36,878 bases of DNA. Origin: Pseudobdellovibrionaceae bacterium (GTDB taxonomy: Bacteria; Bdellovibrionota; FAC87; UBA2466). Below the pieces are notes generated by a model that did no database searches, was not told the DNA's origin, and saw only the letters and a program-made list of their open reading frames with translations. This document shows positions 1-36,878 of the stretch, in pieces. Each line of letters begins with the position of its first letter. The first letter of the stretch is position 1. The stretch spans positions 1 through 36,878 of the forward strand of contig JAHFAF010000015.1 in NCBI GenBank assembly GCA_023250715.1. The letters run 5' to 3'. Position numbers and translations under genes: made by a program.

Positions 1-338
1 ACTGAGTTGAGGCCATCCTTGCGGACTTCTATGGTGTGATGGAGCTGTAGCCAACGCTTTTGCTCGCACCGTCGCCCGTCTTCGCTGACATGAGTGCATT
101 GCATACCATCCCTGAGCACGATCGGATGTTTGACTGATGCCCGCACTGGTTGCCGTCCCGATTTTGGTGGCGGCAATTTCCTTGAGGAAATCGCCTGCGA
201 ACGCTCGGCCCGTTTCACGGGATCGAATCTCTCCCGAGTCGTTTCCGCTGCCCAAGCGATGACCTGGGCTAAGCTCGCCGGCCTTCTTAATTTCTGCGAG
301 AGGATCTCCTTAAGCGCCGCCAAATGTGGCCGTCCCAT
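1..338 (-). pseudogene. HNH endonuclease, C-terminal region; N-terminally truncated and running off the left window edge
   Basis: Hand translation of the minus strand from ATG at 338: MGRPHLAALKEILSQKLRRPASLAQVIAWAAETTRERFDPVKRAERSQAISSRKLPPPKSGRQPVRASVKHPIVLRDGMQCTHVSEDGRRCEQKRWLQLHHTIEVRKDGLNS..., open to the edge. The RDGMQC-x7-RRC...LQLHH pattern is that of HNH nucleases. The same frame upstream meets TGA at about 409. Confidence 0.7.
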
Positions 339-578
339 TTCCTCGAGGAAACGGAGAATGGAACATTTCCGGTTCAGATGAAGAAGAGGGCTTGGATTTT
401 TTTTAAATCACTTTGCAGAATTACGACCTATGAAAGTTCGCTTGGGCCTCTACGCCCCCTTAGCCATGCGTGCCGGTTCGACCAGCGTCCAATTTGGTGC
501 GCCGGGGGGACTTAGTCTCCCACGGCATGAAAAGTTAGCAAAGGTGGCCAATGGGTAGAAATACTCCGTTGCGAACGG

Positions 579-755
579 TTAATCCTTTTTAATCCTCTCG
601 ATTTCGCACCCCAGCGCCTTAAGCGCTTCCACTTCTAATTCGGACAGCGTTTTCTTCTTGATGAGATCGAACACAGGCTTGGCATTTTCGCCAGTAGGGT
701 AATAGCGGATCCTTCCCGTTACCGACCTTACTTCCAGCGTTACTTTCACACCCAT
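579..755 (-). CDS. 58-aa hypothetical small protein
   Basis: Hand translation: MGVKVTLEVRSVTGRIRYYPTGENAKPVFDLIKKKTLSELEVEALKALGCEIERIKKD, stop TAA. AAAAGGGGCATCACC precedes the ATG, giving a G-rich RBS-like stretch. Below the length cutoff of the supplied ORF track. Confidence 0.5.
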   Translation of the reverse strand: MGVKVTLEVRSVTGRIRYYPTGENAKPVFDLIKKKTLSELEVEALKALGCEIERIKKD

Positions 756-774
756 GGTGATGCCCCTTTTCTAA

Positions 775-1425
775 TGCGCGGCCAACTACAAATCATCTCC
801 ATCCAGCACTCCCTTTGGTTTAAACGGAATCGCAGGTTCAGCCGGCGCCAATGTCCAGATTAGGGGAGACGAAAGGAATCGACTTGAAAAACTCTGTCGT
901 TATGCGGCGCGACCGCCGATTGCACTGGAGCGGATGAGCGAAACACCAGCCGGTAAAATACTTTACAAACTTAAGACTCAATACTCTGACGGGACAACGC
1001 ATATTCTCTTTGATCCCTTAGAACTTGTTGAAAAGGTGGTGGCCCTTATTCCTCCTCCCAGGGCCAATCTTCTGCGGTACCATGGGCTGCTCGCCCCAAA
1101 CTCAAAGATGCGCTCCAAAATCATTCCCCAGCAAAATGAAGAAAAAAGGGAAAAGAAGGAAAACCCGGAACACGGAAAATGGGCGGATCTACTGAAACGA
1201 TCGTTTGTAATTGATATTTTGAAATGCGCGCAATGCGGTGGAAAGATGAGAGTGATTTCTACTATCCAAGATCCAGCAATCGCGAAACGCATTCTGGAAT
1301 CCATAGGGATCCCATACGAGCCCCCAAGGAAGGCCCCGCCTCGGGCTCCACCCCGGCAAGAGTTTCACGTCAACCCTCCCGACGAGTTCTCGCAAATTTC
1401 CCCAGAGACTGATTCGTTCGAATAA
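775..1425 (+). pseudogene. IS91-family-like transposase (Y2_Tnp type), N-terminally truncated remnant
   Basis: The frame is open from 775 after a TAA at 772-774. It reads ...RNRLEKLCRYAARPPIALERMSETPAGKILYKLKTQYSDGTTHILFDPLELVEKVVALIPPPRANLLRYHGLLAPNSKMR...WADLLKRSFVIDILKCAQCGGKMRVISTI, the characteristic C-terminal part of IS91-type transposases. The N-terminal catalytic part is absent. Confidence 0.8.
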
Positions 1426-1734
1426 ATTTTCGAACGATAAGGATGTACTTCGCCTGCTTTATCCAAATCATCGATTCTACGTTTAATATTCTCTCGTATG
1501 GAGACCTGCCGTGTCCCGTGCAGGCCGTATAAGCCGCAATGCGGCGCCTCTTAGCGATAACCAAACTTACAACGATTAGCCGCGTGTACCCAAGCCCACT
1601 TTCAGAATCGGTGGGTTAAACTACTTATCCTTTCCAGCAGGTTCTCGACGGCGGAAACGATCCCAGTCACGTAAAATTTTCCGTAACAAAGGAAACAAAA
1701 GAAGGCCGTACCCGGCCCACCTTTTACGCCCCTT

Positions 1735-2169
1735 CTAGCGGCGCCGGCGGCGATTAGTGGTGGTGCTGCTGCCCGCGCCGAAATCATTAACTGTCGTGTG
1801 GCCGCGTCCGTAGTTATTAATCGTCGTGTGGGAGACGCCGTAATTGTTGATCGTGTTGTAGCTGGGGCCGTGGTTATTCGTCGTGCTGTAGCTCGTTCCG
1901 TGATTGTTCGTCGTCGAATAAGTCGCGCCGGAAGATTGAATGCCGTAATACCTGTTATATTCGGCCGTTCGCCGAGCATGCTCCGCGGGAGAAAGCGGGT
2001 TTCCATTCCAGTCCCAGTAATAGGTGCGTGCTCCATTCACATCCACGGTGTATTGCTGACCAGCGTAGATTTGCCGACGAATTCCTTTATCAGAGATAAT
2101 GCTATCGGCAGAGGCGACATCGCTCGCGAGTCCGGCCAAAAGCAAAAGTGAGATCAATACGACTTTCAT
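1735..2169 (-). CDS. Small secreted protein with tandem decapeptide repeats and Arg-rich C-terminus
   Basis: Start at the internal Met (2169) gives signal peptide MKVVLISLLLLAGLASDVASA with GGAGGAG upstream. Tandem repeats GATYSTTNNH/GTSYSTTNNH/GPSYNTINNY/GVSHTTINNY/GRGHTTVNDF/GAGSSTTTN, then RRRRR. Confidence 0.65.
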   Translation of the reverse strand: MKVVLISLLLLAGLASDVASADSIISDKGIRRQIYAGQQYTVDVNGARTYYWDWNGNPLSPAEHARRTAEYNRYYGIQSSGATYSTTNNHGTSYSTTNNHGPSYNTINNYGVSHTTINNYGRGHTTVNDFGAGSSTTTNRRRRR

Positions 2170-2428
2170 TTCTGCTCCTCCACGAGATAAATAGTGGAGT
2201 CGCGATAGACGCATGAAATCGGAAGTAGCACTGAGTAAATCCCAGCTATTCTTGGAAAACGGAGACTTTTCTTTAGCATCGGGGCTCCTTTTTATTTGAC
2301 GAATCGAGTCGGATTTAGACAGGAGCTACTTGAGCGAGACTCCACTTTCAATCGGTTTCAAGGGTGTCTGCGGCGGTTTTGGTTTCTTAAAGGATACCAG
2401 CCCCATTATTTGAGCGGAAGGAGGGGAC

Positions 2429-2473
2429 GAACACCTTTTTAACTCCCGGTAAAAAGTGTCCACACACCTTTTT
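2429..2473. repeat. REP-like direct/inverted repeat (AACACCTTTTT...AAAAAGTGTCCACACACCTTTTT)
   Basis: ACACCTTTTT at 2431-2440 and 2464-2473 are direct copies. AAAAAGTGT at 2451-2459 is their near inverted complement. The 3' copy abuts the truncated nth frame. Confidence 0.5.
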
Positions 2474-2921
2474 AGAGTCGTTGACTGACGCGACTTACGT
2501 GCGTGTCGACCGCAATGGCAGGAAGATCGAATGCCTGGTTTATCACCACACTCGCGGTTTTTCTGCCCACACCGCGCAGAGACGTTAGCTCTTCCATGGT
2601 TCGCGGGACTCTTCCTTTGAATTTATCGGCGATGTCTTGAGCCGCCGAGAGGATAGATTTTGTCTTTTGCCGATAAAAGCCACAGGAGCGGATGAGCTTT
2701 TCAACGTCAGAGGGCTTTGCCTTTGCCAGTTTTTCCGAAGTCGGAAACTTCTTGAAGAGCGCCGGTGTGGTGAGGTTAACTCGCGCATCCGTGCATTGAG
2801 CTGAAAGAATGACGGCTATCAGAAGTTGAAATTCATTTTCATAAGTGAGCTCGGTTTGGGCATTCGGATAGGCTGTGGACAGGTATTCGAATCCAGCTTT
2901 GATATCAAGTTTGTGTTTCAT
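2472..2921 (-). pseudogene. nth: Endonuclease III (HhH-GPD DNA glycosylase/AP lyase), C-terminally truncated
   Basis: ...LTYENEFQLLIAVILSAQCTDARVN...LTSLRGVGRKTASVVINQAFDLPAIAVDTHVSRVSQRL* retains the HhH and catalytic Lys/Asp region. It stops at 149 aa without the C-terminal [4Fe-4S] cysteines (C-x6-C-x2-C-x5-C). Confidence 0.8.
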
Positions 2922-3091
2922 TCCTCGGTCCGGAGCTGCTTATAGCAGAATATGATGAATGAAGTTAGCGCATTTCAAGAGCCCGAAACATGCGGTTTTT
3001 GGAATTCATTCGGAATACTGAACGCACTTCTTTCGGTATTTCAATTGCATCTTTTTTTCTCAAAGAGGGTTGTTAGATTGTTGGAGGATTT

Positions 3092-3622
3092 ATGAGTACT
3101 CTTGGTATGCTCGTATTCTCGTTGGCATTGTCGCATTCGGCGGAAAGCGGCAGCGGACACGATCTCAATTCTAGGCGTCAGGTGGGTGATGCCAATTTAC
3201 CGCAAGAGTCGAAACGCGAGTCTAAAGTCCCTGAGAATTTGGAGGAGGCCCTCGCCATGAAGCTTATCTCAAAGGAGGATCTCGTGGCTCCCAAGGATCT
3301 CTCCGAGCAGATTAAAGCAGAGAAAGCTCCCGTCATCTGGAACGTTGGATCGCAGAAAAATATTCTGGGTGCTGTCAAAATAGGAGAGCTGCAGTTTGAA
3401 TCTTCGAAAAAGCTCCTAGCCGAAGCGGAAAGACAGGTCTCTAAAAGTACCGAGATCGTTTTGTATTGTGGCTGCTGTCCCCTCGAATATTGCGAGCCGA
3501 TGATGCAAGCCCTCGCCCTACTCCGTGAGTTGGGTTACACGGATTTGAAAGTACTCAATTTCAAAGAGGGGCTTAAGGAAGACTGGATTGACTTGAATTA
3601 TCCCATGGACCCCGCCAAATGA
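3092..3622 (+). CDS. Rhodanese-like domain protein, exported
   Basis: N-terminal hydrophobic leader. Active-site-like IVLYCGCCPLEYCEPMMQALALLRELGYTDLKVLNFKEGLKEDWIDLNYPM typical of rhodanese-fold proteins. Confidence 0.75.
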   Translation: MSTLGMLVFSLALSHSAESGSGHDLNSRRQVGDANLPQESKRESKVPENLEEALAMKLISKEDLVAPKDLSEQIKAEKAPVIWNVGSQKNILGAVKIGELQFESSKKLLAEAERQVSKSTEIVLYCGCCPLEYCEPMMQALALLRELGYTDLKVLNFKEGLKEDWIDLNYPMDPAK

Positions 3623-4437
3623 GACGGCGTCTAGTAAATGGGGCAGTAATCCTAGCGTTTCTCCATAGTGGCCAATGCGTTGGCCAACTCTTCAGTTTTG
3701 ATACCCCACTAAGTATCGCCTGGCGTCATCCAGGCTGTATACCTATACTCAGAGCTTTGGGTAATCACTTGAAACACAGTCACTATTTGAACAAAGATGC
3801 TCGGGTTCACAGTGAGAGTCTGGTGTTTCCATCTGGAGAAACGATTCTCAACTCCTTGCCGTTGCTGCCAGTTTCCGGAACACCCACAAGGATATCAAAA
3901 AAATTAGATGCCTCTGCGTCAGACATTCTGAAAAGTGCTGAACTGACCCACCCTCTTACTCGAATCATAGGACAAGTCCTTCCCAATGAAGAGACGATTA
4001 GTAGCGAAGCTCCTGGAAATCGGATCTATAATCTCTCTCTAAATGAGTTGCCCGAGATCCTAAGAAGCTTGGGTGGAGAATGGGAACCGAGCTCTTCTGA
4101 CCCTGACATCCGAAAAAGAAAAAGTCTACAGACAGACATTCCACAGAGCGCTTTAGATAGCGTTGTTGGAAAAATAATCGTCGGCGTGAGTGGTGATCAT
4201 CCCAAAACAATGTTAGTTCAACTCTATGGGGGGGTCATTACTCGTGCTTTTACAGTCGAAACTAGTAACAAGGTACAGTTGATTTATGCCACCGTATGGA
4301 CACCGACGGATGGCGAGATTGTGGTTTCACTTGACCATCGTGGCAGGCTGACGCCAAGTGAACCATCTTATTATACATATCGAGCACACAGAATCGGGGG
4401 TCCGTCATCATCGAACCCTCTTGTAGGTCCAAAGTAG
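3619..4437 (+). CDS. Hypothetical exported protein, 272 aa
   Basis: Start overlaps the rhodanese stop by 4 nt (translational coupling). Hydrophobic N-terminus. No family recognised. Confidence 0.6.
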   Translation: MRRRLVNGAVILAFLHSGQCVGQLFSFDTPLSIAWRHPGCIPILRALGNHLKHSHYLNKDARVHSESLVFPSGETILNSLPLLPVSGTPTRISKKLDASASDILKSAELTHPLTRIIGQVLPNEETISSEAPGNRIYNLSLNELPEILRSLGGEWEPSSSDPDIRKRKSLQTDIPQSALDSVVGKIIVGVSGDHPKTMLVQLYGGVITRAFTVETSNKVQLIYATVWTPTDGEIVVSLDHRGRLTPSEPSYYTYRAHRIGGPSSSNPLVGPK

Positions 4438-4542
4438 CTCTGATGGAAAGAGTAATACAACCTCCCCTTCACTGAAAAATGACCGGCTTCCCTCACACTT
4501 GGCGCCGCTACGATTCAAGTCCCACCATTAGAGAATTTGGCG

Positions 4543-4623
4543 TGCCGCCGGGGGGACTCGAACCCCCACGGGTTTCCCCACTGGCTTCTAAGACCAGCGT
4601 GTCTGCCATTCCACCACAGCGGC
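4543..4623 (-). tRNA. tRNA-Leu (anticodon TAG)
   Basis: GCCGCTGTGGTGGAATGGCAGACACGCTGGTCTTAGAAGCCAGTGGGGAAACCCGTGGGGGTTCGAGTCCCCCCGGCGGCA. Acceptor stem pairs GCCGCTG/CGGCGGC; anticodon loop CTTAGAA; class II variable arm; T-arm GGGGGTTCGAGTCCCCC. CCA not encoded. Confidence 0.93.
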
Positions 4624-4654
4624 TTAAACGGACAGACTATTTATTAGAAGCGCC

Positions 4655-4671
4655 AAAGGCAAACTGCCTTT
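4655..4671. repeat. Short perfect inverted repeat AAAGGCA-aac-TGCCTTT
   Basis: 7-bp stem, 3-nt loop, directly beside the larger inverted repeat. Confidence 0.7.
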
Positions 4672-4672
4672 A

Positions 4673-4725
4673 GGTGCGCGGTTACTTTTAGTACGCTGGC
4701 ACCGTACTAAAAGTAACCGCGCACC
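4673..4725. repeat. Perfect 23-bp inverted repeat, 7-nt loop (REP-like element or terminator-like hairpin)
   Basis: GGTGCGCGGTTACTTTTAGTACG-ctggcac-CGTACTAAAAGTAACCGCGCACC; arms 4673-4695 and 4703-4725. Confidence 0.9.
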
Positions 4726-4736
4726 CTGTAGTACCA

Positions 4737-5558
4737 CTAGGGCTTGAGATCGCGGGCGACGTACTGGCGGGTTTCCGTCTGGTAGTAAATCACAGTAAGG
4801 GTTTCTCCCCGACGTGTAATCTCGTCTACCCGAGTGAAAAATGCCTCGACTGTGTCGACCTGCTGGGAATTCACTGAAGAGATCCGATCTCCCACCTTTA
4901 AACCCAAGCGGCTCAACAGTCCCTCGTCCGAAGTGAGGGAGAGCACGGTCAGGTCGTACCAAAACGAAGACCCCTCTTCCTGGCGAGTGCGCGAAAGTTC
5001 TCCCCCCAAATCCAGCGCGTTGTGCGGCTGCGGTGGAGGGGTGCCGATCTGCGGGCAGTTCGTGTACGATTTGCCCGTCTCCTTAACATCTACGAGCTGA
5101 CTTCCAGAATCTTCCAGAGCCTTCTTGCAATAGGCCGCCTGCCCCATCTTCAAGACCCCTTCCAACTCTGAGCAAGAGTAGAGAATCTTACTCAAAGGCG
5201 CGTGGAAACCCACGAACTCCTTATAAGAGGAGCATTGTCCCTGGGTGGGAACGCCGGAAAGAAGAAACTGGGAATCAGGAATCGTATACTTTCCGCCCTT
5301 CATACTTACCTTGACGCCAATTTGTTGTTTGGTTCCCAGGGGGAAATAGCTCGTTCCCGCAGTTTCCCAGTACGTTTGCGAGCCGCCACATTTAATTTCC
5401 GTGGTGAAGGGCTTTATTTGAGCGTCTCCCTCCAGAGCCTTACAAATTTTTACCAGTTTTGCGAGGTCGCAAGTGTGGCCGCAGTCGTAGTCATCGGCGA
5501 GCAAATAAGAAGGCATTGCGAGTGCCAACATTAATGTGATTCGCATTGTGCGTGTCAT
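4737..5558 (-). CDS. Secreted Cys-containing protein with C-terminal PDZ-like domain
   Basis: Signal peptide MRITLMLALAMPSYLLADD. C-terminal LLSRLGLKVGDRISSVNSQQVDTVEAFFTRVDEITRRGETLTVIYYQ resembles the PDZ ligand-groove region of GspC-type proteins. Confidence 0.7.
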   Translation of the reverse strand: MTRTMRITLMLALAMPSYLLADDYDCGHTCDLAKLVKICKALEGDAQIKPFTTEIKCGGSQTYWETAGTSYFPLGTKQQIGVKVSMKGGKYTIPDSQFLLSGVPTQGQCSSYKEFVGFHAPLSKILYSCSELEGVLKMGQAAYCKKALEDSGSQLVDVKETGKSYTNCPQIGTPPPQPHNALDLGGELSRTRQEEGSSFWYDLTVLSLTSDEGLLSRLGLKVGDRISSVNSQQVDTVEAFFTRVDEITRRGETLTVIYYQTETRQYVARDLKP

Positions 5559-5589
5559 TTTGCTTTCTCCTTGAGTTGTTTCCTTTTGA

Positions 5590-6648
5590 TTATCTTTGAG
5601 TTCCAGCTTGTAAAATTTTCATCACTTCATCGCGGTAGCGATTGAGATCCGTGTTCTTGGTCACGGGAATTTCCGAGATTCGAGGAACAAAAACGGCATC
5701 TGGGTGACTTCTAAAAGAGTCGTCGAGCCACTCGCCGGCAACGATGCGATAACCCTCGGCGGATTCGTCCTCACGGTTAAAGTAAAGCCGGTAATCGTAC
5801 ATTTTCATCGCGGTATCATCGAGTACCGTGGGCAGGTCCGTTTCCTGTTTCCGCTCAGAGACCACTTGGAGCCACGTGCGCACTAGATAGGCGTCCTTGC
5901 GTTGCGGATCTTTTTTTACTTCATAACGGAAATGGTAGGCCGGTTTGCTCCATACTTCGATTCCCGCATCGTCATCGATCACAAAATAATTTCCCGCCTT
6001 AATCGTTGATACCATCACCTGATGGAAGGCCTCGGGACGCAAATCCTGATAAGTACCATCCGTCTCGACTGTCCCTCGATAGAGAGTGCCGTACTGATTG
6101 TTCGGCGTTCCCTGATGTAGGCGGGTCGCAAGTGCCTTCTGATCGGAAATACTGAAAACGACTCCCCCGTACTGGACGGCTCGCTTGGGCTCGACCGTCG
6201 AAAGAGAAGCGTAGGCCCAGGAATCGCAAAGCCCTTCCCAGGTATCGCTAGGAAACGAGGCGTAGAGCTCCGCGTCCGTTGCTTGAATGCGGCTCGCCTT
6301 TCCTAAATTCTTAAGCATCGAATCGAGTTTTGCGAGGGGCGACTGGGAGCCGGTAAACATTTCCCCCGATCGGAAGGGGTACCAATAACCGGACCACGGG
6401 CGAGGAAGCTCCTTTTCGTCCTTTTTCCCCTCTTTCAAATAAAGTGCGCCGAACGCTTTATGCACTTTTTCCACCTCTTCCAGTTCACTCGGGTGGTAGT
6501 CGAAAGGGCTGCGCTCTTGGGCGCGCTCCCATTCCCACTGCAAATTCTTGTCGAAATTTTTCCACGGCAGGGACATGCCAGGGGAATGCGCGGACGCTAG
6601 ACACAAAACTACACCTAGCACTAGAGAAAACTGTTCTCGAAATGACAC
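5590..6648 (-). CDS. Secreted transglutaminase-elicitor-like (papain-fold) protein
   Basis: Signal peptide. PWSGYWYPF...SPLAKLDSML...WEGLCDSWAYASLSTVEP...EAFHQVMVSTIKAGNYFVIDDDAGIEVWSKPAYHFRYEV; Cys in GLCDSWA and a downstream His/Asp-rich block recall the TGase_elicitor family. Confidence 0.55.
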   Translation of the reverse strand: MSFREQFSLVLGVVLCLASAHSPGMSLPWKNFDKNLQWEWERAQERSPFDYHPSELEEVEKVHKAFGALYLKEGKKDEKELPRPWSGYWYPFRSGEMFTGSQSPLAKLDSMLKNLGKASRIQATDAELYASFPSDTWEGLCDSWAYASLSTVEPKRAVQYGGVVFSISDQKALATRLHQGTPNNQYGTLYRGTVETDGTYQDLRPEAFHQVMVSTIKAGNYFVIDDDAGIEVWSKPAYHFRYEVKKDPQRKDAYLVRTWLQVVSERKQETDLPTVLDDTAMKMYDYRLYFNREDESAEGYRIVAGEWLDDSFRSHPDAVFVPRISEIPVTKNTDLNRYRDEVMKILQAGTQR

Positions 6649-6745
6649 CCGGTATCAACCCTCTTAATAGTTTCATTTCTCAGGATTTCAATCGTGGGCG
6701 GGAATGTCAATTTAGGGATTGGGTGGAATTTGATAAAGTATAACG

Positions 6746-7732
6746 ATGGCGGACAAATTGAAGATCATCCTCGTTGGAGACGCACCGCTCTATCAAACGA
6801 CCCTAAAAAAGTTGGGGCATTTGCCCCTTCTCTTTCCCGTGTCTCAGTTTTACGCGCCCAGCATCTTGAATCGCCTGGTGAATGAGGCCTTGCAATTCGT
6901 GGGACCTACGCCAGATTTCTGGGGCGCCGGGCGCATGGGAAAAATTTTGGAGAAGGAATTTGCCGCTTTTCAGCCGCATCTCGCAATTTTTTTCGATCCC
7001 ATCTATTTTTCACCTGTCACCCTTCAAAAGCTTCAAGAAAAGCACGCCATTCCTTTTTTTAGTTTTTTCTCAGACGATGCTTTCGTGCAGAAGAATGCAA
7101 GCCGCTTCTTTTACGAGTCGATCCCTCTTTACGATCTGCACTTCACGACTCGGCCGGAAAACGTTTCTGATTTTCTTCAGAACAAGGCTAGGCGGGCGAT
7201 TGCTCTGCCGATGGCGTTCTTTCCCATTGAAAAGGCAGTGAATCCTCCGCGTGAAAGCACGGTGGATGTGGGATTTTTTGGGAATCACTCTTCGGTGACG
7301 AAGGACAAATACCTGGCTCGTCTCGGCAGAGAAATTTCCTCTTTGGGAGTCTATCCAAAATATGAGGAGCTTTCTCAGTGGGCCCCAGCGGCGAAAATCG
7401 CGGCCGTTTTTTCGCCGAAGGGGGGAGCCGAGGATTCAAGTGATTACATGCTCGGTGTTCCGGGATGTGGAACTTTTCTTCTGCACGAGCGTAATGAGGA
7501 AGTGAAAGAAATTTTTCGAGAAGGGATCGAGGCCGAGTTTTTTTCAGAGTACACGGAGTTTCGTGACAAAATCGCTTTCTATCTGAAAAACCCCTCAGCT
7601 CGTCAGGACATCGCGAAGAAGGGCTACGATCGTGTCCACCGCCCCGATCTCTCGTTAGAACACCGAGTGCAAGCCATGCTGTGGGAATACCGCCAACTCA
7701 TCTCTTCGCCCCATTGGCGTCGCACTGCCTGA
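6746..7732 (+). CDS. CgeB-like glycosyltransferase (GT1/GT4-like)
   Basis: VDVGFFGNHSSVTKDKYLARL...SSDYMLGVPGCGTFLLHERNEEVKEIFREGIEAEFFSEYTEFRDKIAFYLKNPSARQDIAKKGYDRV matches the C-terminal glycosyltransferase signature of CgeB/spore-maturation-like proteins. Confidence 0.75.
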   Translation: MADKLKIILVGDAPLYQTTLKKLGHLPLLFPVSQFYAPSILNRLVNEALQFVGPTPDFWGAGRMGKILEKEFAAFQPHLAIFFDPIYFSPVTLQKLQEKHAIPFFSFFSDDAFVQKNASRFFYESIPLYDLHFTTRPENVSDFLQNKARRAIALPMAFFPIEKAVNPPRESTVDVGFFGNHSSVTKDKYLARLGREISSLGVYPKYEELSQWAPAAKIAAVFSPKGGAEDSSDYMLGVPGCGTFLLHERNEEVKEIFREGIEAEFFSEYTEFRDKIAFYLKNPSARQDIAKKGYDRVHRPDLSLEHRVQAMLWEYRQLISSPHWRRTA

Positions 7733-7736
7733 AGTA

Positions 7737-8789
7737 CTACGATTTCAACTCTGTCCACATTCGATTCATGTCATTTAACGTATCCCCGATATCCTCAAGG
7801 AAATGGAGCTTTTTTAGTGTCTCTCCTGTCGGGTAGGTGTTGATGTCGTTTTGTTCTTCTGGGGTCAGCAGTAGCCTTGCCGTTTTATTAGGCGTCGCAA
7901 GCGTGTTTTCGCGGATTAAGCGCAGGGCATTTTCCGGCTCGAGCCAGAAATCGATAAAGGCGTGAGCCTCTACTTTTCTCTTCCCGGTGATAGGAATCGA
8001 AAAATTATCCGTCCAAATCGTTCCGCCCTCTTTAGGAATGAAATATTGGATAGAGGCGTTTTCCTTATGCGCTTGGTTTGCATCCACGCTGAAGACATGG
8101 GCGATATTGACCTCGCCCTTCAATAGAAGGGGTCTCGGCTCGGAGGAAAAGGTAAGAATTCGGTTCCGGGCCTTTGAAATTTCCTGACGAGCCATTCCTA
8201 AATCGTCGGTCTTGGTACTGTTCAAGGAAAGGCCCTTCCAGGAAAGTACGGCCCCGAACACTTCTCGCATATCATCCAGGAGGGAGGTGTGCTGCCCGTC
8301 TGGCGATTCAAAGAGCATTTTCCAACTTACTCCCTCAGCCGGAATCTTCACCTTATCCACGTTCAACGCGATTCCGGTTGTTCCCCAGGTAAAGGGCACC
8401 GAATACTTCAACCCCGGGTCATAAGGCAGATTGCGGTAGAAATCATCCAAGTCCTTGAGATGTGGTAACGCGGCAGGATCAACGGGCGAAAGCATTTTGA
8501 GCATCGAAAGGCGGCGGACCATGTAATCGGAAGGCTGAATGAGATCGTAGCCCGTGGCCCCTGCCCGCAGTTTTGCAAAAAGCTCCTCATTGCTGGACAT
8601 GTAGCTGAGCTCCACATGCACGCCCGTTTTTGAAGTGAACTCCTTCAGAAGGCTATCGGGATAATAATTGCTCCAGGTCAGGACTCGAAGCGGCTGAGTC
8701 TCTCCACTTCCGCGCTGTCGAAGGTAAAACATCCCTCCAACGACTAGTGCCAACGCCAAGGTAAGAGTTAGGATCCTTTTAATACCCAT
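7737..8789 (-). CDS. potD: Spermidine/putrescine ABC transporter, substrate-binding protein
   Basis: LRVLTWSNYYPDSLLKEFTSKTGVHVELSYMSSNEELFAKLRAGATGYDLIQPSDYMV...VPFTWGTTGIALNVDKV; adjacent to potA/B/C. Confidence 0.9.
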   Translation of the reverse strand: MGIKRILTLTLALALVVGGMFYLRQRGSGETQPLRVLTWSNYYPDSLLKEFTSKTGVHVELSYMSSNEELFAKLRAGATGYDLIQPSDYMVRRLSMLKMLSPVDPAALPHLKDLDDFYRNLPYDPGLKYSVPFTWGTTGIALNVDKVKIPAEGVSWKMLFESPDGQHTSLLDDMREVFGAVLSWKGLSLNSTKTDDLGMARQEISKARNRILTFSSEPRPLLLKGEVNIAHVFSVDANQAHKENASIQYFIPKEGGTIWTDNFSIPITGKRKVEAHAFIDFWLEPENALRLIRENTLATPNKTARLLLTPEEQNDINTYPTGETLKKLHFLEDIGDTLNDMNRMWTELKS

Positions 8790-9586
8790 TTTCTACTTTG
8801 CTCCTTCGACAAAAGAATAAGGACTAACGCCGTACTTAAGAAAATCATGAGAAAAGAAAGGCCGTTCAGTTCCGGTGACAAGCCAATGCGCATCAGGGAA
8901 TAGATCTTGAGCGGCAAGGTTGTAAGGCCGGCACCGCTTGTGAAAAACGAAATCAAAAAATCGTCGAATGAAAGGGTAAAGGCGAGAAGCCACCCACCCA
9001 TGACTCCAGGAAGAATATTCGGAAGGGTAACCTTCAAGAACGTCTCGGACGGTTTTGCGCCGAGATCTTGTGCTGCTTCGGAAAGATGCGGGTCTAACTT
9101 TCTCAGCTGCTCCACCATGATGAAGTAAACAAAACTCGCGCTAAAACTCGCATGCGCCAACACCACGGTCGGCATCCCCAAAGGAATTTTCCAGATCAAG
9201 AAGAAGAGAAGAAGGGACAATCCAGTAATTACTTCTGGGAGAAGGATGGGCAACATAATCAGCGTTTGAATTGAAATGGGAAGAAGCGATGCGATGGGCG
9301 TCAGGCCCACGGCCCCCGCGGTTCCGATAGCTACCGCAAGCGTCGCCGAACAAACGCCGATGAGAATGCTATTGGTAAGGGGCTCCCAAAGACTTCCGCT
9401 CTCCCAGAGTTTCCACATCCATTTCAGAGTGAATCCGCTACTGAGGCTATTCGGGTTTTCCAAAAACGCCTGCAAGATGAGATAGAGCAGAGGCAAATAG
9501 AGGAAGGTGATCGTGAGAAAGAACATTCCTGTCACGAACTGATTAGGCTTTACCGCATTCCTCATGCGGTTTTCTCCGCCTGCCAT
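8768..9586 (-). CDS. potC: Spermidine/putrescine ABC transporter permease
   Basis: Polytopic permease with EAA loop EAAQDLGAKPSETFLKVTLPNILPGVMGGWLLAFTLSFDDFLISFF; overlaps potB and potD. Confidence 0.9.
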   Translation of the reverse strand: MAGGENRMRNAVKPNQFVTGMFFLTITFLYLPLLYLILQAFLENPNSLSSGFTLKWMWKLWESGSLWEPLTNSILIGVCSATLAVAIGTAGAVGLTPIASLLPISIQTLIMLPILLPEVITGLSLLLFFLIWKIPLGMPTVVLAHASFSASFVYFIMVEQLRKLDPHLSEAAQDLGAKPSETFLKVTLPNILPGVMGGWLLAFTLSFDDFLISFFTSGAGLTTLPLKIYSLMRIGLSPELNGLSFLMIFLSTALVLILLSKEQSRKWVLKGS

Positions 9587-10398
9587 CGAGTTTGCAGATA
9601 AAGAGCCAAGAATAAGAAAACCGAAAGCAGCCCCGCGATCGAAGAGCCGAAAGGCCAGTCTTGCATTACGAAGAATTGGCTTACCATAATATTGCCGAGA
9701 AACATTTCCTTAGCGCCGCCTAATAAGTCAGGAATGACGTACTCGCCCATCATCGGAACAAAGACGAAGAGGCTTCCCACCAGGACACCTTCCTTGATGT
9801 TGGGTACGACCACCCGCCAAAAGGTATTTACGCGGTTCGCGCCTAAGTCTTGTGCAGCTTCTCTAAAGGAGGGATCCAGCTTCTCCAGTGCCGAGTAAAT
9901 GGGGACCACCAGAAAAGGGAGGTAGTTATAGACCAAGCCGAGATAAACCCCCGTACGGGTGTAAAGGATTTCAAGTGGGGTATGGATCAAACCGAATCCT
10001 AGTAGAATTTGATTTAGAAGTCCGTGGTTTCCCGCGAGGGAAATAATTCCGTAAATGCGCAAAATAAAATTCGTCCAAAAGGGAATGAAAAGAAGCACGA
10101 GACCCAGCTGCTTCATCGGCCCTTGGGCGCGCGCCAGGTAGTAAGCGACGGGAAACCCCACCATCAGGCAGGTCGAAGTGGCGATGAACGCAAGCCAAAG
10201 CGTTTTCAATAACACGCGTGCGTAAATCCAATCGAAACAGCGCAAATAGTTTTCGAAAGTAACGATGAATTGATACCCGCCGTATTCTCCCTTTTGCAAA
10301 AAACTCATGCCGAGAATGAGAAGGAAGGGAAGAAGAGTGAAGAAGCTCAACCAACCGATGAAGGAAAGGGCACTCGACGGGAGCTTATTCAGCTTCAC
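9562..10398 (-). CDS. potB: Spermidine/putrescine ABC transporter permease
   Basis: EAA loop EAAQDLGANRVNTFWRVVVPNIKEGVLVGSLFVFVPMMGEYVIPDLLGG; multiple TM segments. Confidence 0.9.
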   Translation of the reverse strand: MKLNKLPSSALSFIGWLSFFTLLPFLLILGMSFLQKGEYGGYQFIVTFENYLRCFDWIYARVLLKTLWLAFIATSTCLMVGFPVAYYLARAQGPMKQLGLVLLFIPFWTNFILRIYGIISLAGNHGLLNQILLGFGLIHTPLEILYTRTGVYLGLVYNYLPFLVVPIYSALEKLDPSFREAAQDLGANRVNTFWRVVVPNIKEGVLVGSLFVFVPMMGEYVIPDLLGGAKEMFLGNIMVSQFFVMQDWPFGSSIAGLLSVFLFLALYLQTRWQAEKTA

Positions 10399-11513
10399 GA
10401 CTTAGCACTCTCCCCGGCGGGAAGAATGATGGCGTCCTCGCTTCGCCAGGAGAGGTAAATCTTATCGCCGGGATTGAGGCTTCGTTTTTTCAGGCGCTCA
10501 AGCTCCGGCTCGAACACTTTGAAGCTATGGCAGACAGTTTTCACCAAATATTCCGTTCTCGAGCCCAGATAACTGAGTTCCTGCACTTCACCCTCAACGA
10601 TATTTTCTTGGGTGGACGAGCGTTGTCTGAGTAAGCGCATTTTCTCCGGCCGCAAGAGCAGCGAGACTTGGCGTGGGTAGACCACACCGTTTCTTTTAAT
10701 CTTAAAATTCCCCATCTGAGATTGGACCGACCAAACGCTCGCATCCGGCCCTTCATGAATCTCTCCCGGAATTTCATTCACGGGGCCGATGAAGCGCGCC
10801 ACGAAATTATCCGTCGGGTCTTCATAGATCGATTTCGGCGTACCGACTTGAAGGCACTTGCCATCGCGCATGACGGCCAAGCGATCGGAGAGCTGCAGGG
10901 CCTCTTCCTGGTCGTGTGTCACCATGATGAACGTCGAACCTACTCTCCGGCAGAGCGCGCGCAGCTCTTCGCGCATCTTCAATCGAAGTGCTGGATCGAG
11001 CGCCGAGAGGGGTTCATCCAAAAGCAACACAGAAGGCTTTCCCACAAGCGCTCGAGCGAGAGCCACGCGCTGGGATTGGCCGCCGCTAATTTGGTGAATT
11101 CGGCGGTCTTTTAGATCCTCGATCTCTACCAGCCGAAGGGCGTCGAGCACTCGGCTTTCAATTTCAAGCTTTCCCACTTTTTTTAGGCGAAGGCTGAAGG
11201 CGATGTTGTCGAAAACATTCAGATGGGGAAAGAGAGCATATCGTTGGAACACGGTGTGAATATTGCGCTGGTGCGGGGGAAGGGTGGTGATGTCTTGGGT
11301 CCCTAGTAGGATATTGCCAGTGGTGACCTGCTCGAATCCGCCGATGAGTCTTAAGACAGTTGTCTTTCCGCAACCGCTCGGGCCAAGGAGGCAGAAGAAC
11401 TCTCCCGGATTTACAGTAAGGTTTAAGGGGTCTAAACGAAATCCCCCAAACTCCTTACTCACGGCGTTAAGCTGTAGGAGCATGCCGAATTTAATAAAGG
11501 AATTGCGCATCAT
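10395..11513 (-). CDS. potA: Spermidine/putrescine ABC transporter ATP-binding protein
   Basis: Walker A GPSGCGKTTVLRLIGG, signature SGGQSQRVALARAL, Walker B VLLLDEPLSALD, TOBE-like C-terminus. Likely start is the internal Met MLLQLNAVSKEF (about 11483). Confidence 0.92.
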   Translation of the reverse strand: MMRNSFIKFGMLLQLNAVSKEFGGFRLDPLNLTVNPGEFFCLLGPSGCGKTTVLRLIGGFEQVTTGNILLGTQDITTLPPHQRNIHTVFQRYALFPHLNVFDNIAFSLRLKKVGKLEIESRVLDALRLVEIEDLKDRRIHQISGGQSQRVALARALVGKPSVLLLDEPLSALDPALRLKMREELRALCRRVGSTFIMVTHDQEEALQLSDRLAVMRDGKCLQVGTPKSIYEDPTDNFVARFIGPVNEIPGEIHEGPDASVWSVQSQMGNFKIKRNGVVYPRQVSLLLRPEKMRLLRQRSSTQENIVEGEVQELSYLGSRTEYLVKTVCHSFKVFEPELERLKKRSLNPGDKIYLSWRSEDAIILPAGESAKS

Positions 11514-11529
11514 TTGCTATTCTTTTCTG

Positions 11530-12603
11530 ATGAATTTACCGGCCTTAGAGCGTCTCCGTCTTTTCCTCCGGCCTCCCGGGCGGGGAATTTTCACCTTCTC
11601 CACTGGAGGAGGCTATGCGACTCCTCTCTTACGCGGAATTTATGGGTCGAGTGAGTCCGCGCAAGTGCAAAATGCCTGGGAAGATTCCCTGCAACGCATC
11701 CGGCGGGTCTCCACTCTTATTTTGGGAATTCCTTCGGACACCGGAGCCGGAATTTTAAGAGGGGCAAACTTTGGTCCGCTTGGGGTGCGGCTCGCTTATT
11801 TGAAACGCTTTGGAGCCTTGCCCAAGAATGTGGTGGATGTGGGGGACGTGATCGTGGTGCCGCAACTTCTGCACGATGAGATGCTGAGCGAGGGACAGAA
11901 GGCCGCGACTCGTGCCGAGCTCTATCCGGGAATAGAAGAAAAGCTCCCGGTGTCCCCTCTTTCCATCGCCGAGGAAGTTTTGAACGCGCTTTATGAACTG
12001 AATCCTCAAGCTCAAGTGCTCATCATTGGTGGGGACCACAGCGTCAGCTGGCCTGCGATGCTCTATTGTCGCAAGCGGTGTGGGGATAATTTTGGGGTGC
12101 TTCATTTTGATGCCCATACGGATCTTTTAGAAAATCGAGTAGGCGTGAAGTACTGCTTTGCGACCTGGGCCCGACACGCCTTGCAGCTAATGAAGCCGCA
12201 TCATCTAGTTCAAGTGGGTTTAAGAACCTCGAGCCACACGAAGGAATATTGGGAGCAGATGCTCCCGGTCACTCAGTTCTGGGCACATGAGATTCGGGGG
12301 AGGGAAACGGAAATGCTGGAAAAGATTCTGGCGCACTTTCATCAGTTGAAAATTAAGCAGCTCTATCTCTCCAACGACATCGACGGCACCGACATGGCGG
12401 AAGCTCCAGCAACAGGTACGCCTGAGAAAGAGGGCCTTACGGCACAGTTCGTCTTGGCGCTTAGCGAAAGAGCGAAAAAGGAATTCGATCTTATTGGCGG
12501 CGATGTGGTGGAGGTGGCCCCTCCTCTTTCCGGTGAGTGGGATTTCGCCCAAGAAAAAACTAGCTTACTCGGCGCTCAATACTTGAACTCTCTTATAAAG
12601 TAA
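11530..12603 (+). CDS. Ureohydrolase (arginase/agmatinase family)
   Basis: GGDHSVSWPAM, FGVLHFDAHTDLL, LSNDIDGTDMAEAPATGTPEKEGL metal-binding motifs. Start set at MNLPALERL (11530) because the listed ORF upstream of this is antisense to potA. Confidence 0.88.
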   Translation: MNLPALERLRLFLRPPGRGIFTFSTGGGYATPLLRGIYGSSESAQVQNAWEDSLQRIRRVSTLILGIPSDTGAGILRGANFGPLGVRLAYLKRFGALPKNVVDVGDVIVVPQLLHDEMLSEGQKAATRAELYPGIEEKLPVSPLSIAEEVLNALYELNPQAQVLIIGGDHSVSWPAMLYCRKRCGDNFGVLHFDAHTDLLENRVGVKYCFATWARHALQLMKPHHLVQVGLRTSSHTKEYWEQMLPVTQFWAHEIRGRETEMLEKILAHFHQLKIKQLYLSNDIDGTDMAEAPATGTPEKEGLTAQFVLALSERAKKEFDLIGGDVVEVAPPLSGEWDFAQEKTSLLGAQYLNSLIK

Positions 12604-12620
12604 GGGTACCTTTTCCGCCC

Positions 12621-13907
12621 GTGCTCCGAAAATTGGAAAGCCCGTACTTTATAGCGTCGCTATTTTCCGTTCTACTCGGACTCCATCTCTTCCATCTTTT
12701 GCACTTTAGTTTAAATCTTCCGCTTGGGGATGAGTGGGTCATGCTCAAGTCGAACGGGTTGCCCCGGGGATTGACTTGGGGGTGGCTCCTGGAACGACAT
12801 AATGAGCATAAAATTGTCCTGACCAAACTCCAAATACTTCTCTCTGTCGCGGTGGATGGGTGGAATGTCGTACACATTCAGGTCTTCAATCTCTTTTTTT
12901 ACTTTGCGTGGATTCTTTGGCTTGGGTTTTTCCTTCACGAGCAAGCAACCGACCTTCCGAAAGGAGTAATCGCAGCCCTTCTGCTTTTTTTGGGGTCTTT
13001 AATCAATTGTGAGAACCACAGTTGGGCCTTTCAGTCGCAGTTTCATTTTGGTGTCGCTTTTCTCTCTGTTGGGGCCTTCTTTCTTTTTCGCCCCGGACTA
13101 TCGAATACCTTTCTCGGGAGTGCATTTTGCGTACTTTCCATGTTTAGCGTGGGCTTCGGAGTTCCCGGAGCGCTTACGGTTTTTTCCCTATTCGGGGTTT
13201 TCATTTTGTTGGGGCGACGCGAGCAATGGCGGGAACTTGTCTTAGCATGCTCCATGGGAACGGCGGCGTTGTGGCTTTGGCTTTTTTACGATGCAGCCAT
13301 CGATAATGGGACTCTCATTCTGCCTCATCGTTTGAAGTTTTGGAGATTTCTGGCAGGGCTTGTCTCCTTGGGTTTTGGTTTTGAGGGAGAAGGTAGGGAG
13401 TGGTGGGACTTTCTGATCCTCTTTGGAGTATTGGGCTCTCTTCTGCTTCTCCTCGTGCGCCGGCGTTTTCGATTAAATTCCAAGGAGTCGGCAACCGTCG
13501 CGTTAACAGCCGCTTACCTCTCCTCGGCGGGCCTCATGGCTGCCGGCCGGGCGGCCCGTTTCGGTGTCGAATATGCGAAGAGATCGCGGTATTCCGAAGT
13601 GACGATGGCGCTTGTTCCCTTGACTGGTCTTCTCCTCTTTCAGGCGATCCCTAGGGGGAAGTGGCGGGGCTGGGCTTTGGGTGTGGTATGGGCGGTTGCC
13701 TTTCTGGGGTATTCGAACAATTGGAACTTTCGCGTCTATAACGCAACTCTGAGAGGCAAACAAATAGGACTGGAATGCATCCAAAATTTCTACACAAATT
13801 TGGGGACGGACCACTGCGCTACTGTGCATGAAGAGGCTTTGGCGGATTATTTGGCCGAAGCCAAGCGAATGCGACTCTCTTTCTTTAGAGATCTTCAAAA
13901 TCCCTAG
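12621..13907 (+). CDS. Polytopic membrane protein, possibly GT-C-like glycosyltransferase
   Basis: GTG start. About ten hydrophobic segments; early LPLGDEWVMLK and LLERHNEHKIVL motif as in some uncharacterised membrane glycosyltransferase-like proteins. Confidence 0.6.
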   Translation: MLRKLESPYFIASLFSVLLGLHLFHLLHFSLNLPLGDEWVMLKSNGLPRGLTWGWLLERHNEHKIVLTKLQILLSVAVDGWNVVHIQVFNLFFYFAWILWLGFFLHEQATDLPKGVIAALLLFLGSLINCENHSWAFQSQFHFGVAFLSVGAFFLFRPGLSNTFLGSAFCVLSMFSVGFGVPGALTVFSLFGVFILLGRREQWRELVLACSMGTAALWLWLFYDAAIDNGTLILPHRLKFWRFLAGLVSLGFGFEGEGREWWDFLILFGVLGSLLLLLVRRRFRLNSKESATVALTAAYLSSAGLMAAGRAARFGVEYAKRSRYSEVTMALVPLTGLLLFQAIPRGKWRGWALGVVWAVAFLGYSNNWNFRVYNATLRGKQIGLECIQNFYTNLGTDHCATVHEEALADYLAEAKRMRLSFFRDLQNP

Positions 13908-13928
13908 TTCTGTGTTATTTAATCCCCT

Positions 13929-15956
13929 GTGAAGATAGCGTTTGTTTTCAACCGAAAAACCAATGACTCTCTAGAACAGGCCGAGTTTGATACGCCGGAT
14001 ACCATTGCGGCGATTCACAACGCCCTCGCGAGTGGCGGCCACGAGGTTCTGGACGTGGAAATGGCGTTGGAAGACTCCGTTTCAAGCTGGCTTCGGCGGC
14101 TCTCCGAGGTAAAACCCGACATTATTTTTAATACGGCTGAGGGCTATTATGGCATCGGGCGGGAGAGTCTCGGGCCGACTTTGTTCGAACAGCTGAAGAT
14201 CCCTTATGTGGGATCGGGCCCTTATGGGTGTTTTCTCACCCTCGATAAATTCTTGACGAAGCAGATGGTGGCCAGTCGCAAAGTACCGGTGGTGGAAGGG
14301 TATTTCGTCAACTCTCAGGAAGAGCTGCAGAGCATTGCAAAAGAGGTGTATTACCCCGCCTTCGTGAAGCCCAATTATGAAGGATCGAGTAAGGGAATCA
14401 CAGAGCGATCCGTGTGCAAGGATGCGTCCGAGCTTTTAAGTTACGGCTCGGAATCCTTGAAACTATTTCCGAACGGGATTTTGGTCGAACGCTATATTCC
14501 GGGAAGAGACGTCTCGGTTCCCTACATTGCGGGCCTGGGAGATAGCGGGGTGCTGGAGCCGCTAGAGTATGTCTTCCAAGGGCGCACCGAGAGCCAGATT
14601 TACGACTACGACTTAAAGAACAAGTACGACGACGCTGTGTCAGTGCGTTGTCCGGCTCAGCTCGAACCCGGGATTCGCGCACAGATTTTCGAATTGATGA
14701 AGCGGGTGATCCCTGCGGTCGGTGTGGTCGATTTCGCGCGCGCGGATTTTAGAATCAGCCCGGAAGGTGAAGTCTATTTTCTGGAGCTCAATGCCTTGCC
14801 GAGCTTGCAGCCAGGGGCTGGAATATTCGAAGCGACCCATTGTCTTGGGCTCGATTACAATCAAACGATCTTAAAGATGTTGGATGCCGCGGTTGCTCGG
14901 CTGAAACTAAAGCAAACAAAAGCTCCCGGCCGCTTGCGAACGACTACGCCTCGGGTGGGGCTCGTCTATAATTTAAAAAGGAAAGATCCGGGCGATCCCG
15001 ATTACGAACGGGAGGCTGAGTTTGATTCGCAGAAAACGGTCGATGTTCTGCGTTCGACGATTGAAAGGTTTGGCTGTCCGGTCATTCCCATCGAAGCGAC
15101 GAAAACCCTCTCGGAAAATCTCCTCGAGCTCCGGGTGGATGTCGTTTTCAATATTGCCGAAGGTTCGAATAAACGGGCGCGAGAAGCTCAAGTTCCAGCC
15201 GTATGTGATTTGCTTGGAATTGAGCATACAGGGAGTGACGCCACTTGTTTGGCCATTACTTTGGATAAGGCCATCACGAAGAAACTCTTAAGTCAGGACG
15301 GCATTCTCACTCCGAACTATCGTCTTTATCAGGGCGGCCGCCAAATCGAGGCGGGCTTAAGATTTCCGGTCATTGTAAAACCCAATCACGAGGGCACCTC
15401 CAAGGGTATCGGCGGTAAATCGGTCGTGATGAGCCAGGAAGAGATGCTGGAAGAGGCTCAATCGCAATGGCGAAGATTTCAAGAGCCCATTCTTTGCGAA
15501 GAATATATCGAGGGGCGTGAGTACACAATTGGAGTCTTGGGCAGCAGTACTTTGAAAATCTTGGGGCCGATGGAGATTAAGTTCGGCGCCGGTGCCGGCC
15601 AATACCCGGTCTATTCCTTCGAGGCGAAGCACGCACCGATGGAAAATGATATTTTTTCCGTGGTCTGCCCGGTTTCCTTGGGGAAGGAACAAGATCGAAA
15701 AATCCTCCAATTCGCGAAAAAAGTATTTCGTTCCTTGGGTTGTCGCGATGTCGGCCGGATCGATTTTCGTATCGATAATCGGGGGAATATTTTCTTCCTC
15801 GAGATCAATCCTTTGCCAGGGCTTGCTCCGGCCTTTAGCGATCTCGTCGTTATGGCCGAAAAATGTGGCATGACCTATGAAAGTCTCATTAAACGGATTT
15901 TAGCTCCGGCCATCCAACGCTGGAGAAACGTTGGCCGCATGCGCGTAGTTACCTAA
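13929..15956 (+). CDS. Tandem D-Ala-D-Ala-ligase-like double ATP-grasp enzyme
   Basis: GTG start. Two full ligase-like modules: FVKPNYEGSSKGI...YDYDLKNKYDD...ADFRISPEGEVYFLELNALPSL and IVKPNHEGTSKGIGG...YSFEAKHAPME...IDFRIDNRGNIFFLEINPLPGL. Confidence 0.85.
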   Translation: MKIAFVFNRKTNDSLEQAEFDTPDTIAAIHNALASGGHEVLDVEMALEDSVSSWLRRLSEVKPDIIFNTAEGYYGIGRESLGPTLFEQLKIPYVGSGPYGCFLTLDKFLTKQMVASRKVPVVEGYFVNSQEELQSIAKEVYYPAFVKPNYEGSSKGITERSVCKDASELLSYGSESLKLFPNGILVERYIPGRDVSVPYIAGLGDSGVLEPLEYVFQGRTESQIYDYDLKNKYDDAVSVRCPAQLEPGIRAQIFELMKRVIPAVGVVDFARADFRISPEGEVYFLELNALPSLQPGAGIFEATHCLGLDYNQTILKMLDAAVARLKLKQTKAPGRLRTTTPRVGLVYNLKRKDPGDPDYEREAEFDSQKTVDVLRSTIERFGCPVIPIEATKTLSENLLELRVDVVFNIAEGSNKRAREAQVPAVCDLLGIEHTGSDATCLAITLDKAITKKLLSQDGILTPNYRLYQGGRQIEAGLRFPVIVKPNHEGTSKGIGGKSVVMSQEEMLEEAQSQWRRFQEPILCEEYIEGREYTIGVLGSSTLKILGPMEIKFGAGAGQYPVYSFEAKHAPMENDIFSVVCPVSLGKEQDRKILQFAKKVFRSLGCRDVGRIDFRIDNRGNIFFLEINPLPGLAPAFSDLVVMAEKCGMTYESLIKRILAPAIQRWRNVGRMRVVT

Positions 15957-15964
15957 AGTTAACC

Positions 15965-17122
15965 ATGAGCAACCTGTACGAGCGCTATAGAGAAGATGGG
16001 AAGAAGCGGACACGATTGCGCACTCTTGGGTTGAATATCGGCGAGTACAGGACCGGTGAGTTGAACGCCATCACGGATGTACCCGGCGTTAGGGTTGGGC
16101 ACTCTACCCTGATTGAAGGTTCGGGCCGGCGAAAACCGGGGAACGGCCCCGTGAGAACGGGCGTCACGGTCATTTCTCCTAACGACGACATTTATAATCA
16201 AAAACTTATCAGCGGGGGCTTTATCTTAAGTGGCGCCGGCGAGGTGGCGGGCCTGACACAGGTGACGGAGTGGGGTCTCATCGAGACGCCCATTGCACTG
16301 ACCAATACCCTATCCGTTGGGCGAGTGAGCGATAGCGTCGTGAAATGGATGACGCAAAAGTATTCCCATATTCGAGAGCTTCAAGAGGTCGTGATTCCGG
16401 TCGTTGGTGAGTGCGACGATAGTTTCTTGAACGATGCGGTGGGGCTCCATGTAAAACCCCAACATGTTTTTGCGGCCCTGGATTCCGCGACGGGCGGGCC
16501 GGTGGAAGAGGGGGCTGTCGGTGCGGGCACAGGAATGATCTGCTGCGACTTTAAGGGGGGGATAGGCACGTCCAGTCGCATGGTTCCTATCGGCAAGCAA
16601 GATTATGTGATGGGAGTCTTGGTCTGCAGCAACTTCGGGATCATGGAGCACCTGCGAATGGATGGGTATCCTATTGGCCGCGTGCTTTATGGAAGACAGG
16701 GTGTCTATAACCGAAGGACCACGAGCTATGGCTCTATCATCGTAGTGATTGCGACGAATATGCCCCTGACTGCCATGCAGATGAACCGCCTTTGTCGTCG
16801 GGCGGCGTTAGGAATTGGGAGGGTGGGAAGCTACGGGGCCCATTCGAGCGGAGAGATTATCATCGGTTTTTCGACGGCAAACGTCATTCCGAGAAATCCT
16901 CCCGAGCCCGCCGTCCATTTCCAAATGATTCACGACACCTTCCTGGACCCGGCCTATCGCGCGGTGATTGAGGCAACAGAGGAATCGATCCTAAATAGCC
17001 TAACCATGGCGGTCGACATGGAGGGAGCCGCTGGAAATCGCGTGCCTGCGATCAACCTTCAGCTTTTGAAAGGGCTCTTTGAGCATTATAATTCAGTGAA
17101 CGCGCTCATGCGCGCCAAATAG
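15965..17122 (+). CDS. P1 family (DmpA-type) L-aminopeptidase/D-esterase
   Basis: GELNAITDVPGVRVGHSTL...GNGPVRTGVTVI...GTGMICCDFKGGIGTSSR; autoproteolysis/nucleophile site YG|SIIVVIATNMPL (Gly codon 16730-16732, Ser codon 16733-16735). Confidence 0.9.
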   Translation: MSNLYERYREDGKKRTRLRTLGLNIGEYRTGELNAITDVPGVRVGHSTLIEGSGRRKPGNGPVRTGVTVISPNDDIYNQKLISGGFILSGAGEVAGLTQVTEWGLIETPIALTNTLSVGRVSDSVVKWMTQKYSHIRELQEVVIPVVGECDDSFLNDAVGLHVKPQHVFAALDSATGGPVEEGAVGAGTGMICCDFKGGIGTSSRMVPIGKQDYVMGVLVCSNFGIMEHLRMDGYPIGRVLYGRQGVYNRRTTSYGSIIVVIATNMPLTAMQMNRLCRRAALGIGRVGSYGAHSSGEIIIGFSTANVIPRNPPEPAVHFQMIHDTFLDPAYRAVIEATEESILNSLTMAVDMEGAAGNRVPAINLQLLKGLFEHYNSVNALMRAK

Positions 17123-17181
17123 CTTTTGCGTCTGCCGAAGGATCTCATTGACCTAGCAGTGACTAAGGAAGGTTTATCATC

Positions 17182-17997
17182 ATGACGGTACTCCAGGCGT
17201 TCATCCTCGGCATGGTCCAAGGACTCACTGAATTCTTACCGATCAGTAGCTCCGCCCACTTGGTTCTCTTCCCCTGGTTCTTAAAATGGCAGGATCCGGG
17301 ACTGGCCTTCGACGTTTTCCTCCATCTGGGAACTCTGCTCGCCGTGTTCGGCTATTTTTTTCGGGACTGGTTGCAGTTGGCGAAGGCCGGTTTCATGAGC
17401 GTCGTCGATCGAAGGATTGGCTTTGATAGGGAGCGCCTTCTCTTTTGGCTTCTTGTTCTCGGGACGATTCCGGCTGGGGTTGCCGGTCTTCTCTTTCACC
17501 ATCAGGTGGAAGAGCATTTTCGAGATCCTCTTTTAATTGCCATCCCTCTGGCGCTGGTGGGCTTTCTTATGTATTGGGTCGACGGCAATTATCCGTCCTT
17601 AAGGCATGTCGACGAGCTTTCCTTTAAAGATGCCTTTTGGATTGGCATTGCTCAGGCCTGTTCGATTGTTCCGGGCGTTTCCCGATCTGGAAGCACGATG
17701 ACGATGGGCCGATTGCGCAGCGTGAATCGAGAGTCTGCGGCAAGATTTTCTTTTCTCCTTTCTTTTCCCATTACCGCTTCTGCTTGTTTATTCGAGGGGA
17801 AAAAACTCATGGAGCAGGCGGGACAGGGAATTTCCATGCAATGTCTGGTGGCGGGGTTTCTTGCTTCTGCCGTCTTCGGCATCTTGAGCATTCACGTGCT
17901 CTTAAGACTCTTGCGTACCGCGGACTTCAAGATATTCGCCTGGTACCGCGTATTTCTCGCGGCGGGAATTGTCTTTTGGTCCCTCATGAAGCGTTAG
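17182..17997 (+). CDS. uppP: Undecaprenyl-diphosphatase
   Basis: MTVLQAFILGMVQGLTEFLPISSSAHLVL (E/Q-rich motif) and PGVSRSGSTMTMGRLRSVNRESAARFSFLLSFPI. Confidence 0.95.
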   Translation: MTVLQAFILGMVQGLTEFLPISSSAHLVLFPWFLKWQDPGLAFDVFLHLGTLLAVFGYFFRDWLQLAKAGFMSVVDRRIGFDRERLLFWLLVLGTIPAGVAGLLFHHQVEEHFRDPLLIAIPLALVGFLMYWVDGNYPSLRHVDELSFKDAFWIGIAQACSIVPGVSRSGSTMTMGRLRSVNRESAARFSFLLSFPITASACLFEGKKLMEQAGQGISMQCLVAGFLASAVFGILSIHVLLRLLRTADFKIFAWYRVFLAAGIVFWSLMKR

Positions 17998-18794
17998 CCC
18001 ACGATTGTTTCCAAGAATTTAGTTTCCTCTGGCGTGAGCTCCCACTCCCTGGAGGCGAGGTCCTGCTTCATGTGCTCGGGCGAAGTGGTACCGGTCAATG
18101 GATGCATTCCAATTTGCTGAGAGAAGCGGAAGATTACCTGCTCGGGTATTGCATTCCATCTCTGCGAAATTTCCAAGACCTTTGGGTGATCGAGGACATA
18201 GGGATTCGCCGTTAAAAGAGAGAACCCTTGGTAGAGAATTTGATGCTCAAGGCATATTTTACGCACCTCCCGATCCCATCCACGGTTAGCGTAACAACGA
18301 TTCTGCACGACTTGAGGCTTTTGCTTTGCCTGACGAACGAGAGAGTCGAGCTGAAGAGCGTTTACATTACTGATTCCGATGAGCTTAGCCTTGCCCGCTT
18401 GATGGAGCTTCTCGAGAGCCCCCCAGACCTGCCAATCCTCGTCGATTAAGCCAGGATGCCCGTAAGGGCCGTGCAAAAGATAGGAGTCCAGATAATCGGT
18501 GCGCAAATGCTCTAGTGAACTCTTGAAAGATTGCTCGACTTGGGTAGGAATGTCCGCATTTTCCTCGTAGGGAAGTCTCTCATCCTGGCCGTCTAGCGAG
18601 GTGAATTTCGTCTGCAGAAAGAGCTCCTCACGTTTGAAATCCTTCAAGGCATCGCCGACCAATTTTTCGGAGTAATGTTTGAGCTGGTTCGCCGTATCAA
18701 TCCCGCGAAAGCCTGCGTGCAGTGCCTGCTCGACATACACAGTCGTGCGCTCTTTTTTCCAAGCCGTCCCGTAAAGAATCCAAGGCATTTTCAT
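17994..18794 (-). CDS. Aldo/keto reductase
   Basis: ALHAGFRGIDTANQLKHYSEKLVGDAL...LFLQTKFT...DYLDSYLLHGP...GKAKLIGISNVNALQLDSL. Confidence 0.88.
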   Translation of the reverse strand: MKMPWILYGTAWKKERTTVYVEQALHAGFRGIDTANQLKHYSEKLVGDALKDFKREELFLQTKFTSLDGQDERLPYEENADIPTQVEQSFKSSLEHLRTDYLDSYLLHGPYGHPGLIDEDWQVWGALEKLHQAGKAKLIGISNVNALQLDSLVRQAKQKPQVVQNRCYANRGWDREVRKICLEHQILYQGFSLLTANPYVLDHPKVLEISQRWNAIPEQVIFRFSQQIGMHPLTGTTSPEHMKQDLASREWELTPEETKFLETIVG

Positions 18795-18871
18795 GATCTC
18801 GCTCCGTCCTTGCGAGGCCTCGAAGAGGCCGTGGCAATCTCGTGAGACTGCTTCGCATAGGCTCGCAGATA

Positions 18872-19612
18872 CTAGAAATTGTAGGTAATGGAAAGGACGC
18901 CGGTGAAGTAGTCGCCGGAGCGATCGGCACCTTGAATGCCGAGGTTGTCGCTTTCATCGACGAAGAAGATGAGATGGTAACGGAAATCAGCGCCCAAGTA
19001 GATGTGGCGCCGGTAGATCGAAAACTCCACGCCGCCTCCGGCGTAACCGCCGAAGTTGCTCGTGTTCGAATCCCCGACGGTGGCACTCAGGCCTCCGGTG
19101 GCTCCCGTAACCGTTTGCTGGCGTAAGTAGGCACCACCACCAAAGGCGAGGTAGGGATTTGCGATCGCGATCGCCTTGGGTGCATTTTTCGTATCGAAGT
19201 AATAGCGAAAGCCCAGAGTGATCGGCAAAAGATCCGTTGCGATGGTGAGCTGCTGGGTGGCGCTCACAGTAAGAATGTCTTCCTGCTGAGCGTAATGGCC
19301 TGAAGCTTCCAGGCAGATAGATTTATCGAAGAAGTATTGTAGGCGTGCTCCGAAATACGGCCCAGGGGCCACGGTCTTACCCAAGCCTCCGGTATAAATG
19401 CCAATTCCCACATCCACTCCGAGCATGAGGTAGCGCCCTAGGTGGAAAAATTCCTTATCCTCCTTTTCGTCCTCCGCGAATTCGTAGTTTGCGGGGTCGC
19501 CAAAGGGGTCGGTAATGCCCTTGTACTCGGAGCCTTGGCTTTCGGCTCGAGCATTCGAGGGTGCGAGGAGGGCCCAGGCCCCCAGCGCCAAAATGAGGAG
19601 TTGTCTGTTCAT
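18872..19612 (-). CDS. Outer-membrane beta-barrel protein
   Basis: Signal peptide MNRQLLILALGAWALLAPSNARAE. Alternating amphipathic strands; C-terminal ...GDYFTGVLSITYNF ends in the aromatic residue typical of barrel proteins. Confidence 0.75.
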   Translation of the reverse strand: MNRQLLILALGAWALLAPSNARAESQGSEYKGITDPFGDPANYEFAEDEKEDKEFFHLGRYLMLGVDVGIGIYTGGLGKTVAPGPYFGARLQYFFDKSICLEASGHYAQQEDILTVSATQQLTIATDLLPITLGFRYYFDTKNAPKAIAIANPYLAFGGGAYLRQQTVTGATGGLSATVGDSNTSNFGGYAGGGVEFSIYRRHIYLGADFRYHLIFFVDESDNLGIQGADRSGDYFTGVLSITYNF

Positions 19613-19864
19613 TCAATATAAGAAATGTGCAGTAACACTTATTATACCGTCGACGGGGGGCCGCGTCGATGCACAGCTCGTATACAGTGTGCCGTATTCT
19701 AAAAGGATGCAGCCTTGGAAAATTGAAGAAAACGGGATCTTATTTTCTTGGGGGTTATTTTGACTTCGGGGGGTTTTTTGGTAGTTTCTAGGGGCACTTT
19801 TTACCTAGAGATTCGATTAGTTGCCCTGAGGATGGCCGTAAGGGTGAAATGAGGAGACGTAAGC

Positions 19865-20584
19865 GTGAGTAAGCCGCCCCGCATTGATAGAAAGTCTTTG
19901 AAGAACCCCGATGAATTTGTCACGAGGGGTCGAGCCGGTCTTGGTTTTCTAGTGAGACACCAGAAGCGCTTTGTCCCAGTTCTCCTCGGTCTCGGAGTAG
20001 TCGTTGTAGCGACCTATGGCTATGACTACTGGTCCAAAGTCCAAATGGAAAAGGGGTGGCAGTCTTACAATGCCGCGATCAAACTTCCGGAAGATCAAAG
20101 ATGGGAAAAGTTAAAGACTCTTCACGGAGAATTGAAATCTGGAAGGCCTGCTTTTTTCGCGGCCGTGAATCTTGCTGATCATTACTTCGATGAAGCAAAG
20201 AAAGGTGAGCTCAAGGGGGCCGCGGAAAAATCCACCTCCGCCGTGACTTCAGCTGAGTGGTATCAGCGTGCGACGGTGGAGCCTTCCTTACTGCCAGCGG
20301 AGCAACAGCTTTTGCAAATTAATCGGGGGGGGGCTCTCGAAATCGGCAAGCAGTGGGACGATGCCCTGTCGGCGTATCAAAAGGCTACCGATCTGGGCGG
20401 AGATGCGAAAGGCTTGGCTCTCCTCGGAGTAGCACGGGTTCACGAGGCAAAGGGGGAGACTCCTAAGGCAGTCGAGACTTACGAAAAAGTTGCCACGGAT
20501 TTTGGCGCCAATGAGTATGGGAAGATGGCCAAGAACTCATTGCGCCGGTTGAAGAGCCCTCTTTTTGAGGCCCCGAAGTCGTAA
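19865..20584 (+). CDS. YfgM-like TPR-type membrane-anchored protein
   Basis: Single N-terminal TM (FVPVLLGLGVVVVATYGYDYW), TPR-like helices, and position immediately upstream of a BamB-like gene as in yfgM-bamB. Confidence 0.7.
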   Translation: MSKPPRIDRKSLKNPDEFVTRGRAGLGFLVRHQKRFVPVLLGLGVVVVATYGYDYWSKVQMEKGWQSYNAAIKLPEDQRWEKLKTLHGELKSGRPAFFAAVNLADHYFDEAKKGELKGAAEKSTSAVTSAEWYQRATVEPSLLPAEQQLLQINRGGALEIGKQWDDALSAYQKATDLGGDAKGLALLGVARVHEAKGETPKAVETYEKVATDFGANEYGKMAKNSLRRLKSPLFEAPKS

Positions 20585-21796
20585 ATGACAAAACTACGTT
20601 TTATTTTCTGTTTCCTAGTCGTCTGCCAGGTTTCGGCTTGGGCAAAAGTTTCCGCGTTCACGCGTTGGATCGATCCTTCGCGTCTGGGAGAGCGCTGGGA
20701 ACAACACCCGCTCGAGCGCACCCGCCCTCTCGTTGTTGGTGATATTCTCTACTATTCCAACTTGTCAGGCGATGTGATGGCTGTTCACCGGTTGGAAGGG
20801 TACCCGCTATGGAAAAAGCGTCTACCCGCAGGTGTTGAGGGAGCATTGACCTATGCGCGCTCAAAAATTTTCGTAGGTGACACCGCTGGAAACTTGTTTG
20901 CTTTGAGTGCCCGGGACGGATCGGAAATCTGGAAATTCAAGATCCAATCGGAATGGCTCTCAGCCCCGACCGTTCTCAGGGATAAAGTCTTTGTCTCAAG
21001 CTCCAATGACGAGATCTTTGCCCTCTCCGAGCAAACCGGCAAAGAGCTTTGGCATTACTCCCATCGTGGTGACGAGAAGATGACGGTGCGGGGGACGGGC
21101 AGCCCGGCAGTTTACGGCAATGAGGTCTTCCAAGGTTTTTCCGATGGCTACCTCGTCGGCCTTTCCGCAGTGGACGGGAAAATTTTGTGGGAAAAGAAGT
21201 TGCGTAGCCGGGAGCGCTTCTATGACGTCGATATGGCTCCTTACGTGGATGATCAGAGTGTCATCGCGGCCACATTTGACGGAAAACTCTACAGCTTGAA
21301 TCGAATGAATGGAGAGAGCCAGTGGGTGGCCTCGGTGGGAAGTTACGGTGGGTTTCTGGTCGAGAATGACGTGGTCTTTTTTTCCGGCCTGAACGGATAT
21401 TTTCATGCCCTCGACAGAAAAACAGGCTCCGTGAAATGGAAGACTCCCTTCATGGAGGGAATCGGTCTTACGCCGACAAGAGTGGGAGAGCTTATCGTGA
21501 TCCCTACCTCGAGCGATCCTCTTTACCTAATTCAACCGAAGGATGGGGAAGTGGTTTGGAAAGGGGGGCTTGGCGCTGGGACCTTGGCTCCTGTCGCCGC
21601 GAGCGGGGACGATCAGTGGTTCTACTGCTTGAGCAATTACGGTGTTCTTTATTCGTTTGAGGTTTTGCGCTCAAGCCCCTTCTTGCAGCGGCCTGAGACA
21701 GTGGCAACCCCATCGGCTATTCAGAGGCACCGTGATTTTCATGAGGCCCCCCCTCCAACGCCCGTAACTCCCGAGCCTGAAAAACAGTCGACGTGA
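20585..21796 (+). CDS. BamB-like PQQ-repeat beta-propeller protein
   Basis: Repeated GxxxxALxxxxGxxxWK blades (GNLFALSARDGSEIWKF, DEIFALSEQTGKELWHY, GYFHALDRKTGSVKWKT). Confidence 0.82.
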   Translation: MTKLRFIFCFLVVCQVSAWAKVSAFTRWIDPSRLGERWEQHPLERTRPLVVGDILYYSNLSGDVMAVHRLEGYPLWKKRLPAGVEGALTYARSKIFVGDTAGNLFALSARDGSEIWKFKIQSEWLSAPTVLRDKVFVSSSNDEIFALSEQTGKELWHYSHRGDEKMTVRGTGSPAVYGNEVFQGFSDGYLVGLSAVDGKILWEKKLRSRERFYDVDMAPYVDDQSVIAATFDGKLYSLNRMNGESQWVASVGSYGGFLVENDVVFFSGLNGYFHALDRKTGSVKWKTPFMEGIGLTPTRVGELIVIPTSSDPLYLIQPKDGEVVWKGGLGAGTLAPVAASGDDQWFYCLSNYGVLYSFEVLRSSPFLQRPETVATPSAIQRHRDFHEAPPPTPVTPEPEKQST

Positions 21797-22851
21797 AAAA
21801 CGTTCAGTCACTTCTGGAAGAGGCTAAAACGCAATTCGTCTTTTCCGGTTACCAGCTCGCGGGAGACTGGGCCGGAGATTCTTTTTCCCTTCACGGTGGA
21901 ATGACAAGCTATTGGCCCGAAGGGACGAAAATGCAGGCGAACTCTCTTTTTGATATCGGCTCGCTCACGAAAGTTGTCGCGACCACCTCTCTTCTCGCGC
22001 GTGCTGTGGATCAGAAAAAGTTGGCCCTGGAAGACTCGATTGGAAAGTGGATCCCTGAATTCAAGGGCACTCCCTATGAAACCATTCCTGTGAGTGACTT
22101 TCTTTGCCATTCGGCCGGCATGAAATGGTGGCACCCTCTTTATCTGGAGGCTGAAGGAACAACGCTTCTCTCAGTACTCAAGCGGGAGCAGTCCACCTTC
22201 TGCGAAGCGAAGCCTGGAGTGCGAGCTCTTTACAGTGATATTGATTTCTGGATCCTAGGGCTTGTTCTCGAGCGGGCCTGCGGAAAATTACTGCCACACT
22301 TTCACGCTGAAGTAGTGAAGCCCTTGGGGTTGAAGGTAACTACCTATGGCCCCGTGGAAGCGAAGAGTAGTGTCGCGACTGAGTACTGCCTTCATAGAAG
22401 AAGAATTCTTCACGGAGAGGTGTTCGACGAAAATGCCGCCTTTCTGGGAGGTGTCTGCGCTCACGCAGGCCTTTTCTCTACGGCCGAGGATTTAGTGACC
22501 TGGGCGAAGGCCTGGCGGGATGCCTTAGAGGGAAACTCGCAGTGGATCTCCTCAGAAACTGCCCAAAGATTTTCAAAGCCGGTGGGAAGAATAGTGGAGA
22601 GTACCTGGGCTTTGGGCTGGGATACGAAATCTCCTAAGGATTCGTCCGCTGGAAATTTTCTTTCTTTGAGAAGCTTTGGACATTTAGGGTACCCTGGTTG
22701 TTCTGTCTGGATTGATCCCGACGTAGGCGCTGTCGTGGTTTTTTTGTCGAATCGGATTCATCCTTCTCGTTTGGATGAAAGAATTCGGGCATTGCGTCCG
22801 AGAGTACATGATGCCGTTGCGCTGAATTTTTCGAGACCAAAGGGGAAGTAA
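21793..22851 (+). CDS. Serine hydrolase, beta-lactamase/PBP-like (class C fold)
   Basis: GTG start overlapping the bamB-like stop. SxxK in DIGSLTKVVATTSL, YxD/N in ALYSDIDFWILG, C-terminal FGHLGYPGCSVWIDP. Confidence 0.85.
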   Translation: MKNVQSLLEEAKTQFVFSGYQLAGDWAGDSFSLHGGMTSYWPEGTKMQANSLFDIGSLTKVVATTSLLARAVDQKKLALEDSIGKWIPEFKGTPYETIPVSDFLCHSAGMKWWHPLYLEAEGTTLLSVLKREQSTFCEAKPGVRALYSDIDFWILGLVLERACGKLLPHFHAEVVKPLGLKVTTYGPVEAKSSVATEYCLHRRRILHGEVFDENAAFLGGVCAHAGLFSTAEDLVTWAKAWRDALEGNSQWISSETAQRFSKPVGRIVESTWALGWDTKSPKDSSAGNFLSLRSFGHLGYPGCSVWIDPDVGAVVVFLSNRIHPSRLDERIRALRPRVHDAVALNFSRPKGK

Positions 22852-24249
22852 ATGCAACCCAAGAAAATTCATTTCGTGGGCGTGGGCGGGGTGGCCATGG
22901 GCACCTTCGCGGTGGCGTTGTCCGAATATGGGCATGAGGTCACCGGCAGTGATAACGCCCTTTACGAGCCCATGAAGGGAGTTTTGGCGAGCGCGAAGGT
23001 TACCCTCTTCGAGGGGTTTAAGGCGGAAAATCTCCAGAGAGTGCACCCGGACCTCGTCGTGATTGGAAACGTTGTTCGTAAAGACAACCCTGAAGCCCAG
23101 GCCTGGATTCGCAGCGGCACCAAGTTTCTTTCTCTCGCGGAAGCCGTTCGAGTATTTTTAATCCAGGACAAGAGGTCTTTGGTTTGCGCGGGCACCCATG
23201 GAAAGACGACGACGAGTAGCTGGACCTCGTTCCTTCTCCAGGAATTGGAAATGAATCCGAGTTATTTGATCGGTGGAGTGCCTCTAGATCTGGATCGGGG
23301 GTGTAAACTCACCGATAGCGACCTCTTTGTTTGCGAGGGGGACGAGTACGATTCCGCCTTTTTCGACAAGGGGGCTAAGTTCCTCCATTACTACCCTCAT
23401 TTTTTATTGCTCCTCAATATCGAGTTCGATCACGCGGATATTTATAAGGACCTGAAGCATGTCCAGGCGTCTTTTGAGAAATTGGTAGCGCTCCTTCCCG
23501 GCGATGGCCTTTGCGTCGCACGTTACGAAGATGCCGTGGTGATGGAAACAATTGCGGGTGCCATTTGCCCGATTCAAACCTTCGGTTCTTCACCCGGGGC
23601 TATGTGGAGACTCGGCCAACGCACAGAAAGCGAAAATGGGTATGAGTTCGAGCTCATTTATAAGAATCGCTCGGTGGGAAATTTCAAGTCCCCGATGTTT
23701 GGCGAGCACAATCTCTTGAATCTTACGGCTGGAATCGTTGCCGCCGTGAACTTGGGAGCTTCGATTGAAAAGATTCGTCCTATCGTGGAAAAATTTCGAG
23801 GGGCCCGCCGCCGCCAGGAAGTCTTGATGAAAGATCCGATTGTCCTCGTGGATGATTTTGCGCATCATCCGACGGAGGTGAAGGCAACCCTCAAGGCAGT
23901 CCGGCAACGTTACCCGCAGGGAAAACTCTGGGCGCTCTTTGAGCCTAGGTCTGCAACAGCACGGCGTAGTGTTCACCAGGATGAATACGCCGCTGCCTTT
24001 GATAGCGCCGATGAAATTCTGGTTTCTACTCCGTACCGCCAGGGAGAGTTAAAAGAGGGGGAAAAGCTCAGCACGGATGTTTTGGTAGACTCCTTGGTCA
24101 CCCGAGGTAAGAAGGCGGCTTCGCTCACTAAATCCCAGGAAATTGTCGAGAAAGTGGTCGCCGGCCGGACGGGGCGCGACATTGTGGTCGTGATGTCGAA
24201 CGGCGAGTTTGATAAAATACAGGAAAAGCTGATCAAGGCATTTTCCTGA
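22852..24249 (+). CDS. mpl: UDP-N-acetylmuramate:L-Ala-gamma-D-Glu-meso-DAP ligase
   Basis: IHFVGVGGVAMG, P-loop CAGTHGKTTTSSW, FGEHNLLNLTAGI, VLVDDFAHHPTEVKATL; Mur-ligase family, Mpl-type. Confidence 0.88.
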   Translation: MQPKKIHFVGVGGVAMGTFAVALSEYGHEVTGSDNALYEPMKGVLASAKVTLFEGFKAENLQRVHPDLVVIGNVVRKDNPEAQAWIRSGTKFLSLAEAVRVFLIQDKRSLVCAGTHGKTTTSSWTSFLLQELEMNPSYLIGGVPLDLDRGCKLTDSDLFVCEGDEYDSAFFDKGAKFLHYYPHFLLLLNIEFDHADIYKDLKHVQASFEKLVALLPGDGLCVARYEDAVVMETIAGAICPIQTFGSSPGAMWRLGQRTESENGYEFELIYKNRSVGNFKSPMFGEHNLLNLTAGIVAAVNLGASIEKIRPIVEKFRGARRRQEVLMKDPIVLVDDFAHHPTEVKATLKAVRQRYPQGKLWALFEPRSATARRSVHQDEYAAAFDSADEILVSTPYRQGELKEGEKLSTDVLVDSLVTRGKKAASLTKSQEIVEKVVAGRTGRDIVVVMSNGEFDKIQEKLIKAFS

Positions 24250-24266
24250 TAAAAATATTAAGAAAA

Positions 24267-25118
24267 ATGAACGAACGAGGGGCGACGTTTGTCGACTACC
24301 TCATGGTGACGGCAGCCGTTGCAGGCATCATGGTTCCTATTGTGAACCGATTTTTCGGCACTGCGATTGTGAACTCTCTCTATAGCAATCGGCAGCGCCT
24401 TGTGGATTTTATCGCGCAGACGCCGAAGCGCCCCGTTCCGAACATATGGTTTAGTCGTGAAAGGCAGGGAGAGCCTGGTGGGAACGGAGATGTCGGAGGC
24501 AATGGCGACGTAGGGGGAAATGGGCAACTCGGTAATGTGGGAGAAGTCGGCGGAAACGGCGAAGTAGGTGGTAACGGGAAGTTAGGAAATGTCGGAAAAG
24601 TGGGTGGCGGCGGTCGACTTGGAAAAGTGGGAAATGTTGGGGGAAACGGCCAACTTGGAAATGTGGGTAATGTAGGTGGCGGCGGTACGGGCGCTGGAGG
24701 CGCTGGCGGTGCGGGAGGAGCAGGCGGTGGTGGACTAAGTGAGAATTTCTTCGACTCTAAATCAGGAAAAGGTGGAGGGAAGAGTGCGGAGGAAGCGGAA
24801 GGCGGGGGAGGCGGAACCGGAAAAGCTTACGGCCGTGGCGGCGGCGGAGCAGAATCCTCGAGCGGGGGTGGGGGAGGTTTCGACTCGGGCTCGCGATCGA
24901 AGCTACAGTCTAATAAGCAAGGAGCGGATGATAGCGGAAAAGTGGATGGCGGAGCCGAGGGGAGAAAAGCTCAGAATGAACAGATTGCTCGCGTGGAGGA
25001 ATTTGAACGTTCGCGCGGCAAAACTTTCGATTGGTGGTTTCTTATCAAAGTATTGATAGTCCTTCTCATCTTGTTCTTGTTAATCCTCATCGCACTCAGC
25101 AATTTAAAGAGGTCTTAA
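24267..25118 (+). CDS. Gly-rich hexapeptide-repeat protein with Flp-prepilin-like N-terminus and C-terminal TM
   Basis: N-term RG|ATFVDYLMVTAAVAGIMVPIV; repeats GGNGDV GGNGDV GGNGQL GNVGEV GGNGEV GGNGKL GNVGKV GGGGRL GKVGNV GGNGQL GNVGNV; C-term WWFLIKVLIVLLILFLLILIAL. Confidence 0.75.
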   Translation: MNERGATFVDYLMVTAAVAGIMVPIVNRFFGTAIVNSLYSNRQRLVDFIAQTPKRPVPNIWFSRERQGEPGGNGDVGGNGDVGGNGQLGNVGEVGGNGEVGGNGKLGNVGKVGGGGRLGKVGNVGGNGQLGNVGNVGGGGTGAGGAGGAGGAGGGGLSENFFDSKSGKGGGKSAEEAEGGGGGTGKAYGRGGGGAESSSGGGGGFDSGSRSKLQSNKQGADDSGKVDGGAEGRKAQNEQIARVEEFERSRGKTFDWWFLIKVLIVLLILFLLILIALSNLKRS

Positions 25119-25120
25119 AA

Positions 25121-25160
25121 AAACGAAAGCCGAGAAGACCTGGAGTCTTACTCGGCTTTC
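25121..25160 (-). terminator. Intrinsic terminator reading on the minus strand
   Basis: Stem GAAAGCCGAG/CTCGGCTTTC (25125-25134 and 25151-25160), extended by AAGAC/GTCTT. On the minus strand it is followed by a T-rich run (GTTTTTTT). Confidence 0.7.
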
Positions 25161-25398
25161 CAGAGCGAACGTCGACGGTATGGTTTGCACAAACGTTCAG
25201 TTAATTGAGGAAATTAGGATAGGGGCCGTCGAAAGGCTCCGTTTTTGACCCGTTTCAGAGTCATTAGGTTTGGTTACAAAACTTTTCTTCCTATCCTTTA
25301 CCTCAAGCACAGCTAGATAAGAGCAACCCGAGTGCCACCGGGCCTGTCGTATAACTAATTGAAATTATTGGAATGACGGGTGACGAAACAGGGCAGTT

Positions 25399-25725
25399 TC
25401 AAGCGGCGGTGACGTCAAAAGTCAGCCCTATGCCCTGAATTGTCGTTTCGTAGGAAAAAAGCGGATTCTTTGGGATAGGTAGTGGAAGACCTTCTTCCTG
25501 GACCCGTGACGCTGCTGCGCGCACGTAAGTAAGGTGCCTAAGCGATTTCTGAGGCCGCTTGGCACCCGCCTGGAGGAACCAGTCGGGAATTTTTCGGGGA
25601 TTTAAAAAGTGGCCCTGAAGATTTCGAAGAAATTTCAGGGCGACAAGGCGGTGCCGCTTGCTGCGTTTATGAGAGTCCCAGCTCGTCCAGAAGCCCATAG
25701 TCAGCAGGGCACCCGCTCTCGCCAC
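25399..25725 (-). CDS. Hypothetical protein (108 aa), uncertain
   Basis: Only substantial ORF in this intergenic interval; basic composition; no recognised family. Confidence 0.3.
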   Translation of the reverse strand: MARAGALLTMGFWTSWDSHKRSKRHRLVALKFLRNLQGHFLNPRKIPDWFLQAGAKRPQKSLRHLTYVRAAASRVQEEGLPLPIPKNPLFSYETTIQGIGLTFDVTAA

Positions 25726-25804
25726 TCGTGATTCGCTCTCGCTCTTTTCCTAGCTCTCTGATGCGGCGTAACCTCAATTTTTTTCAGAGAACCCTTAGAC
25801 TTTC

Positions 25805-26446
25805 TCAGAGACTGAGTCCTAAGGCGATATTCATAAACGGCACGGAATGGCGGGTCGCGCGTTCGGCCTGGGTAGTGGCTTGCGTTTCTAGCTCCTTGTA
25901 GCGATCGGTGAGTTTGATTGAATCAATGAGAACCTGGCCAAAGGGGTCCTCGCTCGAAGCATCCACGGAGGTTTTCGCGGAAATGGGAAAGAGCCACCCT
26001 AGGCTCAGTCTTAGCGTAAGATTCGAAGCGATCTCCCACCTCCATCCCGCTGTGGGAGTAAGAAAAATGCTCGACGTATCGGCTGTCGCAAGCATGGAGA
26101 TTGGCGTGAGCTTTCCCAGAAAATCCACTTCGACAGGCCCATTCTTTTCTCCTCGGACATAGTGACAGCCGGCGAGTAACCCAAGGAAAAAATTCCCTTC
26201 CCACGGATAGAAGAAAGACCCCACCGAATAATGTGTAAGGGAAACGCTCACCTCTTGAATGGAGAAGGGAATCCTAACCGGGTTAAGAGAGAAAAAAAAC
26301 TCTGCCTGTTTTTTCCAGATCATGCTGGCCCCCGCCCCGGCAAGGTGTGGGAAGGCTAATTTTGCATGAACCTCCCAGGCGAAGTCCGATGGTTCATGAG
26401 CAAAACAGGAAAGCGAGAAGAGTGAGAGAAAAACGAAGGGCCGCAC
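25805..26446 (-). CDS. Probable outer-membrane/secreted protein
   Basis: Signal peptide MRPFVFLSLFSLSCFAH; aromatic/Gly-rich alternating segments (SVGSFFYPWEGNFFLGLLAGCHYV, LTPTAGWRWEIASNLTLRLSLGWLFPI) suggest a small beta-barrel. Confidence 0.6.
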   Translation of the reverse strand: MRPFVFLSLFSLSCFAHEPSDFAWEVHAKLAFPHLAGAGASMIWKKQAEFFFSLNPVRIPFSIQEVSVSLTHYSVGSFFYPWEGNFFLGLLAGCHYVRGEKNGPVEVDFLGKLTPISMLATADTSSIFLTPTAGWRWEIASNLTLRLSLGWLFPISAKTSVDASSEDPFGQVLIDSIKLTDRYKELETQATTQAERATRHSVPFMNIALGLSL

Positions 26447-26530
26447 TTCTCTATCTTATAAAACTAATTCTCTCTATGCCAATAGACTCTTCCATGGGTG
26501 GTAATAATGGAGGGGTGAAGACAAAGGGCT

Positions 26531-27187
26531 TTAGAGATACCCGGTGCGAACGAGTACATCGAAGATCAGATCAAATAGGTAATTCTCATTCTTTTCGGTG
26601 AGGTACCTGCTGTAATCAGGAAGGTAAATCTTTTGAGCGCTAGGTGGCGCTTTCAGACCGCATTGAGAAGGGGAATTCAAGATCTTTTCCGCGCCTCTTT
26701 TCCAGTCCGAGATTCCACAGACGTGTTTGTCATTCATCAAATGGGAAGCAAACGCCGAGTGCGGAACGAGGCCAACGTTCGCGAGTTCGTGGGAGCCCGT
26801 CGTGTGAAGCCGAAACTCAAAAATCGGATTCTCGCATTCCTGTGATCCATAGAGGACGAGGTGAAGGCTGGTATCTGAACCACTGATTTGTTCGGCGAGC
26901 TCGATGGATCCCTCTAGGTTTTCTCCGAACATTGTCGTGATAAAGTAATCGTCGAGGCTTTTGCGGACTTTCTCGATGTTAAGATTGCCCTTTGAAAAGT
27001 TAGTGCAACTTATGCGCGAGGGTGTTTCCGCTTCTTCATCCGACTTTGGGTCGTCTTGGTCTGCGGCTCCTTCATTGAGGATTGTGGCCTTTCCCGTTGG
27101 GTCATGCGGGGGGCCTGCGGGAAGCTCTACCTTCGAACTACATCCGGAAAAAAAGACTAAAAATAGAGTTAAAAGGATCTTTTTCAT
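26531..27187 (-). CDS. Lipoprotein, paralogue of the upstream neighbour
   Basis: Start at internal Met: MKKILLTLFLVFFSGCSSK lipobox (FSGC). C-terminal VCGISDWKRGAEKILNSPSQC. Confidence 0.7.
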   Translation of the reverse strand: MKKILLTLFLVFFSGCSSKVELPAGPPHDPTGKATILNEGAADQDDPKSDEEAETPSRISCTNFSKGNLNIEKVRKSLDDYFITTMFGENLEGSIELAEQISGSDTSLHLVLYGSQECENPIFEFRLHTTGSHELANVGLVPHSAFASHLMNDKHVCGISDWKRGAEKILNSPSQCGLKAPPSAQKIYLPDYSRYLTEKNENYLFDLIFDVLVRTGYL

Positions 27188-27831
27188 AAGCGCACCCACG
27201 TTGGGGCATCCGGAAACTCTGTGGGTCTAGTCTCGGGAGAAGTTGCATCCGTTTCCGACCCTGCGCGACCAATTTTGCCTAGGAAAAAGTTATTTTCTAC
27301 AATCTGAAAGATATTGAAGCTCTCTACCATTAGATTTTCGGTGAGAGGGCTTTGGCAGCTAGTGGGACTGACCGTTTTTGATTTCCCGACACTCCAATTT
27401 GAAAAGCCACAGGCTTTACTCTTATTTAGGTTTATCGCTATGGCAGAATCCAGTGGGACAATTCGGAGTGCCGTGATTTCCGTGTCGAAAGTCTCTCTCT
27501 CTCCCGCGATTCCAAGCGCAAAAGCCCCCTTGCTTTCGACTCGAAGGATCGCGGAATCACTATTTCCGGAGGGGGTGGAGGGACAACCACTTTCAAACAA
27601 AGTGGAGTCCAAATAGAAATTGGAGCCCACGAATTCAATTTCAGTCATTAAGGGGGTTCCGCCGTTCTCCTTGCAGTTCCACCATTTCCCCTCTGCGTGG
27701 GTCGCGGGGCCGGATCCTTCACGTTTCCAATCGGTGACACCAAATAGTTCTGGCGGATTTTCAGAGGGCTTTGCACATCCAGCAAAAGCAAGGCAAAGCA
27801 CCATAAAGAATCGAGTGGAGAGAGGAGGCAT
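27184..27831 (-). CDS. Lipoprotein, paralogue of the downstream neighbour
   Basis: Likely start MPPLSTRFFMVLCLAFAGCAKPS with lipobox AFAGC. C-terminal ACGFSNWSVGKSKTVSPTSC. Confidence 0.7.
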   Translation of the reverse strand: MPPLSTRFFMVLCLAFAGCAKPSENPPELFGVTDWKREGSGPATHAEGKWWNCKENGGTPLMTEIEFVGSNFYLDSTLFESGCPSTPSGNSDSAILRVESKGAFALGIAGERETFDTEITALRIVPLDSAIAINLNKSKACGFSNWSVGKSKTVSPTSCQSPLTENLMVESFNIFQIVENNFFLGKIGRAGSETDATSPETRPTEFPDAPTWVRL

Positions 27832-28088
27832 CCGGGGTACGGAATTGCAAAGCGTAGACCATTTGAATACAGGCACGGGACGTTGCTTAAAATCCTGCAC
27901 TGCTGTTGACGCTTTGGACGTCGATTTTTGCCAAACCTCGATTCAGTCTCGTAAGATATCGAACATATTATATAAAATACCGTAACCATAGTTTGTTCGG
28001 TTCCGGCGGAGGTCACACCACTAACTATTGATAAGAATTGTTCCTAACCTTCCCCCTCAAGCTGTGGGTAGCCCGTTACCCTTTAGTA

Positions 28089-29453
28089 ATGAAAACCCTT
28101 CTCCTGCTTTCCCTCTGGACTACACTTACTTACGCTCAACTCATCCGCATTCCGATTGAGGCGAAAGAATCGCTTCGCCGGGAGCGGATTGACTTCAACC
28201 CCGATCATTTTCATCACCCGCACTACCTAGTTGGATACGTGGAAAAGGCAGAGTTGAGCCGGATGTCCTCTTCCTTAAGGAAGCAGGTTTTTCTTTTGGA
28301 TGGAAAACAGTGGGCGATTGGAGCTTATGACAGGGAGACTTTTGAAAAACACGAGCTCAAGACAAAAGACTTCTATGAGGGGTACCACGATTATGCAGCC
28401 CTCACTTCAGAACTGAAACGGCTTGTTGAACTTTATCCCAAATTGATCACGCTCAAAACCGCAGGCCAGAGCGTTCAGGGCAGGGAGCTTTGGTATGTGA
28501 TCGTCACCGAGGGGGTCGATCCCCTGGGAGCAAAACCGAAATTTATATACCATGCGAATATGCACGGCGATGAAGTTGTGGGCCGCGAGCTCATGATCTA
28601 TTTGCTCAGACACCTTACGCAACAATATGGGCGAGACCCAATCGTCACGCAGATTTTGAAAAATGCGCAGGTGTACGTCATGCCCTCGATGAATCCAGAT
28701 GGTTTCGAGCTCCGTACGCGCGAAAATGCCCACGGGCGAGATCTCAACCGCAATTTCCCCGATCGCTTTGACTCTCCCTCTGACACACCGAGCGGACGCG
28801 AGATTGAAGTCCAGCGGATGATGCAGCTTGCGAAGGAAAACCATTTTGTCTTCGGTATGAATTGGCATGGAGGGGAAATTTGTTTCAACCTGCCTTGGGG
28901 AAATATTTCCAATCATGATGAAAAGAACAAACACGGAGACGACAGCTTTTTCGCGCCGATCGGTCGCGAATACACGAGCTTCAACTCTACAATGTACCAA
29001 AACGACCACGACAATTTCGATCACGGCCTCACTTATGGCTATGAATGGTATCCCGTGAACGGTGGAATTAATGATTGGTACAATTTCTACCGACGGTCGC
29101 TCCACGCCGTCGTCGAATTGTCTTTTACGAAGTGGCCTCAGGCGAGCACACTCAATACTTACTGGGATTCTAACCGAGACGCGATGATCACTTACCTGTG
29201 GAGAGGGATGCGTGGCGTACATTTGGAGTTAAAGGATACCCTAGGAAATCTCATCGCAACTCCGACGATTACCGTAGCTGCGTTACCTAAGCGGCCTCTT
29301 ACCTTCGATGGCGGCACCCTCCACCGCTTGACCGGGGATGGAAGGCAAACCGTCACGATCAGCGCGCCGGGCTTTCAATCTAAAACTATCGAGGTCGATG
29401 CAAATTACTTCGACGGAACGTTCGTTGGGGTTACACTAGACAAGAATGGATGA
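28089..29453 (+). CDS. Secreted M14-family zinc carboxypeptidase
   Basis: Signal peptide MKTLLLLSLWTTLTYAQ. YHANMHGDEVVGRELMIYLLRHL (HxxE), GRDLNRNFPDRF, MNWHGGE, AVVELSFTKWP; C-terminal beta-sandwich-like tail. Confidence 0.92.
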   Translation: MKTLLLLSLWTTLTYAQLIRIPIEAKESLRRERIDFNPDHFHHPHYLVGYVEKAELSRMSSSLRKQVFLLDGKQWAIGAYDRETFEKHELKTKDFYEGYHDYAALTSELKRLVELYPKLITLKTAGQSVQGRELWYVIVTEGVDPLGAKPKFIYHANMHGDEVVGRELMIYLLRHLTQQYGRDPIVTQILKNAQVYVMPSMNPDGFELRTRENAHGRDLNRNFPDRFDSPSDTPSGREIEVQRMMQLAKENHFVFGMNWHGGEICFNLPWGNISNHDEKNKHGDDSFFAPIGREYTSFNSTMYQNDHDNFDHGLTYGYEWYPVNGGINDWYNFYRRSLHAVVELSFTKWPQASTLNTYWDSNRDAMITYLWRGMRGVHLELKDTLGNLIATPTITVAALPKRPLTFDGGTLHRLTGDGRQTVTISAPGFQSKTIEVDANYFDGTFVGVTLDKNG

Positions 29454-29697
29454 GAAGCCGCATCAAAAGCCCAAAATTATCGATAGCATCTGGACCTTCC
29501 TTGTAGCCACTGCTTTTTTGGGGCCGCTCGCTCTTCCGCTTCTATGGCGAAACCCGCGATTAAAGAGTAGTACGAAAATACTAGGGACGCTTTTTGTAGC
29601 GGGGCTAACCCTGTGGCTAATCCTAGTTGGAAAAGGAATGATCGAAGAGATTATGGAGCAGGCCAAAGAACTCCAAGAGCTTCAGCAGATTCAATAG
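29446..29697 (+). CDS. Small membrane protein, 83 aa
   Basis: Overlaps the M14 gene by 8 nt; two hydrophobic segments (SIWTFLVATAFLGPLALPLLW; TLFVAGLTLWLILVGKGMI). Confidence 0.65.
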   Translation: MDEKPHQKPKIIDSIWTFLVATAFLGPLALPLLWRNPRLKSSTKILGTLFVAGLTLWLILVGKGMIEEIMEQAKELQELQQIQ

Positions 29698-29745
29698 TGC
29701 TTCGCAGTATTTGCGAGCGTCAGCGAAGCAATCTCATTGTGCGAG

Positions 29746-30717
29746 CTAGTTCAATCGAATAGGCGCAATTTTCGCCGTTCTCATCCGGTACTCAAGAAGT
29801 GCGTCGCCTATCTTGGGATCTTGCGCCCAGCTTCCGCCCGAAAAGAAGGAATAGCACGGAGAGTCCGTGTGCTTTTTCGGATCTAGCGCATTCGCTTCTG
29901 CTTTCGGTCGATAGTAACGGACCTTCGCAATGCCATACGACTCATAGATTCGGTAAACCTCATCATAGGACATATAAAGGTACGGGCTCACACGGTAGCC
30001 ATTTTTTGTAAAGACCAGTTTCTTACTCGGGTCCTTCCGATCGGCCCCGAGATAGGTGAAGGCGTGGATGGGAACTCCATAGTAATCGTCGAAGCTCACC
30101 ATGTCCCCCCACAGTTCCAGCTTTTCGATCGAATCGAAGTAGGTGCGCTGGTGGCAGAGCAACTCTTGCGGCCCCATGTAACGGGCGTCCGTAAAATCTG
30201 AGAAAATCGAAGCCATCGAAGTGTGGTAGCAATTGGGGCCATCGAATTGGCTCCATTTTTTCGCCCATTTCAATGCGTATGCGGAGAGAAGCTGCTCCGC
30301 CCAAACACTCACCGGCAGTGTTTCAAAGGGGATTGCCAAACGCACCATCGCGGGCTCGATCTTCAGGTCATTCAATTTTGTCCCGACCCAAACGCTGTAA
30401 CTAGAGTTCGTTTCGCCGTTGTAATAGATGGATAATCCCTTCACCAAGGAGTTTTGATCCGCTAAGGGCAATTCTGAAAATTTTTGCTTGCTGATTTCGA
30501 TTTGCGAGATGATTCCATTTTTCTCAATCGGCGCTTGAAGATGATAGTTGTCCCAGGAGCCCGATTCGATAGCGCCTCGAACATCTTCCGAGTTCGCACC
30601 CTGCGTATCGACGACAACTGCAGCGTTTAGCAAAGCAGGCAAAAGAAAAAGAACCACCCCAAATCGCATACATCCCCCATGTGCTTCCAACTTCTCGAAT
30701 GGGCAGGGCATAGTCAA
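29746..30717 (-). CDS. Secreted putative cysteine-peptidase-like protein
   Basis: Signal peptide within MRFGVVLFLLPALLNAA. FDGPNCYHTSMASIF followed by VSFDDYYGVPIHAFTYLG, a Cys...His arrangement like NlpC/P60 or papain-fold enzymes. Confidence 0.55.
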   Translation of the reverse strand: MTMPCPFEKLEAHGGCMRFGVVLFLLPALLNAAVVVDTQGANSEDVRGAIESGSWDNYHLQAPIEKNGIISQIEISKQKFSELPLADQNSLVKGLSIYYNGETNSSYSVWVGTKLNDLKIEPAMVRLAIPFETLPVSVWAEQLLSAYALKWAKKWSQFDGPNCYHTSMASIFSDFTDARYMGPQELLCHQRTYFDSIEKLELWGDMVSFDDYYGVPIHAFTYLGADRKDPSKKLVFTKNGYRVSPYLYMSYDEVYRIYESYGIAKVRYYRPKAEANALDPKKHTDSPCYSFFSGGSWAQDPKIGDALLEYRMRTAKIAPIRLN

Positions 30718-30739
30718 GCCATGCTAAACTTAAAAAAGT

Positions 30740-31420
30740 ATGAATTTTCCCCTGATCCTGTTGCTCGTTGCGTCATCCTTATCGGCAAAACCACTGGAGG
30801 TAATCCGCACGATTCCCCACACTGGCTATTCCGAAGGGCTCGATTACTCGGAAGGCTTTCTCTGGCATGCGTTACCGAAAGAAATTTTGAAAATTGATCC
30901 CAAGGACGGCTCCATCGTGGCGCGCTTCAAGCCGGGCTCGGAGTACAGCGAGAGTCTCAAATGGTGGAATGGAAAGCTCTACAACTTGAGTTTTTCCGAC
31001 AATGGTATCTACGTGGCGAAGGTCGCCAACGGACAATTGCCCTTCGAGCGAAAAGGAGAAGCCCCGGAAAAGCATGCATGGGGAGCTGAAGTGATTGGCT
31101 CGCATTTGGTTGTTACCGGAGACTTCAGCAAAAAACTTTACTTTCTCGACGAGAGTTTGAAATTAGTGAAAACGCTCGAGACTGAGGCGAAGGACATCGA
31201 GGATCTTGCCTATGACGGAAAATATATATGGGCTTCCAGCTTCACCGACCCAAAAGGAAAAATTTTTCGCATTGATCCGAAAACAGGAAAAGCAGGTCCT
31301 TTTTATGAGCTCCCCCACCCTGAAGAGTGCCCCATCATCGACGGCCTAACCTTTGACGGAAAAAACTTCTGGCTTACCGGAAAAAACTGCCTGTCGATCT
31401 ACTACATCAAAAAGCCCTAG
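30740..31420 (+). CDS. Exported beta-propeller protein (glutamine cyclotransferase/SMP-30-like)
   Basis: MNFPLILLLVASSLSAKP; GLDYSEGFLWHALPKEILKIDPKDGSIVARF, IEDLAYDGKYIWASSFTDPKGKIFRIDPKTGKAG, GLTFDGKNFWLTG propeller repeats. Confidence 0.65.
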   Translation: MNFPLILLLVASSLSAKPLEVIRTIPHTGYSEGLDYSEGFLWHALPKEILKIDPKDGSIVARFKPGSEYSESLKWWNGKLYNLSFSDNGIYVAKVANGQLPFERKGEAPEKHAWGAEVIGSHLVVTGDFSKKLYFLDESLKLVKTLETEAKDIEDLAYDGKYIWASSFTDPKGKIFRIDPKTGKAGPFYELPHPEECPIIDGLTFDGKNFWLTGKNCLSIYYIKKP

Positions 31421-31995
31421 GGATTTTCTGTTTGGGTAAGGCTCGTTAGCCTTCGGCGAATCTCACCGGTAGAAGCCTCGGAATCGGTGTGCCCGTCGAG
31501 CTTTCCGTCCGGCCCGATGACGTAAAGCAGACGGGAGTGATTCAGCCGTTCTGTGACAAGGGCGGCGTCCCCGTGAACGAAGAGCGAATAGAATTTGTAG
31601 ATCTCGCTCCACTCTCCTGTCACGCCCTTGAAGGGCCCCTTGTAGCGACTCAAGAACTTGCGTAACTTCTCAGGCTTATCGCGCTTGGAGTCTATTGATA
31701 CAAAAATGACTTGAAAGGGTATACGAGGCGGCTCTTCTATTAACGCTTTTTCGAGGGCCTTCATGCCTATGGGGCAAATATCGGAGCATTGAGTGAACCC
31801 AAAGAACAGAATGGAATGCTTGTCTTTGAAAAACTTTCCGTCAATCTTGTGTCCCTGTTCGTCGATGAGTCGAATGTGATCTGTATGGGTGGAAACATCG
31901 ACTCTCTTTTCGCCCTCGAGCATTTTGGAATGCGCGAAGAGAGGGGGAGGGCTTTCAACTAGCGCCAGGATAAGACCGATCAAAAATTGTTTCAT
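31417..31995 (-). CDS. SCO1/SenC-family copper chaperone-like thioredoxin-fold protein
   Basis: HSILFFGFTQCSDICPIGMKALEKAL (CxxxCP), VIFVSIDSKRDKPEKLRKFLSRY, NHSRLLYVIGPDGKL. Confidence 0.88.
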   Translation of the reverse strand: MKQFLIGLILALVESPPPLFAHSKMLEGEKRVDVSTHTDHIRLIDEQGHKIDGKFFKDKHSILFFGFTQCSDICPIGMKALEKALIEEPPRIPFQVIFVSIDSKRDKPEKLRKFLSRYKGPFKGVTGEWSEIYKFYSLFVHGDAALVTERLNHSRLLYVIGPDGKLDGHTDSEASTGEIRRRLTSLTQTENP

Positions 31996-34631
31996 TGGAC
32001 ACTTCCAAGGTTTTGAGTTTCAAACGTTTGAAAATCGGTGAAGAAGCCTTCGAGCGAGTCATTGCTAAAAGCAACATCGTCGATGCTAACTCCCGTGCAC
32101 GGGATCTTCACCTGATCGTCGCGGTAGCACTCGATATCGTTTTTTCCGACACTCGTTTCAAATACAAACCGGTACCGTACGGTGGTGCCCATCACAATCG
32201 GATCATCGGAGCAGGTGCATTTCGTACCCGTGCCTTTGATAAGACAAGAGTTCGCGTCGACGGTGGTACACGCGGCTTGATCCGCGGGGCTTAGGGCGCT
32301 CGGCGTCCGGCAACATTGGTCCGCATTCTGCACGGCGGTTGCGTTGTTATAATCTTGATAAAACTCGGTGTCCCACTCCCGGCACTCCCCGTCCCAGTCG
32401 GTGCTATTCGTGTCTCTCGCTCCTACGCCGTCAAAACCCACAATCCAATTTCCGGAGGCGTCCTTTTTAAGGAAGTCGTAGTTATAAACGCCATTCTTAT
32501 ATGCAGTTTGAGTCTTTCTCCAGCCTGACTTCCAGAAATCGGTGTTGCGACACGGGCGTTTTGGCGTCGCTGAGCTCGAGTCCCAGGGATATTTGTAGTT
32601 ATCGATGTAGGACTGCAAATGACCATCATCAAAAGGGTGAAGATGGTTATGGTACCAGACGCCGATTCTGCCTCGATGATCGTAGTCGCGGTTCCAGTAC
32701 GCTTCGGTCCAAGTTGCGCCGTTGTCGGTGGAGTACTGATGATAGATTCTTGTCGTCGGAGTTCCGAAGTGAAGGGCGTCCACCTTTCCGTCTTTGCTGC
32801 GCTCTACCGCCGAATATTGCTGCCAGTGAATGTGCGTCCAGTGATCGTACTGTGGCCATAGGCCCTGTGAGGTCCAATCCGTCCAAGGAGCAACAGGGCA
32901 ATCTGATTCCCAAACGATGAGGCAGCGTGGATTGATGTATGTCCACTCTACGGGCGCAAGTGGGTCATTCCAACTTAACGGGTCGTTCGGATCCATCGTA
33001 TTTTGATACGAACTGGCGCAGGAATTGGTTGCCGTAGTTTTCACCATTCTCGACCATAAAATGTCGCGCGGCACGCTTAGAGAGGCGGCAAGCCAAGTGT
33101 CGGCGTTCACGGTTTGGTTTGAATTGATGGGAAGGTTGCTCAAAGTAAAAGCGGGGCTAGTTAATGTCTTTCGCACCAATCCCTGGGGAGTATTGTCCGG
33201 ATAACTCGCTTTCCAAAAATTTCCTCCCGACCAATTGTTATCCCAGGTACAGCTATTCACCGGGTCGGGGCTCGTAATGTTATCCCGGTTCGTGAGCCAA
33301 TGATTAAAATTGCCTAAAGGGGAGGGTGTGAACTGGTTGGTGAGCTCCCAGCCGTCGGGTTTCCAGCCCATGGTGTTCGACATCGGGCTGTATTGGGTGG
33401 AGAGATTGATATCGTCGATATAAAAGGGATCTCCCGCCGCTTGAAGGGCGTTATACTGGTTTTCCGTATCCACCACCGTCTCGGACATTTCCAGTGTGAC
33501 TCGATAGATGGGACGTTCGCAATAAGCCCCCTGGCCGTCGGGCCGTCTGCAATCCGAACTATAAGTGGCAAGAGAAGGAGAATTCACTGTAATGCCGTAG
33601 AAGGAGGAAGTCCCCGTCTGATTCGTGTACCAGTTTAAGGGAATTCCCACCTGTGTTCCCAGCTTATCGTACGCCCTAAAGCGAAAGGCGCGCCGAATGG
33701 AACTGCCGCCGGGGCCGGACCCATTAGCGATTCTTAAGCCCACCGTTCGAATCGTATTGGAGGGGAAGACCATCTCAAGCGTTTCTCTGGGTCTCAGAAA
33801 TGTCGCGGTCGCATATCCCAATAGAGATTTCTTGAGCTGCCCGCTTGAACCGGAAGAGACCGAAAATTTCACTTTGTCCGAATAGCTCGAGGTGAGTAGG
33901 TTCACTTCGAGTGGGTCATTGAAATTTATTTGGGTCGGGCTGAGAACTTCGTCCGGAGTGCTGAGGGCGTAGGGAATTTTGTCCTCCTTCGTCCATTCCC
34001 GAACCCACTGCGGGGTGAGTGGAAAGCCAAGAGCATTGAGTAGCGTGGCTACGTTGTACATCATGATCCCACCGGAAATACGCTGCTCGAAATCCTGTTC
34101 GATATTCGTCACGATTTGGCTCAGTTTGTTTTGATCCAGACTCAGAGGCGTGCTGAAAGGCTTTGCGCTCACCAACTGCGCCATGGCGAGTAAGGAATTG
34201 CGGACATTTAACGTCGGCTTAACGGTACCTCCACTTGTAAAGCCCGTGGGAAGACAATGGACGAGACGCGTTTTATCCGCATTCGCGGCAATACAGTACC
34301 CAAAAGCATTCGAGGGGACGATCACGGAAAAAGATCCATTCGGATTCACTTTCGCTGGATATCGAAAATGATCTTGTGTCGGGTCCAGGGGGACTGCGTT
34401 TACGGTAAATATTTTGTCGAAGTTCAATGTTGTCGGGGAGACGGCTGGATATTTCATGGGCCTATTTCCCCCGCACGAGCCTCCCGGAGGTTGCGGTTCC
34501 TGGCGCACCATATTGGGAAAGAGATTTCTCGGGTTCACTTTCGCGGGAAGTTGAATCACCCCCTGCACTAGGGTTGTCCCGGCAAAGGCTGGCAGACAAG
34601 TGATTAGCCACATGGAATGTATGAGTTTCAT
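31992..34631 (-). CDS. Large secreted protein (879 aa), Trp/Asn-rich with jelly-roll-like segments
   Basis: Signal peptide MKLIHSMWLITCLPAFAGTT; repeated FYIDDINLS / VSIDDVAFSNDS motifs as in carbohydrate-binding or MAM-like beta-sandwiches. Stop overlaps the SCO1 start by 4 nt. Confidence 0.65.
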   Translation of the reverse strand: MKLIHSMWLITCLPAFAGTTLVQGVIQLPAKVNPRNLFPNMVRQEPQPPGGSCGGNRPMKYPAVSPTTLNFDKIFTVNAVPLDPTQDHFRYPAKVNPNGSFSVIVPSNAFGYCIAANADKTRLVHCLPTGFTSGGTVKPTLNVRNSLLAMAQLVSAKPFSTPLSLDQNKLSQIVTNIEQDFEQRISGGIMMYNVATLLNALGFPLTPQWVREWTKEDKIPYALSTPDEVLSPTQINFNDPLEVNLLTSSYSDKVKFSVSSGSSGQLKKSLLGYATATFLRPRETLEMVFPSNTIRTVGLRIANGSGPGGSSIRRAFRFRAYDKLGTQVGIPLNWYTNQTGTSSFYGITVNSPSLATYSSDCRRPDGQGAYCERPIYRVTLEMSETVVDTENQYNALQAAGDPFYIDDINLSTQYSPMSNTMGWKPDGWELTNQFTPSPLGNFNHWLTNRDNITSPDPVNSCTWDNNWSGGNFWKASYPDNTPQGLVRKTLTSPAFTLSNLPINSNQTVNADTWLAASLSVPRDILWSRMVKTTATNSCASSYQNTMDPNDPLSWNDPLAPVEWTYINPRCLIVWESDCPVAPWTDWTSQGLWPQYDHWTHIHWQQYSAVERSKDGKVDALHFGTPTTRIYHQYSTDNGATWTEAYWNRDYDHRGRIGVWYHNHLHPFDDGHLQSYIDNYKYPWDSSSATPKRPCRNTDFWKSGWRKTQTAYKNGVYNYDFLKKDASGNWIVGFDGVGARDTNSTDWDGECREWDTEFYQDYNNATAVQNADQCCRTPSALSPADQAACTTVDANSCLIKGTGTKCTCSDDPIVMGTTVRYRFVFETSVGKNDIECYRDDQVKIPCTGVSIDDVAFSNDSLEGFFTDFQTFETQNLGSVQ

Positions 34632-34643
34632 TTATTCTCCGAA

Positions 34644-36299
34644 TCAGTTTGTTACAGGGCTTAGGGTTACTCTTCCGCCAGTGGGAACCATCGGTTCGGG
34701 TAGGTAACCAAATTGACTTTTGTGGGAATGCTTCAAGCAATAGGGAACGGACTGATTGTAAACACTGCTGGATAGATACAATTCCAATTGTTGTTTTCCA
34801 GATTGGTTGGTTCCCCTCAGGGGAGCAATTGCGTGGGATTCCGCAATGTCCAATGCCAATTTGGATAGGATATTTCCGGAAAGATCGGTGACGACGAAAT
34901 AGGATTTCATCGGCCATTGATCCACAGAAATATTTTTCGGGCCCATGATCGAGGTCACGTCATAGCCCAAAAGAATTGTAAAAGTCAGCTTCGATGGAGA
35001 AACAAGAATGTTTGTCGAGATCTTTGCCGTCCGCGGAAGATCTTGAAAGGCAGGCAACTCATTTACCGCAAGCGAATTATAATCCTGTTCGACGACGATT
35101 TTCCCCGCTTGGCTGGGATCCATTACTTGAAGCTTGGGGGTTCCGATTCCGGCATAGACTAAGTTTTGCAGTGATCGGCTGACGGCCGGAGATTGGATCT
35201 GTACGCCAAGGCTTTGCCGCCACAGGATTTGCCCGGTACTGGTGGATAAGGCGTAAAAACCTCCCTTTGTATCGGTCACATAAATTTCTAATCCGTTCGG
35301 AGCAATTGTGGGTGCGGTACGAGACCCGTTCCCTCCAGGAATAAGGCCATCAAAGCTGCTAGCGACCGCGGCATTTTGAATTGCTCCCGACTGGGAGTAT
35401 TGAACATCCACCCTAAAAAGTTTCGTATCAAATGGAGCGGAGTTGGTTGGGTTCGCCATCATGGCGATAGCAAAGACATGAACGAGTAGAGGGTCCTTCG
35501 CATCCAGCATGATCGCAGGTGATGGAGAAATGGCTGATCCCTGAATTTGCCCCGGGCGGGCGGAGGTAAAGCCAATTAAGGGATCCGTGAAATAACCCCC
35601 ACTCGCGGTTTTACCGATGCACGATGCCTCCGTGGGACTAATACTAAAAGCTCCTCCCCCTGTATAGACTCCCGGTAAACTAAAAAATGACGTGAGGGGA
35701 GCCCCCGTTTGAGAATTATGAATACCGAACACTCCCGACGTGGTGATGCCTCCGACGTCTCCCGTGGGGGTAAGAAAAACTTCCGCATAGACCGCGCCGG
35801 AATTAGGTAAAGGTGTTTTCCAGCGTAACTTTCCATCCGAGGTCGCCGAATAGAGATTTTTGCAGTCATAAAAATAGATATTGTGATTTTCATCCAGCGT
35901 ATTGACGCTCAAGACAGAACAAGGATCGAGCTGGATACCGAATTTGGAGCTATCCCAAGCTAGCTGGCCCTTTGAGTGCCCATTTTCCGATCGGAGATAG
36001 TAGGCGTGTAGATTGGGATCGGAGGAGTTTTTGGAGAAGCCGTAGTAGACGATTCCAAGCGCATCGTCGATTACCGTGCCGGCGACTGCGTAATCTGTTT
36101 CCGTTTTACTCGTTACTTTGAAAGTGCTTGAAGGGTCGACGTCAATACTATCGGTTCGGTACGGGTCCTGGTGCGCCGTCGGAACTCCGCCGGAAAGGTA
36201 CGTCGGAAATCGCAAGGTGGACGTGAACTCATCCGCAGGGGATGGGGTCGCCAACATTAAGAAGGGGAGTCCGGCCACAAAGGCTTTAAGTGCTTGCAT
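34644..36299 (-). CDS. Secreted PQQ-like beta-propeller protein (551 aa)
   Basis: Signal peptide; blades KNLYSATSDGKLRWKTPLP, GGFYALSTSTGQILWRQSL, NLVYAGIGTPKLQVMDPSQAGKIV. Confidence 0.7.
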   Translation of the reverse strand: MQALKAFVAGLPFLMLATPSPADEFTSTLRFPTYLSGGVPTAHQDPYRTDSIDVDPSSTFKVTSKTETDYAVAGTVIDDALGIVYYGFSKNSSDPNLHAYYLRSENGHSKGQLAWDSSKFGIQLDPCSVLSVNTLDENHNIYFYDCKNLYSATSDGKLRWKTPLPNSGAVYAEVFLTPTGDVGGITTSGVFGIHNSQTGAPLTSFFSLPGVYTGGGAFSISPTEASCIGKTASGGYFTDPLIGFTSARPGQIQGSAISPSPAIMLDAKDPLLVHVFAIAMMANPTNSAPFDTKLFRVDVQYSQSGAIQNAAVASSFDGLIPGGNGSRTAPTIAPNGLEIYVTDTKGGFYALSTSTGQILWRQSLGVQIQSPAVSRSLQNLVYAGIGTPKLQVMDPSQAGKIVVEQDYNSLAVNELPAFQDLPRTAKISTNILVSPSKLTFTILLGYDVTSIMGPKNISVDQWPMKSYFVVTDLSGNILSKLALDIAESHAIAPLRGTNQSGKQQLELYLSSSVYNQSVPYCLKHSHKSQFGYLPEPMVPTGGRVTLSPVTN

Positions 36300-36363
36300 T
36301 TTATCCTCTTGAATCGAGGATAACGATCGAAAGTTGCAAGAGGGTTGCTCTTCTTACGGGTCA

Positions 36364-36400
36364 TAAAAAAAACCCACCGGAGGCTAAGCCCCCGGTGGGT
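36364..36400 (-). terminator. Intrinsic terminator for the minus-strand gene ending at 36420
   Basis: Stem ACCCACCGG/CCGGTGGGT (36372-36380 / 36392-36400) followed on the minus strand by TTTTTTTT. Confidence 0.88.
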
Positions 36401-36419
36401 GAGGTTGGATCCTCAATTC

Positions 36420-36878
36420 TTACTGCTGAACTACTAGCGTCTGGGTCTCGGCATTGTAGCCCGTCGTGGTGACCGCGGTGTTGGGCTCTAGCTGCCCCAC
36501 TCCGCCCACAACCAGCTTTGCTTGGCCGTCGGCATTGGTTTGCCCGACATCCAGAAGGCCTTTCGGCGTTCCGAGCGCGGCTGTCAAACCAGCCACTCCT
36601 TTTCCGCTTTCATCCACCGCCGTTACGGTGACTTCGACACCCCTATCGCTATTGCGAGCGGCGTGCTTCACCTTGTACATTCTCGGCGTATTCGTGCGGA
36701 TGAGCATCGAGGGATCTCCGAAGAGGTTGTACCACTTCAGATTATCCGTTACATCGGCGCCCGTTCCCATCTTCTCGACCAGGTACAGTTGACCGGCGGC
36801 AACGCTGCCACCCATCGAGTACACCGGCTTTTCGAAGTGGTACTTTGCGATTCCGACGGACATGACAGCGGGTGGATG
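36420..36878 (-). CDS. C25 (gingipain)-type peptidase C-terminal region, partial at the right edge
   Basis: Frame open to the window end (...HPPAVMSVGIAKYHFEKPVYSMGG...LKWYNLFGDPSMLIRTNTP...VEVTVTAVDESGKGVAGLTAALGTPKGLLDVGQTNADGQAKLVVGG). The YNLFGDPS block plus Ig-like tail is typical of C25 peptidase C-termini. Confidence 0.6.
   Translation of the reverse strand, partial: HPPAVMSVGIAKYHFEKPVYSMGGSVAAGQLYLVEKMGTGADVTDNLKWYNLFGDPSMLIRTNTPRMYKVKHAARNSDRGVEVTVTAVDESGKGVAGLTAALGTPKGLLDVGQTNADGQAKLVVGGVGQLEPNTAVTTTGYNAETQTLVVQQ

Follow-up and report, generated by a model that had tools for sequence, protein, structure and literature searches.

The window, a stretch of 36,878 nucleotides of a Pseudobdellovibrionaceae genome (contig JAHFAF010000015.1), contains two neighbouring genes, for a fused tandem ATP-grasp ligase and for a P1/S58 peptidase, which form a real and ancient cassette. 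We put the probability at about 0.5 that this cassette couples a fused two-site amide or peptide ligase with a peptidase acting on the same compound. A wider reading is advanced only tentatively, that of an undescribed pathway present across part of one phylum, in which the two-site ligase would build a tripeptide-like or doubly conjugated molecule, possibly from beta-amino acid, D-amino acid, guanidino or polyamine blocks, and the dedicated S58 peptidase would process this product. The coordinates of the locus are given in Table 1. The assembly was 97.5% complete with 8.6% contamination; the gene order at the locus was nonetheless that of the relatives.

Table 1. Features of the ligase-peptidase locus and its surroundings (positions in the window)
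Feature	Position	Strand	Remarks
Four-gene polyamine-type ABC importer (PotABCD-like), divergent	7737..11513	-	NCBIfam best matches PotA/B/C/D
Arginase/agmatinase-type ureohydrolase	11530..12603	+	PF00491; start set at Met90 of the longest ORF, a conserved residue
Hydrophobic multi-pass membrane protein, between arginase and ligase	12621..13907	+	
Ligase ORF	13929..15956	+	GTG start, 675 aa
Ligase module A (residues 1-338)	13929..14942	+	PF07478 stretch; Ddl-type N-terminal, central and C-terminal ATP-grasp domains; boundary with module B approximate
Ligase module B (residues 339-675) and stop codon	14943..15956	+	PF07478 stretch 471-658; second complete ATP-grasp module
P1/S58 (DmpA-type) peptidase	15965..17122	+	385 aa; PF03576, 370 bits
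Undecaprenyl-diphosphate phosphatase (UppP/BacA)	17182..17997	+	PF02673, 272 bits; TIGR00753 over cut-off

The earlier note had described the ligase as a protein with two complete Ddl-type modules, each carrying a set of named motifs, and the profile searches bore this out. PF07478 matched the protein twice (227 bits overall; 99.4 and 133.5 bits for the individual modules, both above the 24-bit gathering cut-off), and each stretch could be aligned to solved Ddl/VanA structures, the best solved relative being a DdlB (8evy) for module A and VanA (1e4e) for module B. The motifs EGSSKG and EGTSKG, YDYDLK and YSFEAK, and FLELNALP and FLEINPLP were all found in place. The peptidase gene, likewise as described, lies 8 nt 3' of the ligase gene. 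An AlphaFold prediction made from a two-sequence alignment reached a pLDDT of only 34 and was uninformative.

To label the active-site positions, 31 modules of type A and 32 of type B were aligned to E. coli DdlB, using the generally known reference sequence and residue roles of this enzyme. K97, K144, E148, G149, S151, K215, R255, D257, E270 and N272 (DdlB numbering) were invariant in all the modules of both types, and E180 was conserved in 31/31 A modules and 31/32 B modules. Essentially all the ATP and Mg residues were therefore retained, neither module showing any loss, and both appear catalytically intact, as had been proposed. Different results were obtained for the substrate pocket, where H63 was replaced by E, E68 by R and D69 by E, while the position of Y216 was occupied by N or Q in the A modules and mostly by Q, L or H in the B modules. 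The combination of an E15-S150-Y216 triad with H63/E68, which characterizes D-Ala-D-Ala ligases, was not present in the modules. The label of Ddl-like thus held for the fold and failed for the substrate residues, the Ddl-specific ones having been lost, and by sequence criteria the tandem ligase is not a D-Ala-D-Ala ligase. At positions 281-282, module A contained mainly A-G and module B S-D (S637-D638 in the window protein, a B-specific pair); the absence from module A of equivalents of Ser281/Leu282, which bind the second substrate in Ddl, suggests that one site could differ in role.

For its part, the peptidase matched PF03576 (Peptidase_S58) over its full length (370.5 bits, profile positions 1-306 of 307). 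Its nearest solved relatives were 2drh, named a hypothetical D-aminopeptidase, followed by BapA and DmpA, and the ThnT branch, which serves thienamycin biosynthesis, was a weak solved relative. Catalytic positions were read by alignment to BapA and PH0078. Among 28 peptidase sequences, at least 95% retained N223, G256-S257 and S295-G296-E297, so that the Gly-Ser self-cleavage site, the catalytic Asn and the Ser-x-Glu motif of the S58/P1 family were all present, and the protein is predicted to cleave itself at Gly256-Ser257 with its nucleophile intact. Self-cleavage uncovers a Ser nucleophile in enzymes of the DmpA/BapA type, which split off L-, D- or beta-amino acyl groups from the N-terminus; to our knowledge, the natural substrates of S58 peptidases are generally unclear. 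While the window peptidase shares full-length match, Gly-Ser site, Asn and Ser-Gly-Glu with the DmpA, BapA and PH0078-type aminopeptidases, it differs from them in being the fixed partner of a tandem ligase. The S58 peptidases thereby gain a testable partner, whose product is a candidate native substrate.

The distribution of both genes was analysed in 369 genomes of the phylum, with thresholds of E <= 1e-60 for the ligase and E <= 1e-40 for the peptidase. The ligase was found in 36 genomes (in 35 of them as a tandem) and the peptidase in 43; both genes were present in 35 genomes, only the ligase in 1 (G178, 85% complete), only the peptidase in 8 and neither in 325. The peptidase accompanied the ligase in 35/36 genomes, compared with 8/333 ligase-free genomes (Fisher p of about 4e-40, kinship ignored), and when counted by genus it was present in 25/25 ligase genera, distributed over 7 families (p of about 2e-25, kinship also ignored). 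The pairwise divergences of ligase and peptidase were strongly correlated (r = 0.92; none of 2,000 permutations as high), this mirror-tree value and the co-occurrence figures being partly due to shared ancestry.

The two genes were adjacent in 32 of the 36 ligase genomes. In 27 of the 30 loci with both sides readable they lay on one strand, always with the ligase followed by the peptidase, with gaps ranging from -56 to +75 nt, many of them overlaps of 4 nt (starts taken from the longest ORF). The adjacency, whose possible restriction to the genome of the window had been raised in the earlier note, is therefore not unique, since the same gene order occurs in seven families, in which the pair was kept while the flanking genes varied. 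The pair was not adjacent in G019, G079 and G179, and in G178 the ligase was found and the peptidase was not; these exceptions, together with the variable neighbours, count against the cassette model. In G179 and G079 the gene directly after that of the peptidase encodes another Ddl-like ATP-grasp protein, and a GNAT acetyltransferase gene comes next; in this arrangement the same kind of peptidase is independently linked to an ATP-grasp ligase. In two of the peptidase-only genomes (G128 and G110), the contig ends next to the peptidase gene, in the direction in which a ligase would be expected. One genome (G319) retained the peptidase together with a lone module-B-like ligase.

In a tree of 54 modules, the A modules formed one clade and the B modules another, and both grouped together (92% SH-aLRT) apart from the single-module relatives. 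This topology indicates that a single duplication and fusion most likely predated the spread of the tandem family. Two tandem subfamilies were distinguished, one with an identity to the window protein of about 50% or higher, the other with about 43-46%.

The wider neighbourhood was less conserved. The order arginase-ligase-peptidase-UppP, with the divergent PotABCD-type importer, was kept in most of the window's family, and neither the arginase, the importer nor UppP was found at ligase-peptidase loci outside it; the three were accordingly rejected as core parts, being conserved in that family only. The ureohydrolase had a guanidinobutyrase and an agmatinase as nearest solved relatives and invariant metal-ligand motifs, and within the window's family this arginase-type enzyme and the polyamine importer give a weak hint of building blocks of the guanidino or polyamine type. 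The membrane protein encoded between arginase and ligase does not belong to the conserved cassette: it matched no Pfam or NCBIfam model, no relative of it was detected at the locus in any other genome, and G006 has a different membrane protein there. Elsewhere, the locus included a gene for a protein whose N-terminal part looks GNAT-like by eye and is followed by a carbon-nitrogen hydrolase domain (G164), a gene of similar size (G165), MFS- or DMT-like transporters judged by sequence only (G364 and G342) and genes for MATCAP-type carboxypeptidases adjoining the pair (G033 and G098). MATCAP was considered as a third partner and discarded, since only 13 of the 27 genomes tested carried it, among them G048, in which the pair is absent. 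Given that the neighbours beyond the pair differ between families, no pathway could be read from them.

The retention of the pair across seven families suggests the making and processing of a small peptide-like compound. Ddl-type ATP-grasp enzymes convert a carboxylate into an acyl phosphate and then transfer it to an amine. Each site of the tandem ligase would activate a carboxylate in this way and join it to an amine; both sites are probably active and may work in sequence, in which case one protein could form up to two successive amide bonds, yielding a small molecule that is tripeptide-like or conjugated twice. The self-processing peptidase, which we infer to act on the ligase product, would then release from it an N-terminal amino acyl group, possibly a D- or beta-amino acyl group, either recycling the residue or unmasking the mature product. 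Neither protein starts with a secretion signal evident by eye, so the peptidase would act in the cytoplasm, the same compartment as the ligase. It counts against this model that, in the absence of regulation, resources would be wasted if the same compartment held both a ligase and a hydrolase for a single compound.

Several other explanations of the pair were weighed. That the tandem is a duplicated cell-wall D-Ala-D-Ala ligase, with the peptidase and UppP engaged in peptidoglycan turnover, agrees with the position of UppP next to the pair in the window's family and with the scores of the whole protein against the NCBIfam Ddl models, which passed both cut-offs (311 versus 243, and 275.6 versus 245.65). 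The single modules, however, scored only 138.7 and 176.8 against the first model and 128.3 and 151.8 against the second, and as these values are far under the cut-offs, the pass of the whole protein is the sum of two scores. In addition, the pocket residues H63, E68 and Y216 were replaced in all the relatives, and UppP adjoins the pair in the window's family only. Genuine Ddl genes were encoded elsewhere in four members of that family and in G019, and the window's own genome contained a contig-edge Ddl fragment (C158:9-461, 63% identical to the Ddl of G003), which makes D-Ala-D-Ala synthesis by the tandem ligase unlikely. A 347-aa protein on contig C48 was also considered as the Ddl of this genome and rejected, as the tree placed it as another Ddl-like ATP-grasp protein. 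On the basis of pocket residues, per-module scores and the separate Ddl, the cell-wall explanation was rejected as very improbable. Incidental hitch-hiking in an operon, the two enzymes serving unrelated reactions, would fit the fact that S58 peptidases are common and can adjoin unrelated genes, and eight genomes of the phylum had the peptidase without the ligase. Nevertheless, co-occurrence and gene order survived 40-50% sequence divergence and changed flanks, and G019, G079 and G179 retained both genes even though these lay apart, and we regard such an incidental association as improbable.

A role in protein modification, in which the two enzymes would add amino acids to a protein or an existing peptide and remove them again without any free metabolite, has a published precedent in RimK, an ATP-grasp enzyme that ligates glutamate to the ribosomal protein RpsF and is paired in an operon with the peptidase RimB (PMC12239564), and the MATCAP-type genes beside the pair in two genomes could be taken in its favour. 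Against it, the modules are of the Ddl and not the RimK type (the RimK profile gave only 24 bits), and the members of the Ddl family studied so far use free amino acids. RimB is an aspartic peptidase, whereas the peptidase of the pair belongs to S58. Enzymes of this family target acyl groups at the N-terminus, the opposite end to the C-termini that are extended by RimK. Moreover, MATCAP was present in the pair-free G048 and missing from many genomes with the pair, and no gene for a target protein was conserved nearby. We consider such a role unlikely. It is a little less unlikely, yet still doubtful, that the peptidase acts in synthesis as an acyl transferase, or in maturation, passing an aminoacyl group from amine to amine, both genes being biosynthetic and no residue being recycled. 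Synthesis of L-carnosine has been reported for aminopeptidases of this kind (PMC9235088, PMC9570944), the tight gene coupling would suit a biosynthetic operon, and the distant resemblance to the ThnT branch is in keeping with this role; but the closest solved relatives are named aminopeptidases, and sequence cannot separate hydrolysis from transfer.

The pair was compared with the closest known systems. Ddl (PF07478, TIGR01205) and the VanA-type D-Ala-D-Lac ligases have the fold, the ATP/Mg residues and the expected acyl-phosphate chemistry in common with the tandem, which differs from them in its two fused modules, its replaced H63, E68 and Y216 positions and its modules under the Ddl cut-offs. 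The large chain of carbamoyl-phosphate synthetase offers a precedent for a single polypeptide with two ATP-grasp halves that are both active; it belongs to another ATP-grasp family with another reaction, and its profile similarity to the tandem was weak. The RimK-RimB system differs in the type of ATP-grasp enzyme, in the class of its peptidase and in its target, a ribosomal protein. Assignment to an already characterized fused ligase family, the remaining point raised at the outset, found no candidate in Pfam, NCBIfam, PDB or the literature searched, the survey of Iyer et al. 2009 aside. Because the two module scores add up, automated pipelines could call the tandem "D-alanine--D-alanine ligase" and hide a different enzyme. 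Such tight co-inheritance of a ligase and a peptidase points to a compound which is probably both made and processed by these bacteria.

Beyond the phylum, where the profile search covered viral contigs, a contig scan with the single window protein as query gave one further record only. Single-module Ddl-like ATP-grasp relatives, with about 28-32% identity, were located on rhizobial and Thioflavicoccus plasmids. Some of these matches covered more than 80% of the query, but were only about 1 kb long, so that the two halves of the query must have matched one and the same module, and they were rejected as tandems. These plasmid proteins share module-like sequence with the tandem and differ from it in having one module and no adjoining P1 peptidase; beside them lie genes for diamino-acid biosynthesis, for KamA or for an MFS transporter. 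Thus, the Thioflavicoccus gene lies among genes for diaminobutyrate transaminase, SbnA, an ornithine cyclodeaminase-type protein and KamA, and that of Sinorhizobium meliloti beside ectB and an L-amino-acid-ligase-type ATP-grasp gene. Since identity is only about 28-32%, this vicinity of remote relatives to diaminopropionate/diaminobutyrate biosynthesis and lysine 2,3-aminomutase genes provides a lead, and no evidence, as to the substrate. The diamino- and beta-amino acid surroundings of the plasmid relatives match the known taste of some S58 enzymes.

The window ligase (13929-15956) passes the NCBIfam Ddl cut-offs only when the scores of its two tandem domains, each below threshold, are summed; such summing in tandem proteins is a likely cause of misnaming in public annotation. 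The ligase of genome G011 is divided near residue 208, the split being a frameshift either in the gene itself or in the assembly. Genome G319 carries a lone B-like module, whose gene has a 4-nt overlap with that of the peptidase; its module A may have been lost or may never have been there.

Loci related to the ligase-peptidase pair
Feature	Position	Context
B-like module alone, 336 aa	L068 7097-8107	genome G319
Ligase split in two overlapping frames	G011:C91:2647-4688 (L022)	
Three-gene cluster: S58 peptidase, non-canonical Ddl-like ATP-grasp ligase, GNAT acetyltransferase	L110 5702-8454; L112 5836-8568	
Bacterial MATCAP (PF08014) carboxypeptidase genes	L055 4779-6038; L058 10267-11571	
Different, third Ddl-like single-module ATP-grasp	G000:C48:9840-10655 (L003)	347-aa open frame
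Single ATP-grasp protein	L129 5001-6035	IMG/VR contig, 528,957 bases
Single-module Ddl-like ATP-grasp ligase	L130 5001-6026	IMG/VR contig
Single-module Ddl-like ATP-grasp ligase	L131 4644-5960	IMG/VR contig

The MATCAP genes immediately adjoin the pair at both of their loci, which belong to two different families. The cluster including the acetyltransferase is present in two genomes, G179 and G079. The third Ddl-like protein of the window's own genome contains the motif FNLLDEFDGN and has relatives in G035 and other genomes.

Among the IMG/VR contigs, the protein on L129 shows module-A-like motifs and is nearest to the subfamily 2 tandem proteins (40% identity); the contig may represent either a huge phage or host DNA. 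The single-module ligases of L130 and L131 (contigs of 35.9 and 31.6 kb, respectively) are 37-39% identical to the window protein and matched no PHROG family. A portal gene is also present on L130, as is one for a DNA polymerase of phage type. By eye, a large terminase-like gene was recognized downstream of the ligase in both contigs, encoding 693 aa in L130 and 1072 aa in L131 (7079-10297); the latter protein appears to contain an intein-like insertion relative to its counterpart.
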